A stretch of DNA of 45,866 nt, taken from assembly GCA_030019395.1 (NCBI GenBank), contig JASEES010000048.1, positions 1-45,866 of the forward strand, in the 5' to 3' direction. How positions within the stretch are numbered: the stretch's first letter is position 1; every line of letters begins with the position of its first letter. The notes under the pieces were generated by a model that ran no database searches, was not told the origin of the DNA, and was given only the letters and a program-made list of their open reading frames with translations. The position numbers and the translations under genes are program-made. This DNA comes from Methanolinea sp. Its GTDB lineage: Archaea; Halobacteriota; Methanomicrobia; Methanomicrobiales; Methanospirillaceae. Of this stretch, positions 1 through 45,866 are shown piece after piece.

Positions 1-1650
1 TTTATTGACGTACAGGATCTCTCCTTTGGGGCCCGTTTCGAAGATAACCTGCGGGAGAAGACCCGCAAGGTCCCGGAATTTCTGTTCGCTCCTGGTTAAG
101 TCCTCCTCCATGTGTTTCTTCTCGGTGATGTCCCGTCCGACCGACTGGTATTCGATGATATTCCCGTCGGAATCAAAGATGGCCCTGTCGTTCCACTGGA
201 CCCAGCGCTCCTGACCATCAGGTGTAATAACCCGGTGCTCGATGGTTGCAGTCGGGTTCTCCGGCGAGAGCGACGAGAAATGCCTGCGAATGAGGTCATC
301 ATCCTCCGGCGGGACTTTGGGCCAGGCTTTGTGCCCAAGGATATCGGGCCATGGCAGACCGAAGTACCTGCAGTACGCTTCGTTTACGAAGACGTGCGTC
401 CCGTCAGGGAGGAACCGGGCAATCAGTTCCGTCTGGTTCTCGACAACTGCCCGGTAATTCTCCCCCTTCCTGACAAGTTCGAGTTCGGTCTGCTGGAGCT
501 GCCGGATCATTCCCCGGAGTGAAGCAACAAGGGAAGTGACACTCCGGGTTATTCTTTCGAACTCGGTCGTCCTGGGCGGGGCGAGAGGGTACTCGAGGTC
601 GCCCCGGGAGATGGTATCGATGTCATGGACCATCTGTGCAATGGGGCGCGTGAGGCGGCGGGAGAGAACGATTGCCAAAACGATAGAGAACGTTACGGCA
701 AGGAGGGCAACCAGGGCGTGGTTGAGGAGAAGTGTTGTGAGCTGGTCCTTCAACTCGGACTGGTCGTACACGAGCTCGATGATCCAGCTCACATCCGAAA
801 CATAACTATGGTTGGTGAGATCGACAAAGAGGTATCTCGTCAGGGTGTTGTTATTCGGATCAACGATCTCGAGCGGCTTCCTTTCGCTGATGACCTGCCG
901 GACGACGGGTGGAGTGCTTTGCGCAGATGAGGTATTATTCCCGATAACCCTTCCCAGTGTATCGTAAGCCCTGTAGCTGACAACATTCGGGTTATTGAGG
1001 GCAATGGCCCTGAGGGAATCCTGGTACCTGATATGGGGTCTCTCTTCAAGCGCTTTGCCCGAGAGCCCGAGTTCGAGGATGTACCGGTGGTCCGGCGTTG
1101 GCATGTAGGCATATTTGACCAGTTTGCCTGACGTTGCGTGATGAACAATCCGGTCAGGGAAAAAACCGTCTCTCTGTAAGAGGTCTTTGAGGTAGTTATA
1201 CGCATAGGGCCACTGGCTGAAGTCGAGGCCAAGGTCAGAAGGATCAGTGGTGTATTCGACCATGATGGACTCGTTGATGATGTAGAGGTCCATCTCGTTG
1301 CCGAGCGCCTCTTTCAGGGCATCGAGGTCCATCTTCGCGGGATCATTGCCTGATCGCTCGTACTCCTTTTGAAAAAGGGAAAATGCGTTCTTCATCTCGT
1401 TGTTGAGCGAGCTGTCGTACATTTCGTACGCGGAGTCGATCACGATAATGGTCCCGGCAATGTTGGCCTCCGTCATTTCCTCCATGGCGCGGGCATTCTT
1501 CTGGTAGGTCTCCTCTGCCTGCCGGTAATCAAAATAGGTGATACCGATGGCAAGGACGAGGATGAGGACGACCATCCAGAAAAGCAGCTGGTGGGAGAAT
1601 GAATACGAGGGACCCGGCCTCCTGCCGCTCTCTTTTTCGGGGTCTACCAT
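1..1650 (-). CDS. Membrane sensor protein with Cache-like, HAMP and PAS domains (3' end outside window)
   Basis: The frame is open from ATG at 1650 to the left edge, about 550 residues, without a stop, so the C-terminus is missing. A first membrane helix lies at about residues 21-41 (LLFWMVVLILVLAIGITYF). An extracytoplasmic region of about 260 residues of Cache type follows, then a second helix near residue 315. A HAMP segment comes next (SRRLTRPIAQMVHDIDTISR). One complete PAS/PAC domain ends in EYQSVGRDITEKK, and a second PAS begins (KFRDLAGLLPQVIFETGPKG). This is the architecture of methanogen sensor histidine kinases, where an external ligand signals through HAMP to PAS and kinase modules. 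Whether a kinase domain follows cannot be seen. It is divergent from the dynamin-like gene. Confidence 0.9.
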   Translation of the reverse strand, partial: MVDPEKESGRRPGPSYSFSHQLLFWMVVLILVLAIGITYFDYRQAEETYQKNARAMEEMTEANIAGTIIVIDSAYEMYDSSLNNEMKNAFSLFQKEYERSGNDPAKMDLDALKEALGNEMDLYIINESIMVEYTTDPSDLGLDFSQWPYAYNYLKDLLQRDGFFPDRIVHHATSGKLVKYAYMPTPDHRYILELGLSGKALEERPHIRYQDSLRAIALNNPNVVSYRAYDTLGRVIGNNTSSAQSTPPVVRQVISERKPLEIVDPNNNTLTRYLFVDLTNHSYVSDVSWIIELVYDQSELKDQLTTLLLNHALVALLAVTFSIVLAIVLSRRLTRPIAQMVHDIDTISRGDLEYPLAPPRTTEFERITRSVTSLVASLRGMIRQLQQTELELVRKGENYRAVVENQTELIARFLPDGTHVFVNEAYCRYFGLPWPDILGHKAWPKVPPEDDDLIRRHFSSLSPENPTATIEHRVITPDGQERWVQWNDRAIFDSDGNIIEYQSVGRDITEKKHMEEDLTRSEQKFRDLAGLLPQVIFETGPKGEILYVNK

Positions 1651-1882
1651 GGGAAGCTCTCCGGACCATTATACCCTCTTTGCGATGATTTTGGGGGTCG
1701 CGGATACGTTGCCCGGAGGTGTATCGGATACCTGCCCGAAAAATCGCCGGACTGTAGGGACTCCCTGAAAAGGTCATGACACGCCATCGTACCGGACCCC
1801 AAAGCATCAATCCCCAGTGATGTAATCCTCTCACATAACGGATAAAGGTAGTGAAGGAGTGGGAGACCCATTTCGGGGGATT

Positions 1883-1923
1883 ATTCACCCGGGAGATGCG
1901 TGAATGAACCAGGAATCATTCAC
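1883..1923. promoter_or_regulatory. Three spaced ATTCAC half-sites in the divergent intergenic region
   Basis: The 558 bases between the sensor gene and the dynamin-like gene hold no convincing gene. ATTCAC occurs at 1883 and 1918, and its reverse complement GTGAAT at 1900, so the starts are 17-18 bases apart in alternating orientation. This is compatible with a protein-binding site, but the motif is short and chance is not excluded. Confidence 0.25.
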
Positions 1924-2108
1924 AAACCGGGAAGGAAAAACCGCCTGATTTTTATGGGGACTCTCGTATCGTGCGCGGGGTTCATTGAGAACAGGCAGTC
2001 CCGGGTATCGGGGAAAACGCAGGGATGAAAAATGGCAAGGAAAGGCGATCCAATAAGTCACGAGGAAATTTTTTTGTGCCTTGCAGGAGATATGGAACAG
2101 TTGTTGTG

Positions 2109-2134
2109 ATGGTGATGGAGTTCACCATATAACC
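2109..2134 (+). promoter_or_regulatory. Palindrome overlapping a TATA-like box upstream of the dynamin-like gene
   Basis: Perfect 7-base arms ATGGTGA (2109-2115) and TCACCAT (2122-2128) are separated by 6 bases. The right arm runs into CCATATAACC, a plausible archaeal TATA box that would place transcription start near 2155, about 55 bases before the ATG at 2209. A repressor bound here would occlude TBP. This is inference from sequence only. Confidence 0.4.
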
Positions 2135-2208
2135 GCAGGCACTGCTGATAACTCCTACCCAAACCCCTCGATTTGTATCACGAAACCCCCGGTACAGGAA
2201 GGAGTATC

Positions 2209-4035
2209 ATGCAAGACCCCGCACAGGATATAACATCCGTTTCTCCCCGAAATGGTGACCCGGCCTTTCCCCCGGCTGCCACACCGGACCTGTCCTCCCT
2301 CCTCGGGAGGGCTATTTCCATCCTCCATGACCTCGGTCCTGCGATGGAACCGCAGGAAAGAGCACTTTCCGGCCTCCGTGACCGCCTCTCCGAGGGGCGG
2401 TTCCAGCTTGCTGTGCTGGGGCAGTTCAAGCGGGGGAAGAGCACGCTGCTCAATGCCCTTCTCGGGGAAGACATCCTCCCGAGTTCTGTCATCCCGCTGA
2501 CCGCCATCCCTGCTTTCATCCGGCACGGAAAGGAGCGGACCGTCAAGGTCCATTTCCTGGAACAGGGAAAAGATACGACCATCCCCTGCCAGTCGCCTGA
2601 GGAGATGAACCGGATCCTGCTCGATTATGTCTCCGAGGAGGCGAATCCGAAGAACAGGAAGGGAGTGAGCTCCGTGGAGATCACCCACCCGTCCCGCATC
2701 CTCCGGGACGTCGTCCTCATCGATACGCCCGGGATAGGTTCCACGCACAGGCACAATACCGAGATGACACTCAATTTCCTCCCTCAGTGCGATGCGGCGC
2801 TCTTTCTGGTCTCGGCTGACCCTCCCATCACCGAGGTGGAGGTCGATTTCCTCCGGCACGTCCGGGAGAAGGTAGCCTGCATCTTCTTCGTCCAGAACAA
2901 GGTCGACTACCTGACCATGCCGGAGAGAGAGACGGTCATCGCGTTCATCAGAAAAGTCCTCTCCGAAAAGGCAGGGATAGCTCCGGAAGAAAAGATCTTT
3001 CCGGTCTCGGCAAAGCAGGCGCTCCTCGCCAGGCTGACGGGAGACGAGACGCTCCTTGCCTCGAGCGGGATTTCGGCCATTACGGAGCATCTCGTCGACT
3101 TCCTTGCCCGTGAAAAGACGCGGGTCCTTTCCGAGGCTGTCCGGAGGAAGGCACTCGATGTCCTGCACGACACATCGCTCCGCGTCAGCCTTGAGAGAAA
3201 GTCTCTGGGGATGCCGATTGCCGATCTCGAAAAAAAGTTGTCCCTTTTCCAAAATAAGGTGGACGAGGCAGAGCGCCAGCGCCGGCAGATGCAGGATGTT
3301 CTTTCCGGTGACCACAGGCGCGTGGTCGCCCTTCTCGAGGAGGTGTGCGCCGGTATCAGGGAGCAGGCGGAAATGCACCTGCAGGGTGTAGCCTCTCGCG
3401 CGATGTCAACCGGAGGGGATCCCGATCCCCGGAACGTCGAGGCTGCGATCGCCCAGGAGATTCCGGTCTACTTCGAGCACACGCTTGGGGAAGTCACCGA
3501 AAGGTTCGATCGCGAGATGGTTGCGGTCCTGTCAGCCCACCGGGAGAAAGCCGAGGCCCTGAGCGAGTCGATCAGGGCTGCGGCATCCACAATCTTCGAG
3601 ATACCGCATCACAGGGCCTCACCCGGGGGGCCGCTCGTCCTTGCCAGAGAGCCCTACTGGGTCTCGCGGAGGACCTGGTCGGGGATGCTCGGCCTGATAT
3701 CACCCGACCTCGTTGACAGGGCGCTGCCCCGTGCAATGCGGGAAAAGCGTCTCCGGGGAAGGATTGCACGGGAGATTCACTCACTCGTCGTTCAGAATGT
3801 CGAGAACCTCCGCTGGGCGACCCTGCAGAACGTGGATGCCGCGTTCAGGGTCTTTTCACGCGAGATCGACGAGGAGCTTGCCCGGACGATCGATGCGACC
3901 CATGGGGCCATCGCCGCAGCCTACAGGCAGAGAAAGGAGCGGGCAGAGGAGATCGCGGAGAGGGTCCGGTTCCTGGGAGAGGCATCGCGGACCCTTCAGG
4001 AACTCATCGCCGCCCTTTCTGACACCCCCGGATGA
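2209..4035 (+). CDS. Dynamin-like GTPase
   Basis: A 608-residue protein with a dynamin-superfamily GTPase domain. The P-loop GQFKRGKST is at about residues 71-79, the G3 motif DTPGIGS at about 172 and the G4 motif NKVD at about 230. After the G domain come long charged helices (residues about 310-400 and 520-600) typical of dynamin stalks. Bacterial and archaeal relatives remodel or stabilise membranes, but the role of this one is unknown. ATG 2209 is chosen because GGAAGGAG lies just upstream; a TTG 36 bases earlier is in frame but less likely. The stop codon overlaps the ATG of the next gene (ATGA), so the two are translationally coupled. Confidence 0.88.
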   Translation: MQDPAQDITSVSPRNGDPAFPPAATPDLSSLLGRAISILHDLGPAMEPQERALSGLRDRLSEGRFQLAVLGQFKRGKSTLLNALLGEDILPSSVIPLTAIPAFIRHGKERTVKVHFLEQGKDTTIPCQSPEEMNRILLDYVSEEANPKNRKGVSSVEITHPSRILRDVVLIDTPGIGSTHRHNTEMTLNFLPQCDAALFLVSADPPITEVEVDFLRHVREKVACIFFVQNKVDYLTMPERETVIAFIRKVLSEKAGIAPEEKIFPVSAKQALLARLTGDETLLASSGISAITEHLVDFLAREKTRVLSEAVRRKALDVLHDTSLRVSLERKSLGMPIADLEKKLSLFQNKVDEAERQRRQMQDVLSGDHRRVVALLEEVCAGIREQAEMHLQGVASRAMSTGGDPDPRNVEAAIAQEIPVYFEHTLGEVTERFDREMVAVLSAHREKAEALSESIRAAASTIFEIPHHRASPGGPLVLAREPYWVSRRTWSGMLGLISPDLVDRALPRAMREKRLRGRIAREIHSLVVQNVENLRWATLQNVDAAFRVFSREIDEELARTIDATHGAIAAAYRQRKERAEEIAERVRFLGEASRTLQELIAALSDTPG

Positions 4036-4937
4036 GCATGACATGGCAGGGTGCAGGACCGGTACCGGCCCGGTTTCCTGACCTGCCCTCCGGGACGGTT
4101 GAATACGTCAGGAGTCGCAGGTGCCCGTCGGGAGGATACTGTTTCTACAGGCTCGACGAGCCGAATGCGGGGGATACCTGCTTTGCACTGGGAATCCTCT
4201 CCTTCCTCGGTGAGATGGATGCCGACGAAAAGACCACCCGGTTTCTCCAAAATCTCCAGTACCCGGATGGATCCTATCCATCACTATCCTGTGCCCTCTT
4301 TGCAGGATGGGCTCTCCGCATGCTCCATGCAGAGCCATTCCACGACCCTTCCGGGTACATTCTCCGGTCCCTGCCCCGTCCCGACCCGCGGACACGGGTC
4401 ATCGATTCTCTCTCCCTCTTCGAACCCCTCCGTGCGTGGGCTGCACTCGCTGACCTGTATGGAGTAAAAATACCCCCGGACTCAGGGGAGGCGGTCACGG
4501 CAACCGTACTCTCCTTCCGTTCGGAGACGGGGGGGTTCGGGGTACCAGTTCCCACCCTGCAGGATACCCGGATAGCACTGGAGATCCTCGCTTTCCTCGG
4601 GCAGGGGTGCAATGACGGCGGGACGGTCTCTTTCATGAATGCGTGCGGGGACCCGGAATTCGGTTTCCTGGGAAGACCGGGAAGCAAACCCGCTTTCCTC
4701 GAGCAGGTGCATGCGGGTCTCCGACTCGCCCTCCTTCTCGGTGTGGCGCCCCGGCACATCGATGCCTGCCGGGAGTTTGTCCGGGAGTGCGGCCACCCGT
4801 CCGGCGGCTTTGTCCGGTCGATCTTTGGCGGCTCGCCGACACTGGAATATACCGCCAGGGCGGTTGAATCCCTTGCAATCCTTGCCGGGTTCTCCCGTGG
4901 CAGGAGGAATTATTCTTTCCCGGCACCGTACATGTGA
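4032..4937 (+). CDS. Prenyltransferase/squalene-cyclase-like alpha-toroid repeat protein
   Basis: A 301-residue protein built of repeats such as CPSGGYCFY, YPDGSYPSL, ETGGFGVPV and HPSGGFVRS, each followed by an alpha-helical segment (DTCFALGILSFLG, DTRIALEILAFLG, EYTARAVESLAIL). This is the alpha/alpha-toroid pattern of protein prenyltransferase beta subunits and terpene cyclases. The DxDD motif of squalene-hopene cyclases is not seen, and the zinc ligands of farnesyl and geranylgeranyl transferases are not obvious, so catalytic activity is uncertain. It overlaps the dynamin-like gene by 4 bases and stops 12 bases before enolase, so the three form an operon. Possibly it binds isoprenoid chains at the membrane with its partner GTPase; that is inference. 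Confidence 0.75.
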   Translation: MSMTWQGAGPVPARFPDLPSGTVEYVRSRRCPSGGYCFYRLDEPNAGDTCFALGILSFLGEMDADEKTTRFLQNLQYPDGSYPSLSCALFAGWALRMLHAEPFHDPSGYILRSLPRPDPRTRVIDSLSLFEPLRAWAALADLYGVKIPPDSGEAVTATVLSFRSETGGFGVPVPTLQDTRIALEILAFLGQGCNDGGTVSFMNACGDPEFGFLGRPGSKPAFLEQVHAGLRLALLLGVAPRHIDACREFVRECGHPSGGFVRSIFGGSPTLEYTARAVESLAILAGFSRGRRNYSFPAPYM

Positions 4938-6236
<1,299 letters not shown>

Positions 6237-6294
6237 TGCTGATCCGGCACATGCAGCGTACGGGTGAGTGTGTGTGACAGCAGGGAGAGAGTCC

Positions 6295-6666
6295 GTGTTT
6301 TCCGGTGGCGACCAGGGAAAGGATATGGGCAGGGTGGCCGGCCTGCGATCTCTCGCGGTCTCGTTCCGGTACATCGATACCCTGCTCGGCACCGTCGAGG
6401 ACGCGCTCGGGAATCCCTCTCCCCGTAACAGGGCATTTTGTCATTGCATCCCCGATATTCCGGCTGCGGAGCGCGAGCGGCTGGAAGAAGGCATCCGGGC
6501 TCTCCGGGAACGGCTCAAGGGGGAAATGGACAGGCTTGGCATCTCTTCCCACGCGGGTGCCGTTCCCGCATCGCGGGCCGTCCGTGCCGACCTCGCAACG
6601 ATCGCCATCACCCTCGAGGAACTGACGCGAAAGGACTGGACGGACCTTGGGTGGACGCAGGAATGA
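6295..6666 (+). CDS. Conserved hypothetical helical protein
   Basis: About 123 residues from the GTG at 6295, preceded by GGGAGAGAG; an in-frame GTG at 6268 and ATG at 6325 are alternatives. The protein is mostly helical (SFRYIDTLLGTVEDALG, AERERLEEGIRALRERLKGEMDRLGI, ADLATIAITLEELTRKDW) and holds the pattern CHCIP near its middle. No signal peptide or membrane segment is visible. It lies 58 bases after enolase on the same strand and may share its transcript. I do not recognise the family. Confidence 0.6.
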   Translation: MFSGGDQGKDMGRVAGLRSLAVSFRYIDTLLGTVEDALGNPSPRNRAFCHCIPDIPAAERERLEEGIRALRERLKGEMDRLGISSHAGAVPASRAVRADLATIAITLEELTRKDWTDLGWTQE

Positions 6667-6817
6667 GCAGGAGACCTCCGTTCCGTTTTTGCCGGGCTGC
6701 AGGAGATGGTCGGGGATCTCCTTGACACTGCCGGATCGTCCGGATGCAGGAGCCCACCGGGAAACGAATGGGATAAGCGTGGGGGAAGACATACACTTCA
6801 TGAACGAGGGGAGGAGA

Positions 6818-6958
6818 ATGGCTGACGATACGTGGACGGAGATAGCATTCCGACTTGAAGACCCGGACGAGCAGCAGGATCCCTGGCAGGCAACGCGTGA
6901 TCCGTGGGTCGCTGACGTTTACCAGAACCTTCTTTCCCGCCGGCAGGAGAGGGCCTGA
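6818..6958 (+). CDS. Small acidic hypothetical protein
   Basis: A 46-residue open frame starting MADDTWTEIAFRLEDPDEQQDPW, directly after a strong GGGGAGGAG ribosome-binding site. An in-frame ATG at 6800 is an alternative. It is acidic and tryptophan-rich, with a basic end (LLSRRQERA). The good ribosome-binding site and same-strand position behind the preceding gene are the only support. No family recognised. Confidence 0.5.
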   Translation: MADDTWTEIAFRLEDPDEQQDPWQATRDPWVADVYQNLLSRRQERA

Positions 6959-7291
6959 CGGGGGACTGTACCCCTGACCCGTTCTCAGGTGCCGGGCTGT
7001 CCTGTCCTCTCAACCTCATCCGGATAAGGAATCTCTTCAAAAGTCCCGGTGGAAAACGGGATTTGCAGATTTTTTAGTCTCTCCGCCAGTTCCGTGAGAG
7101 TTTATCGGGGAAAGAACAGGAGTCCTGCTACAAAAAACAGCTGTGAAAAACTGCCTCCGGGGCATGAACTTGGGAGGGGCAGCGGATTCATCCTTTTCCG
7201 GGAGTGGCGGGTCGATTCAGCCCACACATTCGTTTCTCATCACATTATCAACTCATCAGGATTCCCGTTTCCTCCTGTGTCACGAGAGGGT
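6959..7291. other. Intergenic region between convergent genes
   Basis: 333 bases between the end of the small acidic gene and the end of the minus-strand 5TM gene. Short open frames on either strand have neither a ribosome-binding site nor plausible composition. I see no RNA gene or clear terminator hairpin. Confidence 0.5.
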
Positions 7292-7930
7292 TCATGACGA
7301 TTTTTCTCCCGAATGGGCAGATACCATCTCCTCTTCCCTGATGATGTTGTGGACGATAATGATCGCGATCCCGACGCCGAGGGAGACCGCGACCATCATC
7401 TGGGGGATCGAAGTCATGACGATTTCCATCGCCTCGGAAAAAGGCTGGACGAGTACAAGGACAAGCAAACCATGGAGTCCTTCCATGAGGACGCCGAACC
7501 CGATTGCGGGCACGATACCCATGATCTTTCCCCTGTTGAACCGGAAAACAAGCCCGGCAATCAGCCCGGAAAGGACGGTGGCAACCGAACAGGCGATGCA
7601 GGAGGCGCCCCCGAGTGTCATACGGTGGAGGCCGCCGATCAAGCCGACCGCAAGCCCGGCATAGGGACCGGCGACAAGCCCCGCGACGATGGGGGCAATG
7701 TCACGGATGTTCGTGATCGCCCCGAACACTCCCTGTATCCCGATGTACGTCCCGAATATGGAAAATGCCCCGAAAATACCCACAAAGACAACGTAGTCCT
7801 GCAACCTTGCAGTCCTGAAAATAACCATGCGGACGGACTCGACTTTCGTGACGATCTCCATGAAAACGAAGATGAAGATCTCCGTCGCTGCAAAGAGCGT
7901 CAGGTAATCGCCTATCAGGCTGTGTGTCAT
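7292..7930 (-). CDS. Stand-alone 5TM receptor domain protein (LytS/YhcK type)
   Basis: A 212-residue integral membrane protein. The segment NIRDIAPIVAGLVAGPYAGLAVGLIGGLHRMTLGGASCIACSVATVLSGLIAGL matches the 5TMR-LYT family; the hallmark part is RDIAPIVAGLVAGPYAGL. About six hydrophobic segments are visible. In bacteria this domain is the N-terminal input of histidine kinases (LytS) or diguanylate cyclases. Here the protein ends about 20 residues after the last helix with no output domain. ATG 7930 is used because the long upstream extension of the frame is the antisense of the ROK kinase and is not hydrophobic. It could act as a transporter-like or receptor subunit for an unlinked kinase. It is divergent from the ROK gene. 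Confidence 0.8.
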   Translation of the reverse strand: MTHSLIGDYLTLFAATEIFIFVFMEIVTKVESVRMVIFRTARLQDYVVFVGIFGAFSIFGTYIGIQGVFGAITNIRDIAPIVAGLVAGPYAGLAVGLIGGLHRMTLGGASCIACSVATVLSGLIAGLVFRFNRGKIMGIVPAIGFGVLMEGLHGLLVLVLVQPFSEAMEIVMTSIPQMMVAVSLGVGIAIIIVHNIIREEEMVSAHSGEKSS

Positions 7931-8093
7931 GCCGGATGCGGACAATGGGGTAACCTTCCCGGTATTTCTCTCTATCAAAAGGGTTGGTCTCCCCCTTATA
8001 GTCACCGGGCCTTCCCCCGGGAGGAGGGTTATTCCCGGCAGGGACAACAAAACCGGCATACCTTCATCAGCCCCGGGAAAAAACACCGGATCC

Positions 8094-9038
8094 ATGGGTC
8101 CAGTGGTTGCAGTTGACCTCGGGGCGACGCAGACGCGGGCAGCGGTGTACGAAAGCGGTGTCCGGCAGGGAGAAAAGGTCGGGGAGAAGACGCCGGCGGG
8201 TTCATCCGATCCGGCGGTTTTGATATCGTTCCTCTCCGGTATGGTGAAGAAAGCATCCCGTACCTCCCGCGGGAAAACCGGTGCAATCGGCCTTTCGGTT
8301 GCCGGGCCGGTGGACATATCCCGCGGCATTCTCAGGAACCCTCCCAACATGGCATTCAGGGACGTCCCCCTGTGCGATGCCCTCTCCCGGGAGTTCGGGG
8401 TCCCGGTCCGGATGGTCAATGACTGCCACGCCGGTCTCGTCGGGGAGCTCGAGGCTGGTGCAGCACGCGGGAGGGATAACGTGGTCTACGTCACCATCTC
8501 GACCGGCATCGGGGGTGGCGTGTTCGCGAACGGCAGGGTTCTCCTCGGCCGGGCGGGAAACGCCGTCGAGATCGGCCACCTGCACGTGGACGATACCTAT
8601 AATCTCCCCTGCGGGTGCGGTCACCGGGGACACTGGGAAGGGTATTCCTCCGGCAGGTTCCTCCCCTGGTTCTTTGCCCAGTGGTGTCACTACCACGGGA
8701 GGCCGCACTGGGGTCCGGATAATGCACGGGACATATTTGCCTCTGCAAGGCAGGGGGACGACGACGTGCTCCGGTTCATCAGGGACCTCGTCCGTATCAA
8801 TGCCCGCGGAGTCTCTGACATCATCGTTGCCTACGATCCCGAGATAATCGTCTTTGACGGGTCCGTCATGCGTGCAAACCCTGACTTCCTGCTCGAACCC
8901 CTGGTGGGAGAGGTGGACCGGTACCTCGAGGTGCCCGAGATGGTGCTGTCCCCGCTGTCCGGTGATGGTCCCCTGATAGGGGCGGCCGTCATTGCAGAGG
9001 GATACGCAACACGGTATGGGGACTTCGGGGCGGTGTAA
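8094..9038 (+). CDS. ROK-family sugar kinase (glucokinase-like)
   Basis: A 314-residue ROK kinase. The N-terminal phosphate-1 motif is VAVDLGATQTRAAV, NDCHAGLVGE carries the catalytic Asp region, and VTISTGIGGGVFANGRVLLG and AVEIGHLHVDD are the sugar-binding motifs. The ROK zinc-binding cluster CGCGHRGHWEG follows. ROK kinases phosphorylate glucose, N-acetylglucosamine or related sugars with ATP or polyphosphate; the exact substrate cannot be read here. ATG 8094 starts at the conserved beta-strand; an upstream in-frame extension overlaps the divergent 5TM gene and is rejected. Confidence 0.9.
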   Translation: MGPVVAVDLGATQTRAAVYESGVRQGEKVGEKTPAGSSDPAVLISFLSGMVKKASRTSRGKTGAIGLSVAGPVDISRGILRNPPNMAFRDVPLCDALSREFGVPVRMVNDCHAGLVGELEAGAARGRDNVVYVTISTGIGGGVFANGRVLLGRAGNAVEIGHLHVDDTYNLPCGCGHRGHWEGYSSGRFLPWFFAQWCHYHGRPHWGPDNARDIFASARQGDDDVLRFIRDLVRINARGVSDIIVAYDPEIIVFDGSVMRANPDFLLEPLVGEVDRYLEVPEMVLSPLSGDGPLIGAAVIAEGYATRYGDFGAV

Positions 9039-9854
9039 CGGTTATTTATCCCGCGATAGTGGAATTTTCCCTTTTTCCCAAAACCTTGCGTTATAGAAAA
9101 GACCTTGGAAAAAAACCACGTGTTTCTCTTCGGGATAAAATCTGCAGGATGAAAAGGGCGGAGACTTTTTCATAATTGAAAGGTAGTGCTGCAGGAATCA
9201 TTTCACATTGAGATGAAAAAGTGCCCAGTATAGGATATGCGGGACAGTTTTAGATAAGAAAAACGGGGTGAAATATTACCCTGCTTCTCTAATAAAATCA
9301 AAAGGAGACCAAAGAAGTGCTGCAGATGGGACAAGGACAGACAGTCCCGTACTATCCTTTTTTTACCGCGAAAATAGTCGCCTCTGCGACCGACCCCTCT
9401 CCCTGACCTCACACCTGACAGGTCGAAAGGTGCGGGGCCTCCACCCCGGTGCCTCTACTCCTGCAGTAAAGGATTCCTACCCTGTGTGATTTATCATCAG
9501 ATCGGAATCTCATCGCAGGAGAGAGGGAATCACAGCAACGGGCCGGGGTTGATAGCGGGGCAGCGTGCTCCTTTCGCTTCGTCTCCATCCGCTTCTCCCT
9601 CTGGCCGGGTGCTCCTCGACTCCGTTTCACCCGCGCCATGTCTCTGGTTTTCTCTACCTAATCCTGATTCATTGACGCTCCCGGCATTGTCGTTACAGTC
9701 CTCGCTGGCAGCTGTACCATACCGCTCATCGCATCATGCCTCGCACCATACTCCTCGCTGTTTAACAGATAATTATGAGATTCAGTGACTCGATCCCTTC
9801 AGTCGCTCGGGCCGCTGCGTCCGTTTCATGATATCGCCGCCATTTTCATTGGAA
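9039..9854. other. 816-base intergenic region without a supported gene
   Basis: It lies between the ROK kinase and the end of the beta-propeller gene. Open frames up to 100 codons exist on both strands, but they have low-complexity or basic composition and no ribosome-binding sites. Around 9410-9480 the sequence is GC-rich with possible short hairpins, so a small structured RNA is conceivable, but no known RNA family is recognised. Confidence 0.4.
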
Positions 9855-11108
9855 TTAGAGCAAGCATATGGAAATCCTATCCCTGACCTTCTTAATAGCC
9901 AGTGCTGCAATACACCCCGCAATGAGTGTGATGCAGGTAAAACCCGGTGATGATGTCGGAGGCATTGCCTCACCTTTATCAAGTGAATTGGTTGCAGGAG
10001 TCGGAGAGTTGCCGTTTCCCGGACGGGTATCCGTACCATTTACGGTCTCTCCTTGGCTGGACGAGAGGGTATAAAGCACCACCTCGCGAGGTTCATTGAA
10101 CCAGTCGTCTCCCGCACCACGTGTATATATAATATATTCCCCTGAGATGACCGGATGGGAAAGTCCACGGCGGAAAGGAGTGATCTGCCTTTTTTCTCCT
10201 GTGCGAAGGTCCATCAGCATGATCGCATTTCTTTCTTCCCTGATATCCAGGGGATTTTTTGACTGTAACCATACAACCCGGTCGTCCGAGACGGGAGGAA
10301 GATGCCCCTGGTGCACGCTTCCCTGCCCGACAACGGTCCTGGTCCGGGATGAGATGGAGTAATGGATAATCATATCGATCCCGTGGATCTCCTCGGTCCA
10401 TACCACCTCGTCTCCAGAGAGATACGGATTAGCCTTCACCGGATTTTCCGTAGGCAGACGCTCTTCTGTTCCTTTCTCCAGATCGAAGAGGTAGAGTTCC
10501 TGGTCGTCCGGACCACTGTGGCGATAGTCTTTCCACAGGATGAAATTACCTGAAATTATGGGAGTACTCTGGTTACCCGGTGAACCGGTCGGGAGGTACT
10601 GCCTCTCTCCTGTGGTCAGGTTGAGGATGACGATCCTCCCCCCCTCCACGTTGGAGTGGACAAGTCCCTCGTGTTCGGTCCAGACAACACGGTCCCCGTC
10701 AATACAAGGATTCTGATTGAACCTGAGATCGGATACAGGGAGAACCGCATCATTCTGGTTGGTGAGTTGAACCGTAGACCCTGTCGAGAGATTTATCGTC
10801 ATGATCCCTTTTTCGCTGAACACAATCCGATCACCAGAGATTGCCGGTGCTCCAATCTGACCGAGTTGTTTAGTCATTCCATCGGAAATATTGTAATAGA
10901 ACAACCCTTGTTCTGACGCATTCAGGTATTTGCTATCCTGGATCCAGAAGAGTCGATCCTCATCCAGGATCATGTGGAATGGCTCCCCCGAAAGAGTGAA
11001 AAGCCCTGTTTCGGTCCCTGATACCGGTTCTGCACTTGTGACCAAGGGAGTGGTCACCAGACAGATGACGATTATCAGGAGGCCGCTGGAACGTTGATGG
11101 TTATTCAT
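9855..11108 (-). CDS. Secreted TolB-like beta-propeller surface protein with PGF-CTERM-like anchor
   Basis: 417 residues. A signal peptide (LLIIVICLVTTPLVTSA) is followed by six or more blades of the form IDGDRVVWTE, ISGNFILWKD, LSGDEVVWTE, VSDDRVVWLQ and ISGEYIIYTR, each with a LYDLxTG-like hairpin. This is the TolB/DPP-type propeller common in methanogen surface proteins. The C-terminus has a Thr/Pro/Asn-rich linker, then SPGF, a hydrophobic helix and a basic tail (KKVRDR). That pattern is a PGF-CTERM-like archaeosortase signal. It starts 14 bases after the stop of the upstream secreted gene, so the two form an operon and share the promoter near 11,900. Confidence 0.82.
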   Translation of the reverse strand: MNNHQRSSGLLIIVICLVTTPLVTSAEPVSGTETGLFTLSGEPFHMILDEDRLFWIQDSKYLNASEQGLFYYNISDGMTKQLGQIGAPAISGDRIVFSEKGIMTINLSTGSTVQLTNQNDAVLPVSDLRFNQNPCIDGDRVVWTEHEGLVHSNVEGGRIVILNLTTGERQYLPTGSPGNQSTPIISGNFILWKDYRHSGPDDQELYLFDLEKGTEERLPTENPVKANPYLSGDEVVWTEEIHGIDMIIHYSISSRTRTVVGQGSVHQGHLPPVSDDRVVWLQSKNPLDIREERNAIMLMDLRTGEKRQITPFRRGLSHPVISGEYIIYTRGAGDDWFNEPREVVLYTLSSSQGETVNGTDTRPGNGNSPTPATNSLDKGEAMPPTSSPGFTCITLIAGCIAALAIKKVRDRISICLL

Positions 11109-11122
11109 GGCTGAAAGAAAGA

Positions 11123-11758
11123 TTAGGTAAAACTGAACACCGAAGTGTCGTCATAGTCCTCAGCATAGTAGGGCGTAGGAATATACCCCCATGCATGGAC
11201 ATAGTACTGGCCATTCGCAGGATATAACTTATCTTTCGATGCGGTGACTGACCACACCCCCTGTTGTGAACTTGCCGATGTCGAATCCACGGTCTGTCCG
11301 GTTCCCCGGTTAATCAGGAACGCTTCGACATAGATATACCAGGGAGGTCCCTCCAGTCCCGATGCAGTACAGGTTCCTCCAAAACGGATGGTCCTCCAGT
11401 CAAACTTGTACCCAGTCGCACTGACAGAAACAGTGGCCCGATCAGGGGCCAGCTGGTCATCATTGGTATCGTTGTTCTGTCCAGGCTCCATTGCCCACCA
11501 GGTCATCTTATGAGCTGCCATATTCTCCTTGTATGAATCAGGAATTCCGACAAGATGTTCCGGATGTACCTTCTCCATATATTCAAGGACGGTAATGTCC
11601 TTACCATAGAGATCATTAATCAGGCTCAACTGCTCTGCAGTGGCATCTGATCTGATGACACCTTTCTCGTCTTCCGCACTCGCTACACTGATCAGTGCAG
11701 ATGCAAACAGCAGGATCAGCATGAAAAACGATCCCGTTTTTATTCCATAGACTTTCAT
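11123..11758 (-). CDS. Secreted hypothetical protein
   Basis: 211 residues. A signal peptide (GSFFMLILLFASALISVASA) is followed by an acidic N-terminal part and a probable beta-sandwich rich in Tyr, Trp and Thr (RATVSVSATGYKFDWRTIRFGGTC, PPWYIYVEAFLINRGTG, ANGQYYVHAWGYIPTPYYAED). It ends in SVFSFT with no anchor visible. A strong GGAGGAG lies upstream of the ATG. It is first gene of the operon with the beta-propeller protein. The duplicated promoter element at 11,880-11,933 lies about 120 bases upstream. No family recognised. Confidence 0.75.
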   Translation of the reverse strand: MKVYGIKTGSFFMLILLFASALISVASAEDEKGVIRSDATAEQLSLINDLYGKDITVLEYMEKVHPEHLVGIPDSYKENMAAHKMTWWAMEPGQNNDTNDDQLAPDRATVSVSATGYKFDWRTIRFGGTCTASGLEGPPWYIYVEAFLINRGTGQTVDSTSASSQQGVWSVTASKDKLYPANGQYYVHAWGYIPTPYYAEDYDDTSVFSFT

Positions 11759-11879
11759 GATTCTCCTCCTTCACAGGCCTCCTGGCAAATGCCAAAAGAA
11801 GGCCCGGAAATGTGACAGCAAAGGCAGCTTATACGTTCCTTGTGACTGTCGTGTGGTTAGGGGGTTATCTTCACCCCCA

Positions 11880-11933
11880 ATGGGTAATTGGATCCAGGTT
11901 CATAAACGATCTCTGTGCCAGATCCAGAACTGT
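11880..11933 (-). promoter_or_regulatory. Shared promoter element, copy A (upstream of secreted-protein operon)
   Basis: This 54-base stretch matches 13,992-14,045 at 49 positions. Read on the minus strand, its core is GCACAGAGATCGTTTA (11,918 to 11,903), followed by TGAACC, giving a TATA-like box directly downstream of a GGCACAGA motif. It faces the operon that begins at 11,758, leaving a leader of roughly 120 bases. Confidence 0.65.
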
Positions 11934-12036
11934 CAGCAGAATGATAATACAGACGGCATTGAAGGTGAGACATTACTGACGACCCCTTACAAACCCTCAC
12001 TTCAGGGACATCTTTTTCGGTTCGCTGCAAGTGCCC

Positions 12037-12588
12037 CTACTCTGAAGCCAGCTTCCAGGAAAAATGATAATATAGGGTAAATCCCCCATATACGAGCGAG
12101 GCAATAACTACTGCCTCGATGAAAAGGACCGACAGGAATACTATGGGAGAGTATGCATTCGGGGAGACTCGGGACACTACCCTCATAAGCCCTGCCTGAT
12201 TCGCTACCTCTGCGACGAACAGGTAAAAGAAAGTTATTATTGACGCTTCGAAAACGTAAATCCAGGATTTTGTTTTGGGCAATCTCCTTTCGAAAAGGGG
12301 AAACGGCGTGATAATTCCCATGGCGATTATCGCACCAAAGAGCAACCAGCTTATTACGGCGACAAATCCCATTGTTTTATACAGCATCTCCAGTCCCGGA
12401 CCAGCCGCCGAGAGGATGACACCGATCACGATAAATATAACCGGGGGAAGGATCAGTCGCACGAGTTTCACCCGGACTTTATTCATCGCTATAAAGAACA
12501 AAGACGAAAGGAGTGAGAAGATTATCGAGGGTAATCCGATAAGAAGCAGGATTACGATGAATCCCAGGAACCATTCTGACGGGGTCAC
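12037..12588 (-). CDS. Hypothetical integral membrane protein
   Basis: 183 residues with about five membrane helices (FIVILLLIGLPSIIFSLLSSLFF, LILPPVIFIVIGVILSAAG, GFVAVISWLLFGAIIAMGII, ASIITFFYLFVAEVA, IVFLSVLFIEAVVIASLVYGG). The start is GTG 12,588 with GAGGA 4-8 bases upstream. A clear TATA box, TTTATAAA on the minus strand at 12,649-12,656, predicts transcription start near 12,625. Family unknown. It has its own promoter and lacks the GCACAGA element of its neighbours. Confidence 0.7.
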   Translation of the reverse strand: MTPSEWFLGFIVILLLIGLPSIIFSLLSSLFFIAMNKVRVKLVRLILPPVIFIVIGVILSAAGPGLEMLYKTMGFVAVISWLLFGAIIAMGIITPFPLFERRLPKTKSWIYVFEASIITFFYLFVAEVANQAGLMRVVSRVSPNAYSPIVFLSVLFIEAVVIASLVYGGFTLYYHFSWKLASE

Positions 12589-12669
12589 GATTCCTCACCG
12601 TACTAGAGATGGAAATGGCATATTCAAGATCTTTCATCCCGGTCGTACTTTATAAAAAAGGTTTGCAGT

Positions 12670-13840
12670 CTAATCCCGCACATATTTCACCAGTCCGAGG
12701 GTATGCTTCGATGTATCTATCAAAACATTGGAAGTGATCATGTATGTGTTTGGATCATTCTGCAACGTGTAGGGATTGTTGTAGACGTAATAATACAGAG
12801 TATTCAATTTTGTATTTGAATACTGGGCTAGCGATTGAGCGGATACGAAGGGGTCAGTCATTTGGTAGTAGTACCAGTTGTTAGTTACGAAGTAACTGAA
12901 TGCATATGGGCCCGAGGGCGGGGCGATGGACCAGTACGCATTGACATAACCCTCATAATTGTTGTGTACCCACGAATACAAGGGTGGTGACCAGGGGGGA
13001 ATGATTCCTTGGAATAGCTGTTCGGCCTCCTTTCCGGTATGGAGAGGATTCCCGAGATCGGTCAGGAAATGACTTGAATATCCCAACTGCTGATAAGCGA
13101 GCAAATTATATCCAAGATCGAGGTTTGATTTTCCCAGATCCGCGTAGTAGTCGCAATAATACCTTCCCTGACCCGGCCATGAGAGGAAGGGATCAGGATT
13201 CCAGTAATGATTTATAAGATTGTATGGAAATGTCCAGAAGGAATCCGGTATTGGCGCTGATGAAGTTGCCTGGTTCCGGTAATACGAATCAACTCCCCAT
13301 TTCCAGCACGAATCATTTATAATCATTGAATGCTCGTTCCCTGACCATTTCGGACTGTTATCGGCACTGAAAAGGTCATTGAGATATCTAGTTATCTCAG
13401 AATCGACTTTTTCAAGTCCTTTTTGTTCCTCGTCGGTTAACCTGAGTCCCTGTTCTTTCCCTTCAATGGAAATATAGGTATACTCATCGCTTTTCGCAAA
13501 TTTTGCAGGATATTTCTCCCACATTTTCCGGAGGAAATCGGCCATCCACATTTTATCCTCTTTCGAGGCATAACATTCGTCAACTGCACGAAGCATATTG
13601 ACTTTACCATCGCTGTTTAGGATGAGGAGCATGTAGTGGGGGGTTTCCTTTTCAAGGAGAGGGTCCCATGTGACGAACTCCACATCCGGATAGTATTCTT
13701 TTATATCGCAATTTTCGACAGTATTCGGGTTCTGTTCCCCTTATCTTGTTGATAGCAGCCGCCGCGCTCACGGACGGTAATATCACCAACGCTGTCAGCA
13801 GGGATGCCAACAAGAAGATGCTAAGTTTCATTGTCTTCAT
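12670..13840 (-). pseudogene. Secreted zinc phospholipase C/S1-P1 nuclease-like protein, frameshifted
   Basis: Two overlapping frames form one gene. The first, from ATG 13,840 after GGAGG, encodes a signal peptide (LSIFLLASLLTALVILPSVSA) and then drifts out of frame. The second encodes about 355 residues, joining at NKI then GEQNPNTVENCDIKEYYPDVEF. One surplus base in the run at 13,737-13,742 accounts for the shift. The mature part holds AYQQLGYSSHFLTDLGNPLHTG, the HxxxDxxxPxH pattern of zinc-dependent phospholipase C and S1/P1 nucleases, plus many His, Tyr and Trp residues. Without the shift it would be a secreted hydrolase of about 390 residues. A real pseudogene or a base-call error in a homopolymer are both possible. 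Copy B of the shared element lies upstream. Confidence 0.7.
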
Positions 13841-13991
13841 CTTTTTTTCCTCCAATTCTTTCTGATATCACGATTTCGCTCCTTCCGGGCTTTGTGCGAT
13901 GCATCGATTTCGAGCCCGGATTTATAGCAGCAGGGAAAGCATCCTGCCTTCCGGAATGCCGTTTTGGGCGAGGAACTTGTCCTCACACTCC

Positions 13992-14045
13992 ATGGGTAAT
14001 CAGATCAAGGTGCATAAACGATCTCTGTGCCAGATCCGGAACTGT
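13992..14045 (-). promoter_or_regulatory. Shared promoter element, copy B (upstream of phospholipase-like gene)
   Basis: It is 49/54 identical to copy A and carries the same 16-base core GCACAGAGATCGTTTA on the minus strand (14,030 to 14,015). It is oriented toward the phospholipase-like gene and lies back to back with copy D of the divergent regulator gene. Confidence 0.65.
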
Positions 14046-14062
14046 TCTCGCGACGATTCGCG

Positions 14063-14086
14063 ATCCGGCACAGAAAGGTTATAAAC
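14063..14086 (+). promoter_or_regulatory. Shared promoter element, copy D (promoter of the winged-helix regulator)
   Basis: GATCCGGCACAGAAAGG is followed by the TATA box TTATAAAC (14,079-14,086). The GGCACAGA half and its position just upstream of TATA match copies A-C, but the spacer differs. Predicted transcription start is near 14,108, giving a leader of about 40 bases before ATG 14,147. This suggests that the regulator controls itself. Confidence 0.5.
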
Positions 14087-14146
14087 GTCTCTGGCGAGAT
14101 CTGAACAATGCCGGTTGGGGTATCTTCAGAAGGGAAGGAGTGTATC

Positions 14147-14932
14147 ATGGAGAACCGTCAATCACATCGATTTCATACCGCGCTTTCCATGATGCTATGG
14201 ATTCTGTTTTTCGGATTTTGCGTCCTGGAACTGGTCTACATCCCCCTCTTCGGCGTCGATGGCACGGGGGTGCCTGTCCCCCGGTGGCAGATGAGGCCGT
14301 CCGATCTCATCTGCCATATGGTCCATTCCGTATCCCCCACTCTTGTGGAGCCGATACAGATCCTCCTTTTCTGGGGAATCGGATTCGGGGCTTATTTTGG
14401 ATTCCGCACCATCTCGAAAAAAACTGTACTTGACAATACTGCAAGGCTGCAGGTCTTCAACACAATCCGGGAATCCCCTGGCATTCACTTTTCGGCGCTT
14501 CGTGACCGGACCGGTTTGAACCGGGGGACACTCCGCTACCATCTCTCCATTCTGGCACTGACCGGGAAGATCACCTCCTTCCGGGACGGAATATTCTCAC
14601 GGTATGTCACCAGCGAGAGGAGTATGTCAGCATACGACCGTATCGTGGCATCCAGGTTCCAGAACGGACCCGACCGGAAGATCCTAACCTACCTTCTCGA
14701 TCACCCGGACTCGTCCCAGCGTGACATTGCCAGGGCTCTCGGTGTCGTACCATCGGTGGTGAACAGCCGGATACGGCAACTGTACGATGAAGGGATTGTT
14801 GCGATGGTGCGTCTTGGCAGAACCACACGGATCGCTCTGACCGATGACTCTGTCGAGGTGATCAGGAGGATCAAAGGTGCAGGACCATGTCGAGATCCCA
14901 CTTGGGCACCAGCCCCTGAAATCCCTGGATGA
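14147..14932 (+). CDS. Membrane-anchored tandem winged-helix transcriptional regulator
   Basis: 261 residues from ATG 14,147, preceded by GGAAGGAG; ATG 14,108 is in frame but sits at the predicted transcription start. Two N-terminal membrane helices (residues about 12-34 and 68-90) precede a basic segment. Two winged-helix domains follow. The first (FNTIRESPGIHFSALRDRTGLNRGTLRYHLSILALTGKI) is ArsR/MarR-like. The second (ILTYLLDHPDSSQRDIARALGVVPSVVNSRIRQLYDEGIV) is similar. Such proteins are frequent in Methanomicrobiales and are thought to regulate surface functions from the membrane. Its own promoter and three neighbouring secreted-protein promoters share a motif, which makes it the natural candidate regulator. 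No sensor domain beyond the short external loop is visible. Confidence 0.85.
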   Translation: MENRQSHRFHTALSMMLWILFFGFCVLELVYIPLFGVDGTGVPVPRWQMRPSDLICHMVHSVSPTLVEPIQILLFWGIGFGAYFGFRTISKKTVLDNTARLQVFNTIRESPGIHFSALRDRTGLNRGTLRYHLSILALTGKITSFRDGIFSRYVTSERSMSAYDRIVASRFQNGPDRKILTYLLDHPDSSQRDIARALGVVPSVVNSRIRQLYDEGIVAMVRLGRTTRIALTDDSVEVIRRIKGAGPCRDPTWAPAPEIPG

Positions 14933-15075
14933 AATGTCTATTCCTGCCTCTCTCCCTTGCCCCTCCCGAAAGATTCAATTGACAAGTCAAGGAATTGGAA
15001 CGAACTTCTTTTCGACGAGAAAAATATCAGTTCAATGCAAGAAAATCCCAAGACCTGGAGTCTGTTCGGATTCCT

Positions 15076-15095
15076 GCACAGAGATCGTTTAAACA
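15076..15095 (+). promoter_or_regulatory. Shared promoter element, copy C (upstream of secreted protein)
   Basis: It contains the identical 16-base core GCACAGAGATCGTTTA, followed by AACA, on the plus strand, 48-67 bases before the ATG at 15,143. The flanks (GTTCGGATTCCT before, CTGGGAT after) also resemble copies A and B. The TATA-like TTTAAACA predicts transcription start near 15,117. Confidence 0.65.
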
Positions 15096-15142
15096 ATCTG
15101 GGATTATTTTCTTATCAGAGCGTTTTTGCTCGGGGGTGAAAC

Positions 15143-16024
15143 ATGAATCCAGACCGAAAGAAAGCAATTCCTGTGATGACCGTGATACTTGCAGCTTTGG
15201 TAATTATTGTGAGCCCTTGCACTGCTGCGATTAATATCCAGGCAAGCCATGATTGTGTACTTGCAAAGGGAGATCGGCTTATCATCACTGGGGATGGGTA
15301 TCACAACGGATCTGCCGTCATCTGGGGAATAGGCCCTTCCTTCTTCACACATGGGATTGTCGACGCTGATTCAGATGGAATCCTAACATGGACTTTGAAT
15401 GAAAAGGTTACTGAAAAGTTACGTAGTGGCCCCCTTACAATCATCGTCGAGGATCCCGGGCAAGATCGGATCTACTCAAATGTTGGGAATGATTCTGCGG
15501 GGGAATCTCTTCTCACTATAGCGGACAATGTATCAGTCCTCCCCTTTGATGCCCCCACCATGGATATACCCGCTGCCCTGGATCTCGCGGACTTCCTGAA
15601 GAACCAGATTGCTGGAAGTGATACGGATGATTCGTACCTTCTCCAAACAGTCTATGTGGAAGAGCCTACCCTGCGTCTTTCGACAGTGGAATTGGGTAGT
15701 CCTCTTAGAGTCCCCGCCGGGGGATGTGTGCTGGTAAAAGGTACTATGAACATGGCACCGGGAAACCCGATCGCGGTGAGGATATATGACACATCGGTGA
15801 TTGAGAAGACAGGCCACCGCATCCCGGTAAGAGCTATCGATTCCGCCATTACCGGGAGCGGGGATCGGGGGAATACATGGGAATATAACCTCAATACCGC
15901 TGGCCTGGTACCAGGGGAGTACCTGGTCGAAATAGGATGGGATCGATCAGCAATATCAGGACAGAATGCCTTCATCCTCATAGTCAGCGGAAATGAGAAT
16001 ATAATGGATAAAAGTGCTGAATGA
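15143..16024 (+). CDS. Secreted hypothetical beta-rich protein
   Basis: 293 residues. A signal peptide (MTVILAALVIIVSPCTAA) precedes two beta-sandwich-like halves. The first starts INIQASHDCVLAKGDRLIITGDGYHNGSAVIWGIG, and the second VELGSPLRVPAGGCVLVKGTMNMAPGNPIAVRIYD ends with VPGEYLVEIGW, reminiscent of repeated methanogen surface Ig-like modules. No C-terminal anchor is visible. A GGGGTGAAAC precedes the ATG. It is a probable member of the surface regulon defined by the GCACAGA promoter element. Exact family not recognised. Confidence 0.75.
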   Translation: MNPDRKKAIPVMTVILAALVIIVSPCTAAINIQASHDCVLAKGDRLIITGDGYHNGSAVIWGIGPSFFTHGIVDADSDGILTWTLNEKVTEKLRSGPLTIIVEDPGQDRIYSNVGNDSAGESLLTIADNVSVLPFDAPTMDIPAALDLADFLKNQIAGSDTDDSYLLQTVYVEEPTLRLSTVELGSPLRVPAGGCVLVKGTMNMAPGNPIAVRIYDTSVIEKTGHRIPVRAIDSAITGSGDRGNTWEYNLNTAGLVPGEYLVEIGWDRSAISGQNAFILIVSGNENIMDKSAE

Positions 16025-16341
16025 GATATTGTGGAGAGCTACGAATTTTTTTGGATGTATGTGACTGCTTGGGTCGCTTCGGCCAGTTTGGCTCCGTTGT
16101 GATGTCACCACATACCGTCCACCCATGCCAGCGAAGCGGAGGTCGCCTCAAAGAAAGAGAATGAGAGAGTTGCCGGAGGGGAGAGCAACAGGGGTCCCTC
16201 ATCAACCCACTGCAGGTCGCCCCGGAAAAATCAAGAACAAAAAGGGGTAAGGGACATTGACCCGGGTGACCATCACTATATGGCCGGGCCGGCCGGCATT
16301 TATCAACATTTGGTTCATGGTTGTTTTTATTGGTAATCCTG

Positions 16342-16551
16342 TCACTTTATCTTGTTCTCCTCGGGGTATCGCCGCATCTGTTCACCAGTAATCCGATATT
16401 CCCGGCCTATCTCGGTCGCCCGCAGACGCGTGGACTTGATCATTTCGCGCATCGTTTTCACATGCACCTTCAGGAGATCTGCGACTTCTGCGGGAATGTA
16501 AAGGTAGGGGCGGGGCTGACTGGCCCTCCTGGTATCACAGGATTCATCTGA
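16342..16551 (-). pseudogene. Excisionase-like helix-turn-helix remnant (start lost)
   Basis: An open frame of about 69 codons reads PYLYIPAEVADLLKVHVKTMREMIKSTRLRATEIGREYRITGEQMRRY. This is the excisionase/MerR-like HTH_17 pattern of Xis and AlpA proteins. The frame begins right after a stop and has no usable start codon at the expected place (SDESCDTRRA). It lies directly downstream of the integrase remnant in the same frame, as expected for an int-xis module that is decaying. Confidence 0.6.
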
Positions 16552-17362
16552 TCAGTCCTCCCCAAGGAGCATAATAGCGATCACAGATCCCCCATCGTCA
16601 CCCGCCCTCGTCAGTGGCCCCGGGCGTTCGTTAAGAAACACAGACGAGTCAAGCGTCACTTCATTGTGATAATCAGCCTTCTATTCCGCGGGGAATTCCT
16701 TTGCCATAATGAGCCCTATATTGCGGGGATATGATGTTTTAAACTTGACATTGACAGCAATCCCCTTCGGATCCGCTTTCGAGATCTACCCAAATAATCT
16801 AAGCGATTTCGCCAACACTGAATCCTCCTACGCACATGGTCATTAACAAACCCCCGGTTCCTGATCCCTATTGAGGTGCCGAGAAACGTCATGATCTCTT
16901 TTGGAGTCAGCAGGTCGGCGGCCCTCTTGGTTATCGTATCCCTGGGCGGACTTTTTTATCCTTCGAATCTTCGTCTCCGGCAGATCGAGATATTCGTTCT
17001 CGATCAACGAGAAAAGGAACCCTCTGAGGATGTCGACGTGATCAGCGGTGGTATTCTGTTTGCACGGCCGTCCCCTTGTACGGTGGCCTGACCGTAGCGA
17101 TTCGATGCCGAAGTAAATCGAGCCTATGGGAGGTCTTGGAAGGGTGAAATAAAATGTCGCCAGCATATGAGGGTGCAGCTGGTTTTGTTGCAACGGGGGA
17201 GTTTATTCCTGCGGTCGCCCGCTTTTCGGCAAGATATTCTCTGATAAGTTGCAGGTCTCTGTTGTTGATCTGTCCGGTCGTGAGCCCCCGGTTGATAGCG
17301 GCATCCGCATATTCAGATTTGATACAACCGAACGTCTCAGCTGTCACAGGTGTGGAAGGCAT
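16552..17362 (-). pseudogene. Decayed tyrosine recombinase (integrase) next to tRNA-Met
   Basis: Fragments of one integrase are spread over several minus-strand frames. In order they are: MPSTPVTAETFGC..KSEYADAAINRGLTTGQINNRDLQLIREYLAEKRA (17,362 downward); KQNTTADHVDILRGFLFSLIENEYLDLPETKIRRIK; AADLLTPKEIMTFLGTSIGIRNRGF; GGFSVGEIA; VNVKFKTSYPRNIGLIMAKEFPAE; and ADYHNEVTLDSSVFLNERPGPLTRAG. At least four frameshifts and one in-frame stop separate them. GGFSVGEIA corresponds to the box I Arg region, here degraded. The C-terminal HxxR and Tyr boxes are gone. Position and orientation relative to the tRNA 66 bases away are those of an element integrated at that tRNA. Confidence 0.7.
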
Positions 17363-17427
17363 ACAAAAGAGAGTTTCAGGCCACCCCCTATAAAGGGGAG
17401 CCTTGAGCATGTAACCTGGTGATCGAA

Positions 17428-17540
17428 TGCTGCGGGTGGGATCCGAACCCACGACCTCCAGATATCTCAGATGATGGGCGCTTGTGTGTCTGCTCAAAAC
17501 CCTATGAGTCTGGCGCCCTAACCAGCTAGGCCACCGCAGC
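17428..17540 (-). tRNA. tRNA-Met(CAU), elongator, with a 39-base intron
   Basis: The acceptor stem GCTGCGG/CCGCAGC, the D arm and the T arm GTGGG-TTCGGAT-CCCAC are complete. The anticodon stem CCAGA/TCTGG closes a 7-base loop CTCATAA once about 39 bases (17,464-17,502) are removed, giving anticodon CAT. Intron borders fit an archaeal bulge-helix-bulge: CTCA pairs with TGAG, flanked by 3-base bulges TAG and ATA. The intron is at the canonical 37/38 position. No 3' CCA is encoded. Splicing would need the archaeal tRNA endonuclease and RtcB; rtcB is encoded 8 kb away. Confidence 0.9.
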
Positions 17541-17622
17541 GCACAAGAGTGCATATTAAAGACGCAGTATACGCTCTTAAAGGTTCTGTTTTGGAGTAAA
17601 AGGGGATAAAAGGGGCTTCTCC

Positions 17623-19097
<1,475 letters not shown>

Positions 19098-19101
<4 letters not shown>

Positions 19102-20837
19102 TTCACCACCAGGAGCACGTCACCGCTCTGCACCGTGTCCCCGGTATCGACAAAGATGTCCGTGACTCTCCCGTCAACCGGGCTGTGGATGGGGTTTTCC
19201 ATCTTCATCGCCTCCAGCACGAGGAGGAGGTCACCTTTCTTCACCTGGGCGCCGCGACTGGTGAGGATTTTCAGGACCATGCCCTGCATGTGGGCCTTGA
19301 TCCCGCCCGGCATGTCTCCGCGGGGGATCTTATCCTGAGCCGGTGATGCCTGGACGACGGAGCTTCCCCCGACTGATATGATCCGGACCGAGAAGACTTC
19401 CCCGTCCACCTCCACTTCCATCGCATGGGGCATGACGGGGATCTCGGGAGCGGCTGCCTTCTTTGCCGGAATATCCTCGGGTTTTCTCTCGCCCTTCAGG
19501 AACGAGGGAGCGATTGCGGGGTACAGAATATACGTCAGGACGTCTTCTTCCTTTTTTATCAGCCCCTCGGCCATTGCCTGCGCTTTCATCTTCTCGTACA
19601 CCGGTTCGAGAAGGTCTGCGGGCCGGACCGTTATCACCGGTTCGTCGCCGATGATCAATTTCCGGATATCGTCGGGAATGTCACCGGGGGGTTTCCCGTA
19701 GAGCCCGCGGACATAGTCCCTGACCTCGTTTGTCACATTCCTGTAGCGTTCACCGCCGAGAAGGACGTTGAAGACAGCCTGCGTGCCCACGATCTGGGAC
19801 GTGGGCGTGACGAGCGGCGGGTAGCCAAGGTCCCTGCGCACCCGGGGGATCTCCTCGAAGACAGCATTGAGCTTGTCAAGGGCGTCCTGCTCCTTGAGCT
19901 GGGAGACGAGGTTCGAAATCATGCCGCCGGGGAGCTGGTAGAGGAGTACGTCGCTGTCGACCCTCTCGGATATCGGGTCGAGGATACCCGCGTACTTCTC
20001 GCGGATCTTCATGCACTCGTCCCGCACGTCCCGCAGGGCACGCAGGTCAATTCCTGTGTCGCGGGGTGTTCCCTGCAGAGCGGCGACAACACTCTCGGTC
20101 GGGGGCTGCGACGTCCCCATGGCGAAGGGAGACATCGCGGTGTCGAGGATATCGACACCGGCCTCGATGGCTGCCTGGTAACTCATCGGTGCAATCCCGC
20201 TCGTGCAGTGGCAGTGGAGGTCCACGGGGAGGTCCGTCTTTTCCTTTATCCGGGAAATCAGGTCATACGCCGCGTCCGGCATGATCAGTCCCGCCATGTC
20301 CTTGATGCAGATGGAATCGCATTCGAGTGAGTGGAGTTCCTCTGCCATGGCGGCGAACTTCTCGTTCGAGTGGACCGGGCTCGTTGTGTAGCAAATGGTC
20401 CCCTGCAGGTGGGCTCCCGTCTCCTTCACCCGCTTCATCGCCCGGGTCATGTTCCGGATATCGTTGAGGGCGTCAAAGACCCGGAAGATGTCCACGCCGT
20501 TTTTATGGGCAAGATCCACGAAGCGGTCGACCACGTCGTCGGGATAATGCCGGTAACCAACGAGGTTCTGGCCCCGGAGAAGCATCTGTATGGGGGTCTG
20601 CTTCAGCACCTCCTTGAGCATCCGGAGCCTCTCCCAGGGGTCCTCGATAAGGTATCGGATGCTCGAGTCGAAGGTTGCACCACCCCAGGCCTCCACCGAA
20701 AAAAAACCGATTCCATCGATCTTCCGGGCGAGGGTGAGCATGTCCTCTGTCCGCATGCGCGTTGCTATCAGGGACTGATGGGCATCTCTCAACGTGGTAT
20801 CTGTAATTGAAACCTTTCCGGAACGGGAAATACGCAT
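19098..20837 (-). CDS. pycB: Pyruvate carboxylase subunit B (carboxyltransferase with biotin domain)
   Basis: 579 residues. The carboxyltransferase TIM-barrel region has [39 protein letters not shown] (biotinyl transfer Lys) and [11 protein letters not shown] (metal-binding HxH). A PYC/OADA helical domain follows, then an Ala/Pro linker and a C-terminal biotinyl domain with EAMKM; the biotinylated residue is Lys545. It makes oxaloacetate from pyruvate, feeding the incomplete TCA cycle of methanogens. It has its own promoter and a strong GGAGGA site. Position next to biotin uptake and ligase genes fits its biotin need. Confidence 0.96.
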
Positions 20838-20898
20838 CGGGATCCTCCGGGCTTGGCGGCAGCTCGAGCGGGAGGCAACAGCTAAACCTCTAAATCCT

Positions 20899-21552
20899 TC
20901 ATTGTATTAGTATAAAAAATTCTCCGAGTGGTCGAAAAGCGATGAATGCAATGGCTAATGCCGCAACCGTGACAAGGATATCGCGAAACGGTGTCCGGAA
21001 CCGGGCACACACCGACCCGCCCCCGGAGTACCCCCTGGCTACGAGGAGGTCTCCCTGGTCAGACGCCCTCCGGAGGGCACTGTACAGGAGGCCGGTGGAG
21101 AGGGGGACAATACCCGCGATCCCGATCGGCATCCCCTTGAGGGAGAAAGCCCACTTTGCCTTCCTGATTTCATCCTCGAGGAACCTGAGGGCGGAAAGGG
21201 CAATTTCACCGGCAAGCCCGCAGTCAAAGCCCAGGCCCCGCCCCAGGAGCCACGTGCAGACGCTGAGAAACTCGCCGGGCCCCTGGTCCAGGAACGCGAA
21301 AGTGGCGACGAGAAGGACAACTGCGAGCCTGAGGCTGTAGGATGCCCATTCTCCACCCGTAACGAAAAGGGCGAGGGATACGGTGAGGAGGGGGAAAAAA
21401 ACGAGGAGTGGCCACCGGGAACGCCAGAGGCAGACGGGCCCGGAGAGCGTGCAGGCCCACCACAAAAAAGCCAGGATTGCGCCATGCACGGACGTAAAGG
21501 CAGCAATAGAGAGTGCAACGACTGCAAGCAGCCTCAATCGCGGGTCCTGCAT
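20899..21552 (-). CDS. ECF transporter transmembrane subunit T (BioN/CbiQ type)
   Basis: 217 residues with about five membrane helices and a C-terminal coupling region containing ALRRASDQGDLLVARGYSGG, the pair of Ala-Arg motifs by which EcfT contacts its ATPases. It would form the biotin importer with the two ATPases and BioY encoded upstream. The gene overlaps the preceding ATPase by 19 bases. Confidence 0.85.
   Translation of the reverse strand: MQDPRLRLLAVVALSIAAFTSVHGAILAFLWWACTLSGPVCLWRSRWPLLVFFPLLTVSLALFVTGGEWASYSLRLAVVLLVATFAFLDQGPGEFLSVCTWLLGRGLGFDCGLAGEIALSALRFLEDEIRKAKWAFSLKGMPIGIAGIVPLSTGLLYSALRRASDQGDLLVARGYSGGGSVCARFRTPFRDILVTVAALAIAFIAFRPLGEFFILIQ
20908..20920 (-). promoter_or_regulatory. 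TATA box for pycBA
   Basis: ATTTTTTATACTA on the minus strand lies 71-83 bases upstream of the pycB ATG, within the 3' end of the ECF-T gene, and predicts transcription start near 20,889. pycBA can therefore be transcribed independently of the biotin-uptake genes. No BirA-type palindrome is present here. Confidence 0.55.
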
Positions 21553-22247
21553 GCCGCCTCCCCGATATCCTCGAATGACACGTTTTGGGGTACCTGTCCT
21601 GCGGCAACCAGGGCTTTAATCCCTGCAGGGGCCCCCTGCCAGGATGCGATTGCTTCGGGAACCCGTCCCCGGCAGGCGAGTGTGTGGTCTTCGAATTCCC
21701 AGATGACGTCCACGCGGGGGAGGAAATGCCGCTCATGGGTACACAGGATGACGATGCCCCCCCTCTTTTTTCCGATTTCCCTGCAGAGACGAAGCCTGCC
21801 GGTGCAGTCGAGGCCGCTGAACGGCTCGTCGAGGATGAGCAGGTCATCGTCCCGTGCAAGGACGCAGGAGAGAAGCAGCCTCTTCAACTCGCCACGCGAG
21901 AGGGAGAGGGGGTCTTCTTCGCCACGGCCAAAGAGACCGGACCGGGAGAGCACACCGTCTGCGGGAACACCAAACGACGATATTTCTTCGCGGATGGTCT
22001 TTTCTGTCAGGTGCAACTCCGGGAACTGGAAGAGGAGCATGGAACGGGCGATCCCTCTCCGTTCCACGGACCCCTCCGTGGGCGGGAGAAGCCCTGCCGC
22101 AACGAGTGCCAGCGTCGATTTGCCGGCACCAACACTTCCCGTCACGAGGTGGACACCGGGAGAAAAAGCACATGAAGCACGGATCGATACCTCCCCCCGC
22201 TTCACGAGGACACGGTCGAGGACGAGCTCCACTCCCTCCACCTCCAT
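21534..22247 (-). CDS. ECF transporter ATP-binding subunit (second ATPase)
   Basis: 237 residues from ATG 22,247. Walker A is GSVGAGKST, the Q-loop LLFQFPELHL is intact, Walker B is LLILDEPFSGLD and the switch His is in VILCTHERHF. The ABC signature is LSRGELKR, a changed version of LSGGQ. The frame is open further upstream, but that part is antisense-like. It overlaps the first ATPase gene by 46 bases. It powers biotin import together with the other ATPase. Confidence 0.88.
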   Translation of the reverse strand: MEVEGVELVLDRVLVKRGEVSIRASCAFSPGVHLVTGSVGAGKSTLALVAAGLLPPTEGSVERRGIARSMLLFQFPELHLTEKTIREEISSFGVPADGVLSRSGLFGRGEEDPLSLSRGELKRLLLSCVLARDDDLLILDEPFSGLDCTGRLRLCREIGKKRGGIVILCTHERHFLPRVDVIWEFEDHTLACRGRVPEAIASWQGAPAGIKALVAAGQVPQNVSFEDIGEAACRTRD

Positions 22248-22903
22248 GAGGGCGGGTACCAGCAGGTATCCTTCAGTGCAGGGAAGACAGAGAGCGGTGT
22301 GCCCGAATACCTGACGCGTCCCCCCTCCATGAATACCACGTAATCGGCGGATGCAGCAATGTCCATGTCCTGCGTGCACCAGACCACGTGGGGAATCTGC
22401 ATCGCCCGGATACACGCCTCCGCATGGACAGCAGTATCGCTATCGAGGTGCGAGTCCCACTCGTCGAGCACGAGGAGGGCGGGATTTCCGACCACTGCCG
22501 TTGCGAGCGCACAGAGCACCTGTTCCCCGCCCGAGAGGTTCCGGACCTCGCGGGAGAGCAGCCCCTCTATCCCTACGGACCGGGCCGCACGTGATACGGC
22601 TCGCTCCACCTCTTCGCAAAGTGCATGCCGGAACCAGAGGGGCGAGGCTACCTCCTGGGAAACGATTGAAAAGAGGCTGTTTTTCCCCGGAAACTCGTGG
22701 ACAAAGCCCCTCTCCAGGGTAGCGGGATCTCTCCCGTCAACCGTGATGGATCCTCTTTCGGGAACGCTGATTCCCGCAAGGAGACGGAGCAGTGTCGTCT
22801 TCCCGCTCCCGTTCCTGCCCGTGACAACACAAAGGCCGTTTGGAATGGAAAGTATTGGGACGGAGAGGATGCCGTGGGAAAGTCCCTCAACCCGGATCAT
22901 CAT
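22202..22903 (-). CDS. ECF transporter ATP-binding subunit (first ATPase, altered Q- and H-loops)
   Basis: 233 residues. Walker A GRNGSGKTT and signature NLSGGEQ are canonical. In Walker B, LLVLDEWDSHLD keeps the catalytic Glu but replaces the usual Pro by Trp. The Q-loop position reads VHEFPGKN, with Glu instead of Gln, and the H-switch reads VVWCTQDMD, with Gln instead of His. The C-terminus beyond PLSVFPALKD becomes Trp/Ser-rich and is encoded inside the overlap with the next gene. It overlaps bioY by 4 bases. Together with the second ATPase it suggests an asymmetric pair. Confidence 0.85.
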   Translation of the reverse strand: MMIRVEGLSHGILSVPILSIPNGLCVVTGRNGSGKTTLLRLLAGISVPERGSITVDGRDPATLERGFVHEFPGKNSLFSIVSQEVASPLWFRHALCEEVERAVSRAARSVGIEGLLSREVRNLSGGEQVLCALATAVVGNPALLVLDEWDSHLDSDTAVHAEACIRAMQIPHVVWCTQDMDIAASADYVVFMEGGRVRYSGTPLSVFPALKDTCWYPPSWRWREWSSSSTVSS

Positions 22904-23451
22904 TGTTCCCCCCTGCGGGTGTTCACACCGGTGATCCGGGAAACCCTGTTCGTAACAGTATACGCGGCAAATGCCTTGAGCAGGTCACCGGGCACGAAAG
23001 GCACTGCACCGACGAGGATAGCAGCAGGAAGGGAGAGACCGGAAGAATACGCAAGCCACGCGATGCCGCATGAATAGTAGATGGATGCACCCGCTCCCAT
23101 ACCTGCCCACCGGGCCTGCCAGCTCCGGTGTTCATAGCACATACCGGAGACGAACGCCGCCGGGACAAACCCAAGGAGGTACCCTCCCGTCGGCCCGAGG
23201 AGAACGCCGATCCCAGCTGCCCCGTTGTGGAAAACAGGGAAATTGAGTGCACCGAGCAGCAGGAAGAGAAGGACCGGTACGACCGCGTACCTCCCCATGA
23301 ACCCCGCAGCAAGGAAGAGAAAGAGGGTCTGGAGGGTCAGAGGTACAGGAACGAACGGAACCGAGATCCAGGACCCTGCTGCGAGGAGCGCGGCAAAAGT
23401 GCCGGTATGGGCGATAAAGAGGGCTCTCTCCCGTCCGGACAACATCGTCAA
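22900..23451 (-). CDS. bioY: Biotin transporter substrate-binding subunit BioY
   Basis: About 183 residues with six membrane helices and BioY hallmarks: SVPFVPVPLTLQTLFLFLAAGFMG, LLLGALNFPVFHNGAAGIGVLLGPTGGYLLGF and FVPGDLLKAFAAY. It is the S-component that binds biotin for the ECF module encoded just downstream. The start is uncertain: TTG 23,451 or ATG 23,445, both inside the BirA-type palindrome. It follows birA by 26 bases. Confidence 0.93.
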   Translation of the reverse strand: MTMLSGRERALFIAHTGTFAALLAAGSWISVPFVPVPLTLQTLFLFLAAGFMGRYAVVPVLLFLLLGALNFPVFHNGAAGIGVLLGPTGGYLLGFVPAAFVSGMCYEHRSWQARWAGMGAGASIYYSCGIAWLAYSSGLSLPAAILVGAVPFVPGDLLKAFAAYTVTNRVSRITGVNTRRGEQ

Positions 23452-23476
23452 CCATGAAATTTTTCCTGGTTGACGA
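23445..23476. promoter_or_regulatory. BirA-type operator between birA and bioY
   Basis: Perfect 9-base inverted repeat TCGTCAACC (23,445-23,453) and GGTTGACGA (23,468-23,476) with a 14-base spacer. This is the architecture of known BirA operators (GTxAACC-like arms about 14-15 bases apart). It fills the gap between the birA stop and the bioY start. BirA here has a DNA-binding domain, so repression of bioY and downstream ECF genes when biotin is plentiful is likely. The spacer contains AAAAATTT, a possible weak TATA box. Confidence 0.75.
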
Positions 23477-23477
23477 G

Positions 23478-24461
23478 TTAATCCTGTCGCTGGATACAGT
23501 CCCCGGCGATCACGCGCTCGATCTTTCCGCTGTCCTTGCGGACGAGCAGCGCACCGAACTCGTCGATATCGATTGCCTCACCCTCGAAACTCGATTTCAG
23601 GGTGTTGATCCGGACCCGGCGTTCCAGCGTACAGGAGAGACTCTTCCATTCGCGGATGACCGAGTCGAACTCTCCGGCCTCGAGCAGCGAATAGCGGCTC
23701 TCGAATTCCTTCAGGATCCGGGCAAGAAGCGCGGGCCGATCGACATCGTGGCCGACTTCAAGGCTCACGGAGGTGACGGCATTGGGGACCATGGAGAGGT
23801 CCTGGGGGGAGACGTTCACGTCGATACCCATTCCGAGCAGGGCATAATTGACCCTGTCAGCCTCGGCAGATATCTCGAGGAGGAGCCCCGCGACCTTCTT
23901 GTCCCCGATATACACGTCGTTTGGCCACTTGATCAGGGCACCAAGGTCATATTCCTTCCGGAGGGCACGGGCAACCGCGATCGATCCGGCCATCGTAATC
24001 ATGAAAATCCTGTCGATGGGAATCGCCGGCCTGAGAATGATCGTTACCCATATCCCGCCCCGGGGCGAAACCCATGACCGGCCCAGCCGCCCCATGCCCC
24101 CCGTCTGCTGTTCCGCGATGATGACAGTTCCGTGGAGTGCAGCAGGGTCCTCCTCACGAACCATCTGCTTTGCCACCCAGTTCGTCGAGACAGTGCTCTC
24201 GAAGTAGCGCATCATCCTGCCCATCACGTTCGTCCGGAGCTTCTTGTGGACTTCGTAGGGGAGCAGCCGGTTGCTGCTCTTCTTGAGGCGGTATCCCTCC
24301 CGGTGCGATGCCTGGATATCGTATCCCATGTTGATCAGTTCCTTGATGTGCTTCCAGACCGCCGACCGGGATATCCCGAGGGCAGCGCTGATCTTCTCAC
24401 CCGGGACCGGGCCGTCACTGTTTTCGAGCACCTCAAGGACACGGAATGCTGCCTCGTACAT
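23478..24461 (-). CDS. birA: Bifunctional biotin-protein ligase / biotin repressor BirA
   Basis: 327 residues. An N-terminal winged helix (VPGEKISAALGISRSAVWKHIKELINMGYDI) is followed by the ligase domain: STVSTNWVAKQM, biotin-binding loop EQQTGGMGRLGRSWVSPRGGIWVTIIL, KWPNDVYIGDKKVAGLLLE, LLGMGIDVNV, and a C-terminal SH3-like domain (FEGEAIDIDEFGALLV). It makes biotinyl-AMP and attaches biotin to PycB Lys545. The DNA-binding domain implies repressor function at the adjacent palindrome. The start lies 4 bases after the DUF2111 stop. Confidence 0.95.
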   Translation of the reverse strand: MYEAAFRVLEVLENSDGPVPGEKISAALGISRSAVWKHIKELINMGYDIQASHREGYRLKKSSNRLLPYEVHKKLRTNVMGRMMRYFESTVSTNWVAKQMVREEDPAALHGTVIIAEQQTGGMGRLGRSWVSPRGGIWVTIILRPAIPIDRIFMITMAGSIAVARALRKEYDLGALIKWPNDVYIGDKKVAGLLLEISAEADRVNYALLGMGIDVNVSPQDLSMVPNAVTSVSLEVGHDVDRPALLARILKEFESRYSLLEAGEFDSVIREWKSLSCTLERRVRINTLKSSFEGEAIDIDEFGALLVRKDSGKIERVIAGDCIQRQD

Positions 24462-24465
24462 GGTA

Positions 24466-24888
24466 TTACCTTTTGGATGCGGCCTGTTCGGAAGGGAGCG
24501 GGCAGGGGTCCTTGCCGCAGACCTGCCTCAAAATCTCTGACTGGTGTTCCATGAGCGTGGCAAGGTCGAAAATCCCCGTGATGTCCACGACACCGATTGC
24601 GGCAAGAACGTCTCCGGCAGAATCGCGGACGGGTGCCACGATGACCGGCACACCCCTGTAGGCCCCGGTCTTGGGGGTGGTCTTGATAAGCCGGTTCTCC
24701 CTGATGACATCTTCGAGGACAGGACCCGTGTAGTTCCTGTCCACCACGAAGCCGTTCTCTATCCTGATGCCGGGGCGACGGGCAGACCGGACAGTGATGG
24801 GGAGCCTGTTGAGGAGTTCATGGAGTGCAAGGCCGACAGGTTCGAGGTCTTCAGGGCCGCTGTCCACGGAGATAACGTAGCGATTCAT
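24466..24888 (-). CDS. DUF2111 family protein (methanogen-specific)
   Basis: 140 residues. The sequence LHELLNRLPITVRSARRPGIRIENGFVVDRNYTGPVLEDVIRENR..PVIVAPVRDSAGDVLAAIGVVDI belongs to DUF2111, a family found in methanogens. The second half resembles a PAS/GAF-like or profilin-like small-molecule fold by its VIVAPVRD..GDVLAAIGVVD pattern. Function unknown. It is translationally close to birA (4-base gap), so it may belong to biotin or carboxylase physiology, which is inference. Confidence 0.85.
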   Translation of the reverse strand: MNRYVISVDSGPEDLEPVGLALHELLNRLPITVRSARRPGIRIENGFVVDRNYTGPVLEDVIRENRLIKTTPKTGAYRGVPVIVAPVRDSAGDVLAAIGVVDITGIFDLATLMEHQSEILRQVCGKDPCPLPSEQAASKR

Positions 24889-24921
24889 GGGCAGATCCTT
24901 ACTCTATTCCCTGGTCTTTGT

Positions 24922-25497
24922 TCACAATAATGTTTCCGACCCGCCGGAGCAGAATTGACGGATGAACTCCTTTGAAGGGTATTCGTGGATGGTGGTGACA
25001 ACCGCCTCGCCGCTGCCGGCACTGCACCGGAGGAGAACTGCCCCTTGTGCATTCCGTGCAACGACCTCGCAGTCGTGTTCCGGGAAGAACCCGTCGCACT
25101 CGATTGTGGCAGGGTCGAACCCGGCAAAAAGGGATGCACATCCGTGGGAGGAGACGCATTCGACCCCCCCTTCTCCCTTTTTATGCGTATAGAGCACCCG
25201 GAACGGGAGCCAGTCGTAGGCATCTGCCCGGTCGATTCCCGGCCCGAAAACGAGGAGTCTCCCCCCGTTCCCGATGAATTTCCTGATGCGCGACGATGAT
25301 GCCCGGAGTGCAGGCAGCAACCGGGAATAGGCCGGGTTGGCAAAGCCCGTCGGGACGACGAGGGCACAGAACCTGCCCCGGAAGAAGGGTGCCGCGAGGA
25401 GCTGGGGGGTCACGTGGTCGCAGGAGACCCCGCATTCTTCGAGGTACCGGGAAAAGACGAGTTTTTCGTCCCAGAGCAGGCCGACCCGCGGTGTCAC
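24922..25497 (-). CDS. Class I glutamine-amidotransferase-like (BPL_N-type) protein
   Basis: 191 residues starting GTG 25,497. The fold pattern VGLLWDEKLVFSRYLEECGVSCDHVTPQLL..FCALVVPTGFANPAY..IRKFIGNGGRLLVFGPG is that of the BPL_N/ThuA-like flavodoxin-type amidotransferase relatives. The catalytic Cys nucleophile elbow is not seen (GFANP at that site), so it may be a binding rather than a catalytic domain. It overlaps the rtcB stop by 4 bases and is last in the archease-rtcB operon. Role there unknown. Confidence 0.65.
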   Translation of the reverse strand: MTPRVGLLWDEKLVFSRYLEECGVSCDHVTPQLLAAPFFRGRFCALVVPTGFANPAYSRLLPALRASSSRIRKFIGNGGRLLVFGPGIDRADAYDWLPFRVLYTHKKGEGGVECVSSHGCASLFAGFDPATIECDGFFPEHDCEVVARNAQGAVLLRCSAGSGEAVVTTIHEYPSKEFIRQFCSGGSETLL

Positions 25498-26933
25498 CCC
25501 TTGATCACCGCCAGCGGTTCAAGCCGGGCGACGAGGCGGGAGAGGCCGACCTCGTGGACGACGCGGACGACTTCGGCACTCGGCTTGTAAACGTCAGGGG
25601 CCTCGTCTGCCAGGGAAGCGTCGTTTGGTGCCCGCACGACGATGCCCGCCTTCCCGAGGCTCTCGCGGATCTCCCTGCCTGTGATCCGGCGCTTGGCCTG
25701 CGTCCTGCTCATGACCCTCCCGGCGCCATGGCAGGTGCTCCCGAACGTCTTTTCCATTGCTGTCTGTGTCCCGTGCAGGACAAACGAGGGTGTCCCCATG
25801 CTGCCGGGGATGATTACGGGCTGGCCCACGCGGGAATAGGAGGCGGGGATACCCGGGGATCCCGGTCCGAAAGCCCTCGTTGCCCCCTTGCGGTGAACGC
25901 AGAGCCGCAGCCTTTTGCCATCGACGAGGTGTTCCTCTATCTTTGCCACGTTATGGGCAACGTCGTACACGAGGCGCATCTCTTTCTGGGGCACACGGTA
26001 GAGTTCCTCCATGACTTTCCGCGTCCTGTGCATGATCACCTGCCGGTTTGCCCATGCGTAGTTTGCGGACGCCGCCATCGCCCCGAAGTATGCCCGGCCT
26101 TCGGGGGAGTCGAGGGGGGCGCAGGCAAGCTGGCGGTCAGGCAGGGATATGCCGTACCGTTTCGTAGCCGCTTCGAGGACACGGAGATGGTCGGTGCAGA
26201 CCTGGTGGCCCAGGCCCCGGGAACCGCAGTGGATCATGATGCAGACCTGGCCCGGCACGAGGCCAAAGGCGGATGCTGCCGCCTCGTCGTAGATTTCCCT
26301 GACAACCTGCACCTCGAGAAAATGGTTCCCGGATCCAAGCGTCCCGCTCTGGGGGATTCCCCTCGCCCGGGCTTTCTCGGAGACTGCTGCAGGGTCGGCC
26401 CCCTCCATGCACCCCCCCTCCTCGCAGAACTCCGTGTCCTCTGCCCGCCCGAACCCCTGCCTGACGGCCCAGGAAGCCCCCTCCACGAGGACGGAGTCAA
26501 GGTCTTTTCCTGAGAGGCGGAGACTGCTCTTTCCCCCGACACCCGTCGGGATTTCACGGTAGAGTCGTTCGGCAAGCTCCCTGCGGTTGGTGATGTCCTT
26601 TTCTTCCAGCGGTGTGGAAAGGAGCCTGACCCCGCAGTTGATATCGAAGCCGACACCACCCGGGGAGATGACACCGCTTTCGAACGCGAAAGCAGCAACC
26701 CCGCCGATGGGAAAGCCGTATCCCCAGTGGATATCGGGCATTGCAAGCGACCGCTTCACAATTCCTGGCATTGTCGCGACATTGGCAAGCTGGCGGACGG
26801 CACCCTCCTCGAGCGTTCCGGCAAGCCGGGGGGAGAGGTAGAAGACGCCGGGAACCCGCATTCCCGGGACATATCCCAGGGGGACTTCCCATTCACAGGG
26901 TCCGAGGCTCTGTATCCCGGGGAGCATAGTCAC
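25494..26933 (-). CDS. rtcB: RNA-splicing ligase RtcB
   Basis: 479 residues, the normal archaeal length. Hallmarks are MPDIHWGYGFPIGGVAAF, GGVGFDINCGVRLL (Mn2+-binding Cys), SGNHFLEVQ, IHCGSRGLGHQV, VYDVAHN, VHRKGATRAF (guanylylated His) and the C-terminus APDVYKPSAEVV. It joins 2',3'-cyclic phosphate and 5'-OH RNA ends in tRNA splicing. No intein interrupts it. The start (GTG, with ATG two codons later) touches the archease stop codon. An intron-bearing tRNA-Met in the window is a likely client. Confidence 0.97.
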   Translation of the reverse strand: MTMLPGIQSLGPCEWEVPLGYVPGMRVPGVFYLSPRLAGTLEEGAVRQLANVATMPGIVKRSLAMPDIHWGYGFPIGGVAAFAFESGVISPGGVGFDINCGVRLLSTPLEEKDITNRRELAERLYREIPTGVGGKSSLRLSGKDLDSVLVEGASWAVRQGFGRAEDTEFCEEGGCMEGADPAAVSEKARARGIPQSGTLGSGNHFLEVQVVREIYDEAAASAFGLVPGQVCIMIHCGSRGLGHQVCTDHLRVLEAATKRYGISLPDRQLACAPLDSPEGRAYFGAMAASANYAWANRQVIMHRTRKVMEELYRVPQKEMRLVYDVAHNVAKIEEHLVDGKRLRLCVHRKGATRAFGPGSPGIPASYSRVGQPVIIPGSMGTPSFVLHGTQTAMEKTFGSTCHGAGRVMSRTQAKRRITGREIRESLGKAGIVVRAPNDASLADEAPDVYKPSAEVVRVVHEVGLSRLVARLEPLAVIKG

Positions 26934-27341
26934 TCACACATCAAAGATGACATCAAGGATATATGAATCATCTTCCCGGCGAAGGGAGAGATCGGAAAAA
27001 GAGATACCCTTGACCCCGCGCCCGCCCCCGTGCCTCTCCGGGGAGAATGGCTCGCCATGGAGTATCCCCTTCGCCTTCGTGTCACTGACGGTCACATCGG
27101 CACGTGAGACGACGAACCCCTCAACCTCCGAGATGAAGAGAACCTCGGAGAGGAATGCGAAAACCAGGGATTCCGGGTCGTGGGCATCGACCTCAATCTC
27201 CCGTTCCTGTCCGTCTTCGCCAGGCCGCCCGTACATCACGTCCATCAGGGCCCTTGCTGCCTCGGAATAGAGTTCTCCAAGGGAGGCTGCCCGGATCCTG
27301 AACCGGGCATCCGCGGTATGTTCGAGCTCTTCAAAACTCAT
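26934..27341 (-). CDS. Archease (RtcB activator)
   Basis: 135 residues starting MSFEELEHTADARFRIRAASLGELYSEAARALMDVM, the archease signature with the His-Thr-Ala-Asp metal-binding motif. It also has DPESLVFAFLSEVLFISE, VKGISFSDLSL and the C-terminal YILDVIFDV, which ends in the conserved acidic residue. It accelerates guanylylation and turnover of RtcB, whose gene follows immediately. Confidence 0.95.
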   Translation of the reverse strand: MSFEELEHTADARFRIRAASLGELYSEAARALMDVMYGRPGEDGQEREIEVDAHDPESLVFAFLSEVLFISEVEGFVVSRADVTVSDTKAKGILHGEPFSPERHGGGRGVKGISFSDLSLRREDDSYILDVIFDV

Positions 27342-27630
27342 TGCCGGCAGGTCCCTCGTCCCCGGGAGGGTCCAGGAAGAGAGGGAGCATTCCCCTGTGG
27401 ATGGAGTGCAGGTACCGTGCCTGGTGAATGGAGATAAAAATCGTCCTGTCCCTTATCTTAACCTGTATATCGGTTGGTTTGGGTGGCTTCATGCTCACGG
27501 GAAGGAGTATGGGACCGCCACACGAGGTGCAGACCCGAAAATCACACCCCCTCCTCTCGATATAGTCGGCCACGTCCTCGTTCACCATGATCTCTTCGGG
27601 AAGAAGACGTGAATTGGATCGTACATACAT
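27331..27630 (-). CDS. Conserved hypothetical protein with a CxxC motif
   Basis: About 99 residues from ATG 27,630 (GTG 27,642 also possible). It carries CDFRVCTSCGGPILLPVSMKPPKPTDIQVKIRDRTIFISIHQARYL, with a CxxC pair and an Ile-rich beta segment. The 3' end overlaps the archease start by 11 bases, so it heads the RNA-ligase operon. Probably methanogen-specific; function unknown. Confidence 0.7.
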   Translation of the reverse strand: MYVRSNSRLLPEEIMVNEDVADYIERRGCDFRVCTSCGGPILLPVSMKPPKPTDIQVKIRDRTIFISIHQARYLHSIHRGMLPLFLDPPGDEGPAGNEF

Positions 27631-27689
27631 GATTCTCACCACATCGACCGGAAAGGGTAAAAAAATTGTGAAGGGATGCCCGGAGGTTT

Positions 27690-27998
27690 TCAGCCGACGA
27701 TGCGGGAGACCAGGTCGACATACTGTTCTTTTAACTGGTAAATGCTATGGGTTCCTTCCTTGTTCTTCATGACATGGAGGATCCCTATCCGGGAAGCGAT
27801 GATGCCCACCATCGCGGCAACGGAATGGTAACTGATGGAGAAACGCCTGTTGAGGTGTTCACAGATCTTCGCGATGGTCAGGGTTTTCATTCTGAGGAAG
27901 AGTTTCAGCATCGCACGCCGGACCCCGGTCTGGTCACGCGAAAGGTATACCCTCAGGCGGCTCTCGATGACGGCCTTGATCTCGTGCGGAGATCTCAT
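27690..27998 (-). CDS. DUF2551 winged-helix-like protein (methanogen-specific)
   Basis: 102 residues. IKAVIESRLRVYLSRDQTGVRRAMLKLFLRMKTLTIAKICEHLNRRFSISYHSVAAMVGIIASRIGIL matches DUF2551, a small archaeal family with a winged-helix pattern (helix IAKICEHL, recognition helix YHSVAAMVGIIASRIG). A DNA-binding role is plausible. The promoter just upstream has a consensus TATA box and a palindrome, typical of autoregulation. Confidence 0.82.
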   Translation of the reverse strand: MRSPHEIKAVIESRLRVYLSRDQTGVRRAMLKLFLRMKTLTIAKICEHLNRRFSISYHSVAAMVGIIASRIGILHVMKNKEGTHSIYQLKEQYVDLVSRIVG

Positions 27999-28001
27999 GA
28001 A

Positions 28002-28029
28002 GTGGTACTCACCACAAGTTTTATATAAG
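28002..28029 (-). promoter_or_regulatory. Leaderless promoter with palindromic operator for the DUF2551 gene
   Basis: On the minus strand, the TATA box CTTATATAAAA (28,019-28,029) is centred 26 bases before the ATG at 27,998, so transcription should start at or next to the start codon. Between them lies the perfect palindrome GTGGT-GAGT-ACCAC (28,002-28,015). A protein bound there would block initiation. A half-site, GTGGTGAG, also occurs just upstream of ATG 27,630. Confidence 0.6.
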
Positions 28030-28190
28030 CATTTCTTTTCGATCCAGTTTCATGTGTCCCCGGAAACCCCGATTCAGGGAGGATTACGGTGAATAATGTG
28101 CGAGGGCGGGGAAAATAACCAATCAGGGGATACCCGTGGATAGCCCGGATCCCCGAAGAATTTTACCCATGTATCACCAAGTACTGGGCT

Positions 28191-29045
28191 ATGGGATTTG
28201 TCGGTTACGATGTGAACAGGTATACTCCCCGGCAGATGATGGTCGTCCCGGCCGTTATCCTCCTCCTGAGCCTGGCCCTCCTGGGCTTTAACATGGCCAG
28301 TTTCGGGATGCCGGTCAGGCCGGGAATCGATTTCTCGGGGGGTACGGCGGTCACTCTTTTTACACCCGATTCAGCCGAGCAGATCAGGGCTGCATTCTCC
28401 GCGTATCCCCTCCTCTCCGTCGGGGAAGGCGTGAACAACGGGAAGTACCTGAAGTTCGGGCCGATGGATGATGCGAGCCTCCAGGCGCTTGCAACAGATA
28501 TCGGGGTTCGCTACCCTGATGCCAAGATTGACCAGATCGGGGCGTCCTTTGGAGAAACTCTGCAGCAGCAGGCCCTGATTGCGCTCATCATCTCGTTCGT
28601 GGGAATGACGATCGTCGTCTTTATTGCATTCCGTTCGTTCGTTCCGGCAGGAGCCGTTGTCCTTTCTGCATTCGCGGACATCGCGATGACGGCGGCCGGG
28701 ATGAGCCTCGTCGGGATCGAACTCTCCCTTGCGACCGTTGCCGGGCTGCTCATGCTGATAGGGTATTCTGTCGATTCGGATATCCTTCTCACCATGAGAG
28801 TCCTTAAACGGCAGGGGAAACTCGAGGAGAAGCTTGCCGGTGCTTTCAGGACGGGAATCATCATGACAACCACGACAATCGTGGCAATCACTGCTATGTG
28901 GGTCGTTGCACTGGTCGGTCAGATAACGGTCGTCTGGGAGATTGCGACCGTCCTCCTGATCGGGCTTATCGTTGACATGATGAACACGTGGCTCACGAAT
29001 GCCGGGATCATCAAGTGGTACGTGCAGAAGAGGGGTGGAAAATGA
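28191..29045 (+). CDS. secF: Protein-export membrane protein SecF
   Basis: 284 residues with a first helix (VVPAVILLLSLALLGFNM), the SecF signature RPGIDFSGGTAVTLF, a small external domain, then five helices including SLVGIELSLATVAGLLMLIGYSVDSDILL (SecD/F family motif with the conserved Asp) and TTTIVAITAMWVV. It assists Sec-dependent secretion using the ion gradient. It precedes secD with a 4-base overlap, the archaeal order. Confidence 0.95.
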   Translation: MGFVGYDVNRYTPRQMMVVPAVILLLSLALLGFNMASFGMPVRPGIDFSGGTAVTLFTPDSAEQIRAAFSAYPLLSVGEGVNNGKYLKFGPMDDASLQALATDIGVRYPDAKIDQIGASFGETLQQQALIALIISFVGMTIVVFIAFRSFVPAGAVVLSAFADIAMTAAGMSLVGIELSLATVAGLLMLIGYSVDSDILLTMRVLKRQGKLEEKLAGAFRTGIIMTTTTIVAITAMWVVALVGQITVVWEIATVLLIGLIVDMMNTWLTNAGIIKWYVQKRGGK

Positions 29046-30496
29046 GCATGGAAAAGATAATGGCGATCGTGAGCCACTGGCAGGTCGCGCTCATGCTCAT
29101 CCTCGTCGTGCTGGCAGCAATTGCCATTGCACCGCGATTCGAGGGCGGGAAGTTCACGACAAACCTCCAGTACGGGCTCGACCTGCAGGAAGGGACCTGG
29201 CTCCAGATGGAATTTAAGGCAGTCGTTGCCGGCTTCGAGACGGATAAGGACCCCGGTGATTTTGCCAAGGCCATCCAGGACCAGACCGATGCCGAGGTGT
29301 ACGTCCTTGACAAGAACAAGATCGAGATAAGGAAGTACATCCCAAGGGAAGACCTTGAAACCGTTTTCAACACCGCAGGGGGACGACTCACCTCCTACGA
29401 GCAGGGAGTCTCGAAGCAGACGGCCGAGGATGTCAAGAGGATACTCGAGAACAAGCTCAATGCCCTCGGCACGAAGGATGCCCGGGTCAACCCGCTCGTG
29501 GGGCTTTCGGGTGTCTCGCATTATATACGCGTGGAACTTGCCGGCGTGAGCATGGCACAGGCAAAGGAGATCGTGGGCAGGCAGGGGAAGTTCGAGATCA
29601 GGATTCACACGACCGGAAACGAGACTGAAAACGTTCTCTACGGTGACAGCATCACGACGGTGGGAGTGCCGAGCCACGACTCCCCCGGCAGCCCGGTCTG
29701 GGGTGTCTCGTTCACGCTGAACCAGGACGGGGCAGAAAAACTGCAGAAGGCGGCAATCCGGACAGGAGCGGTCTCGAAACCCGATGCCCACTACCTCGAT
29801 ATGCTCCTTGACGGGAAAGTCGTATACAGTGCACCGCTCTCGCCGGACCTAGCGGCAAAACTTGCCCAGGAACCGATCCGCCAGCTGTATGCATCGACGG
29901 GAACCGGTGATGCGGGACTGAGGGATGCCAAGAACCTCGAGATACACCTCCGTGCAGGTGCTCTCCCTGTCGACGTCGTGGTTGCCGGTTCCGGTTTCGT
30001 ACCGGCAGAGCTCTCGGATTACTTCAAGCTGATGTGCGTGGTTGCCTTCATCGCCGCAGCGATTGCCGTCGGGATCGTGATCTTCCTCCGGTACCGCGAG
30101 CCTGCTATCGTCCTGCCGATGATGGCAACGAACCTCACCGAGATCGTGATACTGCTCGGTATCGCAACATTCATCCAGCAGCTCGACCTCGCATCGATTG
30201 CAGCCCTTATCGCGGTGCTCGGGACGGGTATTGACCAGCTGGTCATCATCACGGACGAGATCCTCCACGAGGGCAAGGTACCGTCGCCCACGCTCTACAC
30301 GAAACGCCTGAGCCGGGCACTCGGGATCATCCTCGTTTCTGCGGCAACCGTGATCATCGCCATGGTCCCGCTTGCCCTGATGGATCTCTCGAGCCTCCGC
30401 GGGTTTGCAATCATCACGATGATAGGTGTCATCATCGGCGTAGCCGTGACACGTCCTGCCTATGGAGAGATAATCAAGGAGATCCTCTCCAAATAA
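29042..30496 (+). CDS. secD: Protein-export membrane protein SecD
   Basis: 484 residues from ATG 29,042. A first helix is followed by LQYGLDLQEGTWLQMEF (SecD D1 motif), a large external domain (residues about 60-310) and six membrane helices with ATNLTEIVILLGIATFIQQLDLASIAALIAVLGTGIDQLVIITDEIL. The conserved Asp lies in GTGIDQ. It works with SecF and SecYE in protein export, needed for the surface proteins encoded elsewhere in the window. Confidence 0.95.
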   Translation: MSMEKIMAIVSHWQVALMLILVVLAAIAIAPRFEGGKFTTNLQYGLDLQEGTWLQMEFKAVVAGFETDKDPGDFAKAIQDQTDAEVYVLDKNKIEIRKYIPREDLETVFNTAGGRLTSYEQGVSKQTAEDVKRILENKLNALGTKDARVNPLVGLSGVSHYIRVELAGVSMAQAKEIVGRQGKFEIRIHTTGNETENVLYGDSITTVGVPSHDSPGSPVWGVSFTLNQDGAEKLQKAAIRTGAVSKPDAHYLDMLLDGKVVYSAPLSPDLAAKLAQEPIRQLYASTGTGDAGLRDAKNLEIHLRAGALPVDVVVAGSGFVPAELSDYFKLMCVVAFIAAAIAVGIVIFLRYREPAIVLPMMATNLTEIVILLGIATFIQQLDLASIAALIAVLGTGIDQLVIITDEILHEGKVPSPTLYTKRLSRALGIILVSAATVIIAMVPLALMDLSSLRGFAIITMIGVIIGVAVTRPAYGEIIKEILSK

Positions 30497-30552
30497 CCCC
30501 ATAGAAAATCTTTATCATTCATTTTCTTCCACTAAGACACTTGGTAATAGTG

Positions 30553-30825
30553 ATGAGCCGACCGGTTTTAATTGACTTTTTTGCCGAATGGTGCGGTCCG
30601 TGTAAACGACAGGGGCCGATCCTCGAGGAACTGAAGAGGAGGATGGGAGAGAAGATCGAGATCAGGAAGATCGACGTCGACCAGCACATGGACATGGCAA
30701 ACAGGTACGGAATCAGGGTTGTCCCGACGCTGATCATCGAAAAAGACGGAAAGATCGTCAGGAGCCTCGAAGGGGTCACCAGCGCCGAGACGCTGGAATC
30801 GATGCTGGCACCCCTGGTGGAATGA
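30553..30825 (+). CDS. Thioredoxin-like protein
   Basis: 90 residues from ATG 30,553 (upstream GTG and TTG in frame are possible). It has the active site FFAEWCGPCK, the conserved cis-Pro in VVPTLIIEKDG and the thioredoxin fold throughout. A small redox protein of thioredoxin/glutaredoxin type as in other methanogens. The stop overlaps the next gene's ATG (ATGA), so it is coupled to the F420-dependent reductase gene. Confidence 0.92.
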   Translation: MSRPVLIDFFAEWCGPCKRQGPILEELKRRMGEKIEIRKIDVDQHMDMANRYGIRVVPTLIIEKDGKIVRSLEGVTSAETLESMLAPLVE

Positions 30826-31478
30826 CCATGCGAGTCGGGATAGTGGGTGGCACCGGGGACATTGGCGAGGGGCTTGCAATGAGGCTCTCCTCCCGGCACG
30901 ACGTCGTCATCGGGTCCCGGGACGAGGCCCGGGCTGTTACGAGCAGCCAGTGCTGCCTGACCACTCTCCGGCAGAGGGGCTTGCCCTGCTCCTGCGAAGG
31001 TACGACGAACCAGCAGGCCGTTGACAGGTCAGACATTGTCATCCTCGCCGTGCCGTTTTCCCACGTCGCCGGAACGGTATCAGGCCTCCGGGGTCTCTCG
31101 GGGAAGATCGTGGTCTCCCCCGTAAACCCGATCGAGAAGCGCGACTACTTCATGTACGTCCCGCCACCGGAGGGCTCCGCGGCAATGATGATCAGGAAGC
31201 TTCTGCCCGCGGACGCCCGGCTGTGTACGGCGTTCAACACAGTTGCGGCAAACAAGTGGCGGGCACTGGACCAGGAACTGCACCTTGCCGTCCCGGTCTG
31301 CGGCGATGACAGGGATGCAAAGGCAACCGTGATGGAACTGGTCAACAGCATCGAGGGTATCAGGGCGTACGATGCCGGGCCCCTTGCCGCGTCGTGCATG
31401 GTCGAGTCCCTGACACCGCTCCTCCTCAACATTGCCCGGTTCAACAGGATGCGGGACGTGGGAATAGAGTTCAGGTAA
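30822..31478 (+). CDS. npdG: F420H2:NADP oxidoreductase
   Basis: 218 residues. It has the NADP-binding fingerprint MRVGIVGGTGDIGEGLAMRL with VVIGSRDEARA, then VILAVPFSHVAGTV, GKIVVSPVNPIE, FNTVAANKW and a C-terminal ESLTPLLLNIARFNR. This matches the archaeal Fno/NpdG family, which transfers hydride between coenzyme F420 and NADP+. NADPH from it could also feed thioredoxin reduction, as the coupled upstream gene hints. ATG 30,828 is an alternative start. Confidence 0.93.
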   Translation: MTMRVGIVGGTGDIGEGLAMRLSSRHDVVIGSRDEARAVTSSQCCLTTLRQRGLPCSCEGTTNQQAVDRSDIVILAVPFSHVAGTVSGLRGLSGKIVVSPVNPIEKRDYFMYVPPPEGSAAMMIRKLLPADARLCTAFNTVAANKWRALDQELHLAVPVCGDDRDAKATVMELVNSIEGIRAYDAGPLAASCMVESLTPLLLNIARFNRMRDVGIEFR

Positions 31479-31509
31479 ATACTCCCCGGTTTTCCCGGAG
31501 GTTGATTCC

Positions 31510-32049
31510 ATGACAGCCTACGCACTGGAATTTGAGAGCATAGGAAAGCGTCTCTGCCAGGAACGGCTCGTGTCGGCAAATTTCGGGAACATGAGCGTCC
31601 GAAGGGACGAAGGGTTCCTCATCACCCGGACCGGTTCTTTCCTCGACAACCCCGGAGAACCGGTCTTTGTCCCCCTCGAGGGCGATGTCCCCCGCGAGGC
31701 CTCAAGCGAGTTCCGTCTCCACAGGGAGGTATACCGGAGGACTGCCCATGACGCGGTGGTGCACGCCCACCCGGTCCACGCGGTGGCGCTCTCTCTCGGG
31801 AGGGACCACGTGATCACCCTCGACAGCGAGGGCCAGATGTTTGCACCCAAAATCCCGGTCGTCGGCGGGGCACCGGGGAGCATGGAGATGGCCGATAATG
31901 TTGCCGGCGCGCTCGCGGGGGGAAATCTTGTCATCGTACGGGGTCATGGGACGTTTGCCGCCGGAAAGACACTCGAGGAAGCATACATCCTCACTTCCCT
32001 TGCAGAGCACAGCTGCCGTGTCATCATCCTTTCGGAAAGAGCGGGGTGA
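31510..32049 (+). CDS. Class II aldolase (fuculose-phosphate aldolase-like)
   Basis: 179 residues. Motifs of the AraD/FucA family are SANFGNMSVRRDEGFLITRTGS, SSEFRLHREVYRRTAHDAVVHAHPVHAVALSL (the HxH zinc ligands), and IVRGHGTFAAGKTLEEAYILTSLAEHSCRVI with the third zinc His. In methanogens such enzymes cleave L-fuculose-1-phosphate or produce lactaldehyde for coenzyme F420 synthesis, as proposed for the Methanocaldococcus enzyme. It lies 31 bases after the F420-linked reductase. Confidence 0.9.
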   Translation: MTAYALEFESIGKRLCQERLVSANFGNMSVRRDEGFLITRTGSFLDNPGEPVFVPLEGDVPREASSEFRLHREVYRRTAHDAVVHAHPVHAVALSLGRDHVITLDSEGQMFAPKIPVVGGAPGSMEMADNVAGALAGGNLVIVRGHGTFAAGKTLEEAYILTSLAEHSCRVIILSERAG

Positions 32050-32117
32050 CCGGGGCAGTTGGAACAGAGGAAATAAATTCGATCGCTGGCAGAACATCAT
32101 CATAAAAGGATAGTTGC

Positions 32118-32462
32118 ATGCCCATGGAAGGTATCACTGAAAAGCTGTCGCGCCTCCCGCCGGAACTCCGGAAAGAAGTGGAGGATTTCGTTGATTTCCT
32201 CCTCGAGCGGCATGTTCCGCAGCGGGACCCGTTCCCGGTCCCGAAAGGTGACCCTGCCGATGAACCACCCCTCGTATCCGGCCCCGTCATCCTCGCAGAC
32301 GAGATCCCGTTCCGGACGGGAGACGAAGTTCTTCCCGCGTTTCCAGACCCTGATCCCCCCAGAAAGGCGGCTGACCAGCCGGAAAGAGTCATTGAGGTGG
32401 CACGGCGACAGGGCCGTAACAGCCCCGGGAAGGAAAGAGACCTCCTGGACTGGATTGATTAA
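32118..32462 (+). CDS. DUF2281-like protein (antitoxin-like N-terminus)
   Basis: 114 residues. The N-terminal ITEKLSRLPPELRKEVEDFVDFLLERH is the DUF2281 helix pattern also seen in VapB-like antitoxins. The C-terminal half is Pro/Asp-rich and probably disordered, ending in KERDLLDWID. No toxin gene lies beside it. It is the last core gene before the tRNA and the accessory region. Confidence 0.7.
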   Translation: MPMEGITEKLSRLPPELRKEVEDFVDFLLERHVPQRDPFPVPKGDPADEPPLVSGPVILADEIPFRTGDEVLPAFPDPDPPRKAADQPERVIEVARRQGRNSPGKERDLLDWID

Positions 32463-32613
32463 AAAATTGCTTTTAAGTGCTCCTATTTAAAAGTCAGGGA
32501 TGGAAAGTAGCTCAGCCATTTTCATTCTGTGTCTGTGTCCCGATGAGAATCATGTAAAATGGGGGAGAACAACAACTATATCCGGCTGACAGAGAAATAT
32601 GTTAGACCGGTTT

Positions 32614-32685
32614 GGGCTTGTAGATCAGGGGTAGATCGTTACGTTCGCAACGTAAAGGCCGCGGGTTCGAATCCCGCCAAGTCCA
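32614..32685 (+). tRNA. tRNA-Ala(CGC)
   Basis: 72 bases fold as a complete cloverleaf: acceptor GGGCTTG/CAAGTCC with discriminator A, a D arm, anticodon stem TTACG/CGTAA with loop TTCGCAA (anticodon CGC), and T arm GCGGG-TTCGAAT-CCCGC. No intron, no encoded CCA. A TATA-like ACTATATCC lies about 35 bases upstream, and a run of seven T (32,694-32,700) follows as a probable terminator. Its 3' end is the site of an integrative element. Confidence 0.95.
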
Positions 32686-32688
32686 TGG
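32654..32688 (+). repeat. Attachment-site repeat, copy 1 (3' end of tRNA-Ala)
   Basis: 35 bases beginning AAAGGCCGCGGGTTCGAATC and ending CCATGG, covering the T arm, the 3' acceptor strand and three bases beyond the tRNA. They are repeated exactly at 32,777-32,811. This is the classical position for tyrosine-recombinase attB sites. Confidence 0.8.
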
Positions 32689-32776
32689 GAACGTTTTTTT
32701 GGAGGATGAGAAGGTACTGGAAGCGACCGGGAGGTCGCTGCGGGGTCGAGGGGCGGAGCCCCCGGTCCGAAAAAGG

Positions 32777-32811
32777 AAAGGCCGCGGGTTCGAATCCCGC
32801 CAAGTCCATGG
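32777..32811 (+). repeat. Attachment-site repeat, copy 2 (orphan tRNA-Ala 3' fragment)
   Basis: Exact 35-base copy of 32,654-32,688, not part of a tRNA. It begins 123 bases after copy 1. The spacer contains a 7-base-pair hairpin (AGCGACC/GGTCGCT). The copy implies that an element integrated at the tRNA; either this is the border of the accessory region to the right or the scar of a deleted element. Confidence 0.75.
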
Positions 32812-32831
32812 AATTCCTTTTAAAAATTTTA

Positions 32832-33744
32832 GGTAATTGTGTAAGATCCACCACTAACCTTTCGTTAGGAAAGGAACAATGGATCGTATGGATTTTCGGG
32901 AGATCGGGAGGCTCATATCCGATGATAGGATTGCCCTCGAATATCTCTGGAAGAGACGAGGATCCGCAACATGTCACTTCTGTGATTCCTCGGATTTCTA
33001 TTTCATTGGGAGAAATAGGGTAAGATGTAAGGAGTGTCGGAAGGACCTCTGGCCACTTCAGGGAACGAGGTTCTCATCTCTCCGAATCGCACCCTCTCAG
33101 TGGCTCTCCCTCATCAAATTATTCGAATTATCAGTGTCGGCCAGAAAAGCCTCGCAGGATATCCATCTGAGCTACAAGACGACATTGAGAGCGTACGATA
33201 TTTTAAGGAGGGTTCTCGTGGAAGAGCTTGCCCGGACAGATGCAATCCTGAAAGGAGAGCTAGAGGCGGATGAAGCATATTTCGGAGGTAAGAGGAAAGG
33301 AAAGAGAGGGAGAGGAGCCGGGGGTAAAACTATCGTGTTTGGGATCCTGGAACGAGGAGGAAAGGTTTCAGTAAGCATCGTCCAGGATGTATCAGCAGAG
33401 AGCCTTATGACAGAAACAGTGAAGAGAGTGAGGAGAGGCTCAATCGTGTATACCGATAAATGGAGAGGATATGATTCTCTCGTGTTCTGTGGATATAAGC
33501 ATCTCAACATCGACCATCGCTATAAGTTCAAACAGGGAAAGGTCTACATCAACGGGATTGAAGGATTCTGGGCGTTTGCGAAAGAGCGATTGATTAAGCA
33601 TCACGGAATCTCCAGACAGAAGTTCCTCTTCTACATCAAGGAGATGGAGTGGCGATATAACCACAGAGGGAAAGATTTATTTGAGTACTTAATCGATCTG
33701 ATGCTTGACGAAACAGCCTTGGTGGTGGAAGTTACCTAATCACC
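32832..33744 (+). mobile_element. IS1595-type insertion sequence, intact
   Basis: About 913 bases bounded by imperfect inverted repeats: left GGTAATTGTGTAAGATCCAC, right (reverse complement) GGTGATTAGGTAACTTCCAC. It carries one complete transposase gene. I see no exact 8-base target duplication. Its insertion truncates the DUF2206 gene immediately to the right, whose frame is open up to the IS border. Confidence 0.75.
32879..33739 (+). CDS. IS1595-family (ISXO2-like) transposase
   Basis: 286 residues. An N-terminal zinc ribbon (CHFCDSSDFYFIGRNRVRCKECRKDLWPL) precedes the ISXO2-like DDE domain: LEADEAYFGGKRKGKRGRGAGGK (first Asp), SIVYTDKWRGYDSL (second Asp) and KVYINGIEGFWAFAKERLIKHHGI, with the N/E catalytic position. 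The full length and intact motifs indicate an active or recently active enzyme. A second, broken copy is at 35,265-36,064. Confidence 0.92.
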   Translation: MDRMDFREIGRLISDDRIALEYLWKRRGSATCHFCDSSDFYFIGRNRVRCKECRKDLWPLQGTRFSSLRIAPSQWLSLIKLFELSVSARKASQDIHLSYKTTLRAYDILRRVLVEELARTDAILKGELEADEAYFGGKRKGKRGRGAGGKTIVFGILERGGKVSVSIVQDVSAESLMTETVKRVRRGSIVYTDKWRGYDSLVFCGYKHLNIDHRYKFKQGKVYINGIEGFWAFAKERLIKHHGISRQKFLFYIKEMEWRYNHRGKDLFEYLIDLMLDETALVVEVT

Positions 33745-33810
33745 ATTATTTATTATATCAACAAAAGGTATTTACCCAAAAAATTTGCGTTCTTTGCTGT
33801 TTTTTATTTT

Positions 33811-35163
33811 ATGAGCTTTTATAATTTTTTCACTGTAAATAACCGTGTAAACATTGCACTATTATTTTTCGCGGGTATCATTTATCTGCTATTTCTGGAC
33901 AATTATGATATGTCAAAAAAGACCCCCATTTTAGTGCTTTTTGTAGCCGCGTTAGCAGTATCACATTACTCAACTGCATTTATTACTGCAATACTTATTT
34001 CATTGACATTTTTAACGTATCTATTCTTCAATCACATTAATAAAATACAGAAATACAAAAATAATATAATAAATAATAATATTAATTATATGTCACTAAG
34101 AAAAGATAAATTTATTAATATAAATTTTATTATACTTTTATGGATTATTATTTTATCTTGGTTTATATATATTGTTATAAATCCATTTATTGGCGCTATT
34201 AATTTCCTAGAACAAACGATTACAAAAATTCCTCTCTTCGATGGAGGAGGGGGACCCAGGAGTAGTGTGTTATTGATAGCTACTGGAATAAATATTTATG
34301 GGGGTATTATCGGACAAATTGAATTATTACTAACCTATTTTATCATCTCAATTATCTGTTTAGGTGTTGGATTAACTCCAATTCATTACATTAAAAGTTT
34401 AAAAAACAATGAAGAATTTTCGTATTTTATTCATATTAATAAATTTATTATGCCTAAGGAATTCTATCTATTATGTTTTTTATCTGTATTTATTCTATTT
34501 TCATTGACAATACTTCCATATGCATCATTAGCATATGATATTACCCGGGTTTATTTTCAATTCTTGTATATATTATGTCCTTTTGTAGTGATAGGCCTAT
34601 TTAAAATATGTTCTATTGGAAATTATTTATATATTAAAATTAAAAACTTTATATTTAATATTTCTATTAAATCAATAAAAAATACTATCAAAGTTGAAAC
34701 TCGTTATCACATAGTTTCATTTATGTTATTGATTATTTTGATAACATATTTTCTCTGCACAACAGGATTATTATATCAAATGGGGAGTTATCACAGAACA
34801 TTGATTTTAAATAATGATGGTAAAGAGTACGAGGATTTAATTATCACACAACAAGAGTATTATGCCTCTAATTGGATAAGTTTATACAGTACTTACGGAA
34901 GCAGGACCATTTATACTGACTATTTAGGACGTTTTAGAGTTATAATTTGTGGATTGATTGAACCTTATGTGTCAATAGTAATCAATAAAATACCTGAAAA
35001 GGATAAATTACATGAAAATGAATATATTTTTTTAAGATCCTATAACATTGAAAAAAAGAAAATCGGTACATATACAAAATCAAGTAGTTACTATGATATT
35101 CCACTATTAAAATATTCATCAACAGTTTACTTTAATGGCAGATCTAAAATTTTAACAACTTAA
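33811..35163 (+). CDS. DUF2206 multispanning membrane protein, 5'-truncated by IS insertion
   Basis: 450 residues from ATG 33,811, but the frame is open and protein-like upstream to the IS border (TIIYYINKRYLPKKFAFFAVFYF). The true start is therefore lost. About ten membrane helices are followed by a C-terminal soluble part (NNDGKEYEDLIITQQEYYASNWISLYSTYG..IYTDYLGRFR). The segment LVLFVAALAVSHYSTAFITAI is typical of DUF2206 proteins, which accompany surface-polysaccharide gene clusters and normally run to 700 residues or more. Base composition is extremely AT-rich compared with the core genes, a sign of transfer. Probably non-functional or partly functional. Confidence 0.7.
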   Translation: MSFYNFFTVNNRVNIALLFFAGIIYLLFLDNYDMSKKTPILVLFVAALAVSHYSTAFITAILISLTFLTYLFFNHINKIQKYKNNIINNNINYMSLRKDKFININFIILLWIIILSWFIYIVINPFIGAINFLEQTITKIPLFDGGGGPRSSVLLIATGINIYGGIIGQIELLLTYFIISIICLGVGLTPIHYIKSLKNNEEFSYFIHINKFIMPKEFYLLCFLSVFILFSLTILPYASLAYDITRVYFQFLYILCPFVVIGLFKICSIGNYLYIKIKNFIFNISIKSIKNTIKVETRYHIVSFMLLIILITYFLCTTGLLYQMGSYHRTLILNNDGKEYEDLIITQQEYYASNWISLYSTYGSRTIYTDYLGRFRVIICGLIEPYVSIVINKIPEKDKLHENEYIFLRSYNIEKKKIGTYTKSSSYYDIPLLKYSSTVYFNGRSKILTT

Positions 35164-35216
35164 TGATTCTTCCTAATAATATTTCCGATATTCTGCAGGT
35201 CGTGATTCAAAAATAA

Positions 35217-36253
35217 TAGGTGATTAGGTAACATCGCCCCCTAACCTTTAGTTAGGAAGGGAATATGGATCTTATGGATTTCCGGGAGATCGGCAAGCTC
35301 GTTTCTGAAGACCGATTCTCTCTAGAATATTTTTGGAAGAAACGGCGGAATACCGTTTGTCCATCTTGTTCATCCTCTAAATTCTACTATCGCCAGAAGT
35401 GGAGAGTACGGTGTAAGGGATGTAAGAAGGACTACTGGCCACTTCAAGGACTGGGTTTGCTCTCCTCCGAATATCGCCATCACAATGGCTCTCTCTCGTG
35501 AAATTATTCGAGCTCTTTACTTCACCCAGGAAAGCTTCCCACGAGGTCCACCCTAACTACAAAACCACATTGCGAGCCTATGATATCCTTCGCCGGGTTC
35601 TCGTTGAAGAACTTACCAAGACAGATGACATTCTGAAGGGAGAACTGGAATTGGAAGCAGATGAAGTCTACTTCGGCGGGAAAAGGAAAGGAAAGCATAG
35701 AAGAGGTGCCGGTGGCAAGAGCATTGTCTATGGGATCCTGGAACGGGGAGGAAGGGTCTCGGTGAGTATTTTTCAGGATGTCTCCGCCAAGAGTCTTATG
35801 ACCGAGACGGTGAAGAGGGTGAAGAGAGGCTCCATCGTGTACACAGACAAATGGCGGGGATATGACTCTCTCATGTTCTGTGGCTACAAGCATCTCAATA
35901 TTGATCATCGTTATAAATTCAAGCAGGTGAAGGTCTTTATCAATGGAATTGAAGGATTCTGGTCCTTTGCGAAGCAGCGATTACTCAAATATCATGGAGT
36001 TGATGCCCAAAAATTCCTGCTCTATCTCAAAGAGTTGGAGTTTCGGTATAATCATCGCGACTGAGATCTTTTTGATGACCTCGTTTAAGTATTAGTTGGA
36101 TATAGTCACGTGGCTCATACTGAGTAATTACCTAGTTTTTATACCAAGGAGATGGAGTGGTGATACAACAATCGGGGGAAAATTTATTTGAAGTCTTAGT
36201 GGATTTGATGTTACAATAAAGGGTGTTAGGGGTCGATGTTACCTAATCACCTA
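35217..36253 (+). mobile_element. IS1595-type insertion sequence, degenerate and mosaic
   Basis: It is bounded by nearly perfect 29-base inverted repeats (28 of 29 positions): the left end starts TAGGTGATTAGGTAACATCG and the right end mirrors it at 36,225-36,253. Inside are a frameshifted transposase and, after it, a second partial copy of the transposase C-terminal coding sequence (36,141-36,219). An IS-end-like TAATTACCTAG lies between them (about 36,125). The element is thus a recombinant of two related insertion sequences. No clear target duplication. Confidence 0.75.
35265..36064 (+). pseudogene. Frameshifted IS1595-family transposase
   Basis: Homologous to the intact transposase at 32,879-33,739. 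The first frame (MDLMDFREIGKLVSEDRFSLEYFW..CPSC..CKGCKKDYWPLQG) loses one base near 35,455. The second frame resumes with LLRISPSQWLSLVKLFELFTSPRKASHEV and continues through LEADEVYFGGKRKGKHRRGAGGK and IVYTDKWRGYDSL to FRYNHRD, then stops early. The C-terminal end is lost and partly duplicated downstream. Confidence 0.85.
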
Positions 36254-36292
36254 ATTTTATGAGATAATCTTCCCAAAATCTGGTGTGGTTTC

Positions 36293-37468
36293 ATGAAAAT
36301 CCGATTTTTTTTATTTGGTGGAAATAATCAAATGGAAGGTGTTTTCAAAAAAGAATTGGCCAAAATTACTTTGCTCAAAAAGTTAGGTTTAGATTGTGAA
36401 GTGACTTTTTTTGCAAATCAGAACAAATATATTTTTAATAGTGATATAAAAATAAAAATAATAAAAATTGATGAAAATTTAAATCTCATTCAAAGAATCA
36501 GAAGAGCCCGGTATATAGCTCATGTCATAGGTAATCAAATAAAAAATCTTGATTATCCAGACTGTGTTCTGTTCCGTTATCCTTACCATATTTTATATTA
36601 CTCGAAAAATATTCTGAAAAAGAAAAGAAGATGTAAAGTTGTTTTCGAACATAACACAAAAGAAAGTGATGAATTTAAATTGTTAACTGGTTGTTTTTCT
36701 CAAATCTTTTTACAAGAAATTTTTCTTGGTCGCTTCATACGGTCCCAGGCCGACGCCATCGTCGGCGTCACCAACGAAATCACGCAGTACCAGTTAAAGC
36801 GTTGTCATAACCCCGACAAACCGCACATCACGATTGGAAACGGCATTGATGTTGCCAGTGTCCCTTTGCGCCACCATCCTCCCCTGATAACCACGGAACT
36901 CCACCTTATCTTCGTTGCCAATGTCAGCCGCTGGCATGGCATCGACAGGCTCATCCGGGGCCTTGCGACAAATGATGGAAAGACCGCTATTATTCTCCAC
37001 GTTGCAGGTGAGGGGGCTGAGTTACCCAACCTCAAGAAATTGGTGAATGACTATGGACTCGCAAAAAAAGTCATCTTTCATGGTTTCGTGACCGGCCAGT
37101 CTCTCGATGAACTCTTTAACGCCTGTCACATTGCCGTCGGGAGCCTCGGTCTCCACCGTGTTGGATTGAAGGAATCTTCTACATTGAAAGTCCGGGAATA
37201 CTGTGCCCGTGGTATCCCCTGGATTATTGCATGTCAGGATCCTGATTTCCCTGACGATTTCCCGTATATTCATCGCATTCACGCCGATGAATCCCCGGTC
37301 AATTGTGAAGAATTACTGGAATTCGCGAAAAGAGTCTGTAAAGATCCCGAACATCCACAAAAAATGCGGGATTATGCCATGGATCATCTGGACTGGTCGA
37401 TAAAGATGAAGAAACTCAAGGAGTTCCTTGAAAAACTGGTCGGTGAATCACCTTCTGATCTTGTATAG
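36293..37468 (+). CDS. Family 4 glycosyltransferase of mosaic origin
   Basis: 391 residues with a GT-B glycosyltransferase architecture. The N-terminal domain ends near IFLGRFIRSQADAIVGVTNEI. The C-terminal donor-binding domain has TIGNGIDVASVPL, LIFVANVSRWHGIDRLIRGL, ILHVAGEGAELPNLKKL, VIFHGFVTGQSLDELFNACHIAVGSLGLHR and KESSTLKVREYCARGIPWI (the EX7E-type region). Codons 1 to about 147 are very AT-rich; from about base 36,735 onward the sequence is GC-rich like the core genome. The frame is continuous through the change, so the product may be active. Likely role: surface glycan or glycoprotein synthesis. Confidence 0.85.
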   Translation: MKIRFFLFGGNNQMEGVFKKELAKITLLKKLGLDCEVTFFANQNKYIFNSDIKIKIIKIDENLNLIQRIRRARYIAHVIGNQIKNLDYPDCVLFRYPYHILYYSKNILKKKRRCKVVFEHNTKESDEFKLLTGCFSQIFLQEIFLGRFIRSQADAIVGVTNEITQYQLKRCHNPDKPHITIGNGIDVASVPLRHHPPLITTELHLIFVANVSRWHGIDRLIRGLATNDGKTAIILHVAGEGAELPNLKKLVNDYGLAKKVIFHGFVTGQSLDELFNACHIAVGSLGLHRVGLKESSTLKVREYCARGIPWIIACQDPDFPDDFPYIHRIHADESPVNCEELLEFAKRVCKDPEHPQKMRDYAMDHLDWSIKMKKLKEFLEKLVGESPSDLV

Positions 37469-37471
37469 AGA

Positions 37472-37888
37472 TGCTACCGCCGCCCCATCCTCTCCCTCGG
37501 CTCTACTGACGGGGGCGTTGTCAAAGAACTGCTTGACCAGACACATGCAGGCGTGCATTGCTCAAACGAGGCGGAACTACGCGAATTCCTGCTCAAGTCA
37601 TACCGCGAATACAAGGAGCGGGGGGCAGTACAGTATCACGGGATCGGGGAGGAGATCATGAAGTACAGCCACGTGGAGATGGCGAGGAAGTTTGCCGAAG
37701 TGCTGGACGCAGTCACAGCCGGTGCCACGCCGATGCAGGCATCACACCCTGCCTGGCCACCCCGGAAAAAAACCCGGGAGAGGATCTGTACCCCCACTCC
37801 CCCGCGAGAGACCCCATTCCGGACGTTGTACGGCGAAATACGCGCCGTATCGCCTGAGAATCACGACCTCCCCCCACCGCAACCTTGA
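37472..37888 (+). pseudogene. C-terminal remnant of another glycosyltransferase
   Basis: In the same frame as the preceding gene, right after its TAG, the sequence reads CYRRPILSLGSTDGGVVKELLDQTHAGVHCSNEAELREFLLKSYREYKERGAVQYHG and then EEIMKYSHVEMARKFAEVLD. This is the typical C-terminus of a GT4 enzyme (donor-loop plus final helices). The N-terminal two thirds are absent. The tail after about 37,720 is unrelated filler. It suggests a deletion that removed most of a second glycosyltransferase. Confidence 0.65.
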
Positions 37889-37915
37889 TAAGGGGTCACT
37901 TTCAGACTGCCCGGT

Positions 37916-37997
37916 CAATATTTAAAAACTTCCCCGCTCCATCCTCTGTCATGTGACCCCTCGGGAATTGAAGCCTTTTTCACGAAGAGGTCACATG
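37916..37997 (+). promoter_or_regulatory. TATA box and inverted repeat at the head of the replicon-like block
   Basis: AATATTTAAAAAC (37,917-37,929) is a good TATA box and predicts transcription start near 37,949. There begins an inverted repeat: CATGTGACCCCT (37,950-37,961) and AGAGGTCACATG (37,986-37,997), one mismatch in 12. A further half-site, GGGGTCAC, is at 37,892-37,899. A repressor binding here would control the downstream operon; an RNA hairpin in the leader is the alternative. Confidence 0.5.
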
Positions 37998-38000
37998 GTG

Positions 38001-38228
38001 ATGAAAAAATGTTTTCAAGACCATCGGGAACAGCCACGTGCATGTATGCAGGTGGCTCCGGACGCGGTCCCCGGCTTTTTGGCCGGTCCGCTTCCCGCAC
38101 AGAACGAAGAGACACGTCCCGCAGAGGAGACGGCACGGACAGGAGAGCGGGCTCCCCCCACTATGGCATTGTGTCGGGTTGCAATAGGGAGAGGGAACCC
38201 ATCATATCCTGCACCCGGGGAACAATGA
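38001..38228 (+). CDS. Possible small hypothetical protein
   Basis: 75 codons from ATG 38,001 (or 37,995), the first open frame after the promoter described at 37,916-37,997. The sequence (MKKCFQDHREQPRACMQVAP) then becomes Pro/Ala/Arg-rich. The ribosome-binding site is weak (AGAGG). No family recognised; it may be a leader or non-coding. Confidence 0.3.
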   Translation: MKKCFQDHREQPRACMQVAPDAVPGFLAGPLPAQNEETRPAEETARTGERAPPTMALCRVAIGRGNPSYPAPGEQ

Positions 38229-38268
38229 ATGTTCCGTCACCGGCACGCGACTGCACGGAGGCCTCCTG

Positions 38269-38415
38269 ATGGCACACGCGTGCCCCCACCTCTCCCGCGG
38301 AAAGGAGGGCAGGTGGCTGACCCTCGCGTGCAGGTCCCCCGGTCCCTGCCCGGACCGGGCGTGCCCGGCCAACCCCCGTTTCCAGGAGCCGGATCCGGAT
38401 GATGCCCGCCAGTAA
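38269..38415 (+). CDS. Small Cys-rich protein (48 residues)
   Basis: It starts MAHACPHLSRGKEGRWLTLACRSPGPCPDRACPANPRF, preceded by GGAGG at 7 bases. Four cysteines, one with the pattern CxxxxxCxxxC, suggest a small metal-binding protein. The next gene starts inside its end (overlap 17 bases), so this is the head of a tightly packed operon. Too short for ordinary gene callers. Confidence 0.6.
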   Translation: MAHACPHLSRGKEGRWLTLACRSPGPCPDRACPANPRFQEPDPDDARQ

Positions 38416-38788
38416 CCACAGGGTATCGCCGCGGCGAAAGAGGCGCTCCCGGTGCCGTGCCGCGGAATACGAGGCCCGCAGGATCCTCCGGGAGATGGAC
38501 TTCCCGGTCGTGGTCCGGTCCACGGACCCGGCGTTTCCCGCAAGCCTGATCGCCTGGTCCGCAACGGGCAGTGTCCACGTCTTCTCCGTGGTCTCGACCC
38601 GCCGGACCGTTGCAGGCGCCCCGGATGCCGCATCCCTCTTTGCCGGCGAGATCGCGGACCTGCGGGGCATCCCCCGGGCGACCGGCGGGTCGGTCAACCT
38701 CTGGATCCGCTCCGGCCACACAGCCTGGAAGCTGTACCGCGTCTTTCCCGGCGGGATAGCCGAGGCGGGGGTGCCGGATGTGGCGTGA
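38399..38788 (+). CDS. Hypothetical basic protein, possibly nuclease-like
   Basis: 129 residues with a strongly basic start (SPRRKRRSRCRAAEYEARRILREMDFPVVVRSTDPAFPASLIAWSATGSVHVFSVVSTRR). The layout, a helix with YE followed by FPVVVRSTDPAFPASLIAW and a beta-strand, recalls Holliday-resolvase or PD-(D/E)xK nucleases, but the catalytic Asp and ExK are not recognisable. The family assignment is therefore only a suggestion. It overlaps its neighbour upstream and precedes a second Cys-rich gene. Confidence 0.6.
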   Translation: MMPASNHRVSPRRKRRSRCRAAEYEARRILREMDFPVVVRSTDPAFPASLIAWSATGSVHVFSVVSTRRTVAGAPDAASLFAGEIADLRGIPRATGGSVNLWIRSGHTAWKLYRVFPGGIAEAGVPDVA

Positions 38789-38804
38789 GGGAGAGGACGG
38801 CACC

Positions 38805-38969
38805 ATGTCGGAGCGCAAGGTCTGCCCCTTCATGTCGGACCCCCGGAGGATCGTCCTCTGCCAGGGAAAAAATTGTGCCGCCGCCTGCCCTGCCCGGGCC
38901 GGGGACGGGTCGCTCTGGACGTGCGGGCTTGTCGACGGCTGCGCCGGCAGGGAAGGGGGGATGCCGTGA
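38805..38969 (+). CDS. Small Cys-rich protein (54 residues)
   Basis: It reads MSERKVCPFMSDPRRIVLCQGKNCAAACPARAGDGSLWTCGLVDGCAG. Six cysteines, including CxxxxCxxxC, suggest zinc or iron-sulfur binding. It starts at ATG 38,805 behind GGGAGAGG; ATG 38,778 inside the previous gene is the alternative. Its stop overlaps the next ATG (ATGATG context), so translation is coupled. Confidence 0.6.
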   Translation: MSERKVCPFMSDPRRIVLCQGKNCAAACPARAGDGSLWTCGLVDGCAGREGGMP

Positions 38970-39187
38970 TGCCGCTTGTCCGGATCACGTCCACTCACGA
39001 CCCGTTCCTCCTCACCTGCCCGGTCTGCGGCTGCCGCTCGTGGGACCGGCAGGGGCAGGAGTTGTCCTGCCGGGCCTGTGCTGTCCGGGTGACGCTTGCC
39101 GATGACCCCGGGACGGACCGGGTCGTCCTTGTGATCGAAGGCCCCACCCTCTCCCCCGGAGGACCCCCATGGCAGGCGGGGAGATAG
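38969..39187 (+). CDS. Small zinc-ribbon protein (72 residues)
   Basis: MPLVRITSTHDPFLLTCPVCGCRSWDRQGQELSCRACAVRVTL holds two CxxC knuckles 15-20 residues apart, a classical zinc ribbon. A short acidic strand region and a Pro-rich tail follow. The tail is encoded within the 19-base overlap with the replication gene. It may assist the replication protein, a guess from adjacency. Confidence 0.65.
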   Translation: MPLVRITSTHDPFLLTCPVCGCRSWDRQGQELSCRACAVRVTLADDPGTDRVVLVIEGPTLSPGGPPWQAGR

Positions 39188-42174
39188 CCCGTGCCCTCTC
39201 CCTCCTCTTTTCCCCCGGATCGGTCGTCGAGCTCCGGGCGATCACGGAGGAGGGAATGGCATCCGGGTACTTCGACGACCCGGTTGCGCTCCGGGAAGCG
39301 GCCGGGCCGCTGGATGCAGCCGGCACGACCGGCATCTACGTCACGCTGAACGAGGTGAACCCGGCACTCCTCTCGCGGCGGGCAAACCGCGTCAGGATGC
39401 GGCTCTCGAAAAAGGACGCGACCACGGCAGACGGCGACATCATCCGCCGCCGCTGGTTCCCCCTCGACATCGACCCCGTCCGGCCCTCGGGCATCTCCTC
39501 GACCGATGCCGAACACCGGGCAGCACTCGACCGGGCAGGCAGGATCGCCGCGTTTCTCGCGGAACGCGGGTGGCCCGCACCCATCCTCGCGGACTCCGGG
39601 AACGGGGCACACCTGCTCTACCGGATCGACCTCCCCAACGATGACGCGTCCCGGGACCTCGTGAAGAGGGCTCTTGCAGCCCTGGACACCCTGTTCTCGG
39701 ACGGCACCTGCACCGTGGACACCTCAAACGCCAACGCGGCCCGCATCTGGAAGCTCTACGGCACGACCTCGCGCAAAGGCGACCACACGCCGGACCGCCC
39801 CCACCGGAAGGCACGGATCCTCGACGCCCCGGACCACGCCGGGGTCGCCGGCCGCGGCCTCCTCGAAGCCCTCGCGGCAACTCTCCCGGCCCCGCCGGCC
39901 CGAAAAGTCAGCCCGGCCCGCGGGACCGCGATCGACCTCCGGTCCTGGCTCTCCGGGCACGGCATCGGGATTGCGGCAGAAAAGCCCTACGCGGGCGGGA
40001 CACTCTTTGTCCTGGAGGAGTGCCCCTTCTCGGATGCCCACCGGGACGGGGCGTTTGCCATCCAGTTCGGGAACGGGGCCATCCATGCCGGGTGCCACCA
40101 CGCCTCCTGCGGGGGTGGATCGCAGCGCTGGAAGGAACTCCGGGCAAAGTTCGGGCGGGGAGAAGGCCATGCCCCCGCCGTACCCCCGGCAGAACCCGTG
40201 CACGGGGACCCGGCTCCTCCTGCCGATCTCCCCGGCCACGCGGAGGCGCTCTCCCTCCTGCAGCACGGCGACCCGAAGGAGGCGATGCTCCGGGCCTTCG
40301 CGCTGGACCACGAGGGCGACGAGGTGGTGGCCGAGTGCCTCGTCATGTCGCTTGCCTCCCGGTCGGTCGCAAACACCAACGGCCTGCACGTCTCCGTGAC
40401 AGGCGAGAGCGGCAAGGGCAAGAGCCACGCCTTTGCGACCATGCTCCGCCAGGTCCCGGCCCGCTTCCGGCTGGAAGGCGCAATGAGCAACAAGGCCCTC
40501 TTCTACATCGAGGGCATGCAGCCCGGCAGCGTGATCGTGCTCGACGACCGGGCCCTCTCCGAGGAGGTCCAGGAGATCCTCAAGGCGGCGACCACGTGCT
40601 TTTCCGATCCCATCGGGTACCGGACGGTCACCAGGGACCGCAAGATGCAGGTCTGCACCATCCCGGAACGGTGCGTCTGGTGGGTCTCGAAGGTCGAGGG
40701 TGCCGGGGACGACCAGGTCCAGAACAGGATGCTCACCTGCTGGATCGATGACTCGGAGGAGCAGGACGCCCGCGTGCTGGCCCGGATCCTCGCCCGCGAC
40801 GAGGGTGTGCCGGGCCCGGGGGGAGGGGAACGGCCTGATGTCCTCGTCTGCCGGGCCATGTGGGAGATCATCGGGCAGCAGCGGTTCCACGTGGTTGTCC
40901 CCTTCGCGACCCGGATCCGGTTCCAGGCGGCGGCGAACCGGAGAAACCCGGAGATGCTGCTCGACCTCGTCAAGGCAAACACCGTCCTCCGGTTCATGCA
41001 GCGGGAACGGCAGCAGCACGGTCCCGTCTCCTGCCTGATCGCCACCATCAGGGACTTTTGGGAAGCGGCCAGGCTCTACTCCCTCCTTTCCGGGACTGCC
41101 GGCGGGCAGGAGACGAAGCTGACGAGGCGGGAGGCCGGGCTCCTCCGGGCCATCGTGCAGGGAGGGTGGCCGGAGTTCACGGTCCCGATGCTCCAGAAAG
41201 TGACCGGCTGGTCCAACGGGAACATCCACAAGATCATCCACGGGTACGTCTCGCGGGGCACGGCGCACTCCGGCCTGCTCGAGAAGTGCCCGGCGATTGC
41301 CTACTGCGACCGGACGGTGGCGACCGCCGAGGATGCCGGCGGTGTCTCGATGCAGCGGAGGATGCGGGCCTACACCTTTGACCGCGAGCTCTTCGCCGCC
41401 TGGTCTGCAGGCGGGGCGGTCTGGCTCGATGGCGGTGATGACGGGATGTCCCCTTCCCCGCCTTCCGCAGACTTCCGCAGTCCCGCGGCCTGTGCGGAAG
41501 TGTCAGGAAACGATGAAGAAGGCCCCGATTCTCAAAATAATGAATATAATAAAAGTACATATATATGTACACAGGATCACTTCCACACATGCACGGGATC
41601 ATGGGAGCCGGCAGAAGACACTGCGTGTGCACCTGCACGTGAGAGGTGTCCCGGAAGTGCGGAAGTGAAAAATTCAAAAACCGATGAACCGCCTCCGATC
41701 CCTGCCAATACGCCGGAAAATGCCCCGATTCCACTTCCCCAACCCCTTCCGCCGCCCGGGCACTGCGGAAGTCCGGGAGATCCGGCCGGCAGCCCCCCCG
41801 TCCGGATCGACGCCCGTGACTACAAGCCGCTCGTGCCACCCGCAAGGAGACCGTGCTCCGTGTGCGGTGCCCCGTGGTCGCTCTACGTCGAGAAGCTGAC
41901 CGGCGACCGGCTGCAGCGGAAGGACCGGGACGCCCGCCGGCTCTGCAGGGCCTGCTATGACCGGGCGAAAGCGTACGTCCAGGAGCACGCGGCGATCCTG
42001 CCGGGGACGTGTGACCCTTCCCGGATGGAGCCGCTTGCGTCCGGGGTGGGCCGGTGCACCGTGTGCTCGCTCGACCCGGCTTCCTACATCGACAGGACGA
42101 CCAGGACGAAGGTGTGCGAGTCCTGTTACCGGCGGCTCTCCCGGGCGACAGGTTGCGGGGAGGCAAAGGCATGA
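39169..42174 (+). CDS. Primase-polymerase/helicase replication protein with C-terminal zinc modules
   Basis: 1001 residues. Residues 1-240 form an archaeo-eukaryotic primase-like domain: WFPLDID with Asp100 and Asp102, SGNGAHLLY (His148), and VDTSNANAARIWKLYGT with Asp184. A zinc motif follows (C285PF..H291..GC309HHASC314), as in PriCT/D5 N-terminal regions. An AAA+/SF3-like helicase has Walker A TGESGKGKSH (411-420) and Walker B SVIVLDD (454-460). A winged helix is near residue 680. Residues about 755-870 are a low-complexity linker with different base composition. Two C-terminal zinc modules end the protein (CSVCGAPW..CRACYD; CTVCSLD..CESCYR). Such fusions replicate plasmids and viruses. 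The ATG follows GGAGGA. It is the centre of the integrated replicon-like block. Confidence 0.85.
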   Translation: MAGGEIARALSLLFSPGSVVELRAITEEGMASGYFDDPVALREAAGPLDAAGTTGIYVTLNEVNPALLSRRANRVRMRLSKKDATTADGDIIRRRWFPLDIDPVRPSGISSTDAEHRAALDRAGRIAAFLAERGWPAPILADSGNGAHLLYRIDLPNDDASRDLVKRALAALDTLFSDGTCTVDTSNANAARIWKLYGTTSRKGDHTPDRPHRKARILDAPDHAGVAGRGLLEALAATLPAPPARKVSPARGTAIDLRSWLSGHGIGIAAEKPYAGGTLFVLEECPFSDAHRDGAFAIQFGNGAIHAGCHHASCGGGSQRWKELRAKFGRGEGHAPAVPPAEPVHGDPAPPADLPGHAEALSLLQHGDPKEAMLRAFALDHEGDEVVAECLVMSLASRSVANTNGLHVSVTGESGKGKSHAFATMLRQVPARFRLEGAMSNKALFYIEGMQPGSVIVLDDRALSEEVQEILKAATTCFSDPIGYRTVTRDRKMQVCTIPERCVWWVSKVEGAGDDQVQNRMLTCWIDDSEEQDARVLARILARDEGVPGPGGGERPDVLVCRAMWEIIGQQRFHVVVPFATRIRFQAAANRRNPEMLLDLVKANTVLRFMQRERQQHGPVSCLIATIRDFWEAARLYSLLSGTAGGQETKLTRREAGLLRAIVQGGWPEFTVPMLQKVTGWSNGNIHKIIHGYVSRGTAHSGLLEKCPAIAYCDRTVATAEDAGGVSMQRRMRAYTFDRELFAAWSAGGAVWLDGGDDGMSPSPPSADFRSPAACAEVSGNDEEGPDSQNNEYNKSTYICTQDHFHTCTGSWEPAEDTACAPARERCPGSAEVKNSKTDEPPPIPANTPENAPIPLPQPLPPPGHCGSPGDPAGSPPVRIDARDYKPLVPPARRPCSVCGAPWSLYVEKLTGDRLQRKDRDARRLCRACYDRAKAYVQEHAAILPGTCDPSRMEPLASGVGRCTVCSLDPASYIDRTTRTKVCESCYRRLSRATGCGEAKA
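41462..41772. other. Candidate replication origin inside the primase-helicase gene
   Basis: TGCGGAAG occurs five times in about 310 bases: minus strand at 41,462-41,469 and 41,472-41,479, plus strand at 41,493, 41,658 and 41,764. A variant, CCGGAAGTG, is at 41,651. Between them lies a 42-base AT-rich stretch (41,529-41,570) ending in the perfect palindrome GTACATATATATGTAC (41,555-41,570), in a gene that is otherwise GC-rich. The copies fall in both orientations and different reading frames, so protein repetition does not explain them. Iterons flanking an AT-rich unwinding region is a standard origin layout. Confidence 0.5.
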
Positions 42175-42584
42175 TCGCCCTTTCCCGGGAGGCTCGTTCC
42201 CCGGATCAGTCCCCTGCAGGGGCGGGGGCACGGATCTTCCCTGCGACGGAGGGCCCGCTGCCGGAAACGGGGGCAGACCCGGTGGGGGGTTCCTGTTCGC
42301 CGCCGGACGGGCTGGCCCCGCCCATCCTCCTTCCCGGCCGGGGAGGCCGGCTCCGGCACACGGTGACCGCCACCCGATCCGTTGCGATGGACGGGGATGA
42401 TTCGCCGGCCTGCCCGCCGGAAAGGACGCATTCCCCCCGCCACCGGCAGGAACTCCCCGGAAAGCAACCGGCATGCCGGCGAGATACGCGGGTGTCCGGG
42501 GGGAGAGGAAGAGGGGACGGCAGCCGTGCACGACGGGAGACCGCCGTGCAACCGGGCCGGGAGGAACGGCCATGCCGGGGCTGA
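42171..42584 (+). CDS. Hypothetical low-complexity protein coupled to the replication gene
   Basis: 137 codons from ATG 42,171, which overlaps the replication gene's stop (ATGA). The product is rich in Pro, Gly and Arg (PPILLPGRGGRLRHT, RRDTRVSGGRGRGDGSRARRE), probably disordered. Coupled start and operon position support it; composition argues for caution. No family recognised. Confidence 0.4.
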   Translation: MIALSREARSPDQSPAGAGARIFPATEGPLPETGADPVGGSCSPPDGLAPPILLPGRGGRLRHTVTATRSVAMDGDDSPACPPERTHSPRHRQELPGKQPACRRDTRVSGGRGRGDGSRARRETAVQPGREERPCRG

Positions 42585-43153
42585 TCCGGGCGGTCCGGGA
42601 CCTGCTCACCCGGCTCCTGTCCCGGAGAAGGGTGTCCGGGGACACCACGGTTCCCGCAAAGGACACCACGGGATGCCCTCCTGCCACCCCACCAGAAGGC
42701 ACTGCCCCGGGGGAAGACCGGCCGTGCTCCGGGGAGTGCCTCCGGCCGGTGGTTCCCGCAAAACCCGTTCCCCTTCCCCCGGAGGGACAACCGGGGCTCT
42801 CCCGGTGGACGGTCCGGGAATCCGAAAGACCGGTGTTCGGGAAGGTGGGGCGGATCTTCCTCGAGGGCGATGCCCTGGTGATCCGCACCGACCGCGACCC
42901 CCGCTGTTTCTCCCTCCCGATCGACGGTGCAGCCGCCGTTCTCGCGGGTGATTCCCGTGCCATCCTCCTCCCGACCGGGGATGCGGTGGGAACCGCACGG
43001 CTCTCGGCATCCGGCCGGGCGGTGAACTTTCTCATCGGGCCGGTCCTCTATACCACGCCGCGGGCACGGATAACCGACGTGCTGGAGGGGAGGGCGAGGA
43101 AAGCGGCGGTGTTCGCGGGAGAGGCCCCTCCGGGGGACCGTGCAGGACAATGA
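42572..43153 (+). CDS. Hypothetical protein with beta-rich C-terminal domain
   Basis: 193 residues from ATG 42,572, behind GGGAGGA. A basic amphipathic N-terminus (MPGLIRAVRDLLTRLLSRRR) and a Pro-rich linker precede a compact beta-rich domain (VRESERPVFGKVGRIFLEGDALVIRTDRDPRCFSLPIDGAAAVLAGDSRAILL..GRAVNFLIGPVLYTTP). It overlaps the gene before by 13 bases. Unknown function; specific to this type of element as far as can be judged. Confidence 0.6.
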   Translation: MPGLIRAVRDLLTRLLSRRRVSGDTTVPAKDTTGCPPATPPEGTAPGEDRPCSGECLRPVVPAKPVPLPPEGQPGLSRWTVRESERPVFGKVGRIFLEGDALVIRTDRDPRCFSLPIDGAAAVLAGDSRAILLPTGDAVGTARLSASGRAVNFLIGPVLYTTPRARITDVLEGRARKAAVFAGEAPPGDRAGQ

Positions 43154-43286
43154 CGCACCGATCTCCCCGGATCGCCATTTCGCACCAGTTAATGCGTCCG
43201 ATGGGAAACCCCCCGTTCCCTTCTTTGCACCGGTCTTCCCACCCTTCTTTGCCCCCGGGTTTCCCGGGGGCAGGAGTATCAGCAGC

Positions 43287-43790
43287 ATGGCAGACTTTGT
43301 CCAGAAGAGTGTCACGAAGAGTGCGGTCCGCACCCTGAGTGCACCCCTCGCAGACGCAGCAGCCGTCAACACCATCGTGAACACCCTGATTGCGGCAAAC
43401 CCGCTCGGGTGCACGCCATACGAGGTCGGAGGCGTCACGATGGCCCCGGTCGCAAAGACCCGGGAGAGTTACGGCGCCCGTATCGCCTACGAAGACGACG
43501 AGGCAGCAACCGTGGGGACCATCTCCATCCGGGCACCCACGACGGCAGCCTTTGCGACCGTGAAGTCCGAGCTCCTCGCCGATGCGGAGATTTCCGCCGC
43601 GATGGGCGGCGACCCCGTGAACCTGCCCGACAGGGAGACCTGCTCGGTCACGGTCCGGTGCCACGACCCGTCCGGCGAGATCTACTACCTCACGTTCACC
43701 CGCGACGCAGTCCGGATCACCTCGTACGAGAGCGATTCGATCCTCACGCTCGTCGAGCAGTGGGCGGACACGGTGCCGGCACTGGCCTGA
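43287..43790 (+). CDS. Hypothetical protein, possibly structural
   Basis: 167 residues from ATG 43,287 with CAGGAG upstream. It reads MADFVQKSVTKSAVRTLSAPLADAAAVNTIVNTLIAANPLGCTPYEVGGVTMAPVAKTRESYGARIAY and continues with regular alternating beta-strands and Ala-rich helices to ILTLVEQWADTVPALA. The compact alpha/beta composition without signal or membrane segment would suit a virion or plasmid-maintenance protein, but I recognise no family. The preceding 130 bases are non-coding. Confidence 0.6.
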   Translation: MADFVQKSVTKSAVRTLSAPLADAAAVNTIVNTLIAANPLGCTPYEVGGVTMAPVAKTRESYGARIAYEDDEAATVGTISIRAPTTAAFATVKSELLADAEISAAMGGDPVNLPDRETCSVTVRCHDPSGEIYYLTFTRDAVRITSYESDSILTLVEQWADTVPALA

Positions 43791-43831
43791 ACGGGGAGCA
43801 CACGATTCCCCTGTCCGGGGGAGGAGGGGCC

Positions 43832-43954
43832 ATGGAAGACGGGCTCCTGTTCCTCCTCGGCATGTGCATCGGGAGCCTGATGATGCTTTTTGCCATCCTC
43901 CGGGCGATCGCCGAAATGCACAGCCGGCTGGAACAGATCCAGGGGAGGCGGTGA
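43832..43954 (+). CDS. Small single-span membrane protein (40 residues)
   Basis: MEDGLLFLLGMCIGSLMMLFAILRAIAEMHSRLEQIQGRR: one membrane helix (LLFLLGMCIGSLMMLFAIL) with a short charged helical tail. The ribosome-binding site GGGGGAGGAGG is unusually strong. It resembles the small membrane proteins of archaeal viruses and plasmids in size only. It is followed by another membrane gene. Confidence 0.65.
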   Translation: MEDGLLFLLGMCIGSLMMLFAILRAIAEMHSRLEQIQGRR

Positions 43955-44024
43955 ACACCCGTTCCCGCTTCCCTCTTTTCCCTGCAGGCCGCCTCTTTTC
44001 CCCCCGAAAAGGAGGTCTTTTCAC

Positions 44025-44453
44025 ATGGTCGATAACGAGTTGATCCAGGTTTTCGAGCTGTTCGTTGCGCTGGTGGCGGCCATTGCCGCCTACTGGCAGC
44101 ACAGGCAGAAGGGCCGGGCGGTTGAGGAGCGGGAGGAGGCCGTCGTCGAGAAGACGATTGCCGAGGCGATGCAGTGTGCGGCAGAGGCGCACCGGGACGA
44201 CGTAATCGCGTACTTCGACCCGGCCGACGACTCGGTGACAACGCCTCCCGAGGCGGTCCCGGCCCGGTCCTGGAAGATGAGCGACGAGACGAAGCGGTGG
44301 GTGCTGTCCGGGCACCCGCCGGATGAACAGGCTTCCCTGCTGAAGCAGATTGCCGAGGCAGAGGAGCAGAAGAAGATGCGGTACGTCATCTCCGTGCCGC
44401 ATGCCTTTTACGAGATCGAGTACGGGCTCGTGAAGGGAGGGGGGAGGGGGTAA
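44025..44453 (+). CDS. Hypothetical membrane-anchored coiled-coil protein
   Basis: 142 residues from ATG 44,025, 9 bases after a perfect GGAGGT. The N-terminal helix (LIQVFELFVALVAAIAAYW) is followed by a charged helix (QKGRAVEEREEAVVEKTIAEAMQCAAEAHRDDVIAYFDPADD), then a second helical part (QASLLKQIAEAEEQKKMRYVISVPHAFYEIEYGLV). Last plus-strand gene of the replicon-like block. The T-rich run at 44,513-44,525 could terminate the operon. Family unknown. Confidence 0.7.
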   Translation: MVDNELIQVFELFVALVAAIAAYWQHRQKGRAVEEREEAVVEKTIAEAMQCAAEAHRDDVIAYFDPADDSVTTPPEAVPARSWKMSDETKRWVLSGHPPDEQASLLKQIAEAEEQKKMRYVISVPHAFYEIEYGLVKGGGRG

Positions 44454-44498
44454 CCTTCCAAGGAGAATCCTTCTCCATGAAATATAAATTGGATGTTT

Positions 44499-45206
44499 TC
44501 AAAATCCAGCATTATTTTTTTTTTTCATGGACTGGTAATCACAAATGGTCGAAAGGGGACACCTCTCGCAAGCAGGTTCCTGTCGTAGGCAGATTGTAGC
44601 AGCCAAGTCCAGGATGGCCCAGTTGACGTCCCTAGGAGCATCACATTGAACAATATCGAACGCAAGTTTTTGAAGATACGGGTCATGCCTTATGTCAGCC
44701 ATTTTTCTAGGCCCAAAAACCCTTTCCAAGACGCGAGCCATATTCCCATCGAGCAGTGGTTGGGGTTCACCGTGGCAAAATAGGAGGATGGCATTGGCAA
44801 TGTATTGTCCAACACCGGGCAGCGATTCAATATCGGGGCGGTTACGGGGAAACCTCCCGTTACGCTTCGCCATTTCAGTGGCAAGTGACTTGATTGACAA
44901 TGCCCGGCGGCGCCACAATCCTATCGGTTGTAAAAGGTCCTCTAGTTCTCCTAAATTTAACCTATCAAGTTTTTTCCAAGATGGGAACTCGCGTGTAAAC
45001 CTGGGAAAGAATTTAGCAACGGTCTCTGCCTTGGTCCTTTGCAAGAGTATCTCGGCAATAATGCACTGGTACCTGCTAACGGAAGGATTTCTCCAGGGAA
45101 ACTTTCTCCCGTTCGTTTTAAACCATTTTAACAAGTAGGACCTGCACTTTTTGATCTTCCAGGGAGGTGGATAACCATGCGAATTCGGAAGGGTCTTGTC
45201 CTTCAC
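44499..45206 (-). CDS. HhH-GPD DNA glycosylase of Mig/MutY type
   Basis: 235 residues. The N-terminal region FPWRNPSVSRYQCIIAEILLQRTKAETVAKFFPRF is close in pattern to the G/T-mismatch glycosylase Mig of Methanothermobacter and to MutY. The helix-hairpin-helix LPGVGQYIANAI carries Tyr135, and LLDGNMARVLERVFG carries the catalytic Asp153. The iron-sulfur loop Cys206-x6-Cys213-x2-Cys216-x5-Cys222 is complete. The MutY C-terminal adenine-recognition domain is absent. Mig repairs T opposite G arising from deaminated 5-methylcytosine and was found beside a restriction-modification system on plasmid pFV1. The same role is plausible here. Base composition is lower in GC than the plus-strand block beside it. 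Confidence 0.85.
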   Translation of the reverse strand: MKDKTLPNSHGYPPPWKIKKCRSYLLKWFKTNGRKFPWRNPSVSRYQCIIAEILLQRTKAETVAKFFPRFTREFPSWKKLDRLNLGELEDLLQPIGLWRRRALSIKSLATEMAKRNGRFPRNRPDIESLPGVGQYIANAILLFCHGEPQPLLDGNMARVLERVFGPRKMADIRHDPYLQKLAFDIVQCDAPRDVNWAILDLAATICLRQEPACERCPLSTICDYQSMKKKNNAGF

Positions 45207-45237
45207 GTGATTACTCTCCCGTTAATCTTGAATGCGA

Positions 45238-45866
45238 TTACCCGACCCTGTTGATAATTTTAACCTTGCCGTCTTGCTCCTCGGCAAGTCCCATGCGGAT
45301 CAACAGCTGAACGAGGTTGTTAATTGGTAACATCGTGGAATTATAGCCTTCAACCCTTGCTAATTCCTCCCTTGTAGCGCTTTCGAGATGCTGGAGATGG
45401 CTCCACACAAGGTACAATGGATAGTTCATCGTCCTTATGAGGGTTTGGGGATGGTGACGGTTATCGACAAATGCCTGGAAGCGTTCGAGTCCAGCGATGT
45501 CTCCTTCTCTTCCATCGCAACGGATTAATTGGACGATGTCCCTTATCCGGCTTGCATCTCTACCATTTCCATGGATGATTTTCGTGGCAAGCGAGGAAGA
45601 AATGTCTATCGGGAATTGACTCGGGTACTGGGATGATAACAACATGCCCACCCCGTATGCCCGGCATTGGAGAACGAAATCGGCCATCGATTCGTACTCG
45701 AGGACCCTAAAGGCCTCGTCGATGATGAATAATAGTCGAATCGTCCCCGAGTGGGGGATGGAGTTAAAATAGGAATGGGCCGACATCACGATAAGCTGGG
45801 CTAGTGCATTCTTAATTTCCTCGCTAGGTATCCTGCTCAAATCGATAACGAAAGACTTACCCGTCA
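45238..45866 (-). CDS. HerA/FtsK-type ATPase, C-terminal part (5' end outside window)
   Basis: The frame runs off the right edge, and the visible 209 residues start TGKSFVIDLSRIPSEEIKNALAQLIVMSAHSYF. Walker B is IRLLFIIDEAFRVLEYESMADFVLQCRAYGVGMLLSSQYPSQF with Asp-Glu, followed by sensor-like region SSLATKIIHGNGRDA. The C-terminal part ends in a winged-helix-like domain (LESATREELARVEGYNSTMLPINNLVQLLIRMGL). This is the HerA/VirB4-like DUF87 pattern of DNA translocases found in repair, conjugation and defence loci. The gene sits just upstream of the glycosylase gene on the same strand (31 bases). Confidence 0.8.
   Translation of the reverse strand, partial: TGKSFVIDLSRIPSEEIKNALAQLIVMSAHSYFNSIPHSGTIRLLFIIDEAFRVLEYESMADFVLQCRAYGVGMLLSSQYPSQFPIDISSSLATKIIHGNGRDASRIRDIVQLIRCDGREGDIAGLERFQAFVDNRHHPQTLIRTMNYPLYLVWSHLQHLESATREELARVEGYNSTMLPINNLVQLLIRMGLAEEQDGKVKIINRVG

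Follow-up and report, generated by a model that had tools for sequence, protein, structure and literature searches.

A mid-frame GC switch in a Methanolinea glycosyltransferase gene and an apparently recurrent GT4 mosaic in Methanomicrobiales

A glycosyltransferase gene on a Methanolinea contig (the whole stretch of 45,866 nt that was analysed is called the window here) looks like one old example of an apparently recurrent GT4 mosaic in Methanomicrobiales. It is probably an intact GT4-type enzyme made of two modules with different histories, that is, an old two-module mosaic of a kind that would have been formed by repeated recombination of 5' modules onto a conserved 3' module. We infer that the composition switch of the window gene itself originated in such recombination, and the recombination mechanism is likewise a reconstruction from the comparisons laid out below, in which a parallel GT4 family and a homologue from another family of the order (in genome G117) carry most of the weight.

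The reading frame (36293-37468, plus strand) encodes 391 aa and is open along its entire length, and so runs uninterrupted over the junction, as a sequence-only reading of this DNA had stated. That reading had also placed a sharp mid-frame switch in base composition near 36,735, which is borne out by a maximum-likelihood GC change point at 36,727 (the support interval, 36,720-36,739 on the plus strand, is what we call the junction). GC rises there from 25.5% to 49.7%, with a log-likelihood gain of 34.2 (500 codon shuffles gave 9.3 at most), and no further strong change point was found inside either half of the gene. In a set of 108 ORFs of at least 250 aa, drawn from the window and from ten related loci, the gain has a median of 2.7 and a 90th percentile of 7.8, and this gene ranks third. 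Profiled along the gene, GC and GC3 both step, GC3 going from 20-21% to 54% at codon 146, and part of the composition step sits in codon positions 1 and 2, that is, in amino-acid composition. On one side lies an AT-rich 5' module (36293-36736, plus strand; residues 1-148; GC 26%, GC3 21%), which comprises most of the N-terminal domain, and on the other a GC-richer 3' module (36737-37465, plus strand; residues 149-391; GC 50%, GC3 54%), which comprises the last strand-helix of that domain, the hinge and the donor-binding C-terminal domain (PF00534), and is 48-82% identical over the order. The two halves had further been likened to their surroundings, which fits the 5' module, as AT-rich as the neighbouring DUF2206 membrane-protein gene (33811-35163, plus strand; PF09971, E 1.9e-26; GC ~25%), but not the 3' module, whose ~50% GC is above that of its AT-rich neighbours and below that of the core genes on the left (57-62%).

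The protein resembles GT-B enzymes of CAZy family GT4 (PF00534/PF13439) in its PF00534 match above cutoff (residues 200-362, 52.3 bits against 26.4, E 6e-14), its E-x7-E motif (E294-SSTLKVR-E302) and its two-domain length, and it resembles the GT4 enzymes of surface-glycan clusters in that its relatives sit in glycan clusters. It differs from them in an N-terminal domain that stays under the Pfam cutoff (PF13439, residues 35-188, 18.5 bits against 28.5), in the REYC-RG-P and LDW--K motifs that are invariant in its family, and in the first Glu of E-x7-E, which is Gln in several members (G117, G058, G187 and G228), while E302 is invariant. Sequence matches to solved GT4 structures lie mostly over the C-terminal part, and a structure prediction, which had only a two-sequence alignment as input, gave a pLDDT of 42 and a pTM of 0.32, too low for the model to be of use. 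In GT-B enzymes the acceptor is bound by the N-terminal and the donor by the C-terminal domain, and domain-swapped enzymes are active (PMC10937113); by analogy, the 5' module is taken to be the putative acceptor-binding part. The seam, at residue ~147 and before ADAIVGVTNEI, lies ~40 residues N-terminal of the domain boundary, since PF13439 ends at residue 188 and PF00534 begins at residue 200. The proposal that an acceptor-binding domain had been joined to a donor-binding one is therefore nearly right, except that the exchanged part would be the N-terminal domain minus its last strand-helix unit.

A second GT4 family (family B; the window gene belongs to family A) was met at L043 4855-5970 (G117), L112 (G025), L114 (G119) and L118 (G157), with a seam before or inside ERIIVYSP. 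As far as comparison of sequences goes, it decides the general question in favour of a recurrent N/C mosaic. The G117 member, in the same cluster, has a stronger step than the window gene (GC3 26 to 73%), the largest steps in the family reach GC3 17% to 69%, and GC3 rises by 0.17 to 0.52 in 18 of 29 members (group B1), always from an AT-rich 5' to a GC-rich 3' part; a fall of 0.15 was seen in none of the 29. Close relatives within B1 have C parts that are 74-87% identical, with dS from 0.35, and N parts that are mostly 20-34% identical, with randomised synonymous sites (a few pairs have common N modules, at 43-60% identity). The G157/G160 pair shows what this means at single loci, with a C part at 87% and dS 0.35 (SecD dS 0.40) and an N part at 29% and dS 2.3. 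In six B1 pairs, conserved residues have a codon identity of 0.66-0.81 in the C parts versus 0.21-0.38 in the N parts, and trees of the two parts reject each other (AU 4e-51 and 5e-6). The differing synonymous divergence indicates that the two halves of B1 genes differ in age. The C part is moreover younger than a core gene between families of the order (G119/G183, dS 0.66 versus 2.0 for SecD), and about the same age as SecD within a single genus.

The same picture emerges from DNA. Often the 3' module, ~620-680 bp, is all that two B1 loci have in common (for example -16..637, 21..617 and -16..664 nt), with unrelated, mostly AT-richer DNA flanking it on either side. Averaged over 13 B1 loci, DNA identity goes up at the seam from background (~0.34-0.45) to 0.73 in about 60 nt. 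Six B2 genes served as controls: their N and C parts are about equally diverged (94/92, 89/83 and 82/84% identity half by half, with similar dS), they have no step, and a B2 control is collinear across 4.8 kb. The size of the step and N/C decoupling are correlated over family B (Spearman -0.57, p 0.001, a value that is indicative only, the members being related). Copies of the C half only were considered as silent cassettes, an idea that was dropped, as the fragments of family B (in G117:C63 and in G029:C27) stop at contig ends and so are no evidence for it.

Within family A, identity is 38-80% between C parts and mostly 20-35% between N parts, and the 5' module of the window gene is 74% identical to that of G117 and 22-32% identical to those of the remaining members. 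Separate trees of the halves, which had been suggested as a check, are in significant conflict (AU p = 4.5e-6 and 0.016; 13 sequences), yet the window gene and its G117 homologue are sisters in both. Where the N module is shared, the N distance is 1.4 (window/G117) or 1.7 (G058/G069) times the C distance, and this factor reaches 7.9 for window/G058 and 10.7 for G187/G188; DNA similarity between the window gene and G058 is confined to positions +13..+703 of the 3' module. One member, G189, combines a family A C part (45-62%) with an unrelated N part (8-19%, and no match to the N profile). Synonymous sites are saturated in every family A pair except window/G117, so that the halves are not separable by this means, and several members have little or no composition step. 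What speaks for a mosaic in family A is the conflict of trees, at 20-35% identity, together with G189, the GC step and the analogy with family B. The possibility that the N module is a domain straying through other GT families was discarded, because its profile matches occur only alongside the 3' module (15/15). Elsewhere, G073 has (L045, 8391-9125, minus strand) a family A 3' module that lacks an N part and is followed by the same GT fragment as in the window, a truncated relic.

That fragment bears on a different reading, in which the seam is a by-product of glycan-cluster exchange, a crossover in or just behind the 3' part having replaced everything upstream without selection on the enzyme. 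The stop codon (37466-37468) is followed by a short spacer (37469-37476, plus strand) and then by the remnant of a third GT4 gene (37478-37744, plus strand), of which the final ~90 codons are left, recognised by homology to its intact parent in G029 (432 aa, 92% identity; PF13439, the GT4 N-terminal domain, E 1.7e-12), and 84% identical to the intact gene in G117:C63. In G117:C36 (94% over 31 aa) and in G073 (76%) the remnant likewise follows immediately on the homologous 3' module. From 37,477 to 43,119, over about 5.6-5.7 kb, the window is 85.5% identical to the same-genus contig G029:C27; since this similarity starts 9 nt past the gene, the foreign glycan DNA has its right-hand limit within the GT fragment, and the DNA leftward to the insertion sequences is all AT-rich, as a replacement of everything upstream would have it. 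Against this, the edge is at 37,477 and not at 36,727, the link between N and C parts is common to G117, and the family B 3' module has unrelated DNA at both ends, which together make this reading unlikely. Three further features of the surroundings are worth recording. An IS1595-type transposase gene (PF12762) is present as one intact and one decayed copy (32879-33739 and 35206-36064), the second with frame breaks and 73% identical DNA, and the two flank the DUF2206 gene. The stretch from 38.2 to 44 kb has 60-74% GC and contains a 1001-aa ORF (39169-42174) that has no Pfam match. Another GT4 gene of the window genome (L072, G000:C27, 64-1122, minus strand) shows a reverse step close to its 3' end (GC 45% to 22%, gain 13).

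It could also be that there was no recombination at all, and that diversifying selection drives fast change in the N-terminal domain, which would be AT-rich through relaxed or biased codon use, next to a constrained C-terminal part. The N-terminal domains of GT4 enzymes are in general less conserved, part of the step is at codon positions 1 and 2, and N parts are mutually homologous within each family, A and B (in family B with leave-one-out E-values of 1e-26 to 1e-47, G189 being the exception in family A); this homology implies that a fast-evolving domain accounts for part of the divergence. As an account of the whole it is decidedly unlikely, because synonymous sites are split too in B1 (dS 0.35 versus 2.3 or saturated, codon identity 0.8 versus 0.2-0.4), because, in the B2 genes of this same family, the two halves have equal rates of evolution, and because of the conflicting trees and the unrelated N part of G189.

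The old mosaic that we favour is best dated by the G117 homologue, whose protein is 78% identical overall to that of the window (74% in the N part, 80-82% in the C part) and whose DNA is 81% identical along the whole gene. Its composition step is at the same nucleotide (GC3 23 to 58%), and dS from the window gene is equal for the two parts (N 0.677, C 0.682), from which it follows that the mosaic predates the window/G117 split. With dN/dS ~0.2 in both halves, the gene as a whole is under purifying selection. SecD is only 62% identical between the same two genomes (dS 1.6), and the 78% of the glycosyltransferase thus implies transfer of the gene between families; shared DNA begins at 36273 and runs at least as far as 37572, at which point the G117 contig stops, and it includes ~100 bp past the gene, with part of the GT4 remnant. 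Of the 232 genomes searched in the order, 18, from six families, have relatives of the C part, a patchy distribution as expected for a transferred gene, and there was no match in the 12 other genomes of the genus that were searched. Judged from these sequences, the window gene is an inherited, horizontally transferred unit and not a fresh in-frame fusion. One observation counts against our reading, namely that the composition step has been retained through a dS of 0.68 without amelioration. As in the window gene, the change point lies -9 nt from the module start in G117, G228 and G119, and +13/+26 nt from it in G058/G187.

The sequence-only reading had proposed in-frame recombination of a foreign acceptor-binding domain with a resident donor-binding one, which is taken here to mean a recent event in this lineage. 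The sharp step is what such an event would leave, and at the level of the family the idea survives, given the conflict of N and C trees in A and B and the dS split in B1. As a recent event in this genome it is refuted by G117, which is closest for both halves, with equal dS and the same step, and it also has against it the absence of a match in the 12 other genomes of the genus and of a second copy of the gene in the window genome (a draft of 50 contigs), so that its probability is very low. A join of two genes in metagenome assembly, conceivable in such a draft, can practically be dismissed, as G117, an independent draft, carries the same join with 81% DNA identity gene-wide, and the family B switch also occurs in genomes that consist of one contig, G159 and G195 among them.

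How might such genes arise? In the old-mosaic reading, the 3' module would be a conserved, GC-richer lineage that is widespread in Methanomicrobiales, and the 5' modules would be highly divergent, often AT-rich forms of one acceptor-binding domain. Homologous recombination from the conserved start of the 3' module could swap the 5' part or, in the reverse direction, convert the 3' module; different 5' modules would have been joined repeatedly at the seam, the GC3 jump being a relic of this. For the window gene, the joining would be old, earlier than its divergence from the G117 copy; once complete, the mosaic would have travelled as a unit between two families, with the fragment of another GT gene behind it. 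The donor sugar would be kept and the acceptor altered, which would vary surface glycans; such an acceptor change is plausible by analogy, being predicted from the roles of the two GT-B domains and from the activity of artificial swaps (PMC10937113). Much more tentatively, one might picture a standing glycan-diversification system in Methanomicrobiales, with a few GC-rich 3' GT4 platforms, homogenised between families, and a pool of old AT-rich acceptor-domain alleles, joined at one fixed seam, donors being constant and acceptors changing.

If true, the implications would be several, that is, (i) nature would exchange GT-B domains at a reproducible position, as enzyme engineers do deliberately, (ii) a GC3 jump together with N/C tree conflict would be a simple sequence signature for finding such enzymes, (iii) ready-made enzyme sets, in which a single donor part is combined with many different acceptor parts, would be at hand and (iv) archaea would have a way of changing their surface, against viruses for example. 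The literature searched, an incomplete sample with few subscription journals, contained no description of such a pattern in methanogens. Conserved cores with exchangeable specificity parts are known from type I restriction hsdS and from Rhs proteins. The GT4 genes resemble these in joining a conserved core to variable specificity parts, and differ from them in that a non-exhaustive look revealed no dedicated recombinase, silent cassettes or repeats, and in that the sequences are unrelated. Recombination in surface-glycan loci is a feature shared with bacterial capsule loci, as described in the abstract of PMC5850285, and with archaeal glycosylation loci in Haloferax, where a single within-gene event, in aglD, was described and recombination is mostly within-clade (PMC5867893). 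The difference, within the same bounds for the capsule study, is that here there is one fixed within-gene seam and a ~650 bp 3' module among unrelated flanks. The closest parallel in design is provided by engineered domain-swapped GT-B chimeras (PMC10937113), in which the N-terminal part of one enzyme is likewise placed on the C-terminal part of another, but the GT4 mosaics described here are natural and repeated, and their seam precedes the final strand of the N-terminal domain instead of falling on the domain boundary.

Follow-up and report, generated by a model that had tools for sequence, protein, structure and literature searches.

Few mobile elements and few genetic tools are known for methanogens. 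Is the compact GC-rich block at ca. 37.89–44.45 kb of contig JASEES010000048.1 of Methanolinea sp. (assembly GCA_030019395.1) such an element and, if so, of what kind and in what state? The stretch of DNA analyzed, positions 1 to 45,866 of the contig, is hereafter called the window. From the sequence alone, a first-pass annotation had taken the block for an integrated plasmid- or virus-like element, possibly an undescribed archaeal one. Our conclusion, held as probable (ca. 0.83), is that an arCOG07809-type integrative element of Methanomicrobiales is present here as an immobilised copy.

The block and its chromosomal flank

The GC content is 65–71% at 38–44 kb and 25–64% in the rest of the window. 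Small overlapping genes lie 5' of a large plus-strand ORF (39169–42174) encoding a protein of 1001 residues, and 3' of it come further small genes, preceded by strong ribosome sites; the GC-rich block and the long protein annotated at first pass are real. The left flank (37553–37888, plus strand) is the 3' fragment of a chromosomal glycosyltransferase gene, homologous to the C-terminus of an intact Glyco_transf_4 gene at positions 2313–3602 of L034, the locus that carries the copy of a sister species; the left flank of that copy is the same glycosyltransferase. A candidate reading of 37553–37888, with its YSHVEMARKFAEV tail, as an integrase remnant was rejected after the comparison with L034, which identified it as a glycosyltransferase end. 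Positions 37891–37997 (plus strand) hold a TATA-like box (TATTTAAAAA, ca. 37919–37928) within three operator-like repeats (GGGGTCAC, GTGACCCCT and AGGTCACA) of the (A)GGGGTCAC type, located at 37891–37899, 37953–37961 and 37986–37997 and recognized as inverted repeats I1 and I3. Their cores are also kept upstream in the sister copy, which agrees with the TATA box and operator-like repeat pointed out earlier.

No integrase, tRNA or att repeat was found in the block, and its proteins that were scanned showed no PHROG structural match that would indicate capsid genes. Because an att site, a tRNA and an empty-site comparison are lacking for the window copy, its ends are approximate and its proposed mobile origin rests on homologues.

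The primase-helicase protein

The 1001-residue protein had been described as a fusion of a DxD primase, a zinc motif, an AAA+/SF3-like helicase, a winged helix and two C-terminal zinc modules. Motifs and invariant residues, and for the primase also the fold, confirm the primase, the zinc motif, the AAA+ domain and the terminal modules. Its AEP motifs comprise DxD (D100/D102), SGNGAH (143–148) and the basic NAARIWKLYGT, whose core residues do not vary among 26 relatives; they are joined by a zinc motif (C285/H291/C309/C314), a Walker A motif (GESGKGKS, 412–419), a Walker B motif (D459/D460) and two C-terminal CxxC-CxxC zinc modules, the last of which (C963/C966/C983/C986) is likewise invariant in the 26 relatives. 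Residues 1–345, modelled with relatives from IMG/VR and from genome contigs, gave a confident AEP-fold model (pLDDT 91.5). Residues 1–239 matched the PrimPol of cyanophage S-2L (6zp9; Z 16.9, rmsd 2.5 over 175 residues) and the RepB' primase (Z 14.1), which share the AEP fold but have other accessory domains and other hosts; LigD and eukaryotic primases among the fold matches reflect the shared AEP fold only. Structures of ORF904 from pRN1 were absent among the fold matches listed. Replicons of the pRN1/pSSVx ORF904 type also carry an AEP followed by a helicase and a predicted wHTH in one protein, yet according to PMC4158269 they are only distantly related and fall into a different arCOG (arCOG06914).

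A profile of the helicase domain (356–768) matched C674 of the fusellovirus ASV1 (hhalign P = 2.5e-6, probability 88.8%, 297 columns), compared with a probability of 0.9% for an unrelated ASV1 helicase used as negative control. The AAA+ domain is remotely related to C674, but C674 is described as a stand-alone helicase-domain relative, and tblastn with ASV1 VP1, VP2, VP3 and other proteins found no match in the window block or in three relatives. Residues ca. 650–690 are locally helical (pLDDT ca. 77–81) in a full-length AlphaFold2 model of overall pLDDT 42 built from 9 close sequences, and a winged helix is plausible. The whole protein had no convincing match to a Pfam, NCBIfam or PHROG family, and its sequence profiles matched no solved structure in the PDB. 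Judging from a dN/dS of 0.30 against the sister copy in L034, the primase-helicase of the window copy is still under purifying selection, which in a copy devoid of integrase could be a sign of a host role instead.

Kinship with arCOG07809 elements and integration of relatives

The window protein is 42–43% identical, over residues 2–992, to three copies in Methanosphaerula palustris E1-9c, the source of Mpal_2033. The latter is the type protein of the small integrated elements that the study of Makarova et al. (2014; PMC4158269) describes around arCOG07809: primase, helicase, HTH and zinc finger, with an HJR-family PD-(D/E)xK nuclease alongside. According to that study, several but not all of these islands have integrases and integration sites, none has capsid genes, and the elements are perhaps satellite viruses. 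In a literature search that had most subscription journals outside its reach, no other paper named arCOG07809. The block shares with the published elements the primase-helicase-zinc fusion with full-length homology, the HJR PD-(D/E)xK companion, the lack of capsid genes, the host order and, in relatives of the window copy, the integrase and integration sites. It differs in that the window copy has no integrase and a degenerate PD-(D/E)xK active site, and in features that the text of PMC4158269 does not mention, namely a module around gene c7 and a defence-rich slot. The gene order largely matches that of a described family, and the suggestion that the block is an undescribed element is not supported.

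The genome that contains the window has at least three copies of the primase-helicase. Matches were found in at least 11 of 13 genomes of the genus, at least 128 of 199 sampled Methanomicrobiales genomes and at least 31 of 38 genera, counted in a sample that holds a single genome for each species and includes many fragmented assemblies; one single-contig genome had at least 12. Within the genus, copy number ranges from 0 to several, and two near-complete genomes lack the primase. The family is therefore multi-copy and patchy, a distribution that is new here, and variation in presence, copy number and location speaks against the strict chromosomal conservation in all relatives that would have contradicted a mobile element.

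Relatives of the block encode a ca. 400-residue tyrosine recombinase with a C-terminal zinc ribbon, whose gene immediately follows that of a tRNA (Thr, Leu, Met, Glu, Gln or Ser); one such pair, at tRNA-Thr(GGT), lies on contig C29 of the same genome as the window. Of 13 tRNAs searched for repeats resembling att sites, two had them, both in one relative genome; at the rest, some of which had no adjoining integrase or lay on short contigs, none was seen in the DNA examined. The two pairs are exact repeats of tRNA 3' ends, of 16 bp around a 27.0-kb element at tRNA-Thr(TGT) and of 14 bp around a 23.9-kb element at tRNA-Met. Each coincides exactly with the end of its tRNA, and the chance expectation, roughly estimated from length and number of positions, is ca. 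0.001 and ca. 0.02 repeats, respectively. These homologues support the integrated plasmid- or virus-like nature first proposed for the block.

Small genes, the c7 module and the variable slot

Four small plus-strand genes precede the primase-helicase, in line with the overlapping Cys-rich genes reported at first pass. The first, c2 (38269–38415), encodes a family-conserved Cys-containing protein of 48 residues (cluster of 13 copies; dN/dS 0.28). It is followed by c1 (38399–38788; 129 residues), whose product has an Hjc or PD-(D/E)xK fold with a degenerate active site, most catalytic residues being replaced in the family alignment. Among the proteins of the two delimited relatives, one matched Pfam Hjc (PF01870, 1e-7) and is by sequence a c1 member; each of the three M. 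palustris copies has a c1 homologue 5' of its primase gene, and dN/dS of c1 against the sister copy is 0.43. The Cys-rich protein c4 (38778–38969; 63 residues) is conserved in 9 copies, and the Cys-rich ORF c13 (38969–39187; 72 residues) occurs only in the closest copies, those of the window, L034 and L067 (dN/dS 0.68).

Downstream, also on the plus strand, the satellite genes proposed at first pass were upheld in part. The ORF at 42171–42584 is probably spurious: its dN/dS against L034 is 1.09 and the sister copy is the sole homologue seen. The next gene, c3 (42572–43153; 193 residues), encodes a rapidly evolving protein whose C-terminal half is conserved (cluster of 10 copies; dN/dS 0.90). 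The ratios set the primase-helicase, c2 and c1, which are under selection, apart from c3 and small ORFs, which evolve near neutrally. The two predicted membrane products stood up, both with GGAGG-type ribosome sites: c12 (43832–43954), a single-span peptide of 40 residues found 3' of c7 in several copies, and c9 (44025–44453; 142 residues), which has an N-terminal membrane span and forms the right-hand end of the block. In the window copy, L054, L055, L056, L059 and L129, c9 comes after c7 and c12 or c17.

Gene c7 (43287–43790, plus strand; 167 residues) matched no known family. Its dN/dS of 0.13 was obtained against a different locus in the sister genome. Among the primase copies of 20 complete or nearly complete genomes, c7 lay within 20 kb of the primase in 36 of 62, whereas 5000 random placements gave 4.2 on average and never more than 14. 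Thus, c7 is a recurrent companion of the primase family, and the count overturned an alternative by which the c7 module, present in all near-complete genomes of the genus, consisted of host genes only. It is perhaps a host or decayed-element gene as well. Since c7 is present in every genome of the genus with a completeness of at least 90%, including two without the primase, and one copy occupies a chromosomal locus syntenic between at least some genus genomes, the right-hand module may not strictly be part of the element.

A blastn jump, alignment and PADLOC placed an insertion slot between c3 and c7 (43119–43136). It is empty in the window copy, ca. 2 kb long in L034 and roughly 4–18 kb in other copies. 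At the same chromosomal site in L034, it holds an AAA_21 and DUF4276 pair scored as HEC-01A/B by PADLOC; in L036, a type IIG restriction enzyme and a RhuM-like gene; elsewhere, ORC1/Cdc6 genes or, by inspection, IS21-like genes. The 27-kb element carries YprA/Druantia-E-like, MZB-domain, DpdE/DrmD-like and methyltransferase genes together with a gene for a TATA-binding protein. The slot thus often holds predicted defence genes, as assigned by similarity to defence models in a non-random selection of loci. The slot and the link of c7 to the primase family, a gene that goes unmentioned in the text of PMC4158269, are new here along with the distribution; the kind of element was already described in 2014.

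A model for the family

In intact relatives, the tyrosine recombinase would act on the 3' end of a tRNA gene, recombining it with the element. The excised circle would be primed and unwound by the fusion of AEP prim-pol and AAA+ helicase, and the Hjc-fold DNA-binding protein and the small Cys proteins would probably assist its replication, with the operon controlled by the TATA promoter and the operator repeats. The slot between c3 and the c7-c12-c9 module would take up cargo, often predicted defence genes, which could pay for the upkeep of the element. The window copy would have lost integrase and att sites and, with its slot empty, would be inherited with the chromosome.

The family occurs in about two thirds of the sampled Methanomicrobiales genomes, in up to at least 12 copies and using many tRNA sites. 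If mobile, it could be a main vehicle of antiviral defence for these archaea, and vectors could be developed from it. Speculatively, and with the odds against it, arCOG07809 elements might be the dominant defence-carrying integrative elements of Methanomicrobiales, working like bacterial phage satellites and combining a conserved replication module, a likewise conserved c7-c12-c9 module possibly related to transfer or packaging and a dedicated slot for exchangeable antiviral genes.

Alternative readings and the state of the window copy

The family might instead consist of satellite viruses that themselves supply the primase-helicase for replication but depend on a helper virus for packaging, the window copy being a defective satellite provirus. 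The kinship of the AEP-helicase with fusellovirus C674, the integrase and tRNA sites of relatives, the two membrane-like proteins adjoining c7 and the prim-pol domain relatives in 51 IMG/VR contigs are compatible with this, as is the absence of capsid, portal and terminase families both from the scanned proteins of the window block and from the matches listed for 34 proteins of the two delimited elements. However, neither the whole protein nor its helicase domain nor c7 had relatives in scans of IMG/VR, hence no copy of the full architecture was seen there; tblastn detected neither structural nor other ASV1 proteins; and the delimited elements, at 24–27 kb, are large for a satellite, with no helper known. 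We regard this explanation as unlikely. Domestication, in which the host would keep the primase-helicase and c7-c12-c9 for a cellular function such as repair and no mobile role would be left, could explain why integrase and att are missing, why the primase and c7 are constrained and why several genomes of the genus share a chromosomal c7 in syntenic position. Yet genomes of the genus dispense with the primase or carry several copies, c3 and small ORFs evolve near neutrally, and the selection, derived from a single dN/dS comparison, could reflect recent mobility, so that domestication appears quite improbable. An episomal plasmid or virus mis-assembled into a chromosome contig would account for the sharp difference in composition from neighbouring DNA, but the shared glycosyltransferase flank in the sister species, the absence of terminal repeats from all short contigs on which copies lie and the lack of a comparable full-length plasmid in PLSDB make such an artefact scarcely credible.

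An immobilised integrative element is thus retained. Since the sister species has the same glycosyltransferase flank, the insertion probably predates the split of the two species. The glycosyltransferase fragment alongside, as in the sister species, combined with the missing integrase, tRNA and att repeat, suggests that the window copy is probably immobilised. Most likely, the integrase end was lost in the common ancestor with the sister species; entry by another route is the alternative.

The earlier statement that the window contains no integrase or capsid gene applies to the block, but a decayed integrase lies elsewhere in the window, at 16600–17362. It adjoins a tRNA-Met that contains an intron and has its 3' end at position 17428, and it marks another former integration site. 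The same tRNA is occupied in a relative genome.

Distribution of the primase-helicase and its companions

The prim-pol domain on its own (residues ~5–328) was found in 51 IMG/VR viral contigs (L158–L208) at 29–52% identity, joined there to different C-terminal parts. At the genome level, 12 helicase-domain matches were counted in G171:C1, the only contig of a 3.93-Mb genome, and the gene for the 167-aa recurrent companion protein was located no more than about 5 kb from nine full copies. The window copy (37890–44453) has a GC content of 67%, versus 49–65% in other copies or their cores. The catalytic aspartate and the ExK lysine motif are gone from most copies of the HJR / PD-(D/E)xK companion (window 38399–38788, and relatives), which suggests a role in DNA binding rather than cleavage.

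Integration sites and neighbouring genes

At window 16600–17441, a decayed integrase with several stops adjoins an intron-containing tRNA-Met that was not called by ARAGORN; in one relative genome, the same tRNA is occupied by a 23.9-kb element. Inspection by eye, the sole means of identification, revealed a GTTCAAATCC-like T-arm mimic ~10 nt downstream of each integrase-adjoining tRNA (loci L051, L052, L063, L005 and L147–L152) and none after two tRNAs lacking an integrase. This mimic is perhaps the second recombinase core site.

Immediately to the right of the element, the minus strand at 44499–45864 encodes an HhH-GPD glycosylase; an ATPase-like ORF that is truncated and has no Pfam match lies there too. 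This may be a defence-type neighbourhood. Within the 27-kb integrated element, a TATA-binding protein gene (TBP, 3.8e-39; L052:7848–8426) adjoins YprA-type defence genes.
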